Shown: in pieces, positions 1 through 64,000 of the stretch
Layout of the letters: each line of letters opens with the position of its first letter
How positions within the stretch are numbered: position 1 is the first letter of the stretch
Origin: Candidatus Nitrosocaldus sp.
Lineage (GTDB): Archaea; Thermoproteota; Nitrososphaeria; Nitrososphaerales; Nitrosocaldaceae
NCBI GenBank assembly: GCA_025054855.1
Contig: JANWZS010000010.1
Location: 1-64,000 of the forward strand
Length of the DNA: 64,000 nucleotides
Direction: 5' to 3'
Made by a program: the position numbers and the translations under genes
Notes under the pieces: generated by a model
Databases searched by the model: none
What the model was told of the DNA's origin: nothing
Seen by the model: only the letters and a program-made list of their open reading frames with translations

Positions 1-2
1 AC

Positions 3-332
3 AAGGGTAAGATATTGAAGGATGGTACTTTAGTAGCAGATGGCAAAGCCTACATATTGAAGGAATTTAAACCATATCTATTAAGAAATGGATGGACAAC
101 ATATAAATGCATTATAGTAGATGCTAGGACTGAGCAGGTGTATAGATTCAATGGGAACAATGAGATAGTAGGAGAGATAATAGATCCTACAATTGCTAAG
201 AGATGGCTTACTAGTACTGTATTACAAAAGCTGGCAGCAACAAAACCTGATACATTCCTACTAGTTATGGTATTCTTCATGGGTATGTTTGCGTTTATGC
301 TACTTAGTCAGTATCTTATAAAAGGTGGTTAA
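3..332 (+). CDS. Membrane-anchored protein of the element, 5' partial
   Basis: The reading frame is open to the left edge, so the N-terminus is missing; an internal TTG at 15 could also serve as start. The visible part is a short soluble domain rich in beta-forming residues. One strong hydrophobic segment follows near residues 80-100 and a short Lys tail. The product is probably a type II-like anchored protein. It is followed after one base by the next gene, so they form one transcript. I do not recognise the family. A structural or membrane-remodelling role in the virus is only a guess from position. Confidence 0.55.
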   Translation, partial: KGKILKDGTLVADGKAYILKEFKPYLLRNGWTTYKCIIVDARTEQVYRFNGNNEIVGEIIDPTIAKRWLTSTVLQKLAATKPDTFLLVMVFFMGMFAFMLLSQYLIKGG

Positions 333-333
333 A

Positions 334-666
334 ATGACAGATGATAATGAGCCATGGCAAGCACAGGTTATAGCAATCAAGGCCTTAAGCAAACCAGATA
401 AGCAAGCAGTACTTAATCTAACTGAACTAGGAGAGAATGAGATAAAACTGTTAACTACCCTAAGTGTTCTTGGGAAGAGTCTAGAGATGGATATAATAGA
501 AGACTTCGTAGTTACATATTGCTCGCTAAAGAGAAGTAAGCTAAGGAAAGGAGAAAAATCGGTAATCCATGCCTTGAGATCAAGTACAGCAAGGTTCATG
601 CAGAATGTACAGCTAAGCAGATTCAAGAGGCTATACAGTAATGTGCAAGAGGATGAATATGAATAG
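334..666 (+). CDS. Small alpha-helical protein of the element, unknown function
   Basis: About 110 residues, predicted mostly helical, with charged Lys/Glu pairs and a basic C-terminal half; no membrane segment. I chose ATG 334, just after the preceding stop, over the GTG at 325. It ends at 666, overlapping the start of the ATPase gene. Its position directly before the B251-like ATPase suggests a joint role, but no domain is recognised. The helical basic character would suit a small DNA- or protein-binding factor. Confidence 0.6.
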   Translation: MTDDNEPWQAQVIAIKALSKPDKQAVLNLTELGENEIKLLTTLSVLGKSLEMDIIEDFVVTYCSLKRSKLRKGEKSVIHALRSSTARFMQNVQLSRFKRLYSNVQEDEYE

Positions 667-1402
667 GATATTAACGCAGTTCATAGACAGGTGGCATAAA
701 AATGATGAGAGTAGGCTAGTATTGATATATGGGACTGCTGGAGTAGGCAAGAGCTCCTATGCTATACAGACATGCCTTGAACTAGAGACTGTCTACAATT
801 ATAATTACAAGGACTTTATAATTTTTAAACCAAAAGAATTCATTGATAGGATCACCTATCTGATAGATAATAGCATAAAAATACCTGCGTTAATCTGGGA
901 CGATGCTGGTGTATGGTTATATAAGCTAGACTATCAAGATGAATTTGTTAAGAGTGCTGTGAAATTCTTCAATGTGGCTAGGACCGTAGTATCATGCATT
1001 ATACTTACTACCATTAGCCCTCATATGCTTGTAACAAACCTTAGAAAGATGGATATGTTAACCATCAAGGTAGTTAGAAGAGGTCATAATAACACAAGTC
1101 TGGCTAGATGTTACAGTGCCAATTTTACTCCTAATGGATACAGACTACTTAAGACAGTATTTGAAGATGAGTTTAAGAGGCATATGCCTGATAATGTATA
1201 TACATGGTATAGCAGGCTAAGAGCAGATTATGTTAAAGAAGCATTAGACTTAATGAAGAAATCATTAAAACAAACACAAATAGATAATAATTTAGAAGAG
1301 TACTATCTATCTTTACTTAATGAAGTTACCAAAGAGGATGTTGCTAAGTATCCTAGCAGCAATAACAGTACTGTCTCCAATATCTATAGCAATACTGCCT
1401 AA
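659..1402 (+). CDS. P-loop ATPase, fusellovirus B251-like
   Basis: A single-domain P-loop NTPase of about 247 residues. Walker A is GTAGVGKSS near residue 25 and Walker B is ALIWDDAG near residue 80, followed by the hydrophobic strand CIILTTISP. The order, the WDDAG motif and the text after it match my memory of SSV1 B251, a conserved fusellovirus ATPase whose role is debated (replication or packaging). ATG 659 has an AGAGG six bases upstream; ATGs at 641 and 653 are alternatives. The 3' end overlaps the next gene by 83 bases. The family match is recalled, not searched. Confidence 0.75.
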   Translation: MNRILTQFIDRWHKNDESRLVLIYGTAGVGKSSYAIQTCLELETVYNYNYKDFIIFKPKEFIDRITYLIDNSIKIPALIWDDAGVWLYKLDYQDEFVKSAVKFFNVARTVVSCIILTTISPHMLVTNLRKMDMLTIKVVRRGHNNTSLARCYSANFTPNGYRLLKTVFEDEFKRHMPDNVYTWYSRLRADYVKEALDLMKKSLKQTQIDNNLEEYYLSLLNEVTKEDVAKYPSSNNSTVSNIYSNTA

Positions 1403-1526
1403 TGCCTACGCTCAGACAAATACACAAACATTCGATATGACGCCATTAGTATCTGTTATAATCGCAATAATTCCAGCATTCATAGTAATAGCATTGCTTG
1501 ATAAGCTGATAGGTAAGTTTAAGTAA
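1320..1526 (+). CDS. Small secreted/membrane protein, possible capsid-type protein
   Basis: A 68-residue protein with a Lys-Arg start, a hydrophobic signal segment and an AYA/QT cleavage-like site near residue 31. A short polar stretch, one hydrophobic helix and a basic tail follow. Spindle-shaped viruses have tiny hydrophobic major coat proteins of this size (VP1/VP3), with a Pro-containing hydrophobic helix and a Lys tail. The gene starts inside the ATPase gene in another frame, a dense viral arrangement. The coat-protein role is inferred from size, hydropathy and location only; the predicted mature form has one helix, where SSV VP1 has two. Confidence 0.55.
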   Translation: MKLPKRMLLSILAAITVLSPISIAILPNAYAQTNTQTFDMTPLVSVIIAIIPAFIVIALLDKLIGKFK

Positions 1527-1540
1527 GGGGTGTGATAAAG

Positions 1541-2221
1541 ATGTCAAACGCTGTTATTGCAAGCTTACTTTGCAGCATGCTGTTGCTTTCTTTCGTTATA
1601 CCAGTATTTGCTATGCCAAGCCCTATCACTTTCCAACGCAGCATACCTTATACTGTATTTAACTCTACAAGTGCTACAGTATATGATGTACAGAGGCCAA
1701 CATCTGCACCGTTTGAGATATTCATAAATAATCAGTTGAAGTATAATACGACTGGTACAAAAGCTGCTATAGTGAAGTTCCAGGATGCAAAGACTGGTAG
1801 CATGAATGCATTGGAGATAGCAGTTTATAATACTAAAGCAATAGATGTTAACTGGACTGATAAGGCTACTGGTACTACTACAAGAATAGCAACGATACCA
1901 GGAGATGCGATGCAGGATATTGCTAGAGAGATAATAATAGAGAATTCTGGTACCATCATGAATATAATGACTAGTGATGGTAAGGATGTAGTGAAGGGTT
2001 TTGTACTCCCTGCAGAGTTTAAGATAGTTGCAATATCTGGATATGGTAATGATGCAACTTCACAGGTAGCAAGTGATGGCTTTGTAACAGTCTACCTAGG
2101 AGGGTTGAACCCTAGTAAGAGTGTTAGCTTCAGTTTAAATGCATTCATGCCTCTAATAGTTGCTGTAGCAGCAGTGGGTATTATACTAACTTTAGTTAAC
2201 AAGATAAGGCAGAAAGTATAA
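1541..2221 (+). CDS. Secreted protein with C-terminal membrane anchor
   Basis: About 226 residues. It has an N-terminal signal peptide ending near VFA/MPS, a Ser/Thr/Asn-rich beta-type ectodomain, and a C-terminal hydrophobic helix (near residues 200-222) with a basic tail. ATG 1541 is preferred over GTG 1532 because a G-rich Shine-Dalgarno-like stretch lies just before it. It follows the small membrane protein by 15 bases. It is probably a virion-surface or membrane protein of the element. No family was recognised. Confidence 0.65.
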   Translation: MSNAVIASLLCSMLLLSFVIPVFAMPSPITFQRSIPYTVFNSTSATVYDVQRPTSAPFEIFINNQLKYNTTGTKAAIVKFQDAKTGSMNALEIAVYNTKAIDVNWTDKATGTTTRIATIPGDAMQDIAREIIIENSGTIMNIMTSDGKDVVKGFVLPAEFKIVAISGYGNDATSQVASDGFVTVYLGGLNPSKSVSFSLNAFMPLIVAVAAVGIILTLVNKIRQKV

Positions 2222-2248
2222 GAATAATACTGGAGCTGCATAATAGAG

Positions 2249-3610
2249 ATGAGACATATAATACCAACTATATTTTTTGTTGGTAATCTTATGCTTATAC
2301 CTATACTGCCCTATGCTCATGCCCAAGCAGTAACATATCATATGAGAGTAGAATCCTATACAGGCTCTCTAGCACTGTATAATGGTAGCAATATACTGGT
2401 GGCTGAACATATAACAAGCAGCTCTAGGCTGCTTGACAAGGAGATCAATACGATAGAGGTATGGTTACATAAGGCTGGTAATCCTACAGGCACTATTACT
2501 ATAGGTATCTTTGACTCTTTGCTCAATACGAAGAAGGTATTTGGTACTATCAATACCATAGAACTAACTACTGCATTGAAGAAGTTTACATTTAGGATTA
2601 ATGGGGTATATAAGATAGGGATGGATGACCATATAGGTGTATACTATGCTGGAGGCGATGCTAACAACTATGTGAGAGTAGGTAGTGATAGCAACAATCC
2701 ATACGATGGCACCAATACATATGCCAAAAGGTATACAACAGCATGGACCAATGAAACATCGAGAGACTTGATGTTATCATTGGCATACATGCCAGAAGGT
2801 AAAGGCTTTGATATTGATAAGGCATACTCATACATCATCTCCCAGTATGATCCTAGCACTGGTCTGGTTAGGGAGAATGAGCATATAAACAGATACTGGC
2901 TCTGGACTGATAACCTGCTTGCTAGCCATGTACTCAAGGATAGGGATCTGGCACTTAGCGCAAAGATAGGCAACAAGGTTAAGGAGTACTCTACAGCATA
3001 CCAATTACAGTTCAGACATCCTATAGCATCTCTGTTCAACAAGCCTGCATACTTTAAGCCAGTAACAGATACTAATATCACTGGTAATGTGTGGGCTAGC
3101 ATTGCTAGCAGTGAAGGGCAGGACCTTGAATGCTCAGACTATGCTGATATAGCATTCTTGAAGAGCATACATCACTATAATGCCAAGCAGTATAGAGAGG
3201 CGAGGGACTGCTATGAGCATGGGAGGAGCATGTTCGATGGTTATGGCTTCAAGGATAAGGCATTCCATACTGATGGCAATAGATACACCACATATAAACT
3301 GGCGTTATGGAAGATAGCATCAGATACTACTGGATATGGCAAGGAAGGGGAGGGTTCTATAGCACTAAGGATCTTAGCGCTTATGCAGGACCCTAACACT
3401 GGAGGGGTGTATACCCACTATAGAGAGGATATGAGCATAGATAGCATGACTAACGTAGAGACTACAGCGCTAGCAATAATGGCCTATAATAGTAATAGTA
3501 GACCTTCAGATCAGGTAAAGGAAGATGATGGAGGCAGATGGCCAATAGAATACTATATAATAATAGGTATGATAATAGCAGCTGCTATAGCAATAGTCTT
3601 AAGAAGGTGA
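2249..3610 (+). CDS. Large secreted, membrane-anchored protein: beta-sandwich plus alpha-helical domain
   Basis: 453 residues. A signal peptide ends at AHA/QA. Residues 30-180 look like a carbohydrate-binding-type beta-sandwich, rich in Tyr, Gly and Asn, of the sort found in many thaumarchaeal secreted proteins. Residues 190-420 are helical with repeated Trp/Tyr/Asp positions, resembling an alpha/alpha-toroid. A C-terminal helix (IIIGMIIAAAIAIVL) ends in RR. It closes the rightward gene set and overlaps the convergent helix-turn-helix gene by 12 bases. In a virus it would suit an attachment or tail-tip protein. Both the domain calls and the role are inferences. Confidence 0.6.
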   Translation: MRHIIPTIFFVGNLMLIPILPYAHAQAVTYHMRVESYTGSLALYNGSNILVAEHITSSSRLLDKEINTIEVWLHKAGNPTGTITIGIFDSLLNTKKVFGTINTIELTTALKKFTFRINGVYKIGMDDHIGVYYAGGDANNYVRVGSDSNNPYDGTNTYAKRYTTAWTNETSRDLMLSLAYMPEGKGFDIDKAYSYIISQYDPSTGLVRENEHINRYWLWTDNLLASHVLKDRDLALSAKIGNKVKEYSTAYQLQFRHPIASLFNKPAYFKPVTDTNITGNVWASIASSEGQDLECSDYADIAFLKSIHHYNAKQYREARDCYEHGRSMFDGYGFKDKAFHTDGNRYTTYKLALWKIASDTTGYGKEGEGSIALRILALMQDPNTGGVYTHYREDMSIDSMTNVETTALAIMAYNSNSRPSDQVKEDDGGRWPIEYYIIIGMIIAAAIAIVLRR

Positions 3611-3817
3611 ACCCTCTATACTCTGCTTCTTTCTTAAGATACCTCTATCGTATTCATAGTTATTTGGTTCAATTATGGCAAGGGTATGCATGACCTGATA
3701 TGCAAGTGTAACACTACAGTTTAGTAGTACTGATACTTCATATGCATTCATGCTATTTCTGTTAACCATTGCTTTCTTTAGTATCTCTATCCTTGCCAAC
3801 TTCTTACTAACTAACAT
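3599..3817 (-). CDS. Small helix-turn-helix protein
   Basis: 72 residues with a basic N-terminal helix, then a turn around NAYEVSVLLNCSVTLAYQ that fits a winged-helix recognition region, and a basic tail. It is probably a DNA-binding regulator of the element. It points the same way as the integrase and lies 105 bases downstream of it. An A+T-rich TATA-like stretch (about 3829-3842) lies just upstream of its start. A 14-bp palindrome lies 76 bases upstream and could be its operator. Confidence 0.5.
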   Translation of the reverse strand: MLVSKKLARIEILKKAMVNRNSMNAYEVSVLLNCSVTLAYQVMHTLAIIEPNNYEYDRGILRKKQSIEGSPS

Positions 3818-3892
3818 ACAAACACTTTATGCATAAAAAGTATATGAATATTGCTATTATATTAATGCCAAGAGTAGATAATTTGTAATTAA

Positions 3893-3906
3893 GACACCAT
3901 GGTGTC
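3893..3906. promoter_or_regulatory. 14-bp perfect palindrome
   Basis: GACACCATGGTGTC is self-complementary. It sits between the integrase stop (3922) and the start of the helix-turn-helix gene (3817). It could be a repressor operator or the stem of a transcription stop after the integrase. Sequence alone cannot decide. Confidence 0.4.
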
Positions 3907-3921
3907 ATTAACCCAAAACTA

Positions 3922-4788
3922 TCATGTTACAAAGGTATAGAGACTCTCAAACTTGGCATACTCTTCCTTTATATTATCCGCTAGATAATGTGCTGCTATA
4001 CCAATGTTATGCCCCATCAACCACTCAACTAGCAAGGGGTTCATACCTGCCTTGAGCATGGCATTGTACGCAAAGTCCCTCAACTGGCTAGGGTTCATGT
4101 CAGTCTTTGCTTTAATCTTTTTCTGGTAATAGTCGTATCTATGTGTGAATACCTTGCAGTTGTCATGGCAGATGAGATAGGGCAATATGGCCCGATGAAT
4201 TATCTGAGGTCTGTAATGTTTGGTCTTCCTATCAACCTTTACATTTATGATTCTGTTATCTAGATCTATGTTTGCCCATACCAACGTAACGATAAACTGG
4301 GGCCTAAGCAATGTGGTAGAACATAATAGGTAGAACCTAATAAGTTCAGCATCGCCTATATCTTTAATGATCTTGTATGCTTGAAGGACATCATCATATG
4401 AAGGGGCTATAATAAGTCTATCCTTGCATATATTCTTGAACTTAAGGTTTGGCTCTGGTAATGACAGGAATCTATGTAGGTGTATTATAGCCTTGAGCAG
4501 ATTGTTGTATGTGTTAGGATTGGTATATTGGGATAGAAAGCTTGCAGCATCTTTACCTTCATCTGCCTCATCTGATATATACTTGGAGTACCTGATAGCC
4601 CCACTAAGGTACTTCTTTGCTATCTGCTGGCTTATACCCTTATTCATCAGGTAGCTCATAAGCTTAGAATGTAGGGAAGGGTTAGCAGAGAACACTGTTA
4701 AACCAGCTATAATATCTATAGCATTCATAGTACCCATAGTAGTAGCAGTGGCAGTAGTAGCCTCGTAAGCGCTAGGTCGCGGGTTCAA
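3922..4788 (-). CDS. Tyrosine recombinase (integrase), possibly the C-terminal part of a split gene
   Basis: About 288 residues from a TTG inside the tRNA fragment; ATGs at 4737 and 4728 are alternatives. A helical SAM-like core-binding domain (residues 25-120) precedes the catalytic domain. Visible catalytic residues are Arg in TTLLRPQF, Lys in NVKVDRK, Arg in SQLRDF (the usual box-II His is Ser), His in MGHN, and the Tyr nucleophile in AHYLAD. The frame stays open through the whole tRNA fragment and stops only at 4804-4806. That is what an SSV-type integrase split by integration would look like, with its N-terminal piece at the other provirus end. Confidence 0.8.
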   Translation of the reverse strand: MNPRPSAYEATTATATTMGTMNAIDIIAGLTVFSANPSLHSKLMSYLMNKGISQQIAKKYLSGAIRYSKYISDEADEGKDAASFLSQYTNPNTYNNLLKAIIHLHRFLSLPEPNLKFKNICKDRLIIAPSYDDVLQAYKIIKDIGDAELIRFYLLCSTTLLRPQFIVTLVWANIDLDNRIINVKVDRKTKHYRPQIIHRAILPYLICHDNCKVFTHRYDYYQKKIKAKTDMNPSQLRDFAYNAMLKAGMNPLLVEWLMGHNIGIAAHYLADNIKEEYAKFESLYTFVT

Positions 4789-4803
4789 ATCCCGCCCGAG
4801 GCT
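4762..4803 (+). other. 3' half of tRNA-Thr(CGT); attachment site (att) of the element
   Basis: The sequence runs from anticodon loop CTCGTAA (anticodon CGT), 3' anticodon strand GCGCT, variable AGGTC, T-arm GCGGG-TTCAAAT-CCCGC and acceptor CCGAGGC to discriminator T, which is usual for archaeal tRNA-Thr. No matching 5' half (GCCTCGG) lies upstream; the integrase begins there instead. This is the duplicated tRNA end left by integration. The adjacent MFS gene ends at 4804, directly after it. Confidence 0.8.
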
Positions 4804-5967
4804 CTACCTGGTTGAACCTTTAACTCCGATACCCAACATGACCAGGAGCAGGAGTAGTGAGATCGTGGATAGTGCTACTGAGAATACGATTACACCTGCT
4901 ACTGATGTGTCGTAGAGCATGCCCATGATCATGCTCCCAGAGAACCATGCAATACCGTATACGCCATTGAAGAGGCCGTACGCAGTTGCAAGCCTTGCTC
5001 CATCGACCATCCCTGCTATCGCTGCACGCATCATGGTCTCCTGCATCCCCATCACTGCACCCCAGAGCACTACACCCACCACTATATAGATAGGGTTAAG
5101 TGAGAATGCCAGTGGTGCTATAGGTATGCTGGTTAACGGTATCAAGAGCAGTGCAGCAAGCCCCCTCCTATCGAACAGGTACCCTGCGATGATGGCTACC
5201 AGTGCATCCACACCCATGGCAGCAGCGAACAGCAGGGGTATGTAAGCATCATCCATGGCAGATGTGAACTTCACATGGTAAGATATCAGCTGAAAGTGTG
5301 CGTACCCTGCTACACCTATGGATACGAATGCTAGGTAGAGCCAGAATGTCCTTGGTGCAGAGACTACGGGTGAGATCTGCACACTCATGTGCGATGGGTT
5401 GGATGGGATACGCCTCCTTGCATAGAGCAGTAGCGAGCATGTTGCTACTGCAGGTATGAAGAGGCAGAGGAATGCATCGCCATATCCCCTATGGTAAAGG
5501 AGCACTGCTACGATCAACGGTCCTATCACAGCGCCTATCTGATCCATGGCCTCATGTATGCCGAAGCCCTTGCCCCTTCCTATAGATGATGCTATGCTTG
5601 CGATTATTGCATCCCTGGCAGGTGTGCGTACAGCCTTGCCCAGCCTCTCAAGTATTATGAGGGTAGAGGCTATATCGAGCCTGTTCACGAATGCCAGTGC
5701 TGGGAGTGAGAGTATCATCATGTAACCACTAACCATGAGCATCCAGTGCCTCCCACTCCTATCCGCTATATGACCGAAGAGTATCCTTGCTCCATATGCA
5801 GCGACCTCCCCTGCACCTGAGACTAGGCCTACAGTAGTAGCGGTTGCCCCTAGGATGAGCAGATATGGCCCGGTTATGCTCCTGGCACCTTCATACACCA
5901 TATCTGCAGTTAGGCTAACAAGCCCAAGGAGGAGTATCAGCCTGAATGCATGGCCTGAGCTACGCAT
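4804..5967 (-). CDS. Major facilitator superfamily transporter
   Basis: 387 residues with about twelve hydrophobic segments. The loop after helix 2 carries the MFS motif A pattern in GHIADRSGRHWML (G-x3-D-R-x-G-R). It should be an inner-membrane drug or metabolite exporter of the MFS; the substrate cannot be told. A TATA-like CTTTCTATACTTG lies about 20 bases upstream of the start. Its stop codon abuts the tRNA-Thr 3' end, so the gene and the tRNA converge. It marks the first host gene beside the provirus. Confidence 0.85.
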   Translation of the reverse strand: MRSSGHAFRLILLLGLVSLTADMVYEGARSITGPYLLILGATATTVGLVSGAGEVAAYGARILFGHIADRSGRHWMLMVSGYMMILSLPALAFVNRLDIASTLIILERLGKAVRTPARDAIIASIASSIGRGKGFGIHEAMDQIGAVIGPLIVAVLLYHRGYGDAFLCLFIPAVATCSLLLYARRRIPSNPSHMSVQISPVVSAPRTFWLYLAFVSIGVAGYAHFQLISYHVKFTSAMDDAYIPLLFAAAMGVDALVAIIAGYLFDRRGLAALLLIPLTSIPIAPLAFSLNPIYIVVGVVLWGAVMGMQETMMRAAIAGMVDGARLATAYGLFNGVYGIAWFSGSMIMGMLYDTSVAGVIVFSVALSTISLLLLLVMLGIGVKGSTR

Positions 5968-6343
5968 CTTCCATCCACACTGCCTTCCACAAGTATAGAA
6001 AGGTTTCCATCATAACGTGCAGATCCTACCATTGCCAATAGAACTTAACTATTATGGGTGCACTCTTAATGGTGATGCTTTACTTATAGGTAGGGTGGAT
6101 AGGTAGCAGACATCTACCGCTTGCTGATCTTAAGCTTCTAGCATTATGGTAGAGATGGTCGAGTATCAATGACTTTTACACATGAGCATATTGCTGTATG
6201 ATTCGACTGATTACCCAATCAACAGACTCGCCTATGTTAATGTATCATGATGTTCATACGTTAACATACTCCCGTAATAGTGATGGAAGATGAATATGGA
6301 GAATCAACTGCTGTTATCCCATCATCATCATCATATGTTATGT
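5968..6343. other. Intergenic stretch without recognised gene
   Basis: 376 bases between the transporter start and the malic enzyme end. It holds the transporter promoter near 5985-6000. I see no conserved gene, tRNA or strong hairpin in the rest. Confidence 0.5.
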
Positions 6344-7519
6344 CTATTTATACCGTCTTGTAATATAAGCCTCAACTGCATTCTTCACAACACCCAACAG
6401 CCTACCATCCATCATGCTAGGTATTATGTATCTCTCAGTAAGGTTGGGACCGACCATATCCGCTACCGCATATGCGATATCAGCAAGCATATCCCACTCT
6501 ATACGCTTGATGTTAAGGTCAAGTATGGCCCTCATCAGTGACGGGAATACAACCGCATTGTTTATCTGATTGGGATAGTCAGATCTACCAGTAGCCACTA
6601 TCCTAGCTCCAGCCCTCTTCGCCATATACGGCATTATCTCTGGCACTGGATTGGTCAGCGCAAAGACTATCGCATCCCTGTTCATGCTCCCAACTATCTC
6701 CCTACTCACTATACCCGCCCTACCAGATACACCTATAACAACATCTGCCCCCTTCATTGCATCCTCTAGTGAGCCTGCCATCCCTTCTTGGTTGCTCATC
6801 CCTGCTATCCTCAACTTGTATGGGTTCATATGCTCCCTCCTCTCCCTGCTTATTATCCCCGCAGAGTCCACAACCAGCATCTTCCTCGCATTGGCCCTGT
6901 ACAGTATATTGACGATACCATATCCTGCAGCTCCAGCACCTACCACCACTATCCTCACATCCTCCATTCTCTTACCAACTAACTTCAATGCGTTGATGAG
7001 CGCTGCAAGCACAACCACTGCAGTACCATGCTGATCATCGTGGAATACTGGCATGTCCAGAGTACTCTGGAGCTCATCCACTATCGCCAGACACTTTGGC
7101 GACTCTATATCCTCCACGCTTATCGCTGCGAATGAAGGGCTTATACCCTTGACTATCCTTACGATCTCATCCTTGTCATGTGTCGATAGGCAGATGGGGA
7201 ACGCTGAGATACCTCCATACTGTCTGAATATAACCGCCTTCCCCTCCATCACTGGGAGTGCAGCCTCTGCACCTATATCCCCAAGTCCAAGGACCCTTGA
7301 ACCATCGGTAACTATGGCTACGTTGTTCCACTTTGATGTGTATATGTAGGCATTGCTCCTATCCCTTGCTATCTCCATCGCCACACGTGCTACTCCAGGT
7401 GTGTATATCAGGCTCAGATCACGCATAGATCTTATGGTGAGCCTGCTCCTGACCTCTACCTTGCCCCTCAGCCTCCTGTGCAGGGCAAGGGCATCCCCAT
7501 CATCCACATCGCCGTGCAT
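6344..7519 (-). CDS. Malic enzyme (malate dehydrogenase, decarboxylating)
   Basis: 391 residues, the short prokaryotic form. It converts malate to pyruvate and CO2 with NAD(P)+. Landmarks in order are SLIYTPGVA with the catalytic Tyr, TDGSRVLGLGDIGA, EGKAV with the catalytic Lys, VEDIESPK and FHDDQHGTA with metal ligands, and a Rossmann GAGAAGYG. It is complete, with no acyltransferase extension. It would supply pyruvate and reducing power from C4 acids. It stands alone between the transporter and the operon starting at 11397. Confidence 0.93.
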   Translation of the reverse strand: MHGDVDDGDALALHRRLRGKVEVRSRLTIRSMRDLSLIYTPGVARVAMEIARDRSNAYIYTSKWNNVAIVTDGSRVLGLGDIGAEAALPVMEGKAVIFRQYGGISAFPICLSTHDKDEIVRIVKGISPSFAAISVEDIESPKCLAIVDELQSTLDMPVFHDDQHGTAVVVLAALINALKLVGKRMEDVRIVVVGAGAAGYGIVNILYRANARKMLVVDSAGIISRERREHMNPYKLRIAGMSNQEGMAGSLEDAMKGADVVIGVSGRAGIVSREIVGSMNRDAIVFALTNPVPEIMPYMAKRAGARIVATGRSDYPNQINNAVVFPSLMRAILDLNIKRIEWDMLADIAYAVADMVGPNLTERYIIPSMMDGRLLGVVKNAVEAYITRRYK

Positions 7520-7571
7520 CTACTGCCTATAGAGTGCTGCCAATTTAACCTTTTTCTATTCCTGCAGGATT

Positions 7572-7754
7572 CTATCTTACCACTACTATGGCAAGGACTG
7601 CCACTGCAATCAACCCGAACCCGATGAAGCCTATTATGAACCGCAGCGCTATCTCAGACTCATCTACGAGTAAGCCCATGATCACTATTGCCAGACCTGC
7701 TATCAGCAGTACCATGTATCCAGGCAGTGCAAGTAGGGGGTTCATCCTGCCCAT
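7572..7754 (-). CDS. Small two-helix membrane protein
   Basis: 60 residues with two hydrophobic helices (about 10-28 and 36-58) joined by a short loop containing DESE. It starts 12 bases after the HAD phosphatase stop, so it is the last gene of the operon that runs leftward from 11397. No family was recognised. It could anchor the other products at the membrane, which is speculation. Confidence 0.6.
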   Translation of the reverse strand: MGRMNPLLALPGYMVLLIAGLAIVIMGLLVDESEIALRFIIGFIGFGLIAVAVLAIVVVR

Positions 7755-7766
7755 ACCTCATCCAAC

Positions 7767-8519
7767 CTAGACCCCGATGAGCATCCCTGCAAGTTCTTCC
7801 ATAGAGCATACTACAGTAACACAGGCATAAGTATACGTGCTTGTATTAGCAGTATCAGCATGGTGATCAAGACCATCGTGTCCATTAAGGGTCATACCGC
7901 TCCCATGACCTGCTCCCCCTCCCCCCTCCTCTCCCTCACATCCTCTATCCATGAGTACTGCCTGCATGCCAACCGATCTTGGTATCCTGAGATCCTGCGT
8001 TATATCATCACCTACATGCAGTATACTCTCTGGTCTCAGGTTGAGCTCTCTACAGACCATGCTATAGAACATGCTACTCTTAACCATGCCATAGGAGATG
8101 GATGAGAATAGCCCATCTATCCTAGCGCCTGTATTCCTTGCTATGATCGAGAGTTTCCTTCTAGCCATCGCTGGGGGGTTGCATGTCGAGATGATCAGCG
8201 TGTACCTCTTGCATATATCTGCAAGTAGATGCGCATCATCGTACATGCCATGGGCATAGTACTCCTCTTCCATGACATTGAGCAGAGCATCCAGCAGATC
8301 ATGAGCAATACCGAACCTATCGAACCAGTACTCTGGTATGTACCATCTTATATCACCTGAGCCTACAGAATCGTACTCTTTAAGGACGTATCCTACAGCA
8401 TCATCCATGTTCATACCCTTCTCTCTAGCAACCAGCTCTGGTATCAACCTATTCCAGAATATATCGTCCAGACCCTTCTTGAATATCGTACCATCTAGAT
8501 CGAATGATACAACCTTCAA
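7767..8519 (-). CDS. HAD-superfamily hydrolase
   Basis: 250 residues. Motif I is FDLDGTIF at residues 5-12 (nucleophile and acid Asp), motif II is LIISTCNPP, and motif IV is HVGDDITQDL. A helical cap lies between I and II, so this is a phosphatase-like C1-cap HAD; the substrate is unknown. It starts with TTG that overlaps the TGA of the upstream ATPase gene (TTGA), so translation is coupled. A Gly/Glu/His-rich low-complexity stretch (residues 195-225) interrupts the C-terminal part. Confidence 0.85.
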   Translation of the reverse strand: MKVVSFDLDGTIFKKGLDDIFWNRLIPELVAREKGMNMDDAVGYVLKEYDSVGSGDIRWYIPEYWFDRFGIAHDLLDALLNVMEEEYYAHGMYDDAHLLADICKRYTLIISTCNPPAMARRKLSIIARNTGARIDGLFSSISYGMVKSSMFYSMVCRELNLRPESILHVGDDITQDLRIPRSVGMQAVLMDRGCEGEEGGGGAGHGSGMTLNGHDGLDHHADTANTSTYTYACVTVVCSMEELAGMLIGV

Positions 8520-10141
8520 TACAGCAGTATCGATCTTGCAAGTAACAATGCCTTCTCTACATCTATATCAGTTATTTCTTTCTTACTGTACCTCTGGCTG
8601 AAGTATATGAGATCTGCTATCCTACACTTGTCTATGCTCACGAACGTTGCCCCATTGCTACCACTACTGCCTGTGTTGTTGAGCACCACAAGCCTATCCA
8701 CCTCTACCCCCTCATGGTAGATACCCTTCATGCTAGCGTAATCCCTGCCGAAGATGACCGTAACACCAGTCCTCCTCATACTTGGGTCAGTGTATACGGC
8801 ATCTGCACTTATGCTGTTTATGGCAGTATCATACTCAACCCTTGATATCTTGCCATGCTCCTGCATAAGCGCAAGTAGGTTCTTCACAGCCTGCTTCACC
8901 CCATCCTCTAGGGCATCATTGGTTGAGTGCTCCCGCCTTATCCTCATGTACTCCGCTATCGGCACGTTCATTATGCTACCTCTTACCCTCAACCCTGGAT
9001 AGGCCTGTCTGATAGCCTCCTCTATAGCCTCCTCACTAAGCAGATCATCGCTCCTCCTCGCAGCTATCTCCATAGCATGGTAGAGTATGTTCAGGAGCGA
9101 TCTTATATTCCTGAACTCCATGAACTCATCGTATACAACCCTTATCTTGCTCACTATATCGCTCTCATGCATGCTGAACCTCAGATCCTTGACGTTCTGC
9201 CTTATGTACTCAAGCACTATATCCGCTATCTCATCGAAGGTGCTAGATCCCACAAGGTCTATCTTGTAGTTAGCCTTCTCAAGCCTATCGAAGAGGGATG
9301 CGCTCAGACCTCGCACAGAGTCGTATACGGATGGTGTTGTTATCAGCAGTACCACAGTAGAGGGTAGGTGCGCATTTATAACTGCCTTTACAAACTCTAT
9401 AGAGTCCATGTTGGAGTCGAACTCATCTATCTCTATCATGGTCACCTTGCCAAGGAACCTCTGGTTTATCCTTGCTATGACAGCTAGGAAGGCGAGCATA
9501 TCCTCCAGGCTCCTAAGGTCAGATACATCAGTGAACCTATTCTCGAGTATCTTCTTGAGTGCAAGGAGTTCGTACTCATCCAGTGTGTTCAGTGCGTTAC
9601 TCAAGTACCTAAGGTCAGGCTCCCTCCTACCCTTCACCACATCATCTGCAAGCCTCTCTATACTGCTGTTGAAGAAGGAGAGTAGAGATGGTCTGAAGAA
9701 CTTCCTTGCGTGCCTGTTGCCCTCAACCGCCTTACGCTTCAACACATCCACTATGAGTGATCGTAGATGCTCAACGTAGCCTGGATCGAAGCCTCTCAGT
9801 ATGCTGGAGAATAGACCGTGCATATTCTTGGGTGAGATTGTGCTGAGATCAACGTATGAGCATACAACATCATCCCTCGTACTCTTGATATGTAGGGCAA
9901 GGTGTGTCTTACCAGAGCCTATATCCTGAACGACTGTGACAAGTCTAAAGTCCCTTGCATCGAAGTTACCTTTCTTAGCATCCAACTTGGAGTAGAGGTC
10001 GTTTATGCATGAGACTATAGCATCCCTAGCCTCTCTATGCCTCCTGCCCCCCAGTACCCTAGCATCGTGCATGGTTGGTGTAGGGCTGCTGGGGAATGGG
10101 TTCTGTTCAAGTCCGTAAGGGTAGGGGCTCCTCATACTCAT
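8516..10141 (-). CDS. AAA-type ATPase of unknown system
   Basis: 541 residues. The N-terminus YGLEQNPFPSSP resembles the start of Orc/ExeA-type AAA proteins. Walker A is QDIGSGKTH near residue 75 and Walker B is MIEIDEFDSN near residue 235, with a sensor-1-like strand VVLLITTPS. A helical lid and about 150 further residues with a beta-rich tail complete it. The ATG overlaps the TGA of the upstream coiled-coil gene (ATGA), and its own TGA overlaps the HAD start. No endonuclease or DNA-origin motif is seen. It might load or remodel its coiled-coil partner, by analogy only. Confidence 0.75.
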   Translation of the reverse strand: MSMRSPYPYGLEQNPFPSSPTPTMHDARVLGGRRHREARDAIVSCINDLYSKLDAKKGNFDARDFRLVTVVQDIGSGKTHLALHIKSTRDDVVCSYVDLSTISPKNMHGLFSSILRGFDPGYVEHLRSLIVDVLKRKAVEGNRHARKFFRPSLLSFFNSSIERLADDVVKGRREPDLRYLSNALNTLDEYELLALKKILENRFTDVSDLRSLEDMLAFLAVIARINQRFLGKVTMIEIDEFDSNMDSIEFVKAVINAHLPSTVVLLITTPSVYDSVRGLSASLFDRLEKANYKIDLVGSSTFDEIADIVLEYIRQNVKDLRFSMHESDIVSKIRVVYDEFMEFRNIRSLLNILYHAMEIAARRSDDLLSEEAIEEAIRQAYPGLRVRGSIMNVPIAEYMRIRREHSTNDALEDGVKQAVKNLLALMQEHGKISRVEYDTAINSISADAVYTDPSMRRTGVTVIFGRDYASMKGIYHEGVEVDRLVVLNNTGSSGSNGATFVSIDKCRIADLIYFSQRYSKKEITDIDVEKALLLARSILLY

Positions 10142-11397
10142 ATCCTCCTGACGAACCCATGCACCAATCCCCTGATCACTATACCCTCCTGCCCCCCAGA
10201 TGAGAGTTCGTACCTGTTGCTAAAGCGTTCCATCAGCTGTGCTACAAGTGAGTAGAACTCATGCGCCGTGATATCGTACTTCCTGCACATCCTCTCCCTT
10301 ATGCTTATCAACTCAACCCATCCTATGGATGATGATGCCTCTGCAAGCATCCTATCGAAGTCCATCCTGAACTGCTCCAGTGTTATAGCCCTGCTACCTA
10401 CAGTAGCACTACTGCCATTACCATGCCCATTGCTATCCCTATCCCTATCCCTACCATCGGCATGACCATTGCCATTACTCCTAGATGCTATGACCTTAAC
10501 CTCCTCGAGCATGCTACCCATAGCCCTGATCTCATCACTTAGGGCAGAGATCTTCTCACCCACCTCACCCCTTATCCTTGCTAGTTCTTCATGTATACCC
10601 TCATCTATCCTCACTATCCTGGATGATAGATCCTCCCTCAACGAAGAGACCCTCCTCTCCATATCCAGATGAAGATCGTTCAGTCTAGCATCCATCTCTT
10701 GCTTGATGGAGGATATGCTCTCATCTATAGCATCCTTCACACCCTGAATCTCTTTGGCAAGTGCCCCATCCCTATCAGCGATCCTTCTCTCCACATCCAT
10801 CAGGAGAGAGTTTACCTTAGCCTCCATCTGACCCGTTGAGGCATTGAACTCATTCCTCACATCTGCTATCCTTTGATTGATATCGTTGGTTGTTGATGAC
10901 ACACTCTCCTCCATCGCCCTCTTGAGCATGGATAGCCTACTCTCGAACTCCCCCCTTACGTTGGATATCTCTTGCATCATGCTTTTGTCGATGTTGGAGT
11001 AACGCTCGATTAGTGCTGATACTCTCTCATCTATGTACCTGCTCAGATCTGCAACCTTGCCATCGATGATACCAGTGACCCTGCCAACTATCCTCTCCTC
11101 AACTGCACCATCCACATCTGCATACTTCCCTCCCCCTCTACCTGTCTCATCTAGAGAGCGTATCATCACCTGTATGAGCCTGAACTTTGGATCGTTCTCT
11201 GCAACATATCTGATGTAGTTATCCTTTGTCCAGTATGTTATTGCCCCACTCTTCTTATCAGAGAAGATGAGGCCAGAGGATATCAACTCTTCAACATGCC
11301 TATCAACATCCTCACCAAACTCCCTTCTCAGATCCACCCTCCTGACACCATATATACCTGCTGCCTCTATTCTATTGTAGACCTCGCCACTCATCAC
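10138..11397 (-). CDS. Winged-helix plus long coiled-coil protein
   Basis: 419 residues. Residues 1-85 form a winged-helix-like domain (EVYNRIEAAGIYGVRRVDL, then a wing with TYWTKDN). About residues 100-310 are a long heptad coiled coil with repeated blocks of the type ERRIADRDG and ERRVSSLRED. A low-complexity RDRDRDSNGHGNG linker follows and then a helical C-terminal domain. It is the first gene of the operon with the ATPase, the HAD enzyme and the small membrane protein. DNA binding through the N-terminal domain is likely. The function is unknown. Confidence 0.75.
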   Translation of the reverse strand: MMSGEVYNRIEAAGIYGVRRVDLRREFGEDVDRHVEELISSGLIFSDKKSGAITYWTKDNYIRYVAENDPKFRLIQVMIRSLDETGRGGGKYADVDGAVEERIVGRVTGIIDGKVADLSRYIDERVSALIERYSNIDKSMMQEISNVRGEFESRLSMLKRAMEESVSSTTNDINQRIADVRNEFNASTGQMEAKVNSLLMDVERRIADRDGALAKEIQGVKDAIDESISSIKQEMDARLNDLHLDMERRVSSLREDLSSRIVRIDEGIHEELARIRGEVGEKISALSDEIRAMGSMLEEVKVIASRSNGNGHADGRDRDRDSNGHGNGSSATVGSRAITLEQFRMDFDRMLAEASSSIGWVELISIRERMCRKYDITAHEFYSLVAQLMERFSNRYELSSGGQEGIVIRGLVHGFVRRI

Positions 11398-11464
11398 TAT
11401 GCTTTAAGGGTAGATTATTTATGCGAGGGTGTAAGCGGTATTTGCTAACCATGTTAATTTAAGT

Positions 11465-11488
11465 TAATTCAATTCAATTCAATTCAAT
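11465..11488. repeat. AATTC pentanucleotide repeat
   Basis: Four to five tandem AATTC units lie between the start of the coiled-coil gene and the end of the PEF-CTERM gene, a likely replication-slippage microsatellite. Confidence 0.8.
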
Positions 11489-11542
11489 CTACATGCATAC
11501 ATCATATAATAAAAGAAAAGGGTGTATTTAATTCATCGTCTC

Positions 11543-12694
11543 CTATCTAGATCTGAACCTGTTCAGCAGTACACCAATACCAGTTATGGATGCCAGTGCA
11601 ACTGCTGCTATCCCTGCTGGGAACTCTGGTACCACACCTACTGCTACCATCATATCTATACTCTCATCTATCTGCTCTATCTTTGCTCTAACATGCTCGA
11701 CTGGTGCTGCACCATCCATCAGATCCATCAGACCCATGAACATGGTCTCTGTACCCTGCATCAGTGCAGGGTCTACAGCCTCGATATGGGGCTTCAGTGG
11801 CTCAAAGTGTTCCCTGTAAGCCTTTACTACCAATTCTTTGGCCCTCTCGTAGTTTGCTAGTGCCTCTGAGTACTCACCCTCCTCTTCCTCCTCGAACTTG
11901 CCTGCTTGATAGCTCTTCAATGCTAGATCCAGAAGCTCCTTAACCCTCCTTATGTCTGGTGCAGTGTGCTCATCCTTGAGTATCAGTGCATCAATACTCT
12001 CGCCTATGGAATCGATAAGCGAGCCTATCCTCTCTGCACTTGCCTTATCCCTCATCTCTGCCAGCAGTTCATCTAGGCTCTGCTCTACCGCAGTGCTCAG
12101 TTCAGCATCAAGCCTGTTCTTCAGCATTGCAGGGAATGTATCCTCAACCAGTATGGTTGTGAAGCCTATCGAGTCCTGCCACTCTATCATGTTGGCTACT
12201 TCACCCTCAACCTCGACACCTTCAGAATACTCCTCATACGCATGCTCAAGCACGTTGAGCATAACTGTTGCCCAGAACCTCACATCGCTCCTCTTCTCTT
12301 CAGGGAGTATGGCATCGTTGGATACAGCACTGTGTAGCAACCCATCTATCCTGCTCACCTCATCCCTGAGTTCATCTGCATCCATGCTTGGCACCCGCGC
12401 TGGTAACGATTCTAGTGCACCTTCTATCTCTCTAGCGAGATCTGCATCTGCACCTGCTACATCATCCATGATGAGCATGAAGAGCTCCGATGCTGGATGG
12501 CCAGAGTGTGCCACTGCAAGCTCATCGTTGCCATTGCTCTTATTCTCCACCGCCTGTGCAAGGTGCCCCCTTATCATTATCACTGTAGATACTAGGTTGA
12601 GATGCCTATCCTCAACCACCGCTGCGTATGTAGTGCCAGATACGCAAGTGTATGCTAGCAGTAGTGGGATCAGCGCTACTACCATCATCCTCAT
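11543..12694 (-). CDS. Secreted PEF-CTERM-anchored helical protein
   Basis: About 383 residues. A signal peptide ends near TYA/AVVED. The middle is acidic and helical, with many Glu/Asp and heptad-like stretches. The C-terminus has VPEFPAGI, a hydrophobic helix and RFRSR, the PEF-CTERM archaeosortase sorting signal. The product should be exported, cut and anchored at the cell surface. ATG 12694 is preferred over GTG 12703, since it follows an operator-like palindrome and a TATA box. The role of the ectodomain is unknown. Confidence 0.8.
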   Translation of the reverse strand: MRMMVVALIPLLLAYTCVSGTTYAAVVEDRHLNLVSTVIMIRGHLAQAVENKSNGNDELAVAHSGHPASELFMLIMDDVAGADADLAREIEGALESLPARVPSMDADELRDEVSRIDGLLHSAVSNDAILPEEKRSDVRFWATVMLNVLEHAYEEYSEGVEVEGEVANMIEWQDSIGFTTILVEDTFPAMLKNRLDAELSTAVEQSLDELLAEMRDKASAERIGSLIDSIGESIDALILKDEHTAPDIRRVKELLDLALKSYQAGKFEEEEEGEYSEALANYERAKELVVKAYREHFEPLKPHIEAVDPALMQGTETMFMGLMDLMDGAAPVEHVRAKIEQIDESIDMMVAVGVVPEFPAGIAAVALASITGIGVLLNRFRSR

Positions 12695-12698
12695 TAGT

Positions 12699-12716
12699 CT
12701 CACCTAATTAGGTGAG
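12699..12716. promoter_or_regulatory. 18-bp perfect palindrome at the PEF-CTERM promoter
   Basis: CTCACCTAATTAGGTGAG reads the same on both strands, and the symmetry continues for three more pairs after one mismatch. On the minus strand a TATA-like CTTTAAATACC (12728-12738) lies upstream, so the palindrome covers the expected transcription start. It fits a repressor operator. The regulator is unknown; DtxR-like sites have similar TTAGG/CCTAA half-sites. Confidence 0.6.
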
Positions 12717-12779
12717 GCTAACAAGGTATTTAAAGTATGTGAAATAAAGGGATGGTTATGCATGTGACATATGGTGCTG

Positions 12780-13151
12780 CTACACTGCCTTGCGTTCAGC
12801 CTTCCTGCCCTTTGCGATTATAACTGCCAGGAGTGCAACGAACGCAACCTGGAATACCTGTACCATTATGCCCATCTCATTCACGGGCCCTCCCCTGTTA
12901 GTTATTGGATTGGGTACCCTCGTTATGGCCCAGAGCACTATCAGGCCTATCGTGCCACCAATACCTATGTAGTTGAATACGTTGGAGTACTGCTTTATGG
13001 TTGGCAGTGCCCAGAAGAGTTGCAGTATCCCTGCTATCATGAAGAATGCCCCACTCGCAACGTTGAACTCTAGCAGGCGAGGGGCCATGATCAGGTGCAG
13101 TATACCTCCTATTACAGTGCAGGCTGCAGCAGCATACAGTATACCCTTCAT
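12780..13151 (-). CDS. Four-helix membrane protein
   Basis: 123 residues with four hydrophobic segments (about 5-22, 32-49, 58-78, 95-113) and short polar loops, one containing NRGGPVNE. This type of small integral membrane protein is common in thaumarchaea and has no assigned function. It lies upstream of the PEF-CTERM gene on the same strand, but a separate TATA box and palindrome between them suggest separate control. Confidence 0.65.
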   Translation of the reverse strand: MKGILYAAAACTVIGGILHLIMAPRLLEFNVASGAFFMIAGILQLFWALPTIKQYSNVFNYIGIGGTIGLIVLWAITRVPNPITNRGGPVNEMGIMVQVFQVAFVALLAVIIAKGRKAERKAV

Positions 13152-13314
13152 ACTCTAATGTTAGCATATGGCTGCTATGAATATATCTATCCTATACAGC
13201 TTACTATAAACTTCCAAGCTTATTATATGCATTAGAGTTTATTGTTGCTACAATCACCCAACTCTCAAGGACTGATGCAAGCAATGTATTTAGTGGCGTC
13301 TATAGAAAAGAGTA

Positions 13315-13994
13315 ATGATGAGAAGCAAGTATTACATCATAATAGCTATTGCTGCTGCAGCAATTGTCGCAACCGTAGGTATTGCATCAGCGCAGAGGTA
13401 CACCTCTAATCCGCAGATACATGGCTCAGCTAACCTTGCTGCTGTGATAGAGAACTTTATAAAAGAGAACAGGAAGGTCTGAGTCTGCTTAAGATAGTTG
13501 AGGCTAGCAGCGAAGGTGTTATAGTTACAGATGGGAGGTTCATGGGTGTACAGGGCTCTAGTATATACGTTTAGGACTCTAGACATTGCCAAGGATGTGC
13601 GTTACAACGTGATAATAGATGCTGGTAATGGTTCAGTACTGTACACATCAGAACCTGTAACGTTCAGATCAAAGTATGCAGATGCTGAGATAGCAGTAAG
13701 CATGTAAGTGCAGCAGCAAGCGCAGTTAAGGAGGTTGCCGATGGAACCGTTGAGTCTGGCTGGTTAATCATAGGTAGGGACGGCAACACATTATACACCT
13801 TCATTGTTAGAGATGGCGATGACAAGTTCTACAGGATCAGTGTGAATGCTAGGAATGGAAGCATAATGGATGTTGTGGAGGCTACTAATGGTAAGAGCAT
13901 GAAGGGATACTGGCATGATGGCTATGACTACGGTTATGGCCATGGTTATGGTCATGACCATGGTCACGGTTACAAGCATGAATGGAAGAGATGA
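13315..13994 (+). pseudogene. Frameshifted secreted PepSY-like protein gene
   Basis: A coherent protein can be read only across three frame changes. From ATG 13315 or 13318 the first frame gives a signal peptide ending in GIASA/QR and stops at 13480-13482. The next frame continues with KIVEASSEGVIVTDGR and must switch near 13545 to RTLDIAKDVRYNVIIDAGNG. A third switch near 13705 gives EVADGTVESGWLIIGRDG and a second VNARNGSIMDV block. It ends in a Gly/His/Tyr-rich tail. Two blocks of the PepSY type (Y-x-V-x-V-D-A-x-N-G) are seen. It looks like a recently broken gene; assembly error is the alternative. Confidence 0.75.
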
Positions 13995-14009
13995 TCCATC
14001 CCACATTTT

Positions 14010-14024
14010 TTATATTTAAATAAA
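14010..14024 (+). promoter_or_regulatory. TATA box of the FilR-like regulator
   Basis: TTATATTTAAATAAA ends about 20 bases before ATG 14045, the usual spacing for a leaderless archaeal transcript. Confidence 0.6.
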
Positions 14025-14044
14025 TCTTTCGTCTAAAACTATCC

Positions 14045-14887
14045 ATGCATGGGAATGATGGTAGCAGTAACTATGAGGATGTGCATTTAACTGCAGACCT
14101 CCTCTATGAACTTGCTAGCCCTAGCAGGTGTGCTATACTATACGAGTTGCTCAGGAGGGGAGAGGCAAGATTGAGCGATGTTGCGAGGGTACTCAACATG
14201 AGTATGCAGGAGGCTCACAGGAACATGACTAGGCTCGTAGATGCTGGTCTTGCAGCAAAGAATACCAACGGTAGGTTCATGCTCACTGAGTATGGCATAC
14301 TTGCTGCTAGACAGCTGGACTACTTTATGTTCATAGCAAAGCATAGAGATCTGCTCAGATCTTACAATGTAGCAGGAGTACCTAGCATGTTCATAAACAG
14401 ACTGAGCGAGCTTGCGAACTGCAGGGTTGTTCTGGGAGTATCTGCTGTACTCGAGAAGCTTAAGGCGTTGGAGGCTGGTGCTGAGGAGTACATTAACATA
14501 ATAGTTGCACAGGCATGGTATGAGGAGGGTAGCATACTCATCGATAGGTTGAGCAATGGTATAAGTGTAAGGATGATATTTACCAGCAGCACAATAGTGC
14601 CTAAAGAGATAATAGACTCAGATATACCCAAGGTCATGCGAGGTTTCAAGATCAAAGGCACACTCGATACAAGGTTGGTGGATGGTGTTGGTGCTGCTGT
14701 GTACATCTCGGAGAGGCAGGCAGGGCTTATGCTGCCAAACCCCTCTGGCATATTCGATATGAACATGCTCTTACTCAGCGATGATAGGCGCTTCCATACA
14801 TGGTGTAATGATCTGTTCATGCATTACTGGAGCAGGGCTGATGAGGTAAGGCATGGCATAGAGGGAGTAGTCAAGATAGTGGAGTAA
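14045..14887 (+). CDS. Winged-helix regulator, FilR1/DUF1724 type
   Basis: 280 residues. Residues 15-90 are an ArsR-like winged helix (LASPSRCAILYELLRRGE, then SDVARVLNMSMQEAHRNMTRL as the helix-turn-helix). Residues 110-270 match the FilR1-middle/DUF1724 pattern of archaeal regulators, with YINIIVAQAWYEE and SVRMIFT strands. It is probably a cytoplasmic transcription factor with a C-terminal ligand-sensing domain. It lies just after the broken PepSY gene and before a small RNA-end-recognition-like gene. Confidence 0.8.
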   Translation: MHGNDGSSNYEDVHLTADLLYELASPSRCAILYELLRRGEARLSDVARVLNMSMQEAHRNMTRLVDAGLAAKNTNGRFMLTEYGILAARQLDYFMFIAKHRDLLRSYNVAGVPSMFINRLSELANCRVVLGVSAVLEKLKALEAGAEEYINIIVAQAWYEEGSILIDRLSNGISVRMIFTSSTIVPKEIIDSDIPKVMRGFKIKGTLDTRLVDGVGAAVYISERQAGLMLPNPSGIFDMNMLLLSDDRRFHTWCNDLFMHYWSRADEVRHGIEGVVKIVE

Positions 14888-14969
14888 GTAGGTGAGTAGG
14901 AGGAGTACTGGCTGGGGAGTACTGGTGGGTTGCATGACAGGATTAGGTAGGAGGAGGAGAAGGAAGGGC

Positions 14970-15203
14970 ATGCTCGAGGAGTTACTGAGCAAGGCGATAC
15001 ATGCAGATGATATCAATGCATACACTGTAGTCTATAGGGATAAGAACGTGCTGAGGGAGTTGAGCCTTAGAGAGTTCCTTAGACTATCTGAGAACTTCCA
15101 GAGCATACCTGCTAGTAGGATAGTGTATGTTAGGAGGTATGGGAAGGAGGTCTACTCATCATCAACAGCATCAATCAAGGATAGCAAGGATAAAGAGGGG
15201 TGA
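14970..15203 (+). CDS. DUF504 / MJ1316-like small protein
   Basis: 77 residues from ATG 14970, which follows a purine-rich GGAGAAGGAAGGG; the frame is open from 14892, but that N-terminus is Arg/Gly low complexity. The core pattern YTVVYRD, then LRELSLREFL, IPASRIVYVRRYGKEVY fits the MJ1316/DUF504 family, which recognises RNA cyclic or phosphate ends. The short Ser/Lys/Asp tail is disordered. It follows the FilR-like gene at close distance. The family call is from pattern memory. Confidence 0.55.
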   Translation: MLEELLSKAIHADDINAYTVVYRDKNVLRELSLREFLRLSENFQSIPASRIVYVRRYGKEVYSSSTASIKDSKDKEG

Positions 15204-15215
15204 GTGAATTATGAT

Positions 15216-15253
15216 GGTTGTGGTTGTGATTGTGGTTGTGATTGTGGTTGTGA
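15216..15253. repeat. GTTGTG/ATTGTG hexamer repeat
   Basis: Six-base units of GGTTGT and GATTGT alternate in tandem in the short spacer between the convergent DUF504-like and uS9 genes. Confidence 0.8.
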
Positions 15254-15345
15254 TAGCGAATAGTTGTGGAGCAGTGAGTGCGTACATGATGTTAATGTGC
15301 ATATATTCGATGATGCCTTCTATTAACGATATGATGTAATCATGC

Positions 15346-15810
15346 CTACCTGTATGACTTCTGCCTCCTCCTCCTTGCCCCAGGTCCACCGAACTTCTTA
15401 GGCTCCTTCTGCCTTGGATCCCCTATGAGGAGGTGCCTATCATACTCTATTATCCTCTTCCTTATCTCATCCCTTACGCTCTTCGGTAGTGGATGGTCCT
15501 TGACCTCCCTCTTGCCTTTGGCATAACCTGCTAGTGCCCTCGCTATAGCGATTGCAGATGCCAATGCTTGACCCATTACACCACCCCCTTCAACCTTGAC
15601 CTTCAGATCAACCTTATCCCTCGCCTCACCGGCAAGTACCAAAGGGGTTAGGATCACATACCTTGCAACCTCTGGCTCAAGTATCTCAAGTGGTGTGTTG
15701 TTTATCCATACCCTCCCATTACCCTTGCTTATAACTGCTACTGCCCTAGCGGTCTTCCTAGCCCCTGGGTAGAGCTCCATCATGCTACTGCTGCTCATCA
15801 TGGACTCCAC
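15346..15810 (-). CDS. rpsI: Ribosomal protein uS9
   Basis: 154 residues; the conserved core starts at [14 protein letters not shown] and ends with the universal QKSYR tail that reaches the ribosomal P site. GNGRVWINN and [19 protein letters not shown] are family landmarks. The N-terminal [11 protein letters not shown] is extra, and a later Met may be the real start. It overlaps the uL13 gene by 13 bases and is the last gene of the rpo3-eL18-uL13-uS9 operon. Confidence 0.95.
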
Positions 15811-16370
15811 CCTATTGATCTAGCAAGATCATATATACTTATGTAGGATGATTCAGGCTTCCTTATCTTTGCATCCTCGAATACCTTGAACTCTGCACTT
15901 ACATACTCCTCTGGCACGCCTATGTACACCCTGAGCCTCTTCATAGCCTGTATCCCCTTGGGTCTCTTCCTCGGGAGCATCCCCCTCACCATCCTCCTTA
16001 TTATGTTATCAGGCCTCCTTGGATGGAATGGACCATGCTTGGGGTGCACAACGCTTGATACCTCGAGGAACCTATGCCACTCCTCTATAACTGACTCCCT
16101 TCTGCCGCTTATGAATGCCTTCTCTGCATTGACTATGACTACCCTGCTATCATTTAGCAGCATCTTTGCTACATATGAGCACAGTCTACCTGCTATATGC
16201 CCTGTGGCATCCACTACCATAAGATCGCCCCTGCTACTATAGCTGCCCTTACTCTCGCCCCTGTCCTTGTCCTTGTTCTTGTTCTTGTCCTTGTTCTTGC
16301 CCTGCTCACCACTACCGCTACTACTAATGCTACCATTACCCCTACCCTTAGTACTCATGCCCTCAGACAA
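15798..16370 (-). CDS. rplM: Ribosomal protein uL13 with disordered N-terminal extension
   Basis: 190 residues. The normal uL13 fold begins near residue 50 at [13 protein letters not shown] and carries [19 protein letters not shown] and MLPRKRPKG. The first 45-50 residues are Gly/Ser/Lys/Asp repeats ([14 protein letters not shown]) made by a six-base repeat in the DNA. An ATG at the start of the conserved core would give a normal-length protein, so the extension may not be translated. It overlaps both neighbours by a few bases. Confidence 0.94.
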
Positions 16371-16716
16371 TTATCCTCACCCCAGTACCCTTTGGGTTGA
16401 TCCTGACGAGTTCATCTATGCTCAATACCCGCCCTTTAGCATCCAGTATCTTCTTCATGGCGATGCTTGAGAATGAGAAGGCTGCCACGGTTACTGGGTG
16501 CTCTATACCGCCAGAGCCGAGCACCTTTCCTGGCACTACCACTACGCCTCCTGCACTGCTATACCTTGCTATCTTAGATACATTGACCTCGGCCCTTCTA
16601 CCCCTAGGCCTAGCAAGCAGCTCTGCTACCCTGCTCCATATAGGAGCATCATGCTGCTTAGCTGCACTTCTGAGCATCTCTATACGCTCAACCAATGTTG
16701 GGTTTCGCATCTGCAT
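16363..16716 (-). CDS. Ribosomal protein eL18
   Basis: About 117 residues, normal for archaeal eL18 (L18e). It carries NPTLVERIEMLR, PRGRRAEVNVSKIAR, VVVPGKVLGSGGI and VAAFSFSSIA. It overlaps the end of rpo3 by 29 bases and the start of uL13 by 8, so translation is probably coupled. Confidence 0.94.
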   Translation of the reverse strand: MQMRNPTLVERIEMLRSAAKQHDAPIWSRVAELLARPRGRRAEVNVSKIARYSSAGGVVVVPGKVLGSGGIEHPVTVAAFSFSSIAMKKILDAKGRVLSIDELVRINPKGTGVRIIV

Positions 16717-17350
16717 ATTCCCTCAACCTCCCTATACCCTCACCAATGCTCATTATCTTCTTCTCTAATATGTTTATGGCCTCCAGCAGTATATCCCTTG
16801 CTGGCAGTGAGCCTACGGACTCGAGCTCGAGTATGTAATCATCCTTGATGCCGTCCACCTCCTTGACTACAGCAACGGTCGTAGGCTGCCACTTGGCATG
16901 AATCTTCCCTGTACCTAACCTAGCATACGCCTCAAGCCTCACACTCTGCCCTGTAGCGAGCGTGACTATGGGTATACTCTCGCTTATAGGCTTGACAGAA
17001 TCATCCTCAGATACCATATCTGCAGAGAGTACGGTTCTGCTCCTCTCCTCTGCTTTGACATCGATGTATAGGAGTACCCTGCACTTGGGGCAGCCCAGAG
17101 GGCTCCCACACTCGCACTCCTCCTGCCTGACAAACCTATGCAAGGGAGTGGATAATGGTATCAACCCTAGCCTATGTGCAAGGATCTCATCGTGCATGAC
17201 AGAGGAGTTCTCGTATATTACGACATCATCTATAGCCATTATTGGAACCTCCACCATGGCTATCCTCCTCAGAGCATTGACATACTGGATGGGGTAGCCT
17301 GTGAACCTGATGGCTATCCTTGAGTCTGATTGCTCCAGTACCTCTATCAT
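16688..17350 (-). CDS. rpo3: RNA polymerase subunit Rpo3 (D)
   Basis: 220 residues from ATG 17350; the frame is open to GTG 17383, but a TATA box (TTTTTAAG at 17385-17392) puts the transcript start near 17360. PIQYVNALRRIAMVEVPIMAID is the alpha-motif that pairs with Rpo11. The loop CECGSPLGCPKC has C-x-C-x5-C-x2-C spacing like the zinc loop of eukaryotic Rpb3, and there is no ferredoxin-like insert. It heads the eL18-uL13-uS9 operon. Confidence 0.95.
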   Translation of the reverse strand: MIEVLEQSDSRIAIRFTGYPIQYVNALRRIAMVEVPIMAIDDVVIYENSSVMHDEILAHRLGLIPLSTPLHRFVRQEECECGSPLGCPKCRVLLYIDVKAEERSRTVLSADMVSEDDSVKPISESIPIVTLATGQSVRLEAYARLGTGKIHAKWQPTTVAVVKEVDGIKDDYILELESVGSLPARDILLEAINILEKKIMSIGEGIGRLREYADAKPNIG

Positions 17351-17383
17351 ACCACTAACCCCCTCTGCAAACTGTGAGACCAC

Positions 17384-17823
17384 TTAAAAATCTACCGTTC
17401 TTGTGCTGTGATGTTGGTTATTCTGCTCATCCTACGGTGTCAGGGGAATGTTGAGTATACATATTATGTATGTGATGTACCTAGTAACACCTTAACGTAA
17501 CGCTGTTAGGTAGAATGTGTCCAGCCATCCTGCTTACATCTACCTGCAGTCTACTCACCGTAAGTCTGGCTCGATTCTAATGACTAGAATCTTATATAAC
17601 ATTCCCTCATTCTCCATAAAAATTATACATAATTAGATAATTAAAATAGATGGTAAGTGATATATTAAGCACAGGGCAGTATATTGAACTGAATACGGTC
17701 TTGACGCTGACTTTGTAGGGACTACGACCTACGCATGATTGGAAGTAGCGTCACTCAATATGCCTTATAGTCGCTTCTCTTGTTAACATCTTTATATATA
17801 CTTGTGGATAAATAGCATAGAGC
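17384..17823. other. Divergent intergenic region between rpo3 and the Csx1-like gene
   Basis: 440 bases. It holds the rpo3 TATA at its left end and the Csx1 TATA at 17791-17800. A perfect 7-bp stem with a 5-base loop (GATTCTA/TAGAATC, 17573-17591) sits in the middle. No CRISPR repeat array and no convincing gene are seen. Confidence 0.5.
17791..17800 (+). promoter_or_regulatory. TATA box of the Csx1-like gene
   Basis: TTTATATATA lies 24-33 bases before ATG 17824, matching a leaderless archaeal promoter. Confidence 0.65.
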
Positions 17824-19137
17824 ATGGATATACTGATAGCACCTTGGGGCGATCCATCGAACTGGAAGATTGTGAGTTACAGGTACAAGGAAGGATGCTC
17901 TGCATCATTCTCCAGTTCCCTCGCTCTATCTAGGTTGTTGAATATATCTGCCGATGATACGATAACAATAGTTACCACCACACTCATAGATGAGCCAGTG
18001 AGGGACTACGTAGGGTTGGAGCGTACAATCAAGGAAAAGGTTGCTTCTATAGTGAAGGCTAAGAATGAGAAGGTCAGGAGCATTGCAGATAGGTACAAGC
18101 CAGTTGATACGGAGCCAAGGATATGGGTTGTGCCTGGTATAGGAACGTTCAGGTTGAATTCAGAAGTATTCATACATGAGGGTATCACAGATCTGTATTA
18201 CAACACTGTCTACCATGCTACGCTAAGGTTCCTTGAAGAGAGGATTACAAGGAGTACAGATGGTGCCAACGATAGCATACGTATACATATAGATATCACG
18301 CATGGGGTGAACTACATGCCACTCCTTACTGTGGAAGCCATAATGAGAGCTGCATCGACACTTGCATCTACCAAGGGGATAAGGGTTGATCTTACTGTGT
18401 ACAACTCTGATCCACTCTATCCATTTCCCAAGGATGATGACCCATCTATAATATTGAATATAAATGAGATCTCAAACTCTAGGCATGATGGTTATTCATC
18501 TCTACCAGATCTACTAATGGAGTTTGTGTCCAGTTATAACCTGAATTACTACAGATGGAGGAGGATAGGTGGCAATGATGATATCAAAGATGATGAGATC
18601 AAGATCATACATAAAGCTGCAAAGGCAGCTGCCTTTGGGCTTCTTCTGGTTGTAGGATCGCTCAGGGAGAGACTAAACACGTACTACAGTATAGTTGATA
18701 AGAAGTTGGCAGAGTTACCTACCATCAACGTTAACTCAGGCAATGTGAGGATACAGTATAAGGATAGGGTACGTAGAGAGGCTGCAGTACTGCATTCTGT
18801 GCTTAAAGCATTAACATCTATAGATGCGATGAAGGAGATGCCATTAAGCAAGATAGAGGAACTGAATGATAGGTATTATAAAAGAGTAGAGCCAGTTAAT
18901 GCTATAGTTGGTGAAGAGTTGAGTAAGATAAAGAAGAATATAGCAGGTAGCGATTACAGGCTGCTGGGAGAGGTAATGGATAGTGATTTCGATTCCAGTA
19001 AGAAGTGCAGATGCAATATGAGAATCATGTATGCCCATGGAGGATTTGAGAAGAATGTCACTTATATAAAGAAGGAGGGCAGAGAGATGTATCTAACATA
19101 CGGGGAATGCTTGGATGAGATTCTGAATCAGATATAA
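17824..19137 (+). CDS. Csx1-like CARF-HEPN ribonuclease (orphan)
   Basis: 437 residues. The N-terminal half is a CARF-type Rossmann domain: MDILIAPWGDP, then HIDITHGVNYMPLL near residues 154-168, the Thr-His-Gly signature of Csx1/Csm6 proteins that bind cyclic oligoadenylate. The helical C-terminal half ends with RIMYAHGGFEKN, an R-x4-H HEPN active site (Arg400, His405). Such enzymes cut RNA when type III CRISPR complexes make cOA. No other intact cas gene or array is in the window. A broken cas6-like gene follows directly. Confidence 0.8.
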   Translation: MDILIAPWGDPSNWKIVSYRYKEGCSASFSSSLALSRLLNISADDTITIVTTTLIDEPVRDYVGLERTIKEKVASIVKAKNEKVRSIADRYKPVDTEPRIWVVPGIGTFRLNSEVFIHEGITDLYYNTVYHATLRFLEERITRSTDGANDSIRIHIDITHGVNYMPLLTVEAIMRAASTLASTKGIRVDLTVYNSDPLYPFPKDDDPSIILNINEISNSRHDGYSSLPDLLMEFVSSYNLNYYRWRRIGGNDDIKDDEIKIIHKAAKAAAFGLLLVVGSLRERLNTYYSIVDKKLAELPTINVNSGNVRIQYKDRVRREAAVLHSVLKALTSIDAMKEMPLSKIEELNDRYYKRVEPVNAIVGEELSKIKKNIAGSDYRLLGEVMDSDFDSSKKCRCNMRIMYAHGGFEKNVTYIKKEGREMYLTYGECLDEILNQI

Positions 19138-19659
19138 AATATTCGTATTCTTCAATCCCCTTTTCATCGATTCTTGCATTGCAACGTACTGATATTGATG
19201 ATGGAGGAGGTAGTAATAATAGTAATAGCAGTAGTAGCAGCAGAAGGGTAGTGATAACCACGGTAACACCAATGTTGTTGACACGTAATGGGGTGAATAT
19301 ATTAGGAGAATATGGTTAGATTATCTGATATAGTAGCATATGCTGCGAGAAGGAGGTCCTTGCTAGAATACTTTTATGGTACGAACAGGATGTACTATAC
19401 TGCGGAAGAGGTTAAGAGGCTCATGGAGTTCGTTGATACAAATGCTGTAATACACAAGGCAGAGTTCAAAGAGGTGGATATAACGATCAAGGATAAGAGA
19501 GGATTCTGCAAAGGTCACATCGAGTTCAGCTTTGCTGACGTAAATGCTGTGGAGAGTATGAGCAAGGTCATCGAACTGCTCACGTTTGCGATGTTCTCCG
19601 GCATAGGTAAGATGACCGTCTTCGGTATGGGTCAGCTCAAGATCTCATTAAAAAGTTAA
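19119..19659 (+). pseudogene. Broken cas6-like gene (N-terminus lost, frameshift)
   Basis: From 19312 a 115-residue frame ends with EFSFADVNAVESMSKVIELL and SGIGKMTVFGMGQLKI, the glycine-rich C-terminal signature of Cas6 CRISPR-RNA endonucleases. Directly before it, another frame (19119-19319) reads YSSIPFSSILALQRTD, a Ser/Asn run and VVITTVTPMLLTRNGVNILGEYG, resembling the preceding part of Cas6. It then stops at 19317-19319. The two pieces need a +1 shift to join, and no N-terminal RAMP half fits before the Csx1 stop. This looks like a decayed cas6. The small 115-residue piece might still be made. Confidence 0.6.
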
Positions 19660-19744
19660 TTACATGCAGTTACTGGTGCTTGTGATTATATATGCTATAC
19701 TATTAGCCCCCAACACGATAGTGCTCTATATGGCAATGAATTCT

Positions 19745-19975
19745 GCCAGTACTCATTCTACATACTAGAGGCTCTAGTCCATAACCATCAGATTATCGCT
19801 CTATACCTTCCCTTCTATTAATCTACGACCATCCCCTGCTAGGGCTTGGAGGGTTTATGCCCCTCTCTTGCCCGAATCAGGTTCCCAATCTAACGTACGC
19901 TAGGTTATTCCGGTAAATCATGCATTTGGAGACCTTCCTGTTCCTCTCGCCTCGGATGTGGCTTATAGCGCTAGC
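19745..19975 (-). ncRNA. Candidate structured RNA of unknown class
   Basis: This 440-base gap has no gene. On the minus strand a good TATA box (GGCTTAAATACC, about 19991-20002) would start a transcript near 19975. The following sequence can form stems, such as GAGGG/CCCTC inside GGGC/GCCC near 19841-19874, CTAGC/GTTAG near 19892-19905, and a closing ACTAG/CTAGT hairpin near 19765-19780. I could not match it to RNase P, SRP or 5S motifs. The same TATA box could instead drive SBDS on the plus strand. Confidence 0.25.
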
Positions 19976-20100
19976 ATGCATAGATGTGGGGTATTTAAGC
20001 CTGTACTGGAGGGCATATACTGAATAGAATTAGGATGAGTAGTCCGCCCCTACACATAGGATTGCATATTAATATATAGGTGTATAACGAAATCTAATCC

Positions 20101-20790
20101 ATGGCAGATAGGTTGAGTGTAGCAAGGCTTGTGATAGAAGGTGAGAGGTTCGAGGTGCTGGTGAAGCCAGACCCAGCGCTGGAGTACAAGATGGGCAAGA
20201 GGAGTGATATATCTAGCATACTTGCAAGTGATGAGATATACACGGATGTGAACAAGGGGAATAGGGCATCCAAGGATAAGTTGGAGAAGTACTTCAGGAC
20301 CTCCAACACGCTCGATGTCGCAAGGATCATACTCGAGAAGGGGGAGCTTAACCTCACGAGCGAGCAAAGGAGGAGGCTAATCGAGGAGAAGAGGAGGCAG
20401 ATAGTGACCATAATAACCAGATCCTATGTAGATCCAAAGACCCATCTACCACATCCACCGCTCAGGATAGAGCAGGCTATGGAGGAGTGCAAGGTAGCCA
20501 TAGATCCGTTCAAGAAGGCTGAGGACCAGGTTAAGAGCGTGGTAGATGCCCTCAGGAGCATACTCCCCATGAAGTCGGAGAGGCTGAAGTTCACGCTCAT
20601 AGTACCAGCACAGTACGCTGCCCAGTCATACAGCGTGATAAAGGGCATGGGCGAGATACTCAAGGAGGAGTGGCAGGCAGATGGCTCTCTAAAGGTTATA
20701 ATAGAGATACCTGCTGCAATACAGGCGAATATGATGGATAGGCTAGCATCTATAACGAAGGGCACTGCACAGGCGGTGATGATGAGATGA
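20101..20790 (+). CDS. Ribosome assembly factor SBDS (Sdo1)
   Basis: 229 residues, the archaeal SBDS length. Domain I has LVIEGERFEVLVKPDPALEYK; the conserved RRQIVTIITRSYVDPKTHLPHPP follows near residues 100-125, and the C-terminal ferredoxin-like domain is complete. It helps release aIF6 from the large ribosomal subunit, and an aIF6 gene lies at 40662. It opens the exosome superoperon, and its end overlaps the Rrp4 start. Confidence 0.95.
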   Translation: MADRLSVARLVIEGERFEVLVKPDPALEYKMGKRSDISSILASDEIYTDVNKGNRASKDKLEKYFRTSNTLDVARIILEKGELNLTSEQRRRLIEEKRRQIVTIITRSYVDPKTHLPHPPLRIEQAMEECKVAIDPFKKAEDQVKSVVDALRSILPMKSERLKFTLIVPAQYAAQSYSVIKGMGEILKEEWQADGSLKVIIEIPAAIQANMMDRLASITKGTAQAVMMR

Positions 20791-21470
20791 GCAAGAGGTA
20801 CGTACTCCCAGGGGATCTTATAGTGGAGGGTAATCCCCATCTCAAGCCACTTGCGAACGTGATAAGGATAGGGGATAGGTTGCATGCGACGAGGATAGGT
20901 ATAGTAGAGATCAGCCAGAATAGCGTCAAGGTGATCCCACTCTCTGGCATATACGTGCCTAGGGTTGGAGATCTCGTGATAGGTAAGGTGATAGACTACT
21001 CAGCCATGGCATGGGAGGTGGATATCAACTCATGCTTCCTTGGCCATCTCCCAGCACAGGATGTATTTGGGAAGGAGTTCTCACCAGGCAGGGATGATCT
21101 CACGAAGAGGTTCAACATAGGCGATGTGATAGCATGCAGGATACTCAACTTCGACAGGACTAGGGACCCATTACTTACCGTTGCGGACAAGGACCTTGGC
21201 AAGATAAGCGAGGGGGAGGTGGTGAAGATCTCCCCAACGAAGGTGCCAAGGCTTATAGGTAAGAGGGGTTCAATGATACAGATGATAGAGCAGTTGACAA
21301 GGTGCAGGATAGTGGTTGGGCAGAATGGTGTGCTTGTAGTAACAGGGGTGAACAAGGATGCTGTGCATGTAGCAGTCAAGGCCATAAGGATGGTTGAGGA
21401 AGGGGCGCATACGGTGAACTTGACTGAGAGGGTCAAGGAGATGCTCCAGGGGGTGCAGGTAGGAAGATGA
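20787..21470 (+). CDS. rrp4: Exosome RNA-binding subunit Rrp4
   Basis: 227 residues. An N-terminal domain with YVLPGDLI is followed by an S1 domain ([22 protein letters not shown]) and a KH domain with [18 protein letters not shown]. It caps the archaeal exosome ring and feeds RNA to the Rrp41/Rrp42 chamber. It overlaps SBDS upstream and Rrp41 downstream by four bases each, typical of the conserved superoperon. Confidence 0.95.
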
Positions 21471-22216
21471 GCAGGTTGATGAGTGAGGAGGGTATAAGGA
21501 TAGATGGGAGGAGGTGGAACGAACTTAGACCAGTGAGGATAGAGGTTGGAGTGCTCAAGAATGCCGATGGCTCATCGTACATAGAGTTCGGGAAGAACAA
21601 GATAGTGGTTGCTGTATATGGGCCCAAGGAGGTGCATCCGAAGCACATGGCGCTCCCAGATAGGAGCGTGCTAAGATGCAGGTACCACATGCTCCCATTC
21701 TCGGTGGAGGAGAGGAAGAACCCTGCCCCATCGAGGAGGGAGATAGAGATATCGAAGATAACCAGGGAGGCACTCGAACCAGCACTCATACTGGAGGATT
21801 ACCCGAGAACCGTGATAGATGTATTCATAGAGGTGCTCCAGTCTGATGGTGGCTCAAGATGCGCTGGGATAACAGCTGCATCAGTTGCACTTGCAGATGC
21901 TGGCATAAACATGCGTGATCTCGTTGCTGCATGTGCTGCTGGCAAGGTTGGAGGGAGGATAGTGCTGGACATAAACGATGAAGAGGATAAGATGGGTGAG
22001 GCGGATATGCCTGTAGCGTATCTGCCGAATCTGAAGCAGGTCTCCCTACTCCAGTTGGATGGCAAGTTGACGGCAGATGAGTACAGGGAGTGCTTGAACC
22101 TAGCAATAAGTGGGTGCATGCAGGTCTACAGCATACAGAGGGAAGCGTTGATGAGGAAGTACTTTGCAACAGATAAGAGGGGAGGGGATGAAGGAGGAGG
22201 TGGTGAGGAGGAGTGA
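21467..22216 (+). CDS. rrp41: Exosome catalytic subunit Rrp41
   Basis: 249 residues, RNase PH fold. It starts [22 protein letters not shown] and has [26 protein letters not shown] and the catalytic-site region [18 protein letters not shown] with acidic residues. It is the phosphorolytic exonuclease of the exosome. The C-terminus is a Gly/Glu-rich low-complexity tail ([11 protein letters not shown]). Confidence 0.95.
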
Positions 22217-22260
22217 GTGGAGAGGTAGAGATAGAGGTAGAGATAGAGGTAGAGGAGGAT
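22217..22260. repeat. GAGGTAGAGATA repeat between rrp41 and rrp42
   Basis: A 12-base unit of two hexamers (GAGGTA, GAGATA) is repeated about three times in the only sizeable spacer of the exosome operon. Confidence 0.75.
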
Positions 22261-22307
22261 GGTGGCTGTGTAGCAACCATGACTAGCAGAGGAGGAGGTT
22301 TGATGGG

Positions 22308-23168
22308 ATGAGCGTGAAGAAGACCACAACCATAGTCGAGCAGCTCAGGAGGGCACAGATGAGTGAACTTCTTGCTATGAACAAGAGGCTCGATGGTAGG
22401 GGGCTCAAGGATTACAGGGAGTTGAGGATAGAGACTGGGCTGATAAAGAAGGCCAACGGCTCTGCACTAGTCTCCCTAGGTAACACACAGGTCATAGCAG
22501 GTATAAAGGTCGAGGTCGATGAGCCATTCCCAGATATGCCGGATAAAGGGCTCTTCATATGCAACGCTGAGGTGCTCCCACTCGCATCACCATACGCAGA
22601 GCCAGGGCCTCCAGATGAGGATGCCATAGAACTTGCCAGGGTCGTGGATAGAGGTATCAGGGAGTCAGAGATGATAGCGCTAGATAGGCTCGTGCTCATA
22701 AGCGGGAAGAAGGTGTATGCTGTGTTCGCTGATGTCAGCGTGCTCAACACGGATGGCAACCTCTTCGATGCAACATCCTATGCAGTTGTAGCAGCGCTGC
22801 TCACAGCAAGGGTACCAAGGTACGATGTGCAGGATGAGAAGCTTGTGAAGAGTGAGGAGACCATACCCCTGCCCATCAACACCATCCCAGTATCCATCAC
22901 TATGGCGAAGATAGGTAACAGCATAATAGTGGACCCCAATGCAGAGGAGGAGGCATGCATGGATGCCAGGATAACCATGGCTACGGATGAGCAGGGGAGG
23001 GTATGCGCCATGCAGAAGGGAGGGAGCGGCACATTCTCTGTAGATCAGTTGAACGAGGTAGCATCTCTGGCGATAAGTCTGGGGAGTGAAGTCAGGGAGA
23101 GGATAAGGAGTTCGGTGGCATCCAGTACGGGAGGAGGGGCGAATAGTATAAGAAGTATGACAAGCTGA
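22308..23168 (+). CDS. rrp42: Exosome subunit Rrp42
   Basis: 286 residues, RNase PH fold without its own catalytic activity. It has NKRLDGRGLKDYRELRIETGLI, ANGSALVSLGNTQVIAGIK and a TYAVVAALLTAR-like helix (SYAVVAALLTAR). It pairs with Rrp41 to form the hexameric ring. It follows Rrp41 after 91 bases of repeat-rich spacer. A short Ser/Gly-rich tail ends it. Confidence 0.95.
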   Translation: MSVKKTTTIVEQLRRAQMSELLAMNKRLDGRGLKDYRELRIETGLIKKANGSALVSLGNTQVIAGIKVEVDEPFPDMPDKGLFICNAEVLPLASPYAEPGPPDEDAIELARVVDRGIRESEMIALDRLVLISGKKVYAVFADVSVLNTDGNLFDATSYAVVAALLTARVPRYDVQDEKLVKSEETIPLPINTIPVSITMAKIGNSIIVDPNAEEEACMDARITMATDEQGRVCAMQKGGSGTFSVDQLNEVASLAISLGSEVRERIRSSVASSTGGGANSIRSMTS

Positions 23169-23192
23169 TGATATGAGCGGAGGGTAAGGGGA

Positions 23193-23399
23193 GTGAGGGG
23201 CAAGGATGAGATTCTAAGGGGTCTGGGCGCAAAGTATGGTGCGACGCTGAGGAGGAGGTACGCCAAGGTATACTTCATGCTCAAGAAGAGGCGCAGTTGC
23301 CCAATGTGCGGCTCGATCAGGTTCAAGCGTGAGGCCACTGGTATATGGAAGTGCCACAAGTGCAACTACAAGGTTGCTGGGGGAGCATATGATCTCTGA
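23193..23399 (+). CDS. Ribosomal protein eL43 (L37Ae)
   Basis: 68 residues from GTG 23193. LGAKYGATLRRRYAKV leads to a zinc ribbon CPMCGSIRFKREATGIWKC-HKC, with two CxxC pairs. This is the usual partner after rrp42 in the archaeal exosome superoperon. Its end overlaps the Pcc1 start by about ten bases. Confidence 0.93.
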   Translation: MRGKDEILRGLGAKYGATLRRRYAKVYFMLKKRRSCPMCGSIRFKREATGIWKCHKCNYKVAGGAYDL

Positions 23400-23685
23400 T
23401 GTCTATGCTATGATAGAGGTGGAGTACCGTAAGGGTGATGGTGATGATCATGGAAGCGGGAGCGGTAACCGTGATGTGATTAGATCGATCTATACTGCAT
23501 TGGAGCCTGAGTGTAGAGCAAGCAGCAAGGGCAAGAAGGAGGATGTGAGGATCAGCATGAGGCTCGTTGAGGATACGAGGATCACGCTGACCATAAACAC
23601 GGGGGATGTATCCACAGCTAGGGCAGTGCTCAACTCCTATCTTAGGTTCATGGATGCTGCATATAGGTCCCTGAAGGTGACCTAG
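23389..23685 (+). CDS. KEOPS complex subunit Pcc1
   Basis: 98 residues from ATG 23389, which overlaps the end of eL43; the frame is open further upstream but reads eL43 DNA. It has a small alpha/beta fold with VRISMRLVEDTRITLTINTGDVSTARAVLNSYLRFM, typical of Pcc1, the dimer core of the KEOPS tRNA t6A-modifying complex. A Gly/Asp/Ser-rich insertion (DGDDHGSGSGNRD) expands the first loop. The operon position agrees. Confidence 0.85.
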   Translation: MISDVYAMIEVEYRKGDGDDHGSGSGNRDVIRSIYTALEPECRASSKGKKEDVRISMRLVEDTRITLTINTGDVSTARAVLNSYLRFMDAAYRSLKVT

Positions 23686-23763
23686 GTATGAATGGATGAT
23701 GTGGGCTAGGTGTGTAGGTGGGTGGGTGGAAAGAGTCGATCCGTCTCTCCTACATCCCATATG

Positions 23764-23773
23764 AATTTATTTC
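23764..23773 (+). promoter_or_regulatory. TATA-like box before the prefoldin gene
   Basis: AATTTATTTC lies about 20-30 bases before ATG 23794, so the prefoldin gene may have its own promoter within the superoperon. Confidence 0.45.
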
Positions 23774-23793
23774 AGTCCTGTGTATGCTCTAGC

Positions 23794-24165
23794 ATGAGCG
23801 AGCAAGAACTACCGCCATGGTTAAGGGAGCAACTTGCAAGGTTGAACCAGCTACAGCAGAACCTACAGGCCATACTGATGCAGAAGCAGCAACTGGAGAT
23901 AGAGTCTGTTGAGATAGACAAGGCTGTAGAGGAGTTGAAGAAGGCTGGGGCGGATGATGCTGTGTACAAGAGCGCTGGACCAGTGCTCATAAGGGGTAAG
24001 AGGGATGATCTGCTGAAGGAGTTGGAGGAGAAGAAGGAGCTGCTGAATACAAGGATAATGGTGCTAGGCAAGCAGGAGAGTAGGCTGAAGGAGAACCTCA
24101 AGGAGGTGCAGAGCAGCATAGATAAGATGATAAGGGGTCAGAGCCCTGGTGCTAGGGCTGAATGA
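23794..24165 (+). CDS. Prefoldin beta subunit
   Basis: 123 residues from ATG 23794. Two long coiled-coil helices (about 10-55 and 75-115) flank a beta hairpin with VYKSAGPVLIRGKRDDLLKELEEKKELL, the family signature. It forms the jellyfish-shaped chaperone with prefoldin alpha and hands unfolded proteins to the thermosome. It closes the exosome cluster. Confidence 0.93.
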   Translation: MSEQELPPWLREQLARLNQLQQNLQAILMQKQQLEIESVEIDKAVEELKKAGADDAVYKSAGPVLIRGKRDDLLKELEEKKELLNTRIMVLGKQESRLKENLKEVQSSIDKMIRGQSPGARAE

Positions 24166-24298
24166 GTGCATACATAATGCATGAATGAATGGGCCGAGCG
24201 CATCAGTAAGCCTCATGAGAACCACTTGCTATTCTTATCCTGCAGGTGCTCTAGCAATAAAGGGCATCGGTAAGTGTCTGATGTACCGTGCATCAACC

Positions 24299-24310
24299 AA
24301 TTTATAAAGC
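24299..24310 (+). promoter_or_regulatory. TATA box of the DHH phosphoesterase gene
   Basis: AATTTATAAAGC ends about 22 bases before ATG 24333, at the usual distance. Confidence 0.6.
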
Positions 24311-24332
24311 GTGGATACCACTAGAGCCATAG

Positions 24333-25484
24333 ATGCTGGATATGGATAGGAGCTCGATGAGGGCCAGGCATCTATGCATAGTCACACACAGACTTGCAGA
24401 TGTCGATGCGTACTGCTCAGCCTATGCCCTATCCCATCTCTTCAAGGGGTATGTAAGGGATATGACAGTTGTATTCCCAGATGGGCTGAACGCCATAGCA
24501 GATCGTGTCATGAAGAGCCTCCCCCTCGATGCTAGGATGGTCATAGTGGAGCGTAGAGAGGGTAGGGGGGAGAGGGGGATGGGGGGTGAGGAGGAGGGGG
24601 AGGAGGAGATGGATGGTCATGGTATCACTGCAGGCAATGTGCATGCTGCAGATGTAGTAACCGACATGCTGAACTACGATAGGGATGATCTCATACTCAT
24701 AGTCGATACTAACAACCCTGCACTGTTATCCAGCATCGCAGAGACTGTAGTCAAGAGCAACGCAAGGAAGATAGTGATAGACCATCACCCAGTAGCAGAG
24801 GAGGCATCTAGGCTGAATGCAGATGAGATACATATTGATGTAGAGGCCTCATCCACGTGTGAGGTGGTCTACAGGCTATTCAAGCGCCTCAGGAGGAGGC
24901 TCAAGAGGGATGTGGCAGAGGCACTGCTCCTAGGCGTACTCACGGATACCCAGAACCTGACCATAGCGAGGTGCAGTACGATATCAATGGTTGCAGATGT
25001 ATGCAGGTTAGCATCACTTGAGAGGTGCAGGCGCATGCTGGCGGTTGAGAGGGAGTACTCCGAGAGGGTTGCAAGGCTGAGGGCAGCACAGAGGTGCAGA
25101 CTGTACAGGGTCAAGGTCGATCGTGCTAGATGTACGGCTGAGAACACCGCAGACATTGCTAGCATCCCACCGATCATAATAGCGGTATCGAGTGTTGGGT
25201 CGCATCATGCATCTGCAGCCAAGGCACTGGTAGACCTTGGTGCAGATCTATCCATAGTAGTGAGCAGCGAAGGCTCGATCACGAAGGCAAGTCTAAGGTC
25301 TACTCAGGGCTTCTATGCTAGGACTGGACTCCATCTTGGTACTGATGTGCTCGCTAGGGTGCACAGCGCTGGAGGAGGGCATTCCACAGCAGCATCCATA
25401 GCGCTAGAGGCTGGTGAGGGTGAGCTCGTCAAGAGGATACTAGGGGTGATCAGGGAGAGGCTCGGAAGGCTCGATGCGCTATGA
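24333..25484 (+). CDS. DHH/DHHA1 family phosphoesterase
   Basis: 383 residues. The DHH domain has THRLADVDAYCSAYAL (Asp-x-Asp metal ligands), VDTNNP and VIDHHP, the motif that names the family. The C-terminal DHHA1 domain has GGGHSTAASIALEAG for substrate binding. It is probably a nanoRNA or RecJ-like exonuclease. An acidic Gly/Glu insertion (about residues 75-95) comes from purine-rich simple sequence. It overlaps the XPF nuclease frame at its 3' end. Confidence 0.88.
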   Translation: MLDMDRSSMRARHLCIVTHRLADVDAYCSAYALSHLFKGYVRDMTVVFPDGLNAIADRVMKSLPLDARMVIVERREGRGERGMGGEEEGEEEMDGHGITAGNVHAADVVTDMLNYDRDDLILIVDTNNPALLSSIAETVVKSNARKIVIDHHPVAEEASRLNADEIHIDVEASSTCEVVYRLFKRLRRRLKRDVAEALLLGVLTDTQNLTIARCSTISMVADVCRLASLERCRRMLAVEREYSERVARLRAAQRCRLYRVKVDRARCTAENTADIASIPPIIIAVSSVGSHHASAAKALVDLGADLSIVVSSEGSITKASLRSTQGFYARTGLHLGTDVLARVHSAGGGHSTAASIALEAGEGELVKRILGVIRERLGRLDAL

Positions 25485-25506
25485 ACTGCTTATGGGGAGG
25501 GGGTGC

Positions 25507-26304
25507 ATGAGCAAGCAATCTAAGAGGTTGAGGGTGGTGGTGGATGAGAGGGAGAGGAGGAGCGGGGTACCAGATGCGCTGAAGGAGTTGGGTATCTACG
25601 TGGATTACGCAACATTGGATGTTGGGGATTACATAGTGCACAGAGACTGCTGTGTTGAGCGTAAGAGCGTCGATGACCTCATCAACTCCATATACGATGC
25701 TAGGTTATTCATACAGGTCGATGGGATGCTGAAGCACTACCCTAGCCCAGTGCTGATAATAGAGGGCTCGTCCACATCACTATCAAGTGTGGATAAGCCT
25801 GGTGTGCTGTATGGTGCTATAGCATCCCTGGTCGTGGAGTTCAAGGTACCTACAGTATTCACCCCATCCCCTACGCACACTGCCGTGGCCATAGCTGCGC
25901 TGGCAAGGCACTTTAGCAGGGAGGATGATGATGCTAGAGAGCCTATGCTCAGGAGGATAAGGAAGGACAGGTATGGATCGCTCAGGGAGCAGCAGTTGGG
26001 TATAATAGCATCCATCCCAGGGATAGGGGGCAGGCTTGCGCAGAGGCTGCTCGAGAGGTTCAACTCTCCGATCAATGTGCTCAACGCCTCTCTCGCAGAT
26101 CTGGCAAGGGTGAAGGGTGTGGGATACGCCAAGGCTAGAAGGATTAGGTACACGCTCGATACCGATGTGAGTGGCAGGGTTACAGGGCAACGCACGCTCA
26201 ATGATTACCGTATCGGTGTGGCGGATGATGCTGGTTACCTTGCTGACACTGGTGGTGGGGGCACTCATGTGGAAGGGAGTAGAGGAGAGAAGAGAGATGG
26301 ATAG
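25507..26304 (+). CDS. XPF-family structure-specific nuclease
   Basis: About 265 residues from ATG 25507; an ATG at 25474 overlaps the previous gene. The ERCC4 nuclease core has VVVDERERRSGVPDALKELG and VERKSVDDLINSI with the ERK-x3-D active site. Tandem helix-hairpin-helix motifs follow (SIPGIGGRLAQRLL, VKGVGYAKARRI). This is the short archaeal form without a helicase domain; it cuts flaps and branched DNA, usually with PCNA. A Gly/Arg-rich tail ends it, with no clear PIP box. Confidence 0.9.
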   Translation: MSKQSKRLRVVVDERERRSGVPDALKELGIYVDYATLDVGDYIVHRDCCVERKSVDDLINSIYDARLFIQVDGMLKHYPSPVLIIEGSSTSLSSVDKPGVLYGAIASLVVEFKVPTVFTPSPTHTAVAIAALARHFSREDDDAREPMLRRIRKDRYGSLREQQLGIIASIPGIGGRLAQRLLERFNSPINVLNASLADLARVKGVGYAKARRIRYTLDTDVSGRVTGQRTLNDYRIGVADDAGYLADTGGGGTHVEGSRGEKRDG

Positions 26305-26439
26305 GTATGGGGATGGGGATGGGGATAGGGATGTGTGTACATGCTAGTTATGCTGGATATGTGTTGATGGCTGTACGCATGCTGTATCGCTTACCATACA
26401 TATAATACATACGCACGTACATCATAATCACAATCATAA
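26305..26439. repeat. GGGGAT repeats in a short spacer
   Basis: The first part (about 26306-26331) is GGGGAT tandem repeat. The rest is A+T-rich with CATAAT-type repeats between two convergent genes. No gene is seen. Confidence 0.6.
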
Positions 26440-26976
26440 TCATGCATCGTTGGCACTGCCCCTCCTGACCAGCCTCAACCTAACTTCGTTACCGCATATC
26501 CTGCACACCCTGCTCGCATCGTCATAGGTTACCTTACAAACCTTACAGTACCTGACCCATACCCCTATCTCCCTTATACCCTTGCTTATGGTATGGGATA
26601 CTCTGAATCCCATGGCCCTTGCCACATTCGCTACACCGTAATCATCAGTGACTATGGTCACCTCATGGGATGGCATGAGCATCAGTGCGAGTGCTATCAG
26701 CGAGATGTCTGCATCTGATAGGCGATGCTCTCCCATCCTCTCTGCATACTCTCTGGCCTTGAGAGTGTACTCTCCCCCTGGGTCGAGCACTCTTAGGTTA
26801 CCCACCTCCACCAGTAGGTCTACTGCCTCTATGCTCTTCTTTATATGCCTCACCTCCTCCAGAACTGCAGTAGTAGTGTAGAATCCTGATGATGAGAGTA
26901 GAGGTATACCAGCATAGAAGGCTGTCGCATCAAGCACAATTACACTACTACCAATACTACCCTCCTTCCCTCTCAA
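26440..26976 (-). CDS. Nob1-like rRNA endonuclease
   Basis: 178 residues. The PIN domain has VLDATAFYAG, VLEEVRHI, LSDADISLIALAL and VTDDYGVANVA, giving the acidic metal-binding set. A C-terminal zinc ribbon (CKVCKVTYDDASRVCRICG) is diagnostic for Nob1, which trims the 3' end of 16S rRNA. It probably acts on the small subunit in the cytoplasm. Confidence 0.9.
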   Translation of the reverse strand: MRGKEGSIGSSVIVLDATAFYAGIPLLSSSGFYTTTAVLEEVRHIKKSIEAVDLLVEVGNLRVLDPGGEYTLKAREYAERMGEHRLSDADISLIALALMLMPSHEVTIVTDDYGVANVARAMGFRVSHTISKGIREIGVWVRYCKVCKVTYDDASRVCRICGNEVRLRLVRRGSANDA

Positions 26977-27048
26977 TCCATCCTTACCCTCCCCTCATAC
27001 CCACACACCATAGTTACATTAGAGCATGTACCCTGTTGATCGTTACAG

Positions 27049-27861
27049 TTATACTCCTGCAAGCTGCCTCAACCCTCTGGGCTCGAACCTTATGAACAGT
27101 GCATCGTGCCTATAGCGCCCTACGCTTATCACCTGATCCTGCTTCACCTCATGGACGACTTGCCCATCTATGACAAGCCTTACATCCATGTTGCTACTTA
27201 TCCCCACATCTGTGATGGGAAGGACTATGCTTGGTAACCTGTTTATTGGTGCTATGGGGGTGATCATCATGGCCTCAAGCCCCTCATACACTATCGCACC
27301 CCCAAGTGATAGTGAGTGCCCAGTCGAGCCAGTTGGTGTGGATACTATAAGCCCATCCATCCTGTATGCCAGTTCCGTACCCATCATCCTGATCCTGTAC
27401 GTTGGTGTCCTCGTAAGACCGCCCCTCACGATGAAGACCTCGTTCAGTGCTGGCTGCATCTCTCTACCATCCACACTCGCAATTATACGCATCCTACTCT
27501 CCACGTAGAATGAGTTGGAGAAGAGCCTCTGTATTGCATGCTCTATATCCTCTCTCTCTGCAGTGACCTCTGCAAGCATCCCCTTGCTCGTTGGTAACCT
27601 TATCGCAAGTATGGGTACCCGCCTGGATAACCACCTTGCAGTCCTAAGCACAGTACCATCCCCTCCTATGGCCACTGCAACATCCACATCGAGGTCCCTG
27701 ATCACATCCTCATCCACACCTCTAGCATGCTCAACCGCAAGGGGGTTTACAGTGTATACGCTACAGCCTCTGGCATGTGCCATGCCTGCTACATACGATG
27801 CAAGTTCTGATGCCCTTGCGCTACCATATCTAGTTGTTATCAGCATACTCCTGATCTGCAC
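27049..27861 (-). CDS. nadK: NAD kinase
   Basis: 270 residues. AIGGDGTVLRTARW is the GGDG phosphate-binding motif near residue 65, and STPTGSTGHSLSLGG holds the NAD-binding conserved region. It phosphorylates NAD to NADP for biosynthesis. It stands alone, divergent from the 99-residue gene at 27934. Confidence 0.93.
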   Translation of the reverse strand: MQIRSMLITTRYGSARASELASYVAGMAHARGCSVYTVNPLAVEHARGVDEDVIRDLDVDVAVAIGGDGTVLRTARWLSRRVPILAIRLPTSKGMLAEVTAEREDIEHAIQRLFSNSFYVESRMRIIASVDGREMQPALNEVFIVRGGLTRTPTYRIRMMGTELAYRMDGLIVSTPTGSTGHSLSLGGAIVYEGLEAMMITPIAPINRLPSIVLPITDVGISSNMDVRLVIDGQVVHEVKQDQVISVGRYRHDALFIRFEPRGLRQLAGV

Positions 27862-27933
27862 ATATACCCTGCATGCAATAGAAGATAAAAACTATGCCTT
27901 ACAAATATATAGAATCGTACTCACCCTCTTGCA

Positions 27934-28233
27934 GTGAGCGACAGCAGAGTCGTGAAGAGTGGGCAGTTCTTCATGGTGTATGATGGTGGTGATGCATTCA
28001 TACTAGAGGATAAGACGAAGAGGAACCTCACAGTACTCGAGGTATCCATGGATGAGAGGTATGGGGTTGAGGCGGATAAGGGTATCATATACGATGCAGA
28101 TGGAAGAGGGCATAGGGTGAGCATAAGGTGGTACTTCCCCAAGGAGAGGTTCAGGTTGGAGGATGTGCTTGCAGTGGCAAACGCACTGGATGAGTTCTAT
28201 AGGAGGCTGAGGGAGGAGACATGCCCAGACTGA
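27934..28233 (+). CDS. Conserved small protein of unknown function
   Basis: 99 residues from GTG 27934. A beta-rich first half (GQFFMVYDGGDAFILEDKTKRNLTV has strand-like alternation) is followed by an aromatic-basic stretch IRWYFPKERF and a C-terminal amphipathic helix. No cysteines before the last few residues, no membrane segment. No family was recognised. Confidence 0.55.
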   Translation: MSDSRVVKSGQFFMVYDGGDAFILEDKTKRNLTVLEVSMDERYGVEADKGIIYDADGRGHRVSIRWYFPKERFRLEDVLAVANALDEFYRRLREETCPD

Positions 28234-28302
28234 TACAGTGGATATTATTATTATTATGATGATGATGTATGCGTCGTGTATGTATGCTTCATATGTACGT
28301 GA

Positions 28303-29493
28303 TCAGTGCATCATCCTACCAGATGCTATAAGTATGATGTTGAGTACGACTATGAATGCCACTGCCACCATACCAGCTATCCTCGTATAGTGCGTTACCA
28401 TACCTAGCCTGGATACCAGCAGGACTATAGGTACAGCTACGAATGGCAGCATGAGTGACAGTACTACCTGCGAGTATACCAGTACATCTATGGCCTTTAT
28501 GCCTACTGATAGTGCTATGAGCAAGGGTACCATGTTGATCATCCTAACCACCAGCCTGGTCTTCCACTGTGCCATGCTCTTGCCCCTTATGCTCTCCATG
28601 ACCTTCTGCCCAGTGACCACACTGACCAGGGATGATGATATGCCAGAGGCCAGGAGTGCTATGCCGAATGCATGGGCTGCAAGCGAGCCGTAGAGCGGGA
28701 TGAGCGTGTTGTATGCCTCTGCCATATCCCCAACCTCTATGCCCTTGGTGTAGAATGCGCCGTATGCTGCTATCTGCAGCGCTGCGTTTATCATGGCTGC
28801 TATGGCAAGGTACACTATGGTCTCCCTGATATGCCTCCTGACCTTCTCCCTCAACCCCTTCCACCTCTCTGCAGTGAGATAGCTATGGAGGAGCAGTGCA
28901 TGTGGCATGACCGTTGCCCCGAGTATGCTTGCTGCTAGGAGTGCCTGCTCCCCATCTAGGCCTATGCTCACACTCTTCTCAAGCACAACCATCGGCTCTG
29001 GGGCGATGATGTAGAGCTGCACAACGTAACTCAACCCTATTATGGCAACCATCGAGCCTACCATCAGCTCCAGCCTCCCCCTCCTCTCCGAGGCTACAAG
29101 GAGTATCAGAACATCGAGCACTGCTATCCCCGCTGCTAAGTGAAGGGGTATGGCGAGGAGTAGGTGTAGTCCTAGTGCTATGCCTAGGAACTCAGCCATA
29201 TCTGTAGCTATCACTATTGCTAGCAGGGGTATGGAGTATGCTATCTTGGCATATCTACTTCCAAGCCTGGATAGTACGAGGTCAACAACAGACCTGCCAG
29301 CGACTATGCCGAGTTTGCCAGAGAGGTACTGCAGGAGCATCGCTATCATGCTTGCCACCCATACCACCCATAGTAGGTCCAATCCATACAGTGAGCCAGA
29401 GGCTATATTGCTACCAAAGTTACCAGGGTCTACATAGGCTACGCTGACTATGGTTGCGGGGCCGAACAGCCTCAGCAGGCGCAACAGCCTCAT
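28303..29493 (-). CDS. NRAMP divalent-metal transporter
   Basis: 396 residues with about eleven membrane helices. The metal-binding signatures are seen: YVDPGNFGSNIASG in helix 1 and VMPHALLLHSYL in helix 6 (DPGN and MPH). It imports Mn2+ or Fe2+ using protons. It is divergent from the zinc ferredoxin fusion gene, and a palindromic site lies between them. A metal-responsive DtxR/MntR-like control would fit. Confidence 0.93.
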   Translation of the reverse strand: MRLLRLLRLFGPATIVSVAYVDPGNFGSNIASGSLYGLDLLWVVWVASMIAMLLQYLSGKLGIVAGRSVVDLVLSRLGSRYAKIAYSIPLLAIVIATDMAEFLGIALGLHLLLAIPLHLAAGIAVLDVLILLVASERRGRLELMVGSMVAIIGLSYVVQLYIIAPEPMVVLEKSVSIGLDGEQALLAASILGATVMPHALLLHSYLTAERWKGLREKVRRHIRETIVYLAIAAMINAALQIAAYGAFYTKGIEVGDMAEAYNTLIPLYGSLAAHAFGIALLASGISSSLVSVVTGQKVMESIRGKSMAQWKTRLVVRMINMVPLLIALSVGIKAIDVLVYSQVVLSLMLPFVAVPIVLLVSRLGMVTHYTRIAGMVAVAFIVVLNIILIASGRMMH

Positions 29494-29528
29494 ACATGAT
29501 GGTACTGATTTAGACTATTTTAACTTTT

Positions 29529-29542
29529 TTAGCCTAGACTAA
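29529..29542. promoter_or_regulatory. Near-palindromic operator between NRAMP and ferredoxin genes
   Basis: TTAGCCTAGACTAA is symmetric at 12 of 14 positions, and a further TTTAGACTA half-site lies at 29509-29517. It sits upstream of a TTAAAATA box for the NRAMP gene (about 29515-29522) and of a GATATAAAGG box for the ferredoxin gene (29549-29558). The half-sites resemble DtxR/IdeR-type boxes. Confidence 0.5.
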
Positions 29543-29556
29543 CTTATAGGATATAA

Positions 29557-30597
<1,041 letters not shown>

Positions 30598-30718
30598 GCA
30601 CTACTCTATACAGATGATTTTTATCATCTAACCTTATAAATATGAGCCATCTTTCTCCCAATCTGATTAATAATTTTTTTAGTATTACTTATATTATTAT
30701 TCTACATGAGGATTAGGC

Positions 30719-32938
30719 GTGATAGAGTACCTTGCCTATGTGATATTTGTTACTGTCTCATGGATGATGAGTATATATGGTTTCAACTTCTACTACCTAT
30801 TCTTCCGTTCACTCAACAACAGGAGTGGTAAGATGTTGGTGCTGAATGGGGGTAGCGATGGTAACTCCCACGATTATGGTGCTCTTGATATAGGTACTAG
30901 GGGGATGGCGCCCAACCATGGTTACCCTGATGCACCGTACATAACCATACAGTTACCAATATACAATGAGAAGTACGTTGCAGAGAGGCTGATAAGGGCA
31001 GTGTGCAGGATGGACTATCCGAGAGATAGGATGCAGATACAGGTTCTGGACGACTCTACGGATGAGACCAAGGAGATATGTGCTGAACTTGTAGAGTACT
31101 ACAGGGCAAAGGGGTACAGGATAGAGCATGTGGTGAGGAGGAGCAGAGCAGGCTACAAGGCAGGTGCGCTCAGGGAGGGGCTCAAGAGCGCAGATGGTGA
31201 GTTCATAGCAATATTCGATGCCGACTTTATACCTCCTCCATGGTTCCTCAAGCGTGTGATGCCTTACTTTGCGGATGAGAGGATTGGGCTTGTGCAGTGC
31301 AAGTGGGGCCATATCAACGAGGACTACTCTACACTCACACAGGCACAGGCACTGAGCCTAGACTTCCACTTCACAGTAGAGCAGAAGGCCAAGAGCCTGA
31401 CACATCTCTTCATGAACTTCAACGGCACTGCAGGTGTGTGGAGGAGGAGATGCATAGACGATAGCGGGGGATGGCATGTAGGTACGCTCGTTGAGGACCT
31501 GGACCTGAGTTACAGGGCACAGATGAGGGGCTGGAAGTGTTTATACCTTGATGAGGTGGTTGTGGATGCCGAACTCCCAGTCCAGATCAACGCTGCAAAG
31601 AGGCAGCAGTACAGATGGGCCAAGGGCTCTATACAGTGTGCAATAAAGCTGCTCGATAAGATAATACTGAGTAGGCATCTCTCACTGGATACTAAGATAC
31701 AGGCGTTCATCCAGTTGACCAGGCACATAGTGCATCCACTGCTGCTCACCCAGTTCCTCCTCCTACCACTCCTCCTGGCCATGAACTACAACATATACCC
31801 TATACAGTCAGCCCCACTATCCCCACTGGTGGCTTATGTGCTCCTTGGACCGGTCTTCTACATGTACGTGATGAAGAAGCTCTGGCCAGATAGATGGCTC
31901 TCAAGGATCAAGGCATACTTCTTCCTCATCCTGTTCTTCACTGGTATATCGGTCAGCAACACCATAGCCGTGTTCGATGCCTTACTTGGGAGCAGGTCAG
32001 AGTTCCATAGAACCCCAAAGTTCGGTATAGTGAGGAAGGGTGAGGACTGGAGGGGCAAGGATTACGTGCTACCATTCACCAGGACCACACTCCTCGAGAT
32101 ATTCTTCGCTGGCTACGGTATAGTTGGTATATTCATATCCATATTCAATGGGAATGCGGTCTATGCGCCACTGCTCGCACTCCAGACATCTGGCTTCATA
32201 TACATAGCAGCGCTCAGCATATCACACTCAATATTTAATAAGGGCAGGGCTGGTAATGGTGCTGGAGGTAGGGCGAGGGGTGTGGAGGAGGAGGCCCACT
32301 ACCATGATAGGGGGATGGATGGAAGGAGGGGAGGGGATAGAGAGAGGGGGAAGAAGGGGAGGGAAGAGGGGGTCGTGGAGGTGGCTGATGGGATGAGGTA
32401 CTACAGGTTCGTGCTTGGTGGCATACTCGCACTCCTTATGTTCGGTGTGCTCATGGCATACATAGGCTATGCATCGAGTGTGTATCCACTGGAGAAGGCC
32501 AGAGGGTATATAGCGGTAGCGGTTACCTCCAACTCCCCAGCAACCATGCTTGAGTATGTGCTGGAGGTGGAGCAGTTGATACCTGAGCATGGGAACCCAG
32601 TATGGGTATTCCCAACCCCTAGGACGGACTTTGGTATGATGCACAAGAGCATAGATGAGATCAAGGAGAGGCTGAGGATCATAAGCACACTGCCTAGGGA
32701 TGGGGAGGCGTTCAATACTGGGATGAGCGATGTCAGGGGCCAACTTGCCCAGATAGAGGAGAACATAAGGGAGGCTGTGCCTTATGTATACGTGAGCTTC
32801 CAGAATGTCATGCTGAGCGCTATATGGATAACCGTCATACTGGCCATATTCACGCTGATGAAGAGGGGCAAGGCCAGGATGGAGAGGTTGGAGGATGTGG
32901 AGAGTGAGAGGAGGTTCGGTAGTAGTAGTGGTAATTAG
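30719..32938 (+). CDS. Membrane glycosyltransferase, family 2 (cellulose-synthase-like)
   Basis: 739 residues from GTG 30719. An N-terminal membrane helix precedes a GT2 domain with QVLDDSTDETKE, FDADFIPP, VEDLDLSYR and QQYRW, the D,D,D,QxxRW set of processive synthases. Five or so membrane helices follow. A Gly/Arg/Glu-rich low-complexity loop (about residues 515-555) separates them from a C-terminal part with two more helices. It probably makes a surface polysaccharide. The low-complexity loop matches purine-rich repeats in the DNA. Confidence 0.88.
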   Translation: MIEYLAYVIFVTVSWMMSIYGFNFYYLFFRSLNNRSGKMLVLNGGSDGNSHDYGALDIGTRGMAPNHGYPDAPYITIQLPIYNEKYVAERLIRAVCRMDYPRDRMQIQVLDDSTDETKEICAELVEYYRAKGYRIEHVVRRSRAGYKAGALREGLKSADGEFIAIFDADFIPPPWFLKRVMPYFADERIGLVQCKWGHINEDYSTLTQAQALSLDFHFTVEQKAKSLTHLFMNFNGTAGVWRRRCIDDSGGWHVGTLVEDLDLSYRAQMRGWKCLYLDEVVVDAELPVQINAAKRQQYRWAKGSIQCAIKLLDKIILSRHLSLDTKIQAFIQLTRHIVHPLLLTQFLLLPLLLAMNYNIYPIQSAPLSPLVAYVLLGPVFYMYVMKKLWPDRWLSRIKAYFFLILFFTGISVSNTIAVFDALLGSRSEFHRTPKFGIVRKGEDWRGKDYVLPFTRTTLLEIFFAGYGIVGIFISIFNGNAVYAPLLALQTSGFIYIAALSISHSIFNKGRAGNGAGGRARGVEEEAHYHDRGMDGRRGGDRERGKKGREEGVVEVADGMRYYRFVLGGILALLMFGVLMAYIGYASSVYPLEKARGYIAVAVTSNSPATMLEYVLEVEQLIPEHGNPVWVFPTPRTDFGMMHKSIDEIKERLRIISTLPRDGEAFNTGMSDVRGQLAQIEENIREAVPYVYVSFQNVMLSAIWITVILAIFTLMKRGKARMERLEDVESERRFGSSSGN

Positions 32939-33016
32939 TTGGTTGGTTGGTTTGTAGGCAAGCAGGCAGGGTTGTTGGTTGGTTGGTCGGTTGGTTGGTC
33001 GGTTGGTCGGTTGGTC
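32939..33016. repeat. GGTTGGTTGGTC tetranucleotide repeat
   Basis: GGTT and GGTC units are repeated many times after the glycosyltransferase stop, interrupted once by GGCAAGCAGGCAGG. It is a microsatellite between convergent genes and could form G-rich structures. Confidence 0.85.
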
Positions 33017-33043
33017 TAAGCATCCCTACTGCTCTTCTAACAC

Positions 33044-33493
33044 TCACACGCTTATGTACTCTATCTTGATACTGGGATCGTTCACCCTCAGCCTAGTATC
33101 TACAGTCACTATGGTAGCGCTGAACTTCCTTGCCAGTGCTATCATATACGCATAGACCATGGGCATGCTGGGGTTGGAGGCCTTTATCCTACCAGCATCC
33201 CTTATAAGCTCAAAGTCTACATTGATCAACCTTATGTTGGAGTTCTTTATCGCCTCCAGTCTACTACTCGCCACAGTGTATCCAAAGTGCTCCACCATCT
33301 TCTGGAAGAGATCTGCAAGCATAGGCTCTAGTATGTAGCCGTACGCATGCTCCTCTATTATAGCCTCTACTATCCCCTTCGCATCCTCATTGCCTATGAA
33401 GTAGAGGAGCAGTACCGCAGGGTCTATTATGTAGGCCTGTGCATTCAGACCCATGGTCAGTGTACACCACTCTCCAGATACTGCTCTTCCCAC
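33044..33493 (-). CDS. PIN-domain ribonuclease, VapC-like toxin
   Basis: About 135-149 residues; an internal ATG at the MGLNAQAYIIDP start gives the shorter form. PIN landmarks are IIDPAVLLLYF with the first Asp, a Glu near ILEPML, and ATIVTVDTRLR with a late Asp; the third acidic residue is less clear. It should cleave RNA when free. The AbrB-like gene lies 55 bases upstream on the same strand, giving a toxin-antitoxin layout. Confidence 0.7.
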   Translation of the reverse strand: MGRAVSGEWCTLTMGLNAQAYIIDPAVLLLYFIGNEDAKGIVEAIIEEHAYGYILEPMLADLFQKMVEHFGYTVASSRLEAIKNSNIRLINVDFELIRDAGRIKASNPSMPMVYAYMIALARKFSATIVTVDTRLRVNDPSIKIEYISV

Positions 33494-33548
33494 CCGCCGT
33501 GTCCTGTACGTTCATACCATACTAGCAGGGGATGTATGGATGGATGGA

Positions 33549-33908
33549 TCATGCTAAAGCCCTCCTCCTGCCCTCCAGCATCTCCCTCAGCATACGCATA
33601 ACAGCCTCCCTACTCCCTGCATCTATACCAAACATACTCCTGAGGGATACGAGGGGGATCAGTCTTATCCCATCCTCGCCATCTATGAACTTCATCTTTG
33701 AGCCCTTGGTTATCCCGTACTTGCGCCTCAATGGTACCGGTATTGATATGGTGCCCAGTTTGGTCACTGTATGTATATACTCTCTGGTGCCACCCTTGCC
33801 CTCTACGACCTCTCCTTCATCCTCATCACCATAACCACCCCTACCCTCCTCTTCCTCCCCGCTAGCATCTGAGTACCCTGCCACATCATCCATATTATCA
33901 GCCATCAT
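33549..33908 (-). CDS. AbrB-like antitoxin (VapB-like)
   Basis: 119 residues. An acidic, Gly-rich N-terminus (about 45 residues) precedes a swapped-hairpin AbrB domain with TKLGTISIPVPLRRKYGITKGSKMKFID, then a helical tail for toxin binding. It would neutralise the PIN toxin and repress the operon. A 22-bp palindrome overlaps its promoter. The acidic extension is longer than usual for such antitoxins. Confidence 0.75.
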   Translation of the reverse strand: MMADNMDDVAGYSDASGEEEEGRGGYGDEDEGEVVEGKGGTREYIHTVTKLGTISIPVPLRRKYGITKGSKMKFIDGEDGIRLIPLVSLRSMFGIDAGSREAVMRMLREMLEGRRRALA

Positions 33909-33935
33909 ATAATAAAGTGCCCCTGCATATTAATA

Positions 33936-33957
33936 ATCTTTTTATTAATAAAAAGAT
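33936..33957. promoter_or_regulatory. 22-bp perfect A+T palindrome at the antitoxin promoter
   Basis: The two arms ATCTTTTTATT and AATAAAAAGAT meet without a spacer. It begins 28 bases upstream of the antitoxin ATG, where the TATA box should be, and 12 bases after the LeuD-type gene stop. It may be operator and TATA in one, or a stop signal for the upstream gene. Confidence 0.55.
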
Positions 33958-33968
33958 ACTTGCAAGCA

Positions 33969-34454
33969 TCACTCTGGGGTGTAGTTGAACAGCCCACCCG
34001 CATCTATTATCCTCTTTATCAGAGGGGGGAAGGGCTTCATAGCGTATACTCTACCCTTGCTCAGGTCCCTAACCTCGTTCCTCTCAATATCTATCTCCAG
34101 CTCATCCCCATCATCTATCCCATTGTATGCATCCTCACCCACCTCTATCGGGAGCAGGTATGCACCATCCACTGCATTCCTGTAGAATATCCTTGCGAAA
34201 GACAGTGCTAGAACAGCGCTCACCCCAGCGTAACTCAATGCTATCGGTGCATGCTCCCTGCTTGAACCGCAGCCGAAGTTCCTCCCAGCAAGTATAAAGT
34301 CCCCCTTCCTGACCTTCTTCACAAACTCCTTATCCAGCCCCTCCATCGCATGCTTTGCCAACTCGTTATGGTCCATTATCTTGAGGTATGGGCCAGGTAT
34401 TATAACATCAGTATCTATATTATCCCTAGCGTACTTGTGTACCCTGCCCCTCAT
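33969..34454 (-). CDS. leuD: 3-isopropylmalate dehydratase-type small subunit
   Basis: 161 residues. It has DNIDTDVIIPGPYL at the start and GRNFGCGSSREHAPIAL, the swivelling-domain signature. With the large subunit it isomerises isopropylmalate (leucine synthesis) or a homoaconitate-like substrate; sequence alone does not separate these. It follows the large subunit by 74 bases. Confidence 0.88.
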   Translation of the reverse strand: MRGRVHKYARDNIDTDVIIPGPYLKIMDHNELAKHAMEGLDKEFVKKVRKGDFILAGRNFGCGSSREHAPIALSYAGVSAVLALSFARIFYRNAVDGAYLLPIEVGEDAYNGIDDGDELEIDIERNEVRDLSKGRVYAMKPFPPLIKRIIDAGGLFNYTPE

Positions 34455-34528
34455 GGATCACCGCCTCGCCATACAGCCGATTCAGCAAGCATCATCATCA
34501 TCATCATATCAGATCTCGCCATACCAGA

Positions 34529-35809
34529 TCACCCCACATCCCTAGGATCAGTAACCCTCCCTGTCACTGCCGATGCTGCAACCACCTTGGGCGATGCCAG
34601 ATACGTCTTGGACTCCACATGGCCCATCCTCCCAGGGAAGTTCCTGTTGGTAGTGCTCACACAGACCTCATCCTTTGCGAGCACACCCATGTGTGCACCG
34701 CAGCATGCCCCACACGTTGGAGGTCCTATCACAGCCCCAGCCTCCAGGAATATGCTCAGCAGACCATCCCTCATTGCCCTCATGTATATGCTCTGGGATG
34801 CTGGGAGTACCTCGAGCCTAACCTTGCTCCTCCTGCCCTTGAGTATCCTTGCTGCCTCTAGCAGGTCAGTGTACTTTGCGCCTGTGCATGAGCCTATATA
34901 TGCTCTATCTATCTCTATGTTACCTAGCTCCCTAGCATAGGCTATGTTGGCTGGGGAGTAGGGCTTCGCAACTATAGGCTCAAGCCTATCGACCTCGTAC
35001 GTGAATACCTCCTCATACTCCGCATCCTCATCGCCCTTGACCACCTTGAATGGCCTATCTGTCCTCTCCCTGACGTATGCTATAGTCTTCTCATCTGGCT
35101 CTATTATGCCGTTCTTTGCACCAGCCTCAGTGGTCATGTTGGTCAGGGTGAAGCGCTCATCCATGGGCATCTCTGCTACTGCCCCACCTGTGAACTGCAT
35201 CGCCTTGTAGTTGGCAACGTCTGTACCATTGTCACCTATTATCTTCAGTATTATATCCTTGGCCATTATGTATGGAGGGATGCTGCCCTCTAGCCTGAAG
35301 AGGAGCGTCTCTGGAACCCTGAACCATATCTTGCCGTGGATGAGCACATAGGCTATATCCGTATGCCCCATCCCCGTAGCGAAGCACCCCAATGCGCCAG
35401 TGGTGTTGGTATGCGAGTCTCCACCAACATACACCTCCCCTGGGAGCACCATGGCCTCCTCATGCGATAGCGTATGGCATATACCGTACTGGCCCATGCC
35501 GTACCTGAAGTGCCTCTTTATGCCAAACCTCTCGCTCATCCTCTCCAGAGTTACTATATTCTCAGCAGCTATCTTGTCGACAGCAGGCACGAAGTGATCT
35601 TCCGCTATCCACACCCTATCAGGGTCCCATACCTTATCTACCTTCTTGCCCTTCCTCTCAAGCTCCCTGAGTACCATCATCACCCCAGGGCCAGAGACAT
35701 CATGCACCATGACCCTGTCAACGTTAGCAAATACCACATCCCCTGCACCAACCCTCTCCCTGTTCGATGCCCTCGCAAGTATCTTCTCGGTTATGGTCAT
35801 GCCACACAT
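34529..35809 (-). CDS. leuC: 3-isopropylmalate dehydratase-type large subunit
   Basis: 426 residues, the archaeal LeuC/HacA length. GGDSHTNTTGALGCFATGMG, the iron-sulfur Cys in YIGSCTGAKYTD and the CxxC in PTCGACCGAHMG provide the three [4Fe-4S] ligands. NRNFPGRMG is also conserved. It acts with the small subunit in a branched amino-acid or related pathway. Confidence 0.9.
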   Translation of the reverse strand: MCGMTITEKILARASNRERVGAGDVVFANVDRVMVHDVSGPGVMMVLRELERKGKKVDKVWDPDRVWIAEDHFVPAVDKIAAENIVTLERMSERFGIKRHFRYGMGQYGICHTLSHEEAMVLPGEVYVGGDSHTNTTGALGCFATGMGHTDIAYVLIHGKIWFRVPETLLFRLEGSIPPYIMAKDIILKIIGDNGTDVANYKAMQFTGGAVAEMPMDERFTLTNMTTEAGAKNGIIEPDEKTIAYVRERTDRPFKVVKGDEDAEYEEVFTYEVDRLEPIVAKPYSPANIAYARELGNIEIDRAYIGSCTGAKYTDLLEAARILKGRRSKVRLEVLPASQSIYMRAMRDGLLSIFLEAGAVIGPPTCGACCGAHMGVLAKDEVCVSTTNRNFPGRMGHVESKTYLASPKVVAASAVTGRVTDPRDVG

Positions 35810-35861
35810 AGCAGATGCTTATACGATAAGCCATTAATAACGTTTTGGAGGTCTTAGGCAT

Positions 35862-36632
35862 GTGAAGGTTACAGGTATCAGGGTGAGGCCCATACATGGG
35901 AGGTTCGACCTCTACAGGGTCATAGTCGATGGCATAAGGGATTCTGGTGAGGTGGTCGAGGATGGTGATATAGTAGCTGTATCGAGCAAGTTCGTTGCCA
36001 TGAGCCAGGGTAGGGTAGTTGATACGCGCAGTGTTATGCCAGCGCATGACTCTCGTGCAATAGCCTCGAGGCATAACATGGACCCTAGGATGGCCGAACT
36101 GGTGCTCAGGGAGGCAGATCATGTATTCGCAGGTGTACCAGGGTTCCTGCTTGCTGTGAAGGATGGTATGCTAGCACCGAATGCAGGTATAGACAGATCG
36201 AATGTCATGCATGGCCTATCCATACTATACCCCCTCGAGCCTTTCAGGATAGCAGATATGCTCAGGGACAAGTTCCTGATACATCAGCAGAAGAGGGTAG
36301 GTGTGGTGATAGTGGATAGCAGGTTGATGCCTACTAGGATAGGCACATCTGGCATAGCACTTGCTGTATCTGGCTTCGAGCCCGTTATAGATAAGCGTGG
36401 TAGCAGGGACCTATTCGGGAATGTTATGCGTGTAACCCTACATGCTGTTGCTGACTCTATAGCATCTGCGGCGAACCTGGTCATGGGCGAGACGGATGAG
36501 TCCATGCCGATAGCACTGGTTAAGGGTTTCAACGCAAGGATGAGCAGTAGATGCTATGGCTGGGAGGACCTTGCCATAGACCATGAGCAGTGCATATACG
36601 TTAGGGGTCTCAGGGCAGGTGCAAGGGTATGA
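35862..36632 (+). CDS. cofE: Coenzyme F420-0:L-glutamate ligase
   Basis: 256 residues from GTG 35862. The family pattern GDIVAVSSKFVAMSQGRVVD and DSRLMPTRIGTSGIALAVSGFEP are seen. It adds glutamate to F420-0 with GTP. It is divergent from leuC with about 50 bases between starts. It indicates that the organism makes F420. Confidence 0.9.
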   Translation: MKVTGIRVRPIHGRFDLYRVIVDGIRDSGEVVEDGDIVAVSSKFVAMSQGRVVDTRSVMPAHDSRAIASRHNMDPRMAELVLREADHVFAGVPGFLLAVKDGMLAPNAGIDRSNVMHGLSILYPLEPFRIADMLRDKFLIHQQKRVGVVIVDSRLMPTRIGTSGIALAVSGFEPVIDKRGSRDLFGNVMRVTLHAVADSIASAANLVMGETDESMPIALVKGFNARMSSRCYGWEDLAIDHEQCIYVRGLRAGARV

Positions 36633-36720
36633 GAGATAATGCTACCAATACTGCACGGTACTGTAACACTGCCTGATGGTTACTGCGCAAGTCTATCCAG
36701 TATATCTCATCATCCATCGA

Positions 36721-37491
36721 TCATATCCTAGGCGTATCCCAGTCTCGCCTCTCCCTCCCCAACCCTATATCGAACTGGGGCTGGGACTGAGGTTGGGGCT
36801 GTGAGCCCTTCTGCACATACTTATCAAGCTCCAGAAGTCTGGTCAGCTCGCCCTTGAGCTCCATCATGTTCCTGCTCTGCAGGTATACCGTTGCTGGGCC
36901 ATTGACCTCCACACCGAGCCCCTCCCCACCTAGGATGAACGTCTTGATGCCCCCTATCTTGGTGACCCTGTACTCTGCAGATGCGTTCATCGCTACCAGG
37001 TTGTAGTTATCTATCACCATCCTCTCCCCGTTCTTGAGATCCTTCCTGAATAGGCTGCCGTAGGAGTTCACGAAGATCGTCCCACTGCCGTCCACCTTGA
37101 GCATGAACAGTTCTGTACCGAATATGCCCTTAACAAACCCCTGGAACTTCGTATCCAGCGAGATGCCTCCTATGGATGCCATGTAAGAGCCTCCCTGCAC
37201 TATGTAACTGTCTTTAACCTCCACAGCCTCTATATCGCCTATCATCGACCCAGCGAAGCCCAGCATGCACCTACCCCTTGCTATGTAATCGTTCAGGAAG
37301 AATGACTCCCTGCCGAGCATGGCAGTCTTCAACCTGCTCAGGAAGCCCTGCTCCCTTATCTTTGCGCTGGTCTTGACATCCACATCGCCCTGCATGTATA
37401 CCAGTGCACCAGGCTCAGCAGTTATGGTCTCCCCCTTGTCCATCTCAACCTCCAGCATGCCGAATGGGTTCTTGCTTATCCTCCACTCCAT
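36721..37491 (-). CDS. AIM24 / TIGR00266 family protein
   Basis: 256 residues, all-beta. AEPGALVYMQGDVDVKTS, GFAGSMIGDIEAVEV and FILGGEGLGVEVNGPATVYLQSRN are typical of the AIM24 (TIGR00266) family, whose function in prokaryotes is unknown. A Gln/Pro-rich tail (SQPQPQSQPQ) ends it. It is monocistronic. Confidence 0.85.
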   Translation of the reverse strand: MEWRISKNPFGMLEVEMDKGETITAEPGALVYMQGDVDVKTSAKIREQGFLSRLKTAMLGRESFFLNDYIARGRCMLGFAGSMIGDIEAVEVKDSYIVQGGSYMASIGGISLDTKFQGFVKGIFGTELFMLKVDGSGTIFVNSYGSLFRKDLKNGERMVIDNYNLVAMNASAEYRVTKIGGIKTFILGGEGLGVEVNGPATVYLQSRNMMELKGELTRLLELDKYVQKGSQPQPQSQPQFDIGLGRERRDWDTPRI

Positions 37492-37551
37492 AGCGTTATC
37501 TATGCACGCAATGGATAAATAAATATATAAGCATGCTGGTAGGAAGGCTGG

Positions 37552-38442
37552 TCACCTGCCTATCTCATACACTACAGTGACTGTAGCTGTTATCTGCTGC
37601 TCCCCAGGCATGACTGGGGGATAGTATGATGGGAGAGCAACCATCCCCGCAGACCCGAGTGCACCCTCCCTGAACTTGCCCATGAATGCTATTGGTTGGC
37701 CATTGAAGTTTATCGTTATGCTCTTTATGCCCTTTATGCTCAATCCCTCCTGCATAGCAACCACAGCCTTTGCGTTCTCCTCAGCATCCTTCATAGCCAT
37801 CCCTATAACCTGTTCCCTGTACTGCTTCTGTGCCTCGAGGGATGTGGAGTACCATGGCCCATCGACCCTGTTTGCTCCTGCAGATACCGCCCTGTCTATG
37901 ATCTCAGCAGCCCTATCGACCTTCTTGGTAAGTATGCTTATCGTATTGCTTGCTTGGTATCCAACTATCACTGGTGTACCATCCTCTGGGTAGTTATACT
38001 GTGGATATATGCTGAAGTAGGATGTCCTCACCTCCTTCTTCTCCTCCAAGCCCAGTGCCTTGAGAGCATCGAGCACACTGCTGACTATCTCCGAGTTCCT
38101 TGCTACTGCATCCCTTGATGTCTCGGCGATGGTATCTACCCCTATGTTTATCGATAGGGTATCTGGCATGACAGAGATATAGCCAAACCCATTAACCACA
38201 AGCACATCCTCCTCATCTATACCACCATTGCTGCTGTTACTACTACTACTGCTACTGAACTGCACCGATGATAGCGGTGGTGTCTGTTGCACAGCATGGC
38301 TATCGGTATAACTGCTCCCCTTCTGGTACCTCATCATGTTATTCGGTGATGCCACTACTACACTGTTGGATGATATGAGGTATGCTGATACCACTATTGC
38401 GATGGTGACAGCTACAACGGTTACGTATACCGTACTATTCAT
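37552..38442 (-). CDS. SIMPL-domain (DUF541) membrane-anchored protein
   Basis: 296 residues. An N-terminal hydrophobic helix (residues 5-27) anchors or exports it. A Ser/Gly-rich linker leads to the SIMPL domain: VVNGFGYISVMPDTLSINIGVDT, IYPQYNYPEDGTPVIVGYQASNTI and the later EENAKAVVAMQEGL. These proteins are extracytoplasmic and of uncertain role. A run of Ser codons (residues 62-72) is another simple-sequence insertion. Confidence 0.85.
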   Translation of the reverse strand: MNSTVYVTVVAVTIAIVVSAYLISSNSVVVASPNNMMRYQKGSSYTDSHAVQQTPPLSSVQFSSSSSSNSSNGGIDEEDVLVVNGFGYISVMPDTLSINIGVDTIAETSRDAVARNSEIVSSVLDALKALGLEEKKEVRTSYFSIYPQYNYPEDGTPVIVGYQASNTISILTKKVDRAAEIIDRAVSAGANRVDGPWYSTSLEAQKQYREQVIGMAMKDAEENAKAVVAMQEGLSIKGIKSITINFNGQPIAFMGKFREGALGSAGMVALPSYYPPVMPGEQQITATVTVVYEIGR

Positions 38443-39107
38443 ATACTTACTGCTCAGGAGATGCTATTAACCATTGCTGTTATTGCCATCACCATCCCTC
38501 ACATGGTACCCATCACGATAGGCATCACAACACCTACAACGATAGGGATGCTCATGTTATCGTCTATGGCTATTGCAGGTGATCTACAGCAACATCAACC
38601 GCACTAGCCATGAGTGCTAGCATGTGTTGAACAAGTAGCATCTAACCAAGCAAGCATTGTAGATGCAAGTAATGCGAGCTAACCCATGCTCTTGCATGCG
38701 TAAGGGTCCTATGCATCCCATACGCCCTACCAGCCATGGATGCAAGGCCATCGAAGGGTTACAACTGCGACACTACTTGGCCTGCTGGTTGTGGCAGTGC
38801 AATGAGCGCTATAGGTACTCCAGGTGCAAGGTATACGTGGCCATCACATCACTGGTCTGCAGATATCCTACTCGTCACGCCTGGCAAGGAGTGCTATGGA
38901 TGATACTACAGACGTTGATATGCAACCTTGATCGCATGTACTAGGATATGCTGTAGATTGCAAGCAGGGAGGTGAGTAGGAGCAGTGCCGTGTATGGCGA
39001 GTGCATGTGAAGGGGTACCATGGAAGTCGAGTATGTGCATGGACTTTCTGAATACCTCCCTACTCAGCACAGTGCCCTTGATATGAACCCAAGTTGCTCC
39101 TGATCTA
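38443..39107. other. Gene-poor interval before tRNA-Arg
   Basis: About 660 bases. No family is recognised in the short open frames (for example 38663-38944), which are Cys/Trp/Arg-rich and look random. Several imperfect ATGCAAG and GCATG repeats occur near 38650-38730. No clear RNA gene is seen. Confidence 0.4.
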
Positions 39108-39198
39108 CGGGCCCGGTGGGCTTCGATCCCACGACCTAGGGCTGTCTGCTGGATGACAACCGCAAGCCCTCGCCATATCCTGACTAGGCCACGGGCCC
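39108..39198 (-). tRNA. tRNA-Arg(GCG) with 16-nt intron
   Basis: On the minus strand the acceptor strands GGGCCCG and CGGGCCC pair fully; the D-arm, anticodon stem AGGGC/GCCCT and T-arm GTGGG-ATCGAAG-CCCAC follow. The anticodon loop reads TTGCGG plus A after removing 16 bases (39144-39159), giving anticodon GCG. A bulge-helix-bulge is seen with TTGC/GCAG as the four-pair helix and 3-base bulges GGT and ACA, so the intron is at the canonical 37/38 site. The discriminator is G. A TATA box (about 39222-39233) precedes it. Confidence 0.92.
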
Positions 39199-39307
39199 AC
39201 CCATGCATAACCAGCATAACTTTCAATTTATAGTTTAGCGTAGTGCTCCTGTTGGTGCTGGTTGGTGTACAGAAGGTTTTAATCTCCATGCAAGCAAGTA
39301 TGCCCTG

Positions 39308-40588
39308 TTGAAGTTTGAACTGCCTAGGGGGATGAGGGATGTTGAGGATGAGGAGTATACGCTGATGGACCATCTAAGGGAGAAGTTCATAGAGACCGCT
39401 AGAATCTTCGGCTTCTCCATGGTAGAGCCATCGCCAATAGAACTGCTGTCCACGCTGGAGGCCAAGAGCGGGCCCATGATAAGCAACGAGATATACGCAT
39501 TCAAGGACAAGGCTGGGAGGGATATAGCCTTGAGGTTCGATCTCACCGTAGGCATGACCAGGTACGTGGCAGGTAGAAGGGACCTGAAGATGCCCATCAA
39601 GCTTGCAGCGTTCGGGCCTGTGTGGCGTTACGATGAGCCCCAGATGGGTAGGTACAGATGGTTCCACCAGTGGGATATAGAGATATACGATAACTTCAGC
39701 ATAGAGTCTGATGCTGAGGTTATAGAGTTCACGAAGCGCTACCTGGACTCCCTTGCAGTACCAGTGAGGATAGAGGTATCCGACAGGAGGATGCTTGAGG
39801 GGATAATAAGGAAGAGGCTTGGAGTAGAGGATGAGCGTACAGTGCTCGAGATGCTTAGGGCAGTAGATAAGCTCCCCAAGAAGGGCAGGGATGCTATACT
39901 GCAGGAGTATTCAGGGAAGGGTATAGATGCTGAGAGGCTAGGTCTGCTGCTGGAGATAACAGCGCTCAGGGGCAGCATAGATGATGTGCTGGGCAGTGAC
40001 CACCTCAGGCGTGTAGAGGTTGATGGGTCTAGGCTTGGTGCACTCGTGGACTCCCTCAACTCTAGGGGTATAGGTGATGTTGTAGTGAACATGAGCATAG
40101 TTAGAGGACTGGACTACTACTCGAGCATAGTGTTCGAGGTATTCGCTGAGGGGAGCAACCTTGCACTGGTAGGTGGGGGGAGGTACGATCTACTGCCAGA
40201 GGTCTTCGGGAGGAAGGATATGGGTGCCACTGGGGCTGCTGGGGGTGTTGAGAGGCTGATGCTGCTCCTCAAGGATATGCGCCAAGGCATACATGAATCG
40301 TATAGGAAGCATATGACGAGCATCTTCGTTGCCTATGCAGATGATGCCCTGAAGGGCAGGGCCATCATGCTAGCCTCCAACCTCAGAAGGAGGGGCGTGA
40401 GGAGTGAGTGCATAGCAGCAAGCCTGAAGAGGCAGCTCGACTATGCATCGAGCAGGGGTTACAGGTTCACTGTCATACTGACGGAGAGGGTGATGAGGGA
40501 TAAGATGGTCACTGTAAGGGATATGGTGGATGGGAGCGAGAGGGTCACTCAGTTGGACTCGCTGCTCATAGACCCCCTGCCGTTGTGA
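39308..40588 (+). CDS. hisS: Histidyl-tRNA synthetase
   Basis: 426 residues from TTG 39308, which is the only start that keeps the conserved FELPRGMRDV. Class II motifs are ALRFDLTVGMTRYVA (motif 2 region), VRGLDYYSSIVFEVF and the motif-3-like GVERLMLLL; the C-terminal anticodon domain is complete. It charges tRNA-His. It is divergent from tRNA-Arg. Confidence 0.93.
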   Translation: MKFELPRGMRDVEDEEYTLMDHLREKFIETARIFGFSMVEPSPIELLSTLEAKSGPMISNEIYAFKDKAGRDIALRFDLTVGMTRYVAGRRDLKMPIKLAAFGPVWRYDEPQMGRYRWFHQWDIEIYDNFSIESDAEVIEFTKRYLDSLAVPVRIEVSDRRMLEGIIRKRLGVEDERTVLEMLRAVDKLPKKGRDAILQEYSGKGIDAERLGLLLEITALRGSIDDVLGSDHLRRVEVDGSRLGALVDSLNSRGIGDVVVNMSIVRGLDYYSSIVFEVFAEGSNLALVGGGRYDLLPEVFGRKDMGATGAAGGVERLMLLLKDMRQGIHESYRKHMTSIFVAYADDALKGRAIMLASNLRRRGVRSECIAASLKRQLDYASSRGYRFTVILTERVMRDKMVTVRDMVDGSERVTQLDSLLIDPLPL

Positions 40589-40661
40589 GTGAGTTAGTGA
40601 GTTAGTGATGTATGGATTACATGCATGGCAATGTATGAGTAATAGGCACGGGAACCGCATG

Positions 40662-41324
40662 TCATGCCTTGAATGCCCTACTCAACATCACCATCTCCGG
40701 ACCAGTGGTCAGCGATCCCACTACCACTGCCTTGGAGTTGGCCACTATCCCAGAGGATACGAATGGTACCCCTCCATTCACCGTTGCAGGCTCTACATCA
40801 ACCTCCAGTATGCTGCTTATCCTCTCTATCTCCTCATCCGTCGCATTGGGATGCACCACTGCTCCATTGTTGGTGCATGAGAGCACTGCACCTACCTGAT
40901 GGTAAGATGCTATGCTCATCTGCACAGCCTTCACACCTAACGCATCCTGTATGGTGTCCATGCATCCATCGAGCAGTGTAGATACTATGGCTGCCCTATC
41001 GTTGGCTGCCACGAGGTTGCCAACAGCGGTGAGCCTCGAGTTGAGCCTTGCAACGTTCAGACCAGTGGACCTCTGAAGTGAACTCAGTTCATCATCCTCG
41101 ATTATACCTGCAACTACTATGCCGTGGTTGTTCGCAACCATCAGTGGTCCAAGCAGTCTAGTGTGCGCTATGGATACCCTGACGCTCCTTGCCGATAGGA
41201 ACTCCTCCAGCCTTGAGGCCTTGCTGTGTGCAAACCCCTTGGGTATGAATACGTACTCATCATTGCTCCGTATGAATATTCCTATATTGGCGCTCCTATA
41301 CACCCTGTACTTGTATATCGACAC
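40662..41324 (-). CDS. Translation initiation factor aIF6
   Basis: 221 residues from GTG 41324, where the conserved IYKYRVYRSANIGIFI begins; the frame is open to 41426, but the extra residues do not resemble the family. The five-fold pseudo-symmetric repeats show as VANNHGIVV, VAANDRAAIV, CTNNGAVVHP and VANSKAVVVG. It binds the large subunit to block premature joining and is released with help from SBDS (20101). Confidence 0.92.
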   Translation of the reverse strand: MSIYKYRVYRSANIGIFIRSNDEYVFIPKGFAHSKASRLEEFLSARSVRVSIAHTRLLGPLMVANNHGIVVAGIIEDDELSSLQRSTGLNVARLNSRLTAVGNLVAANDRAAIVSTLLDGCMDTIQDALGVKAVQMSIASYHQVGAVLSCTNNGAVVHPNATDEEIERISSILEVDVEPATVNGGVPFVSSGIVANSKAVVVGSLTTGPEMVMLSRAFKA

Positions 41325-41410
41325 GTGATCAGATTCAACGGATACAAATATGAACTTATGGTGGGTATTAGGTGTGTGGCATGGGCTATATGCCTGCATG
41401 ATACGATATC

Positions 41411-41421
41411 GTTTATATAAC
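41411..41421 (+). promoter_or_regulatory. TATA box and Shine-Dalgarno of the zinc ferredoxin
   Basis: GTTTATATAAC lies about 33-43 bases before ATG 41454, and GAGGTAAAGG (41441-41450) sits just before the start. This gene thus has a leader and a ribosome binding site, unlike many neighbours. Confidence 0.55.
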
Positions 41422-41453
41422 ATCACAACATAAGAGCCATGAGGTAAAGGTAT

Positions 41454-41990
41454 ATGCCTATAGATCCAGACTTTCCAAAGGGGCTACAGGTGATAGGGAA
41501 GCACTACAACAGGGATGGGGAGCACTTCCACTTCGTCTGGGGTCCTGGAAGGCTCAAGGATGCTGCGGAGAATGAGGAGGCAAAGCATGACTTCGCTGCC
41601 AGAGGGGAGGAGATAGTACCTCTAGGTGTCCATGGCACGATGGTTGCTGTCGACTGGGATGCATGTTATGCTGATGGTGCTTGTATAGAGGCGTGTCCAG
41701 TGCAGGTTTACGAGTGGTACAGAACAGCGAACGATGTGCCAGCAGTAGAGGCATGGAAGCATCCTGGGGGCAATGGGGAGACCACCAAGGATCACAGGAG
41801 GGACCATACAGACAAGGCAGATCCGATAAGGGAGCATGACTGCATATGGTGCATGGCATGCGTATCCGTCTGCCCACCCCAGGCAATCAAGGTGGATCAG
41901 TCGAACCTAGAGTACCATGAGAAGGCCGCAGGCACCTATAACCCAGAGCTTGCAAAGAGCGCACAGCCTCCACCACATGGCCACCACTGA
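41454..41990 (+). CDS. Zinc-containing ferredoxin
   Basis: 178 residues. The N-terminal zinc region has GKHYNRDGEHFHFVWGP with three His. The cluster motifs are [12 protein letters not shown] and CIWCMACVSVCP, the pattern for one [3Fe-4S]- or [4Fe-4S]- and one [4Fe-4S]-cluster. A 20-residue Asp/His/Arg-rich insertion lies between them, and a His/Pro tail ends it. It is likely a main electron carrier. Its relative at 29590 carries an extra domain. Confidence 0.9.
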   Translation: MPIDPDFPKGLQVIGKHYNRDGEHFHFVWGPGRLKDAAENEEAKHDFAARGEEIVPLGVHGTMVAVDWDACYADGACIEACPVQVYEWYRTANDVPAVEAWKHPGGNGETTKDHRRDHTDKADPIREHDCIWCMACVSVCPPQAIKVDQSNLEYHEKAAGTYNPELAKSAQPPPHGHH

Positions 41991-42001
41991 GCAGTTCTCA
42001 A

Positions 42002-42622
42002 TCAAATTTTTTCATTATCTATGCCTATAGTCCTTATCATCCTCTTCACATCCAGCACTATAACCTGCTTGGGTATGTTTATACTGAACATCCTCTCGTC
42101 TGGCTGGTTGAACCTCAACACGTGGACTAGCATACTCCCATTGGAGGGTGCAGATGACCCTTCCCTTGCACTGGTCCTTGACCCTCTCCTCCTGGAAGGT
42201 AACCTCCTCTTCTCGATAACAACCTCTGGCTCGAAGAGCACATCGAAGGTGTATATGTAGGAGTTACCCCAGAGGGAGAATGAGTACTCAACCCTGTAGT
42301 ACGGTATGGATAGCCTTGGGGTACCCAGGCTGCTGGATGAGTGGAGTATATCTCCAGCGTCGTAGAACCTGTTGTGGAACTCATCTATGAAGGGTATCTT
42401 TGCATAGACGCTCCTCTTAAGGGCCTTCCTCTCCATTATGCCTGCATATGCTCCAAACTCCTGATCTGGTAGTATCGCTGGGCCGTACCTGTGATCATCG
42501 CATAACATGATCCTCCTGTTGACTACGAGCCTGTTACCATCACTGCCACCACCACCACGACTGCTATTCAACAGCCTAACTATATTCTCTATGAACTGCT
42601 GCTCATTGCACTCATAGATCAA
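42002..42622 (-). CDS. Unknown protein, paired with the next gene
   Basis: 206 residues. It has a beta-rich centre (VEYSFSLWGNSYIYTFDVLFEPEVVIEK) and a basic Arg/Ser low-complexity loop (RRLPSRRRGSRTSAREGS), then a helix-poor tail with FNQPDERMFSINIPKQ. Its start overlaps the end of the 90-residue gene at 42612-42884, so both are one unit. No family was recognised. Confidence 0.55.
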   Translation of the reverse strand: MIYECNEQQFIENIVRLLNSSRGGGGSDGNRLVVNRRIMLCDDHRYGPAILPDQEFGAYAGIMERKALKRSVYAKIPFIDEFHNRFYDAGDILHSSSSLGTPRLSIPYYRVEYSFSLWGNSYIYTFDVLFEPEVVIEKRRLPSRRRGSRTSAREGSSAPSNGSMLVHVLRFNQPDERMFSINIPKQVIVLDVKRMIRTIGIDNEKI

Positions 42623-42884
42623 GCCTGAGCACCTCGCCTATCCTGCTTATAGTATCATCGCTCGCATAGATGCTTATCACTGGGTCTCTAGGGTATGCAT
42701 CGCCTATCTCCTCGGATACGCTTATGCACTCACTCCCCTTGGTGAAGAGCATCTTCCTCCAGAACCTTCCATCACTTACTGTGACCGCTTCATCCTCCAA
42801 GGCAAACCCCAGCTCGAGGAGGCATGATGTTACCCTCTCCACTGGTATCAGTACTGCTATGGACCTTGCCCGTAACTCCATCAT
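42612..42884 (-). CDS. Unknown small protein, first gene of a pair
   Basis: 90 residues. Alternating beta and helix suggest an ACT- or ferredoxin-like fold: SIAVLIPVERVTSCLLELGFALEDEAVTV then WRKMLFTKGSECISVSEE. It overlaps the 206-residue gene by 11 bases. No family was recognised; the two products may form a complex. Confidence 0.5.
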   Translation of the reverse strand: MMELRARSIAVLIPVERVTSCLLELGFALEDEAVTVSDGRFWRKMLFTKGSECISVSEEIGDAYPRDPVISIYASDDTISRIGEVLRLDL

Positions 42885-43016
42885 ACAGTATTACCCGTAT
42901 ACAAAATATAAATTTGCCCTTCGTAGTACGGAATACAGACAGTGTGAGTATGCTACAGTTAATAATGGGTTGGTCGATAGACCGTATAGTACTGGTGATG
43001 GCGATGATGGGGAGGG

Positions 43017-44033
43017 GTGAGCAGATGGATGTGTAATGTAGCGGTCATGTATGGTATGGAACTTGCAAGGTATGGGTTTGCTGATGCACACCCATTCGGG
43101 AGTGATAGGCTCGATGCATTCTGGTCTAGGTTCACTGCAACCCTGTTGAATCACAGCATAGATGGCAGTAACGATGGTAACCATGAGCGTAGAGGTGAGG
43201 GTAGCAACTCATCCACCATTACTATAGAGAGGCCTGTGATGGTAGATGAGAATCTACTCCTCGAGTTCCATACTAGAGAGTACGTTGAGTTCGTGAAGAG
43301 GGCCTCGCAGTTTGGCATGGGCTACCTGGACTACGGGGATACCCCCGCATACAAGGGTGTATTCGAGGCAGCGTGCTACGTTGTCGGCACTACGGTAAGG
43401 GCGCTCGATATGGTACTCAGCGGGAGGGTTGACCATGCATTCAACCCAATAGGAGGGTTGCACCATGCCAGGAGGGGCTCTGCTGGGGGGTTCTGCGTAT
43501 TCAATGACATAGGGGTAGCGATCATGCTGGCAAGGAAGGTCTATGGGCTCAGGAGGATAGCGTACGTCGATATAGATGCGCACCATGGTGATGGTGTGTA
43601 CTATGAGTTCGAGGACGATCCCTTGCTCTTCATAGCGGATATACATGAGGATGGCAGGTACCTCTACCCTGGTACAGGGTTCGAGTATGAGGATGGTAGG
43701 GGTACTGCGAAGGGTACGAAGATGAACATACCGCTCAAGCCGTACTCTACCAGCAAGGAGTTCATAGATGCCTTCAGTAGGGTCGAGAGGTTCGTGGAAG
43801 AGGCGAGGCCAGAGCTCATAATAATGCAGTGTGGTGCAGATGGTATAGCAGGAGATCCATTGACACACCTACGCTATGGTAGGGAGGTGCACTACCATGC
43901 CACTAGGGCACTGCATAGGATAGCACATGAGCACTGCCATGGGAGGATAATAGCACTTGGAGGAGGAGGCTACAACAGGAGCAACCTTGCCCATGCCTGG
44001 GTAGAGGTAGTCAGGGCGCTACTTGCTGGGTGA
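43017..44033 (+). CDS. Histone-deacetylase-family deacetylase (AcuC-like)
   Basis: 338 residues from GTG 43017; ATG 43029 is an alternative. Active-site blocks are HHARRGSAGGFCVFNDI, DIDAHHGDGV with the metal-binding Asp and His, DIHEDGRYLYPGTG, CGADGIAGDPL and LGGGGYN. Such enzymes remove acetyl groups from proteins or small amines. A Ser/Asn/Gly insertion (about residues 48-65) is low complexity. The gene is followed by tRNA-Ser. Confidence 0.88.
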   Translation: MSRWMCNVAVMYGMELARYGFADAHPFGSDRLDAFWSRFTATLLNHSIDGSNDGNHERRGEGSNSSTITIERPVMVDENLLLEFHTREYVEFVKRASQFGMGYLDYGDTPAYKGVFEAACYVVGTTVRALDMVLSGRVDHAFNPIGGLHHARRGSAGGFCVFNDIGVAIMLARKVYGLRRIAYVDIDAHHGDGVYYEFEDDPLLFIADIHEDGRYLYPGTGFEYEDGRGTAKGTKMNIPLKPYSTSKEFIDAFSRVERFVEEARPELIIMQCGADGIAGDPLTHLRYGREVHYHATRALHRIAHEHCHGRIIALGGGGYNRSNLAHAWVEVVRALLAG

Positions 44034-44050
44034 TGTATGTCTTTACTCCT

Positions 44051-44064
44051 ATAATATATATACC
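44051..44064 (+). promoter_or_regulatory. TATA box of tRNA-Ser
   Basis: ATAATATATATACC lies about 20 bases before 44085. Transcription would then start near 44085 and make an 11-base leader before the tRNA. Confidence 0.55.
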
Positions 44065-44095
44065 ATCTGCATAACAATCCTATAGGCGCCGGTCT

Positions 44096-44206
44096 GCCGG
44101 GATTCGTTAATTCACGATGCCTGAGGGCAGAGTGGACTAATGCGCCGGCCTTGAGAGCCGGTGAGCCGCAAGGCTCGCAGGGGTTCGAATCCCCTTCCCG
44201 GCGCCA
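44096..44206 (+). tRNA. tRNA-Ser(TGA) with a 22-nt non-canonical intron at position 8/9; CCA encoded
   Basis: The acceptor strands GCCGGGA and TCCCGGC pair fully. The D-arm GCA/TGC, anticodon arm CCGGC-CTTGAGA-GCCGG (anticodon TGA), long variable arm GAGCC/GGCTC and T-arm AGGGG-TTCGAAT-CCCCT are typical of tRNA-Ser. Between acceptor and D-arm, 24 bases stand where 2 are normal. A bulge-helix-bulge explains it: TCTGC/GCAGA, then CGGG/CCTG, bulges ATT and AGG, then CGTT/GATG. Cutting removes 44104-44125 and leaves T8-G9. The discriminator is G203 and CCA is 44204-44206. Confidence 0.9.
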
Positions 44207-45024
44207 TCATCTTTTGGTATATGTATATCATAACAGCAGAAGTAAGGTAAAGAAACGGGGTTATGCTACAATCACGGTATCGACAGATGCAGTAACAAAT
44301 ACCAAGAGTATTGGATGCAATAGAAGCAGTGTATATGCTACTTACTTACTTACACTATCTATAGCTACAGTAAGGTATCACGCAGAATCCTAAGACAGTG
44401 ATAGTATTTGTAGGGACATGACATTGCTTGTACATGTAGGGAAGGGCAAGACCTATAAACACTCAATTCTGCTAGATACTCTAGATATGATACGACTAGT
44501 TTGAAGCGGTGTATGCAGGAAGAGATACATAGAGCATATCTGTAAATGGGGGTAAAGCTCTAACATGGGTTGACAGTAATCATATCCATAACCTTATTGA
44601 TGTATTGATAATACAAAGATCATCCATGGGAATCATGGTGAATAATGGCAGTTGCTGATCGAGTATACTATCACTTATACTGAATAGCATCAGATAATAA
44701 AGCAGAGCAGGATCGGAAGCGAATGTCATAAAGCAACTACAAACCATACTATATATCTGCACTATATGAAAGATGGATAAGGAAGAAGAAGCATCATCTG
44801 CATTCGATTACGTGGCAAGATACCGCAGTAATTGATGTACCGACCATCAATACATATACGCAATATGGTTATGCATATGCAAAGAAATATGTAGATAAGA
44901 ATAGAATGGTATCAGACAAGCCATAGACCACCTATAGATATCCCATGCGTGCCAGATGATAAAAAGACCGTATGGTAAACTATTTATAGCAACTAGTAGC
45001 CTTTATCAGCATTGATAGATAAAG
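44207..45024. other. Decayed A+T-rich region after tRNA-Ser
   Basis: About 800 bases without an intact gene. Two short frames look like remnants: 44772-44834 (MDKEEEASSAFDYVARYRSN) and, in another frame, GYAYAKKYVDKNRMVSDKP ending at about 44926. The position just after a tRNA and the A+T bias suggest an old integrated element. No second tRNA end was found. Confidence 0.35.
44981..44990 (+). promoter_or_regulatory. TATA box of the small zinc-finger gene
   Basis: TATTTATAGC lies about 35 bases before ATG 45025. Confidence 0.45.
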
Positions 45025-45192
45025 ATGTACAAGTGTCCACTATGTAAGGGAAATGGTCTATACTTATGCAGGGATTGCAATGGGAGTGGCTGGTACTCCA
45101 TTAATAGACAGTGTGAAGTATGTACTGGTACTGGTGAGGTAGCATGTCCACTCTGCAGGGGTAAGGGCAGAATAGGCGGTGGAGGTTGTTGA
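45025..45192 (+). CDS. Small DnaJ-type zinc-finger protein
   Basis: 55 residues with four Cys-x2-Cys pairs, three of them followed by Gly-x-Gly as in DnaJ: CPLCKGNG, CRDCNGSG, CEVCTGTG and CPLCRGKG. It could bind two zinc ions and act as a chaperone-like or redox zinc protein. It is complete, ends in GGGGC and has a TATA box upstream. No partner gene is adjacent. Confidence 0.7.
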   Translation: MYKCPLCKGNGLYLCRDCNGSGWYSINRQCEVCTGTGEVACPLCRGKGRIGGGGC

Positions 45193-45427
45193 ACCCATCG
45201 GTGTTTTACAGTTATAGCAAGAGATGCCATCTGCTTCCAGCATGCTGTTGTTAGTCGTTATCGGTAAGTGATGTGTTATACCCCTATAGTACATTGCCTC
45301 ATTCTACACTAGCCCCCACTGATAACCAACCCAATGTTCTCCAGCAGTCACTGTCTGCGTTCTACCACCTTGGGAGTGTACACATTCAGCACAACTCTTA
45401 TATCGCTACATCCTCTCCCTTGTATCA
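45193..45427. promoter_or_regulatory. Spacer with promoter for the 45428 gene
   Basis: A TATA-like CTCTTATATCGC (about 45396-45407) lies 20-30 bases before ATG 45428. Nothing else is recognised. Confidence 0.4.
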
Positions 45428-45853
45428 ATGGCTAAGGGTAAGGAAGATGGTGACTTTCTCACCAGCAAGGGGTCCAACCATCTCCAGCGGAGATACATGC
45501 ACTGGGGCAGGATAGTAGAGGATGTCCTTGACCTTCCTGCGCACAGGGATGTTGTGATCAGCAAGTGCTGGATAGTGCATCCAACTGCTGTAGGTTTCAG
45601 ACGCTCCATAGGTGAACCCAAGGGGCAGATCGCAGATTATAGGTTTGCACTACACGATGGCAGGGGCATACACGTTAGGGAGTACGGTGACCACTACAGA
45701 GTACACTGGGATATGGTAGATCCATCTGTGAGCATCGTAACACACCTCAAGCGTGATGCTCCACACATATACATGCTTCTCCTAGGCGTACTCGGCGTAT
45801 CTGCGGGTGCACTGCTAGGAGGCATCCTCTCTAGACTCATGAGAAGGGTCTAG
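45428..45853 (+). CDS. Unknown protein with C-terminal membrane anchor
   Basis: 141 residues. The soluble part contains HWGRIVEDVLDLPAHRDVVISKCWIVHP and a His/Tyr-rich DHYRVHWDMVDPS. One C-terminal hydrophobic helix (about residues 112-134, LLLGVLGVSAGALLGGIL) ends in RLMRRV. It converges with uS7, overlapping by four bases. No family was recognised. Confidence 0.55.
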   Translation: MAKGKEDGDFLTSKGSNHLQRRYMHWGRIVEDVLDLPAHRDVVISKCWIVHPTAVGFRRSIGEPKGQIADYRFALHDGRGIHVREYGDHYRVHWDMVDPSVSIVTHLKRDAPHIYMLLLGVLGVSAGALLGGILSRLMRRV

Positions 45854-46449
45854 CGTGATGCCATGGCGATCCTCTCCTGTTCATTCTTCTTCTTTATAGC
45901 GAAGCTGTTTGGGTCGTTGTTTGCAGCAAGTATGATCTCATCTGCCAGTGCCTCCTCTATGGTCCTTGGATTAGAGTACGTAGCCTCCCTTGCACCTTCC
46001 GCTATGAACCTCAACGCAAGATCGACCCTCCTCAATGGGGAGACATCTACAGATACATGGTATACGACACCTCCATATATTATCCTCGTGGTATCCTCGT
46101 TCGGTGATGTGTTCTCCACCGCCTTCACCAGCACGGCTATGGGGTTCTGGTTGGTCCTCAGGTGTACTATATCCAGCGTGGTCTTCACGATGTTTATCGC
46201 CCTGGCCTTCTTGCCAGCCATCCTGCCTGTGTTCTTCGCATACCTCTTACCGAAGTGCATTATGCTGTTCACCAGACGCTCGACTATGTTAACATCGGCC
46301 TTGCCGAACCTCTTGTGCTCATGCCTACCAAAGCTTACAGGTACGAGCATGGGCTTCAACGATATCGTCCTCTGCAACCCTGGATCTGTGACCTTGACCT
46401 CTCCAAAATCCCATTTATTGAATAGCAAGAGGTTATTATCCTTCTCCAT
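45850..46449 (-). CDS. rpsG: Ribosomal protein uS7
   Basis: 199 residues, the archaeal length. It has VERLVNSIMHFGKRYAKNTGRMAGKK, RTNQNPIAVLVKAVENTSPNEDTTRI and LADEIILAANNDPNSFAIKKKNE. It is in the nusA-uS12-uS7 cluster, with the order conserved in archaea; elongation factor 1A, which often follows, is absent here. Confidence 0.95.
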   Translation of the reverse strand: MEKDNNLLLFNKWDFGEVKVTDPGLQRTISLKPMLVPVSFGRHEHKRFGKADVNIVERLVNSIMHFGKRYAKNTGRMAGKKARAINIVKTTLDIVHLRTNQNPIAVLVKAVENTSPNEDTTRIIYGGVVYHVSVDVSPLRRVDLALRFIAEGAREATYSNPRTIEEALADEIILAANNDPNSFAIKKKNEQERIAMASR

Positions 46450-46559
46450 CTATAACACCTCTAACCTACTCTCTTATTTATCTTCCCCTCCCTTCCCCCT
46501 ACCTGGTAAGAGATCAACAAACCAGCTATTGATCAACAACACACTCCATCGTAACGTAA

Positions 46560-46997
46560 TCATCTCCTTGGCTTCTCCTTCCTCCCCCTAACAAGCTCCC
46601 TGAGCGATACTCCATTGACCTTCGATACCTTCCATCTGACCCCTGGGATATCACCCATGGCCCTACCCATGGAGCCCCCTATACCCTCTATGACCACCTC
46701 ATCATGCTCATCTATGTAGTTCAGTGCACCATCCCTAGGGCAGAATGCGGTAACAACCTTACCGTTCTTTATCAACTGTACCCTAACACACTTCCTCACT
46801 GCAGAGTTAGGCTGCTTCGACTCGACCCCAACCTTCTCTAGCACTATGCCCCTTGCCTGGGGAGCGCCCTCGAGGGGGTCTGCCTTCTTGTCCAGCATGA
46901 GTACCCTACGCTTGAACCTCCTCTCTGACCATCTGAACCTCAGCCTCTTGAGCTTCAGTGTTCTGGCAGCGAACATGCCCACTGGTGAGTCTGCCAT
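46560..46997 (-). CDS. rpsL: Ribosomal protein uS12
   Basis: 145 residues. [31 protein letters not shown] is the decoding-centre region with the conserved Lys and Pro-Asn-Ser. [17 protein letters not shown] is archaeal. Its start overlaps the end of nusA by one base. Confidence 0.95.
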
Positions 46998-47449
46998 CAG
47001 ATGTTCACCTCATGACCCCTTATTATAACGTTCGTGACATCGAAGTAACGCCTTGTGAGGAGCCTGGCCTTCTCAACGTTCCTCCCCTCTCTACCCACCA
47101 CCATACCCTTCTTCCTTGGATCTACTATGACGGTCACCACCTTGCCATTGGATGTGTGGTTACCTATCTTCACATCAAGCACAGCATCCCTCCCGAATAT
47201 GTTCCTAACAAACTCTGCAAGGTCATCTGCATACTCTACCAGCTCTATCCTCTTGCCTATCATGCCCTGTAGTGTTCTTATCGTTGAACCGTTCCTGCCT
47301 ATAGCCAGACCCATATCGCCCTTGCCTATTACGAATATCACCCTGTCCATCTTCTCATCTATAACACAGTCCCTAGCAGTGACCGTGGTTACGCTCTGAA
47401 AGAGAGACATCAACCTCAACTCATCCGATGTTAGCCTTATACCTGTCAT
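46997..47449 (-). CDS. nusA: NusA-like transcription factor
   Basis: 150 residues with two KH domains: [23 protein letters not shown] and [23 protein letters not shown]. Archaeal NusA lacks the bacterial N- and C-terminal domains and is of this size. It precedes uS12 in the conserved RNA-polymerase/ribosome cluster; the upstream rpo genes are not in the window. Confidence 0.92.
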
Positions 47450-48102
47450 ACCGCTTTATAGCATCCCTCTGCTACATCGCCACATTTAAAGATAACACTT
47501 CATGGTTATGTGAGATAGCAGCCTCCGTTATGGGATTGTATAGTAGGAGGAGGAGAGGGGTATGGTCTATCCCATGTATTTTATGCGTGAACCATGCAGA
47601 ACCGACTTACCTGCCATGCATAAGATCACCTAAACCATACTGAACAGCCTTCTCTCCTGAATAGTAACCCATATATCACATCTAATAATGCGCCGATGGT
47701 CTATCTATGCACACATGATCTGTATCATCGTGCATAACAACTGGCAAGTATCTTCTGAAGGCGCATATCTACCATCAGCACTTCAGCAATAACTTATTTG
47801 TGTAGGTAGGTAATACCACTTCATATAGTACACGTACAGGGTTGCTAGGTATGGTTCTTGCTGAAAGTGGTATAACACTGCTATTCATTAGCAAGTCAAT
47901 CATGATACCCAGGCATGTGTCTTATCAACCACCATCACCACAACGCAATGGACATGTTATGATGGATGGTAATTAACGATCTGGGCATCACTTACAATAG
48001 ACCCATGACCATCGAGCAACCTCATAGTGTAAAGCATCTACTGGTCATTGATGAGCGTGCAAAATAAACTTATAAAGGCCCTAGAGATAGCATAGAAGAG
48101 GT
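47450..48102. other. Gene-poor interval with an inverted repeat
   Basis: About 650 bases. ATACCACTT (47813-47821) and AAGTGGTAT (47865-47873) form a stem around a 43-base loop, extended by CA/TG after a one-base bulge. No gene is recognised. The right end carries the eS1 promoter. Confidence 0.4.
48067..48078 (+). promoter_or_regulatory. TATA box of eS1
   Basis: AACTTATAAAGG ends 24 bases before ATG 48103. Confidence 0.65.
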
Positions 48103-48726
48103 ATGCCAGCGAAGAAGGGAGGTAAGGTAAGGGACAAGTGGAGGGATAAGAGGTGGGTAGTTGTACATGCTCCAAGTGTATTTGCCAATCAGCCGATAGC
48201 ATACATACCCATAACCGATGAGGAGCATGCAGTAGGCAGGATAATAGAGTGTACTCTCTTCGACCTCTGGCACACAGATCCACAGCAGCATGCAATAAAG
48301 CTCTACTTCCAGATAGAGAGGGTAGAGGGGGAGGATGCGTACACCTACCTCAAGGGCCATGAGTACACGAAGGAGTTCATAAAGAGCCTGGTCAGGAGGG
48401 GCTCATCCATGATCAACTTCATCAAGGATTACACTACCGCAGATGGCTACACCTTCAGGATATACACTGTTGCATTCACACAGAAGAAGGTCAACACGTC
48501 GAAGAAGCATGATATAAGGAAGGTTATGGATGAGGTTCTGAGTAGGGAGGTGCCAAGGCTGAACATAGACCAGTTGGTGCAGGCTGTGGTTGGGCCTAAG
48601 TTGAATGCGGATATACACAGCAAGGTCAAGGATATAATCAACGTTAGATTCGTGGCGGTATGGAAGACCAAGCTGCTTGGCAAGGGCAAGCCTATCATCC
48701 AGGTAGAGGAGGGGCAGCAGGCATGA
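48103..48726 (+). CDS. Ribosomal protein eS1 (S3Ae)
   Basis: 207 residues. KVRDKWRDKRWVVVHAP at the start, IPITDEEHAVGRIIECTLFDL and KKHDIRKVMDEVLSRE are family landmarks. It belongs to the small subunit near the mRNA exit. It is monocistronic with a clear TATA box. Confidence 0.94.
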   Translation: MPAKKGGKVRDKWRDKRWVVVHAPSVFANQPIAYIPITDEEHAVGRIIECTLFDLWHTDPQQHAIKLYFQIERVEGEDAYTYLKGHEYTKEFIKSLVRRGSSMINFIKDYTTADGYTFRIYTVAFTQKKVNTSKKHDIRKVMDEVLSREVPRLNIDQLVQAVVGPKLNADIHSKVKDIINVRFVAVWKTKLLGKGKPIIQVEEGQQA

Positions 48727-48788
48727 TGGTGATTGGTGCGGTGGAGAAAAGGATTAAATATTAAAATTCCATACTATCAGATTGTAGG

Positions 48789-50228
48789 ATGCATATTCCA
48801 ACCAACGATCTATTAATTAAACATCTATCCAAGGCAAGAAGGGTGAAATATCTCGATATAAAGGTATGCCATACCAGGTGCAACAGCCTAGTCTTCAAGG
48901 GTGATGCCATCGCTTCAATGGAGGATGATGATATAGTTATAACGGCTAGGGCCGTTGCGAACGGCTACGGTATAGCCAGTACCGGCAATCTCCCTTATCG
49001 AGGTGAATCGGTACACTCATCCCCATCACCAGCCCAGCACTCTCACATCCATCCCTTGGACCATCGCATAGAGAGCATAGTGGAGCAGGCGATAGAGCAT
49101 GCGCTAGCATCACCGATACCCCCCTCGTACGGAAGGGGCGGTCTGAACCTGGCGGAGGTTGAGGTGGAGAGAGGGTCTATCGCCCCTGCAGGTAATGTGG
49201 GTCACGAGGAGGGCTCATACGAACTCATAGAGTACGTAACATCAATGCTCAGGAGTAGGCTGCCAGAGGATGTGAGGGTAGAGGTGAGCCTAACATGTGA
49301 GGAGAGTGATGACGGGCTGGTGAGCAGTGAGGGTGCAGATGTGAGGGAGTGCAGGGTAACGACAACCATAGATATAAGGCTGATGTTAAGGCAGCATGGT
49401 GATATCATCCAGGTCAGCAAGAGTATGGGTGGTAGAGGAGGTATGGAGGTGCTCAAACGCAAGAGTATGGACGATGCGCTGGATGAGATGGTGGATACCG
49501 TGAAGCATCTTATGCATGCGAAGCAGTTCTCCATACTAGAGTCCGGGAGGAGGTATACGGTGATACTCGATAACGAGGCTGGTGGTGCACTTGCAAGGCT
49601 GATAGGGAAGATGCTGGAGGCTGATGAGTTCAACCCAAAGATCTTCTCATCACTGCACGTGCAGGAAGGGCTTGAGGTGGTGGATGACCCAACCCTGCCC
49701 AATGGCTACGGCTCGTTCACATGGGATGATGAGGGGGTGAGGGGGAGGAGGAAGGTGCTGTTGAGCAGTGGTACCACGAGTCTGCTGCATACAAGGCTAA
49801 CAGCCTCTACCCCTGCAGATGAGCACTCCATCCCAGGCAATGCCAGGAGGGGAGTCGATGGCATACCGAAGCCAGCGATGAGCAATGTGTACATAAAGCC
49901 CATGGACTGGCATGTGGATGAGATGGTGGATGATGCTAGGGAGTGCATACTCATGAGGGGTGTGAGCAGGGCAACTGCAGACACCACAAGGGGCATGGTT
50001 GAGGTTAAACCCGCAATAGCGTACCATGTAAAGGATAAGGAGATAGTGCATGCGATAAGGGGCATAAGTATACAGGATAGCATCAGGAACATACTGAATG
50101 GTATGGATGCTGTGAGCAGGGTAGCCATACTGAGACCGTACAGGGATGAGCGTTACGGGTTCAGGATGGGCGAGGGCTCCCCCTACATAAGGCTGGGTTC
50201 TGCCAGATGCGTATACGCACTTATGTGA
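48789..50228 (+). CDS. TldD/PmbA-family protein with degenerate metal site
   Basis: 479 residues. The N-terminal half has the TldD-like KVCHTRCNSLVFKGDAIASM and a Ser/His-rich insertion. The C-terminal half has SFTWDDEGVRGRRKVLLSSGTTSLLHTRL and IKPMDWHVDEM. Where TldD has HExxxH, this protein reads ALARLIGKMLEADEF, so the zinc His residues are missing. It resembles the inactive TldE/PmbA subunit, which normally pairs with TldD to degrade peptides. No TldD gene is next to it here. Confidence 0.75.
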   Translation: MHIPTNDLLIKHLSKARRVKYLDIKVCHTRCNSLVFKGDAIASMEDDDIVITARAVANGYGIASTGNLPYRGESVHSSPSPAQHSHIHPLDHRIESIVEQAIEHALASPIPPSYGRGGLNLAEVEVERGSIAPAGNVGHEEGSYELIEYVTSMLRSRLPEDVRVEVSLTCEESDDGLVSSEGADVRECRVTTTIDIRLMLRQHGDIIQVSKSMGGRGGMEVLKRKSMDDALDEMVDTVKHLMHAKQFSILESGRRYTVILDNEAGGALARLIGKMLEADEFNPKIFSSLHVQEGLEVVDDPTLPNGYGSFTWDDEGVRGRRKVLLSSGTTSLLHTRLTASTPADEHSIPGNARRGVDGIPKPAMSNVYIKPMDWHVDEMVDDARECILMRGVSRATADTTRGMVEVKPAIAYHVKDKEIVHAIRGISIQDSIRNILNGMDAVSRVAILRPYRDERYGFRMGEGSPYIRLGSARCVYALM

Positions 50229-50278
50229 TGGCATATCCGCCTAGGGGGTATGATGGGTTAGGTTAGGGTGATGGGGAT

Positions 50279-50719
50279 GTGAGGATCGGTGCCATGTTCA
50301 CCTCAGCCGATGTGGAGCTTGTAGTGCATGCTACCGAGAGCCTAGAGAGGGTGATGGATGCGCTCGATGGTACTCTAGGTATAGGGGGCAGCATGTTAAG
50401 GAGGGAGGTGCTAACTGGACACCATGGTAATGAGATAGTGCTGCTCAAGGGGAGCATCACTGGTGATGATGCAAAGCATCTTGCGGATAGGGTCATAGGG
50501 GCGCTGAGCAGTGAGGATATCTCAGAGATATGCAGGGATATATACCTCTACACAGATGATAGAAGGTCATTGCTCTACATAAGGATAAGCAAGCAGGAGA
50601 TGGTCAATGGCAGGATAAGACTATCGCAGTCAGATGCTGTAAGGATAAGGCTCAGGCTTGCAAGGCATGGGGCATCTATAGAAGCAGTGAGGAGCGCACT
50701 GGCTGGTGCAGATGGATGA
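50279..50719 (+). CDS. Archaeal RNA-binding exosome-like protein (PF01877 type)
   Basis: 146 residues with VHATESLERVMDAL, LTGHHGNEIVLLKGSI and YIRISKQEMVNGRIRLSQSDAVRIRL, the pattern of the PF01877 RNA-binding family. Its ATG follows TldD-like by 50 bases, and the end overlaps Pop5 by four bases. The pairing with an RNase P subunit agrees with an RNA-processing role. Confidence 0.8.
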   Translation: MRIGAMFTSADVELVVHATESLERVMDALDGTLGIGGSMLRREVLTGHHGNEIVLLKGSITGDDAKHLADRVIGALSSEDISEICRDIYLYTDDRRSLLYIRISKQEMVNGRIRLSQSDAVRIRLRLARHGASIEAVRSALAGADG

Positions 50720-51219
50720 GGCAGAAGAGGAGGTATATACTAGCGTATGTGGATGCAGACTTGTATGGCGATGGCTACAGGAGACTGATCAAGGCCATAA
50801 GGGATGCTTACGGGGAGAGGTTCGGTAAGGAGGAGCTCGACTCCGCAAGGGTCTCGCTTGTGTATGGTAGGGGTGGCAGGAGGAGGAAGGGTATGGAGAG
50901 GGGTAGGTATAGTGTGCGGACCAAGGCTGGGGCCGATGTTAGGGCTGGCATGGAGGAGGATGAGGAGGAGAGTGAGAGGGGTCACGATGGTGCATATGGA
51001 GGGAGTGGTGAGCATGCAGGGGGTATGCTACCAGTGATAATCAGGTGCAGTCTTGAGCACTACAGCCACGTCATGCATGTACTCTCTCTGCTGGGGATAC
51101 GCACCGTGACCACATCTGGAACGCTGAAGGCGTTGCATAGGAGGAGAGGCAAGGCAAGGATTATTAGTGGTAGGGGGAGTAGTGTAGATGGGGATGAGGT
51201 GAGAGCCGCTCCAGGCTGA
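50716..51219 (+). CDS. RNase P protein subunit Pop5 (Rnp2) with an internal insertion
   Basis: 167 residues. The alpha/beta Pop5 fold is read from RRYILAYVDADLYGDGYRRLIKAIRDAYGE, then RVSLVYGRGG, and after the insert VIIRCSLEHYSHVMHVLSLLGIRTVTTSGTLKAL. Residues 52-105 are a Lys/Arg/Glu/Gly-rich insertion made of repetitive purine-rich DNA, not seen in normal Pop5 proteins of about 120 residues. It acts in tRNA 5' processing. Confidence 0.85.
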   Translation: MRQKRRYILAYVDADLYGDGYRRLIKAIRDAYGERFGKEELDSARVSLVYGRGGRRRKGMERGRYSVRTKAGADVRAGMEEDEEESERGHDGAYGGSGEHAGGMLPVIIRCSLEHYSHVMHVLSLLGIRTVTTSGTLKALHRRRGKARIISGRGSSVDGDEVRAAPG

Positions 51220-51369
51220 GCATCAGCAGCAATGAAGACCTCGCGACAATCCGACCCAAAAGATAACGAGTACTGTACTGCACAGGATAACCCTGCCAGC
51301 TGTCATATGTGGATAGTGATTTTGCCTTGTGCAGAAAGAGTTTTTAAGCAGTAAGGACTCTGCAGATGC

Positions 51370-52851
51370 ATGCGCAGTGATGGTTATGATTACGATATAA
51401 TAGTGGCTGGTGCTGGTATAGCAGGTACCATAGCAGCGATAAGTGCTGCGAGGCACAACAATAGCCTTAGGATACTCCTGATAGATAAGAACACGGAGCA
51501 TGAGGCAGGCAAGAAGACACTTAACGGTTGGATCTGTGGAGATGCCGTGGGCAAGAACAACGTTGACTACCTGGCAAGGCATACAGGGTTGAGATGGGAT
51601 AGGCCTGAGATAGAGCATGATGTGAAGGGTGTAGTAGCGTACTCCCCAGACCATGAGACGCCGATATACTTTGAGGGTGATGGCTACATACTCAACCGAA
51701 GGCTACTACCATTGAGGCAGATAGAGTATGCCAGGAGGATGGGTGTAGAGTTCAGGTGGGGCGTGATGCTGAGGCAGGTCATAGCAGAGGATGGCTATGT
51801 GAGGGGTGTTCAGGGTGTGGATCTGAGCAGCAACCAGCCATTCAAGGCTAGAGCCAAGGTCGTGATAGACTGCACTGGGATAGCATCTATGCTCAGATCT
51901 ACCCTACCAATACGCACTTACATACAGAGGAGCATAGACAAGGATGATATAGAGGCGACTGGGAGGTACATACTCACATTCGATCCTGCAAGGGAGGATA
52001 GAACGTACTTCGATCCAGACTATGCTATAATCCATCTGGATCAGATGATCGCCCCGGGGGGCTATGCCTGGGTATTCCCCAAGTCGGATAGGAAGGTGAA
52101 CATAGGGCTAGGTGTACAGCAGAGGAGCCTAGAGTTGAGGAACATGGTGCTCAAGAGGAGCGATACCCTCAAGTCCCTGATAGATGGTTACGTAGCAGCC
52201 AACCCAGTGATAGGCAACCCAAGGCTTGCGGATGGTAAGGATGATGATGGTAATGCGTGGGGCACATGGCAGGTATCGGTGAGGAGGCAGAACGACTGCC
52301 TGGTGGCTAACGGGTACATGCTTGCTGGTGACTCTGCATGGATGCCCAAGCCACTCGATGCTGGGGGCATAGGACCTGCAATAATAGCAGGGGTCATAGC
52401 GGGTAGGGATGCCGCATATGCGGTTGAGGCTGGTGATGTGAGCGAGCATGGGCTGTGGAGGTACAATACTGACTTTGTGGATGAGTATGGTTACAAGACC
52501 GCAGGGCTGGAGGTGTTCAGGAGGTTCCTCCAGACGCTATCGAATGAGCAGATAAACTATGGTATGAAGCACTTCATCTCAAAGTTGGATGTGGAGAAGA
52601 TAAGTAGGGGTGAGCATCCAGACTTTGGGTATGTGGATAAGGTGAGCATGCTCATAAGGGGAGCGCTGAACAGGAGGACGGCTGAGGGGTTGAGGTACAC
52701 CGCAAAGGTCAACAGCATACTCGTGGAGCACTACAGGAACTATCCAGAGGGTCCAGAGGGGTTCGGTGAGTGGCATAAGAGGCTCATGCATATACTGAAC
52801 GATGCGTTCGAGAGGTTCAAGGTCGTGCCTGAGATCTACGCAGTGCATTAG
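51370..52851 (+). CDS. Geranylgeranyl reductase family protein
   Basis: 493 residues, FAD-dependent. DIIVAGAGIAGTIAAISAAR binds FAD, APGGYAWVFPKSDRKVNIGLG is the PxxYxWxFP lipid-binding signature, and GDSAWMPKPLDAGGIGPAI is the second FAD motif. It saturates the isoprenoid chains of archaeal membrane lipids or related substrates. It ends 35 bases inside the convergent endonuclease V gene. Confidence 0.9.
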   Translation: MRSDGYDYDIIVAGAGIAGTIAAISAARHNNSLRILLIDKNTEHEAGKKTLNGWICGDAVGKNNVDYLARHTGLRWDRPEIEHDVKGVVAYSPDHETPIYFEGDGYILNRRLLPLRQIEYARRMGVEFRWGVMLRQVIAEDGYVRGVQGVDLSSNQPFKARAKVVIDCTGIASMLRSTLPIRTYIQRSIDKDDIEATGRYILTFDPAREDRTYFDPDYAIIHLDQMIAPGGYAWVFPKSDRKVNIGLGVQQRSLELRNMVLKRSDTLKSLIDGYVAANPVIGNPRLADGKDDDGNAWGTWQVSVRRQNDCLVANGYMLAGDSAWMPKPLDAGGIGPAIIAGVIAGRDAAYAVEAGDVSEHGLWRYNTDFVDEYGYKTAGLEVFRRFLQTLSNEQINYGMKHFISKLDVEKISRGEHPDFGYVDKVSMLIRGALNRRTAEGLRYTAKVNSILVEHYRNYPEGPEGFGEWHKRLMHILNDAFERFKVVPEIYAVH

Positions 52852-53602
52852 CGGCATCGTGTGCAAGCCCCAAGGGTTCTGGCAGCATCGAGCGTGATCT
52901 TGATCTTGATCTTGATCTTGATGGTGATGGTGATGGTGATCCCCTTCCTGCACTGATGAGCGATCTCACCACACGCTCAGCGCTATCCAGGCTTATCTTG
53001 TGCCCTATGCTGACGTACACCCTCCTCCTACTACCATAACACTCCACCACCCTACCTACCTCTCTATCGCCTATGGTGACCTTGCCTCCGCTTACCCTGC
53101 CACAGAGTAGCGACTTGCTCACACCTATGGTTGGTCTGTCCACAAGGAGCCCTATGTAGCATGCCAAGCCGAAGAACCTCGGATGGAGCATGCCATTGCC
53201 ATCTACGATCACCATGTAGGGGTAATGGCATCTACCTCCAGCGTGTGTGCTCCTATCCAACCTACCAAGGGCACTCAGCATGGGTGCAGCCTCCCTCAGG
53301 AAGAGCAGCCCTGGTATGTACGGTATATGCACCCTGCATATGCCGTTGGATACATGTACAATCCTACCATCCAGAGTATCCATCATCACTGCTGCTGCAA
53401 ATGCAACGTCTGCACTGTATGCAACGTCTACACCCACCACATACCTAACGCTATTGACATCCATGGCATCATGACTCACAATCCTGGATGCCATGGCCGA
53501 CTGGTACGCCTTGACACGCTCGATATGCTCTGCTCTGATCTCATCATAGTATTTATGGGCTAGCCATCCATCATCATGTTGATTCAGACCCACCCCCACC
53601 AT
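52817..53602 (-). CDS. nfi: Endonuclease V
   Basis: 261 residues. VVGVDVAYSAD holds the first catalytic Asp; PYIPGLLFLREAAPM, VDGNGMLHPRFFGLACYIGLLVD and TIGVSKSLLCG are all conserved. It cuts DNA or RNA near deoxyinosine/inosine. The C-terminus carries a run of Ser-Arg repeats (SPSPSPSRSRSRSRSRS) made by CTTGAT/GGTGAT-type microsatellites. Its start overlaps the translin end by 29 bases. Confidence 0.92.
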   Translation of the reverse strand: MVGVGLNQHDDGWLAHKYYDEIRAEHIERVKAYQSAMASRIVSHDAMDVNSVRYVVGVDVAYSADVAFAAAVMMDTLDGRIVHVSNGICRVHIPYIPGLLFLREAAPMLSALGRLDRSTHAGGRCHYPYMVIVDGNGMLHPRFFGLACYIGLLVDRPTIGVSKSLLCGRVSGGKVTIGDREVGRVVECYGSRRRVYVSIGHKISLDSAERVVRSLISAGRGSPSPSPSRSRSRSRSRSMLPEPLGLAHDAANALRRSQARP

Positions 53603-54224
53603 ACCTAGCCTCTATCCTCTTCATGGCCTCCAGCATGGCACTCCTCCTCATCTCCTCGGTGAGCATAGCCCTAACATCCTCTATGAGCATCCTTGCAACA
53701 TCTACCTTCCTCCTCACACCCTGAACCACGTTATCGTAAGCTGAGAAGGGGAGGAGCATGGAGTAGAGCGACTCCATGACCTCGAAGAGCCTCAGGGCAT
53801 CGCTGCTCTTGCCTTCCCTCACCCTATCGTACACCTGCCTCTTCAACTCCCCTATGCAGTCGAGTAGGCCGAGTAGGTATGCCCTGATGCTCACCCTCAG
53901 CTCATCGGCAAGAGGTATGCTCTGCTCCCTGACTATGCTGTAAAGAACCCTAGCCTCAACGAGTTCCGTCTCAGCAGGCACTATGTGCATCTGCAGGTCA
54001 TCCCCTGCAACCTGCCTCAACTCACCTATGATCCTAGATGCATCAGATATCTTCTCCCATGCGGTGTCAAGTTCATTGATATGCACGCATACTATGGCCT
54101 TGCTGCAGAGCATGAGCGCATCCCTCGTGCCCTTGATCAGCCTCTCTCTCCTCTCCTCGACCGCCTTGAGCGACTCCATCATCACATCCAGAGACCCCTT
54201 CACACCATCCAGACAGTTCATCAT
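53574..54224 (-). CDS. Translin-family protein
   Basis: 216 residues, nearly all helical. ERRERLIKGTRDALMLCSKAI and the later helices with VEARVLYSIVRE, LRVSIRAYLLGLLDCIGELKRQV match translin, a ring-forming single-strand nucleic-acid-binding protein. A short Gly/Ser tail ends it. It is in the same transcription unit as endonuclease V. Confidence 0.8.
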   Translation of the reverse strand: MMNCLDGVKGSLDVMMESLKAVEERRERLIKGTRDALMLCSKAIVCVHINELDTAWEKISDASRIIGELRQVAGDDLQMHIVPAETELVEARVLYSIVREQSIPLADELRVSIRAYLLGLLDCIGELKRQVYDRVREGKSSDALRLFEVMESLYSMLLPFSAYDNVVQGVRRKVDVARMLIEDVRAMLTEEMRRSAMLEAMKRIEARYGGGGSEST

Positions 54225-54287
54225 ACTACACTACCCTTCAAATATGCTATAAATACACCTTTCATTTAGGTTTAGAGGAGTAGGGAG

Positions 54288-54956
54288 ATGGATGCTATTA
54301 TAATAACGACCCATGATATGATGAGGATAGAGGAGAGGGCCCATGCGATGGGTGTGACGAGGCTGCTCATGATGGAGAATGCTGGTGCGGGTATAGCGCA
54401 TCACATAGCAAGTAAGTTCTCAGATCTTAGGGGCAGGAGGGTGGTTGCTATTGCAGGGCTTGGTAACAATGGTGGCGATGCGATGGTCTCCGCAAGGCAT
54501 CTGACCTACTACAGGGCAGATGTTACCGTCGTGTTACTCGGTAGGGGTGCAGATATAAGGACGGTCGAGGCGAGGACCAACTGGGGGATACTGGAGAGGA
54601 TGGGCGGTAGCATAAGGCTTGTAGAGTTGGGTGAAGGTATGGCTATGGATAGTATCAGGGGCATGATCACCAACGCTGATGTAATAGTGGATGGTATATT
54701 CGGTACTGGGATAAAGGGTAGCATAAGGGAACCACATGCAAGCATGATAGATGCCATAAATGCGAGCAGGGCGTACAAGGTTGCGGTTGATGTACCATCT
54801 GGCCTAGACCCAGACACAGGGATGTATGAGAGGTGCGTGAGAGCAGATGCAACCGTAACATTCCACAGAGCGAAGAGGGGCTTGATGGTGAGTAGAGATG
54901 TATGCGGGACGATAGTGGTATGGCCAATAGGCATACCACCAGAGGCAGAGGTCTAG
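54288..54956 (+). CDS. nnrE: NAD(P)H-hydrate epimerase
   Basis: 222 residues, YjeF N-terminal fold. LLMMENAGAGIAHHI, GLGNNGGDAMVSARHL, DGIFGTGIKG and AVDVPSGLDPDTG are typical. It repairs damaged NAD(P)HX. The dehydratase domain usually fused to it is missing, so it must be elsewhere. It starts a unit with the MBL and CobT-like genes. Confidence 0.88.
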   Translation: MDAIIITTHDMMRIEERAHAMGVTRLLMMENAGAGIAHHIASKFSDLRGRRVVAIAGLGNNGGDAMVSARHLTYYRADVTVVLLGRGADIRTVEARTNWGILERMGGSIRLVELGEGMAMDSIRGMITNADVIVDGIFGTGIKGSIREPHASMIDAINASRAYKVAVDVPSGLDPDTGMYERCVRADATVTFHRAKRGLMVSRDVCGTIVVWPIGIPPEAEV

Positions 54957-54969
54957 GTTTGATGATCCT

Positions 54970-55596
54970 ATGTGGTTGGTGGTGTGCATGATACTCAGGC
55001 AGATCAAGGTAGGGAGGATGGCAAACTTCACGTACATAGTTGGGGATGAGGATAGCAGGCTTGCAGCCGTCATAGATCCATCATGGGAACTCGAGAGGGT
55101 CTTGGATGAACTGAAGCGTAGCAACCTCAGATTAACGTATATAATAAATACGCATACACACTTCGATCACGTGCTCGGGAATGAGCAGCTCAAGGCTCTA
55201 ACCGGTGCAAGGGTGGTCATGCATAAGAACTCTCAACTAGAGAAGGATGTCGCTGTAGATGACAACGATCTGATAACCCTAGGTAGCCTCAGCATGAGGG
55301 TTCTTTACACCCCAGGGCACTCAAAGGATAGCATATGTTTACTCGTTGAAAACAGGCTGTTTACAGGGGATACGCTCTTCGTGGGCTCATGCGGCAGGGT
55401 AGATCTCCCTGGGGGGGATGCAGGTGAACTCTACGAGAGCCTGAGGAGGATAGCTAGCCTGGATGAGTGTCTGGAGGTGTACCCAGGGCATGACTATGGG
55501 CACGAGCCATACTCAACCATAGGCAAGGAGAAGAGGAGCAATCCAGTTATGCTGGTGGGTAGCAAGGAGGAGTTCATCGCACTGGTTGGTGGTTAG
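54970..55596 (+). CDS. Metallo-beta-lactamase fold hydrolase (glyoxalase II-like)
   Basis: 208 residues; ATG 54991 (MILRQIKVG) is a likely start. THTHFDHVLG, GHSKDSICL, FTGDTLFVGSCGRVDLPGGD and YPGHDYG provide the metal ligands. The SCGRVDLPGGD text resembles persulfide-dioxygenase and glyoxalase II enzymes. The substrate is unknown. It is 13 bases after the epimerase gene. Confidence 0.88.
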   Translation: MWLVVCMILRQIKVGRMANFTYIVGDEDSRLAAVIDPSWELERVLDELKRSNLRLTYIINTHTHFDHVLGNEQLKALTGARVVMHKNSQLEKDVAVDDNDLITLGSLSMRVLYTPGHSKDSICLLVENRLFTGDTLFVGSCGRVDLPGGDAGELYESLRRIASLDECLEVYPGHDYGHEPYSTIGKEKRSNPVMLVGSKEEFIALVGG

Positions 55597-56731
55597 CATG
55601 CATAATGGTGATGGTAGCAGCAGTGTAAGGGTAGCAGTGAACAGGGGTAAGGGGCTAGAGTTCCTCGACTCCATAGTAGGGAAGGAGTTCAGGTTCACAT
55701 TGATCGTATCGTACACAGAGACTGCAGAGATAGATGGCATAACCGTTGCTGGAGCCAGCAAGGACCTGGTCGGGTTCACACCCCCAGCGGATGCAGAGTT
55801 CCTGTACCATGGGAGGTGCAAGTGCATAGATGCAGTGCCAGCGACACCAGATGGCAAGCCCACACCAGCACTCATAACCAGAGCGATGCTCAGACTCGCC
55901 AACATACCACTGACCATAGTAGACTCTGGGAGCCTCATCAAGCCTATGGTACCGCACTACACGTTGGCTGCCAGTCATGGAAGGAACATCGTACATGGGC
56001 ATGCTATGAGCGTAGATGAGGTCGATCACATATACAGGCATAGCATGGAGCTGGGGAGGGTTCTGGCTAAGAGCACCGACTGCCTGATCATAGGTGAGAG
56101 TATACCTGCTGGTACAACGACAGCGCTTGCAGTCATGCTTGCCATGGGTATAGATGCTAGATTCAGGGTGAGCAGCAGCATGCCCAACAACCCCCATGAT
56201 CTGAAGTTGAGGGTAGTAGAGGAGGGTATGAGGAGTGCTGGGGTAGAGTTCGGTTCCCTGAAGGATAGACCGCTGGATGCCATGGCCATGCTCGGTGATC
56301 CGATGATGCCCTGTGCTGCTGGGCTAGCTATAGGGGCCATGGATCATGCAAGAGTTATACTTGCTGGGGGTACGCAGATGGCAGCCGTGCTTGCAATCAT
56401 CAAGGCTCTCCACGCTAGGCTTGATGACATAGCGGTAACCACAACGGCATACGTTGTGAACGATGCTACAGCAGATATAAGGTACCTGATAGGCTCCATC
56501 TCGAGTGATGTGCCATTACTCTACGTAGACCCAATGCTCAAGTACTCAAGCAGAAGAGGGCTAAGGGCATACGCTGAGGGCTTCGTGAAGGAGGGTGTTG
56601 GTGCTGGAGGCTCGTGCATAGCAGCACTCGCAAAGAGTGGGTTCAGGTTGAGTGCAATGGACCTACTCAGAGCGGTGGAGGATGAGTATGAGCATGCCAT
56701 AGAGATTCCTATGGAGAGGATGCGCAAGTAA
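55586..56731 (+). CDS. CobT-family nicotinate-nucleotide phosphoribosyltransferase-like protein
   Basis: 381 residues. GFTPPADAEFLYHGRCKCIDAVPATPDGKPTPALITRAML, VHGHAMSV, IGESIPAGTTTALAVMLAMG and AGGTQMAAVLAIIKAL match the archaeal CobT-like family (UPF0284/TIGR00303), thought to act in cobamide lower-ligand attachment. It overlaps the MBL gene by 11 bases. It agrees with cobamide synthesis in thaumarchaea. Confidence 0.85.
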   Translation: MVVSMHNGDGSSSVRVAVNRGKGLEFLDSIVGKEFRFTLIVSYTETAEIDGITVAGASKDLVGFTPPADAEFLYHGRCKCIDAVPATPDGKPTPALITRAMLRLANIPLTIVDSGSLIKPMVPHYTLAASHGRNIVHGHAMSVDEVDHIYRHSMELGRVLAKSTDCLIIGESIPAGTTTALAVMLAMGIDARFRVSSSMPNNPHDLKLRVVEEGMRSAGVEFGSLKDRPLDAMAMLGDPMMPCAAGLAIGAMDHARVILAGGTQMAAVLAIIKALHARLDDIAVTTTAYVVNDATADIRYLIGSISSDVPLLYVDPMLKYSSRRGLRAYAEGFVKEGVGAGGSCIAALAKSGFRLSAMDLLRAVEDEYEHAIEIPMERMRK

Positions 56732-56860
56732 GCATCTCCCAAAGAGATTAATAGTTTATTAAATAAACCCTTAATATTCTGCTCTGCCCACTAACTGTTG
56801 CCACTCGCTTCTGAATTACTAGATACAGGGACTGCATTAAGCTTCCCTACAGATGTATAC

Positions 56861-57167
56861 TTAAAATTCAGGAGTCTCTACGTACGGGTTTATTCCATTT
56901 TTAACTTTGAACTGCCATACTCGCAATGATACTAGAAGGGATTCCCGTAGCCGTAACTCAGGATCAGATAACAATCGCTCCGAGTGTTCTTCTAATCTAT
57001 GATCACTCCCACCATTCATAAAATAGTTGAAATATGGTATCTGAGAGCTGCTACAGTAAGGGCATCTATCAACAAACTCATCATCTGCCCTCAGTACTAT
57101 AAAATCAAAGCATAGGGCATCTCTGGATCTTCAGCGAGAGTCCTGTGCTAGGATCATCTGACTCCAT
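56861..57167 (-). pseudogene. Broken zinc-ribbon-like small protein gene
   Basis: From ATG 57167 one frame reads MESDDPSTGLSLKIQR and stops at 57105-57107. Another frame without a start reads CFDFIVLRADDEFVDRCPYC and continues through NYFMNGGSDHRLEEHSE to a stop at 56861-56863. Joined by one frameshift near 57110-57130, they make about 100 residues with a CPYC knuckle. A single frameshift or a chance pair of frames are both possible. Confidence 0.4.
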
Positions 57168-57554
57168 TAAAGTTTGTAACCATATATCACTCCCTCTACA
57201 ATAAAATATGAACTTGTGCCTCGCCTATGCTGCTACTATACGCTATCATCCATATGTATGATGTCTAGCCGAGTAGCTATATGCGAAGTGATCACAACAC
57301 CAATGCATGAGCACATCCTGAACGGTACGAACCGACCTGCGTTGAACAGACAGATGTACAATTGTAGGGGCACTGCATAGAAATTTATGCGTTGCTTAAG
57401 GGGTAACCCCTAGTAAGCTGTGGTGTGCATATGCTCGTAACTGCCATGTACAGCATCGTGATCTACAAACTAAGAGTCGTTTGAACTCCTGAATCTTATA
57501 ATGTCATTGCACATGTTCTGTCTCAAGTAGCAGAAGAAGTAATCCTGCACTGCT

Positions 57555-57593
57555 GAATAGGTAACCAGAATAGGTAACCAGAATAGGTAACCA
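57555..57593. repeat. 13-bp minisatellite, three copies
   Basis: GAATAGGTAACCA is repeated three times without change in the gene-poor gap. Confidence 0.9.
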
Positions 57594-57762
57594 GGATGAC
57601 CGCTGTTCCGCATAATTATCCGTTACGGCATAAGATGGGAATAGATGGTGTTCTTCATCCAACCATCTACCTCCATTTGTATAAATTATGTGATACTCAT
57701 AAGCCTCAAGAATGTCAATTTGCTGCTATAGGTTGGTAGTTTAGTTAGTAGAACAACTACAC

Positions 57763-57780
57763 ATTCTACTCATGTAGAAT
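57763..57780 (-). terminator. Hairpin after the 57832 gene
   Basis: ATTCTAC-TCAT-GTAGAAT forms a perfect 7-bp stem with a 4-base loop, 52 bases downstream of the stop of the minus-strand gene. Its role as terminator is a guess; archaeal termination often needs only T-runs. Confidence 0.3.
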
Positions 57781-57831
57781 CAAGCAAGATTGCGTATATG
57801 GATGACTTTGTGCTGCAGTCTATAGCTACAG

Positions 57832-58170
57832 TTACAACACTCCACCAGCCTTCCTGTACTCCTCAGCAACTATGTTGTACACAGTCTCAAAGTAAAGCCT
57901 GGTTGAGTAGGGCATCTCTCCCAATGCATCATCAATAACCTTGAGCAGCAGTGGTACTGCACGCTTCGATACGTTGAGCCTGAACTTCATCGGCAGTATC
58001 TCATCCTGCTCAACGCTCACCTTATCCCTCAACTCCTCTGAGCATAGTGCCCTAGTCCTCTCAATTATCAGGGAGTACCAGAATGCTAGAGCGTCTGGTA
58101 CAAGACCACTCCTTGCCTCATTGACCACCTTGGCAAGTATGAGATCTATGCTCATGCTAGAGCTAACCAA
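57832..58170 (-). CDS. Conserved helical small protein of unknown function
   Basis: About 107-112 residues; ATG 58155 (MSIDLILAK) is a likely start. It is almost entirely helical, with FWYSLIIERTRALCSEELRDK and RAVPLLLKVIDDALGEMP. It lies downstream of uS13-uS4 on the same strand, where uS11 stands in many archaea, after a 108-base spacer. It is not uS11. No family was recognised. Confidence 0.6.
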   Translation of the reverse strand: MVSSSMSIDLILAKVVNEARSGLVPDALAFWYSLIIERTRALCSEELRDKVSVEQDEILPMKFRLNVSKRAVPLLLKVIDDALGEMPYSTRLYFETVYNIVAEEYRKAGGVL

Positions 58171-58278
58171 CCATCATAATTAATTGGTTGGATCAACTAT
58201 GCTACAGTATTATGTCGAGCCCAGTAGACAAGACAACGAGGTCGGTAGAGCACGCACACAGATAGGCAAGTGCATCAA

Positions 58279-58746
58279 TCAGGCCAGAGATATCATATCC
58301 TCCTCTCCCCTCTCAACCCAGTAACCAGGTCTATCGACCCTCCTATCCCCTATCATTACATGCCCATGCACTATCATCTGCCTTGCCTGTAGTGCTGTCC
58401 TTGCTAGACCCTTCCTCAGCACCAGGGTCTGCAGCCTACGCTCCAGTATATCCTGGACCTTCAGGTTGAGTATATCGTCTAGCGTGGCACTCTCCTTCAC
58501 CAGCCCAAGCCTGTTCAGTGATCTGAGCAGCTCTGCCTCCCTCCTGCTCCTGACCTCTACGGGTAGTGCAAGCAGGTCCCTGGCCCTCTTCCTTATCCTA
58601 GAGAGTTCCGACTGCGCCTTCCACAGCTCACGCTTGTTCCTCAACCCATAGTTACCAACTATCTCAAGCTCCTGCATCAGCAGGGAAGAGTCCCAGTGCC
58701 TCTTTGGTCTATGGTATGTCTTCCTTGGGTTCTTCACATCGCCCAT
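58279..58746 (-). CDS. rpsD: Ribosomal protein uS4
   Basis: 155 residues, short archaeal form. PRKTYHRPKRHWDSSLLMQELEIVGNYGLRNKRELW at the start is archaeal, and the S4 RNA-binding domain is in ILERRLQTLVLRKGLARTALQARQMIVHGHV. It follows uS13 by 21 bases. Confidence 0.95.
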   Translation of the reverse strand: MGDVKNPRKTYHRPKRHWDSSLLMQELEIVGNYGLRNKRELWKAQSELSRIRKRARDLLALPVEVRSRREAELLRSLNRLGLVKESATLDDILNLKVQDILERRLQTLVLRKGLARTALQARQMIVHGHVMIGDRRVDRPGYWVERGEEDMISLA

Positions 58747-58767
58747 GCTCCCACCCTCACCTCACGA

Positions 58768-59280
58768 TCACTTCTGCTGCTGTTGCTGTGCCTGCTGTTG
58801 CTGTTGTGGTGCTGCAGCCTTGCCACCCTTCCTTACACCCACGGTACCTCCCTTCCTCCCAGTTGTTCTAGTACTCTGACCCCTAACCTTCAGCCCGTAC
58901 ATGTGCCTGTACCCCCTCCAGCTCATGACACCCTTCTCCCTCTCTATATCGCTCTTCACAGCAAACTCTAGATCTGAGCTGAGCAGGTGCATATCCCTGC
59001 CAGTATCAATATCCCTCTGCCTGTTGAGGTACCATCTAGGGAAGCCTGCGCTTGCTGGGTCCTTCAGCACGTTCTCTATCGCTGCTATATGTGTATCGAG
59101 CGCAAACCCAATCCTCATGTTCGGATCTATGCCTAGGGCTGTGAGCATGGAGTAGGCGAAGTTGTATCCCACGCCCTTGAGCTCTGCTAGCGCAGCGACC
59201 ACCTTCTTACGCCCATCCACATCCTTCCCAGCAACCCTAACTATATGCCTGAACTCCTGAGCACTTGTGCTGGTTGCCAT
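58768..59280 (-). CDS. rpsM: Ribosomal protein uS13 with a Gln-rich tail
   Basis: 170 residues. FRHIVRVAGKDVDGRKKVVAALAELKGVG and YRHMYGLKVRGQSTRTTGRKGGTVGV are conserved. The C-terminus adds a poly-Gln/Ala tail (about the last 17 residues) coded by CAG/CAA repeats. It opens the uS13-uS4 operon, and a TTTTTATTTAGG box at about 59308-59320 (minus strand) is its promoter. Confidence 0.95.
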   Translation of the reverse strand: MATSTSAQEFRHIVRVAGKDVDGRKKVVAALAELKGVGYNFAYSMLTALGIDPNMRIGFALDTHIAAIENVLKDPASAGFPRWYLNRQRDIDTGRDMHLLSSDLEFAVKSDIEREKGVMSWRGYRHMYGLKVRGQSTRTTGRKGGTVGVRKGGKAAAPQQQQQAQQQQQK

Positions 59281-59510
59281 CCGCCATCTGCATATGCTCC
59301 ATCCAGCCTAAATAAAAACCATGCTGTACGTATATGTGTGGATTGATGCGCTGATGAGCATACACGTACCAATCTAGCAAGTAGCGGTAGCTGGTCTGCC
59401 CAGAGGCTAGTAGGATATTCGCTGCACTGTACCATACCAGATTACCGTACATGTGAATAGCAAGCAGGCAAGCAGGCAAGCATGTTCGCTTCGTACGTAG
59501 GAGTAAGAAC

Positions 59511-59522
59511 CTTTAAATTTAG
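59511..59522 (+). promoter_or_regulatory. TATA box of the MoxR-type ATPase gene
   Basis: CTTTAAATTTAG lies about 22-33 bases before ATG 59544. Confidence 0.6.
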
Positions 59523-59543
59523 TGCTATGCATCTCATACCTGC

Positions 59544-61235
59544 ATGGATTCAGAGAGGATCAGGGAGTTGGTGTATAAAAGTTACTCCTCCAAACCAGAT
59601 TACATCGAGGTTATGCCTGGCGTGCCCAGGGATTACATGAGGATAGAGACCCTCGGCCAACTTCTGGAGATCAACTACAAGTACCTAAGCGTGGATGAGC
59701 AGATGCGCAGGAACCTGATAGCGAAGAGGAGGAGCGGGACCAACCCATACCCAGGGATAATAGGCTACGATGATGTTATAGCAGCAACGGATAGAGCGAT
59801 ACTCGCTGGGCATGATATAATATACATAGGGAAGATAGGCCAAGCAAAGACCAAGCTAGCAGAGACCATAGCAAGGAACCTGCTCTCCCCCATCCCTGCC
59901 ATAAAGGGATGCATAATACACGATATACCGACCCTCCTCCCTGGTGAGGAGCTCGCTAGGCTGCTCTCTGGAAGAGATCCAGAGCATACATCGCTGGAGT
60001 TCCACATATGCAATGAGTGCGAGTACAGGATAAGGGATGATGGGCTCGATACCAGGATAGAGTGGGTAGATGGCATGTCAAGGTACAGGTATGTGCTCGC
60101 TACGCCAGACATCTCCATAAAGGACCTCGTAGGGCAGATAGATGCCACGAAGATAGCAAGGGGGGCTACACTCTACAGCATAGAGTCCTATTCCCCAGGG
60201 CAGCTGCTACAGGCTAGGCATGGCGTACTCTGCATAGATGAGCTACCAGTGCTCGATCCGAGGAAGCAGGTGGTACTCCTGAGTGTGCTGCAGGAGGGGA
60301 AGTTCACCACAGGCTCCTATCCCGTCATATTCAAGCCATACGTGAGGGTTATAGCAACCGCAAACCCCGTGGATTACACACATGCAAGCAAGATAATAGA
60401 GCCCCTGGTCGATAGGTTCGAGAGCCATATAGTTACACACTATCCATACACGTTGAGGGATGAGATGGCCATAATGGTGCAGGAGGCCAAGGTTGACCAT
60501 GCTTACAGTAGCGTGATACTGCCCATATTCATGCTCAAGTTGGTAGCAAGGATAACGCACCTCGCCAGGGAGCACCCAGATGTGAACAAGGAGAAGGGCG
60601 TGAGTGTCAGGATGAGCATACATGCCCTAGAACTGCTGATAAGTGAGGCTATGAGGGTTAGGGCACTGTACGGCGATGCGGTAGCAGTGCCTAGGCCATC
60701 AGATATGCATGCCATAGTGCCAGCAGCAAAGTTCGAGCTCTCCGAATTGGAGGATAGCAGTGAGAATAGGAGGAGGGTGCTTGAGCAGATAATGGAGGAG
60801 AGCCTCAAGCAGACATCCATAGAGTATGTCATGGATGTGACGCAAGAGCAGCTCGCAGGCATAAGGGAGGAGTTCAGGGGTAGGTCGATCATAGTATCCC
60901 AAGCAAGTCTATGGGGCGATGGCGATAAGGGCGAGAGGGGTGACAAGGGTCGCCATGGGCATGATGGTGCCTACAGCACCCAGCTTGCAGGTTTCAGGGA
61001 GCTGCTGGGTCTAATAGATGGGGTTATGCTCAAGGTGGAGAGGGAGCATATCGAGTTCATTGAGTACCTGAGGATGCATGGGATAGACACTAGGCTGCTC
61101 GACATAGGCGAGGGTAGCAGTGACAGGATGGGTGAGGTGAAGGCATCAGTATTCGAACTTGTGCTGGAGGGTCTGAGGCATATTAGGCCGCCAGTACTAG
61201 ATAGGAGGGAGAGGGGGGTCTATGTGGCAACCTGA
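59544..61235 (+). CDS. MoxR / magnesium-chelatase-like AAA ATPase
   Basis: 563 residues. Walker A is YIGKIGQAKTKLAE near residue 95 and Walker B is GVLCIDELPVLD near residue 230; TANPVDY is sensor 1, and the helical lid follows. The HICNECEYR stretch adds a CxxC in an insert between Walker A and B. A Gly/Asp/Lys-rich linker (GDKGERGDKGRHGHDG) precedes the C-terminal domain. Its end overlaps the VWA gene by 14 bases. Such ATPase-VWA pairs act as chaperones or metal inserters; cobaltochelatase-like is possible but no CobN is here. Confidence 0.85.
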   Translation: MDSERIRELVYKSYSSKPDYIEVMPGVPRDYMRIETLGQLLEINYKYLSVDEQMRRNLIAKRRSGTNPYPGIIGYDDVIAATDRAILAGHDIIYIGKIGQAKTKLAETIARNLLSPIPAIKGCIIHDIPTLLPGEELARLLSGRDPEHTSLEFHICNECEYRIRDDGLDTRIEWVDGMSRYRYVLATPDISIKDLVGQIDATKIARGATLYSIESYSPGQLLQARHGVLCIDELPVLDPRKQVVLLSVLQEGKFTTGSYPVIFKPYVRVIATANPVDYTHASKIIEPLVDRFESHIVTHYPYTLRDEMAIMVQEAKVDHAYSSVILPIFMLKLVARITHLAREHPDVNKEKGVSVRMSIHALELLISEAMRVRALYGDAVAVPRPSDMHAIVPAAKFELSELEDSSENRRRVLEQIMEESLKQTSIEYVMDVTQEQLAGIREEFRGRSIIVSQASLWGDGDKGERGDKGRHGHDGAYSTQLAGFRELLGLIDGVMLKVEREHIEFIEYLRMHGIDTRLLDIGEGSSDRMGEVKASVFELVLEGLRHIRPPVLDRRERGVYVAT

Positions 61236-62574
61236 TGCAAAGACATACGAGTACTACGAGAGCAGGGGTGTGAGTAGCAGTGGTGATGCTCAGGGCATAC
61301 CTAGGGAGCTGATGAACAGGATGCTGCTTGCCATAGGAGAGGAGGTGCTCAGGAATGGCGAGGGTACTAGCAGGGCTGAGCTGGAGAAGATGGTGGATGA
61401 GATCATGGCAAAGGAGATGGCCAAGATGAGCAGTGCCAAGGGTGCGGATGAGAAGGGTAGGGATGATATAAAAAGCATCAACAGTAGGTCCATTCTGGCA
61501 TACCTGGAGGAGGAGGGTTACATAAACAGGGGCAGGAGGAGGATGCTCACAGGTAAGGGGTTCATGAGCATAGGCATGCTCATGCTGAAGGATATGCTCA
61601 AGGCGTTCAAGGATAGCGAACTGGGCACTCATGAGACCAGCAAGAGCGGTCATGGTACCATCACGCTGGAGAGTAGCAGGAGGTATGAGTATGGTGACGA
61701 TCTCAAGGAACTCAATGTACCCAAGAGCATGCTCAATGCTGTGGAGAGGATAATGAAGGAGAAGGGTAGGGTGGATCTACCCATAGAGTTCAAGGTGGAG
61801 GACCTTGAGCAGTATGAGATGCTCAACGAGGTGAAGATGGCTGTTGTGTACTGCATAGACCTGAGTTCCACCATGCGCTACTCCTCGCTCAACGATGATG
61901 TGAGCAGGATAGAGGCAGCGAAGAAGGCGCTCTGGTGCCTCTACATCCTGAACAGGAAGCTCTTCCCATCGGATGCCATACACCTTCTAGGCTTCGGCGC
62001 TCTAGCGACGAGGATAATGCCCAAGGATATACCCTATCTGAAGACGTTCGAGCCAGGGCATGACTTTCTGCACTACACTAACTACCAGGCAGCATTCAGG
62101 CTAGCAGTCAAGATACTGAACAGGGAGGATGCTACAAACAAGAGGGTTGTTATGATAACAGATGGCCAGCCTAGTGCATGCTTCGTTGATAGCGAGGCTG
62201 AGAAGGAGAGGATACTCAATGCTAGGCCGTACTCGCACTTCTACAGGCCTGATAGGGTAACCCTTGATGCGCTCAGGGATGAGCAGGGCATAGATGTGGA
62301 TACCGGGAGTGGTTCACTCGTGTACCTGTGCTACAGGTACAGGCAGGTAGATCCATACATAGCCACAAAGACCATACTGGAGGCGAAGAGGTGCAAGAGG
62401 CTTGGTATAGATGTTGATACCCTCATGGTGAGTGAGGAGGATGTGCTCCTCAAGTTCATCAACGATATGGAGAGGCATGTGAAGGGTAGATCATACTACA
62501 TAAACCCATCCAACCTGGGGAAGGTGCTCATAACGGATTACATACTGAATAAGAGGCAGTTGATCAAGGCATAG
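61222..62574 (+). CDS. VWA-domain partner of the MoxR-type ATPase
   Basis: 450 residues. The N-terminal half is helical with Lys/Glu-rich stretches. The VWA domain (about residues 205-430) has VVYCIDLSSTMRYSS as MIDAS (D-x-S-x-T), and VVMITDGQPSACF as the third MIDAS block. It should act with the upstream ATPase in the cytoplasm. The partner substrate is unknown. Confidence 0.85.
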   Translation: MWQPDAKTYEYYESRGVSSSGDAQGIPRELMNRMLLAIGEEVLRNGEGTSRAELEKMVDEIMAKEMAKMSSAKGADEKGRDDIKSINSRSILAYLEEEGYINRGRRRMLTGKGFMSIGMLMLKDMLKAFKDSELGTHETSKSGHGTITLESSRRYEYGDDLKELNVPKSMLNAVERIMKEKGRVDLPIEFKVEDLEQYEMLNEVKMAVVYCIDLSSTMRYSSLNDDVSRIEAAKKALWCLYILNRKLFPSDAIHLLGFGALATRIMPKDIPYLKTFEPGHDFLHYTNYQAAFRLAVKILNREDATNKRVVMITDGQPSACFVDSEAEKERILNARPYSHFYRPDRVTLDALRDEQGIDVDTGSGSLVYLCYRYRQVDPYIATKTILEAKRCKRLGIDVDTLMVSEEDVLLKFINDMERHVKGRSYYINPSNLGKVLITDYILNKRQLIKA

Positions 62575-62632
62575 CCATGATGATCTCTGCATAATCATCA
62601 TTCATTCATTTATTGCTCATATGCTCGATTCG

Positions 62633-63310
62633 TTATGGCTGTGCAAGGTTGATGTTTGGATTGATCCTCTTCACCTTCTCCCAGTCGTCCAGGAATATGC
62701 TCAAGCCCTTATCTGTCAATGGGTGCTTGATCATCTTCTCAAGCACATCTGGTGGCATGGTTATCACATCTGCACCAGTTCTTGCTGCCTCAACCACATG
62801 AACTGGGTGCCTAACGCTGGCAACCAGTACCTTCGTGCTGAAGCTGTAGTTCCTGAATATCTGAACGGTATCCCTTATCACCTGCATACCATCATGACCA
62901 GCATCATCCAACCTCCCTATGAACGGGCTCACGTACGTTGCCCCAGCCTTGGCTGCCAGAAGTGCCTGATTCGGGGAGAATACTAGCGTGCAGTTGGTCT
63001 TTATCCCCTCACCTGCTAACCTCCTTATGGCCTTGAGGCCATCTGGCAGCATGGGTATCTTCACAACCGCATTCGGCCCGAACCTTGCTAGCCTACGTGC
63101 CTCTTCAAGCATCCCATCCAGGGTTGTGCTCACAACCTCTAGGCTGACAGGGCCCTTGACCGTCCTGATTATCTCCTTCATTATCTCTATGGGATTGCCA
63201 TTCTCCTTTGCAAGAAGTGTAGGGTTCGTCGTTACACCATCCAGTATACCCATGTCGTTGTACTTCCTTATCGCATCTAGGTTTGCTGTATCGAGGAATA
63301 TCTGGACCAT
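62633..63310 (-). CDS. Transaldolase (TalC/fructose-6-phosphate aldolase-like)
   Basis: 225 residues, the short TalC/FSA form. FLDTANLDAIRKYNDMGILDGVTTNPTLLAKE, VSLEVVS, NAVVKIPMLPDGLKA with the Schiff-base Lys, NCTLVFSPNQALLAAKAGATYVSPFIGRLDD are all present. It links sugar phosphates in a non-oxidative pentose pathway. It converges with the VWA gene. Confidence 0.93.
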   Translation of the reverse strand: MVQIFLDTANLDAIRKYNDMGILDGVTTNPTLLAKENGNPIEIMKEIIRTVKGPVSLEVVSTTLDGMLEEARRLARFGPNAVVKIPMLPDGLKAIRRLAGEGIKTNCTLVFSPNQALLAAKAGATYVSPFIGRLDDAGHDGMQVIRDTVQIFRNYSFSTKVLVASVRHPVHVVEAARTGADVITMPPDVLEKMIKHPLTDKGLSIFLDDWEKVKRINPNINLAQP

Positions 63311-63600
63311 GGCTATGGTTGATCTGGAGCCTATTTATTTATTATTTCTGGTTCAGAATGCACCACTACCGCATATCTATCCCATCAGGATTGTATCCCT
63401 TCGATTCAGTAGAAGTAAATATAAAATCATTACAACGCAACCTCCGTTTGTTTCACCTACATAACATTGGTTAGCGATGATGCTCTATCATATCTCTAGG
63501 AATAAGCGTGGTTAGCAGTAAGGGTGATAGTAACTAACCATTAGTATATTTTGAATTATACCTCCTTATATAGATGATTAATAGAAAAATATGGATGTCG

Positions 63601-64000
63601 TTACTTCACTGTAACGTATAGTGGGTTTCCTTCGACTGTGATTATGGTGATATCTTCAAACTCCCATTTCACATATCCATCTAGTTTTATCTCATATACT
63701 CTTGGCTCAGCATCCTTGCTAGCCTCAATGGTGAGATTGAACGTGACCTTCTCCCATGTGCTAACATCCTCTGGTGCATCTCCAGAGTATGCAGGTATGG
63801 TAACCTCTCTAACATCTGTATATGCATTTATGCCATCTGGGAACCTCTTGACTGGCATAATACTGCTCTCATGCTCAACCTGTGCTAGGCTTGTTATCTC
63901 CTCGCTGTACACATATATCTTCACATTCAGAGTACGATGATCAACAGAGTATACTGAGACTGGTATGGTTATGCTCTCACCCCTCTTTATCTCTATGAAG
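63601..64000 (-). CDS. Partial beta-sandwich protein, 5' end off window
   Basis: The frame is open to the right edge, so the N-terminus is missing. The visible part, about 132 residues, alternates in beta-type sequence (EIKRGESITIPVSVYSVD, then KIYVYSEEI and VTFNLTIEASKDAEPRVYEIKLDGYV) like an extracellular immunoglobulin-like or PGF-pre-type domain. It ends without a membrane anchor. No family was recognised. Confidence 0.6.
   Translation of the reverse strand, partial: FIEIKRGESITIPVSVYSVDHRTLNVKIYVYSEEITSLAQVEHESSIMPVKRFPDGINAYTDVREVTIPAYSGDAPEDVSTWEKVTFNLTIEASKDAEPRVYEIKLDGYVKWEFEDITIITVEGNPLYVTVK

Follow-up and report, generated by a model that had tools for sequence, protein, structure and literature searches.

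A leader copy of the 5' acceptor strand linked to a non-canonical tRNA-Ser intron in Nitrosocaldus, and its proposed origin in a nuclease-gene insertion

The tRNA-Ser(UGA) gene of Candidatus Nitrosocaldus sp. is interrupted by a short intron just beyond its 5' acceptor strand, and is preceded by a leader that includes a spare copy of that strand. We propose, with a probability of about 0.6, that this leader acts as a placeholder during processing of the precursor, that placeholder and intron constitute a single inherited unit, and that the locus is what remains of an inserted nuclease gene. The locus lies in the window, by which is meant the whole 64,000-nucleotide stretch of DNA that was analysed, from a genome of 1.56 Mb in 42 contigs.

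The tRNA-Ser(UGA) locus

Judged from the sequence, positions 44096-44206 are a genuine tRNA-Ser(UGA) gene in which a non-canonical intron of 22 nt separates T8 from G9. The joined exons provide a 7-bp acceptor stem, U8, G9, the D, anticodon, variable and T arms, and CCA. ARAGORN and Rfam both detect a tRNA-Ser here, with its start placed inside the intron (at 44120 and 44119, respectively). An earlier sequence-only reading of this DNA had put the intron between positions 8 and 9, restoring T8-G9, and its coordinates and pairings prove to be right. The features of the locus are as follows.

44055..44062, + strand: TATA-like promoter element (TATATATA), from the sequence; TATATA is kept in 6/6 Nitrosocaldus genomes
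44085-44095, + strand: whole leader, 11 nt, GGCGCCGGTCT, from the sequence
44085..44092, + strand: putative leader placeholder GGCGCCGG, a copy of the 5' acceptor strand (GGC-GCCGG), from sequence and fold; invariant in six species
44093..44095, + strand: TCT, the end of the leader, predicted from the fold to lengthen the outer helix of the splice motif via 44129-44131; invariant in the genus
44096..44103, + strand: exon 1, GCCGGGAT, tRNA nt 1-8, from the sequence
44104..44125, + strand: 22-nt intron between nt 8 and 9, with a central helix of 44098-44101 with 44120-44123, from sequence and fold
44126..44203, + strand: exon 2, tRNA nt 9-73, beginning with G9 at 44126, anticodon TGA at 44152-44154, from sequence, ARAGORN and Rfam
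44198..44205, + strand: CCGGCGCC, comprising the 3' acceptor strand, N73 and the CC of the encoded CCA; pairs with the leader placeholder, from sequence and fold
44204..44206, + strand: encoded CCA, from the sequence

The promoter element is centred about 26 nt 5' of position 44085, so transcription would be expected to start near 44084-44085, that is, at the leader copy itself. The sequence-only reading had also held that 44085-44092 is exactly complementary to the far end of the gene; this too is borne out, since GGCGCCGG and 44198-44205 (the 3' acceptor strand plus CC) are reverse complements at every position. The 3' strand also has a partner in exon 1, via 44196-44202.

The intron resembles the non-canonical tRNA introns with relaxed bulge-helix-bulge (BHB) motifs of Crenarchaeota and Thaumarchaeota, which are likewise short, lie away from the anticodon position, have a BHB-like motif and are served by a two-subunit endonuclease. 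Its removal leaves a normal tRNA, its borders form a relaxed BHB, and the genome contains two tRNA_int_endo genes for splicing-endonuclease subunits, as expected where relaxed motifs are cleaved; the enzyme may therefore be a heterotetramer. RNase P RNA is also found in the genome. As far as the open-licence literature shows, the locus differs from those introns in that a leader copy of the acceptor strand is tied to one intron position. The exons are contiguous and in the normal order, so this is not a split or permuted tRNA gene.

In the window the splice motif consists of a central helix (CGGG/CCTG), a 3' bulge and an outer helix. It had been described from the letters as a full bulge-helix-bulge. 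The two helices and the 3' bulge stand, but the 5' side does not, because the 5' cut sits in a 2x2 or 3x3 internal loop with no clean 3-nt bulge, which makes the motif a relaxed one. The central helix is mismatched in three Nitrosocaldus species.

Upstream of tRNA-Ser lies a 338-aa open reading frame (43017-44033) which is not a nuclease and is kept beside tRNA-Ser in the genus; the locus is syntenic within the Nitrosocaldaceae, with the same upstream gene adjoining. Elsewhere in the window, 39107-39199 on the minus strand is returned by ARAGORN as tRNA-Ala(TGC) in a scan of the window and as an intron-bearing tRNA-Arg(GCG) in a shorter scan; by sequence it is tRNA-Arg(GCG) with a 37/38-type intron.

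Conservation and joint occurrence of the intron and the leader copy

Across six Nitrosocaldus genomes the leader is identical at 11/11 positions, while the intron varies between 20 and 28 nt with 65% mean aligned identity. Mean pairwise identity is 77% over the 23 bases 5' of the leader and 36% in the 3' flank, and the spliced tRNA-Ser sequence has one variable nucleotide among the six species. Slow evolution of tRNA leaders in general can be ruled out as the cause, since the leaders of other tRNA genes average 40% identity over the same 11 positions (54 pairs, three Nitrosocaldus genomes). None of 77 control tRNA genes from three Nitrosocaldus genomes has a leader run of at least 8 bp against its own 3' strand. 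Chance complementarity is ruled out by the invariant leader, by these 77 controls, and by the intron-linked distribution described below. The sequence-only reading had counted a lack of the leader complement in relatives among the findings that would refute it; the complement is conserved there.

To define that distribution, 400 genomes of the class and 398 of the phylum were surveyed for the 8/9 intron alone, with the leader left unconstrained. In 33 of the 36 genes with an intron at 8/9 the leader can pair with the 3' strand over a run of 7-11 bp, and a run of at least 7 bp is found in 5 of 24 intronless genes; for runs of at least 8 bp the figures are 27/36 and 1/24 (Fisher p 3e-8). Collapsed by genus, the copy is present in 18/19 intron-bearing and 2/11 intronless genera (Fisher p 4e-5), and all three intron-bearing genes that lack it belong to a single genus, g207 (three genomes). 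The leader element, as its sequence indicates, is a copy of the tRNA's own 5' acceptor strand, and it recurs in other families with different sequences: the arrangement is GCGCUGGGA-UA-GCCGGGAU in Nitrosothermus, GGUGCCGGGA-AUAAUCUU-GCCGGGAU in genome G018 and GGUGCCGGGG-AGA-GCCGGGGU in G141. The pair opposite position 66 covaries, being A-U in 11 genes and G-C in 12.

On an EF-2 tree of 26 genomes the intron and the copy change eight times each, always jointly. Eight independent pairs are found on the best tree and five on supported branches; all five agree, giving a sign-test p of 0.06, the minimum reachable with five. As far as these distributions allow one to judge, intron and leader copy are gained and lost as one inherited unit, even between sister species.

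Two other accounts of the leader fail in the wider sample. The sequence-only reading had assigned the TCT of the leader to the outer helix of the splice motif, and in the window this pairing is predicted, with the TCT invariant within the genus; but it is not general, since many other lineages are mismatched there, and outer-helix pairing is thereby ruled out as the general reason for the leader. Nor can the upstream copy be the true exon 1, because U8 always adjoins the downstream copy and never the upstream one. One match to the survey pattern, in G253 (L275), is a coding region and not a tRNA.

Several variants were noted in the course of the survey. Two intronless tRNA-Ser genes of genus g4 (L019 and L021, in G008 and G034) nevertheless have a leader copy, ACCGGG in G008 and GCCGGG in G034; these are probably decaying remnants after intron loss, and g4 is the single partial exception among the intronless genera. 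In G053 (L233) a shorter GCCGGG immediately precedes exon 1. The g207 genes (L308-L310), which have the 8/9 intron and no acceptor copy, share a conserved leader, GCGGGTT, for which the D-loop region (AACCTGC or AACCCG) is a possible pairing partner. Some tRNA-Ser genes (L029, L030, L218, L221, L253-L256) contain further introns, in the anticodon loop or the D arm region.

Predicted folding and processing of the precursor

The mechanism that we propose is as follows. The transcript would start with the spare copy of the 5' acceptor strand, which in the precursor would pair with the 3' acceptor strand, leaving the genuine 5' strand to build the splice motif together with the intron; were the copy absent, the true 7-bp acceptor stem would outcompete that motif, which would then fail to form. 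The two-subunit splicing endonuclease and a ligase would excise the intron, after which the genuine strand would displace the copy, aided by tertiary folding of the tRNA or by RNase P, and RNase P would lastly remove the leader copy.

Predicted structures agree with the first part of this scheme. The minimum free energy (MFE) fold of 44085-44206 (-65.7 kcal/mol, z -4.3) contains an 8-bp helix between the leader and the 3' acceptor strand and lacks the true acceptor stem; the 5' acceptor strand pairs with the intron and the D arm, and there is a hairpin, TCTGCC/GGCAGA, with the intron. In ensemble calculations the true acceptor pairs have a probability of 0.00-0.01 with the native leader in 33/33 copy-bearing genes, and of at least 0.95 in most of them, lower in a few, once the leader is removed; in g207, which has no copy, the probability remains about 0.9. 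MFE folds concur in all 17 precursors looked at. The conservation within Nitrosocaldus, the recurrence in 18 of 19 genera and this loss and return of the acceptor stem in silico together support the earlier suggestion that the leader may occupy the 3' strand as the 5' strand takes part in the splice motif. The probability of the central splice helix is uneven (0.57 in the window, 0.99 in some genes and about 0 in many others), so that the calculation backs the sequestering of the 3' strand more firmly than the formation of the splice motif.

The median energy cost of imposing the true acceptor stem is 8.6 kcal/mol before splicing and 6.8 kcal/mol after it; for the window the corresponding costs are 5.4 and 8.4 kcal/mol. 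Nearest-neighbour energies thus prefer the leader helix even in the spliced molecule, and release of the leader would have to come from outside secondary structure, through tertiary folding, high temperature or RNase P.

Because the 5' strand would be unavailable for a normal acceptor stem before splicing, the placeholder mechanism predicts splicing before trimming. The order "splice first, trim later" fits the predicted folds. It is opposite to that in Methanopyrus kandleri, where 3' and 5' trimming are reported to come before intron removal (PMC3695527).

The same splice-first order would follow if the copy served mainly as a block, keeping RNase P, 3' processing or charging from acting on the unspliced precursor through its hold on the 3' strand and CC. 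It is perhaps relevant that the copy runs past nucleotide 1 to pair with N73, and often with the next C or CC, and that the precursor folds put no stem end at G1, where RNase P would cut. Not every copy pairs past N73, however, and removal of the leader in silico restores the true acceptor stem and abolishes the splice motif, so we regard blocking as an unlikely main function. Since leader removal affects stem and motif alike, the blocking and placeholder roles are inseparable with these data.

Nuclease insertions in tRNA-Ser of relatives and the origin of the locus

An origin for the unit is suggested by G018 and G040, sister species whose flanking sequences are 95% identical. The tRNA-Ser gene of G040 is intronless. 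In G018 the same promoter and GCCGGGATGGCAGAG are followed by about 750 bp containing a 198-aa gene, and then by a second GCCGGGAU, the intron and exon 2; the leader copy is made up of the final codons of the 198-aa gene (V E W C R E stop). Full-length genes occupy the same tRNA position in G018, G032, G108 and G141, the homologues being about 46% identical, and uninterrupted sites are present in relatives of the G032, G108 and G141 insertions (G019, G080/G156 and G114). In all four the nuclease gene thus sits at one fixed site that is empty in close relatives, a trait shared with homing endonuclease elements. In 160 genome look-ups a full-length gene turned up at no locus besides these four, and a C-terminal tail was confined to G132 and G144, in both cases abutting tRNA-Ser; the gene occurs at no other place in these six genomes.

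The inserted gene is predicted to encode a PD-(D/E)XK nuclease, presumably an active one. Its protein has PDB matches to Bax1 and T7 endonuclease I, PHROG endonucleases match all four proteins, and the Pfam phage endonuclease I family matches one of the four at 1e-6, slightly below the curated cut-off. Weak nuclease matches in G022, G004, G003 and G711, with no tRNA detected nearby, were set aside. That in G711 (L373, 1136-2049) is a frameshifted relative with an SKGGSISLKKW motif and a PD-(D/E)XK core; the tRNA-Ser of this genus has an intron and no leader copy. No relatives of the nuclease were found in viral contigs.

The arrangement in the four genomes indicates that the insertion disrupts the tRNA gene, supplies it with a new promoter, leader and exon 1, and brings in the intron, so that intron and copy would together represent the right end of the inserted nuclease gene. 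In G108 and G032 (L219 and L278) the nuclease frame continues through the leader, exon 1 and intron into the tRNA body, and the genes overlap.

In G018, G032 and G141 the upstream promoter and exon-1 copy are intact, and could in principle still be used; the whole 750-bp insert would then be a single BHB intron containing a homing endonuclease gene, as archaeal BHB introns are known to do (PMC6125680), and the near copy would be intronic. G108, however, has an intact nuclease gene and no upstream exon-1 copy, so that there only the rebuilt 5' end can be in use; a promoter-like motif precedes the near copy; and the window, G066 and all other loci have the near copy only. We therefore consider a large intron very improbable for the nuclease-bearing genomes, and it cannot apply to the window.

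Joint movement of intron and copy in these insertions might also mean that the copy has no function in RNA and simply travels with the intron as the end of the same mobile element, the more so as in intact elements it doubles as protein code (WCRG/WCRE). Yet in G066, G132 and G144, where the nuclease gene is gone or truncated, the promoter-like motif, leader copy and intron have been kept. In Nitrosocaldus, where the nuclease gene is absent, intron and flanks have diverged and the leader has not, and conservation without an open reading frame already disfavours a passive copy, as does the covarying pair at position 66. It is quite improbable, in our estimate, that the copy is a passenger.

Returning to the placeholder and its proposed insertion origin, no nuclease or remnant was found in Nitrosocaldus, including the window genome (G000), and the window locus therefore lacks the nuclease gene expected of a homing element; its proposed mobile origin rests on the shared architecture. 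The most economical reading is that the window locus would be an old, fixed remnant of a nuclease insertion, kept for its function in RNA. The intron would split the presumed target of the nuclease, as homing insertions do. More tentatively, and with somewhat less than even odds, a general rule may be proposed for these archaea: tRNAs with an intron just past the 5' acceptor strand would carry a temporary leader substitute, such introns would be left behind by a nuclease element that invades the tRNA gene and restores its 5' end, and the intron would then shield the gene from recutting.

Homing genes in archaeal BHB introns and group I introns likewise occupy one site in a conserved RNA gene, patchily and with empty sister sites; here the nuclease is not a LAGLIDADG enzyme but one of the PD-(D/E)XK type, with T7 endonuclease I and Bax1 as relatives, and it is absent from the window. 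Integrative elements also insert into tRNA genes and restore them from an element-borne part. They usually restore the 3' part, through an integrase, whereas the insertions described here replace the 5' part (promoter, leader and exon 1) and add an intron, and the 750-bp insert showed no integrase. In the split and permuted tRNA genes of Nanoarchaeum, Caldivirga and Thermofilum, leader base-pairing similarly lets the splicing endonuclease act (PMC4090602, PMC3218864); the present gene is unbroken, and its leader binds the 3' acceptor strand of the mature tRNA instead of another fragment's trailer.

Published work covers non-canonical introns, split and permuted tRNAs, and homing genes in BHB introns. 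Nothing relevant to alternative leader-acceptor pairing was found in the open-licence literature, and neither a leader copy of the acceptor strand nor a nuclease element that rebuilds a tRNA 5' end was found described there, an absence which is no proof. The likely origin of intron and copy from a nuclease insertion is new.

The gain and movement of archaeal tRNA introns have yet to be explained, and one review describes the mechanism of their transposition as still unknown (PMC4090602). Sister sites with and without the insertion, intact genes, tails and nuclease-free remnants together trace a route, open to testing, by which a selfish nuclease gene could become a small fixed intron. As a further point of interest, the leader copy would exemplify a precursor RNA lending itself a strand during processing, and would impose a processing order opposite to that reported for M. 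kandleri (PMC3695527).
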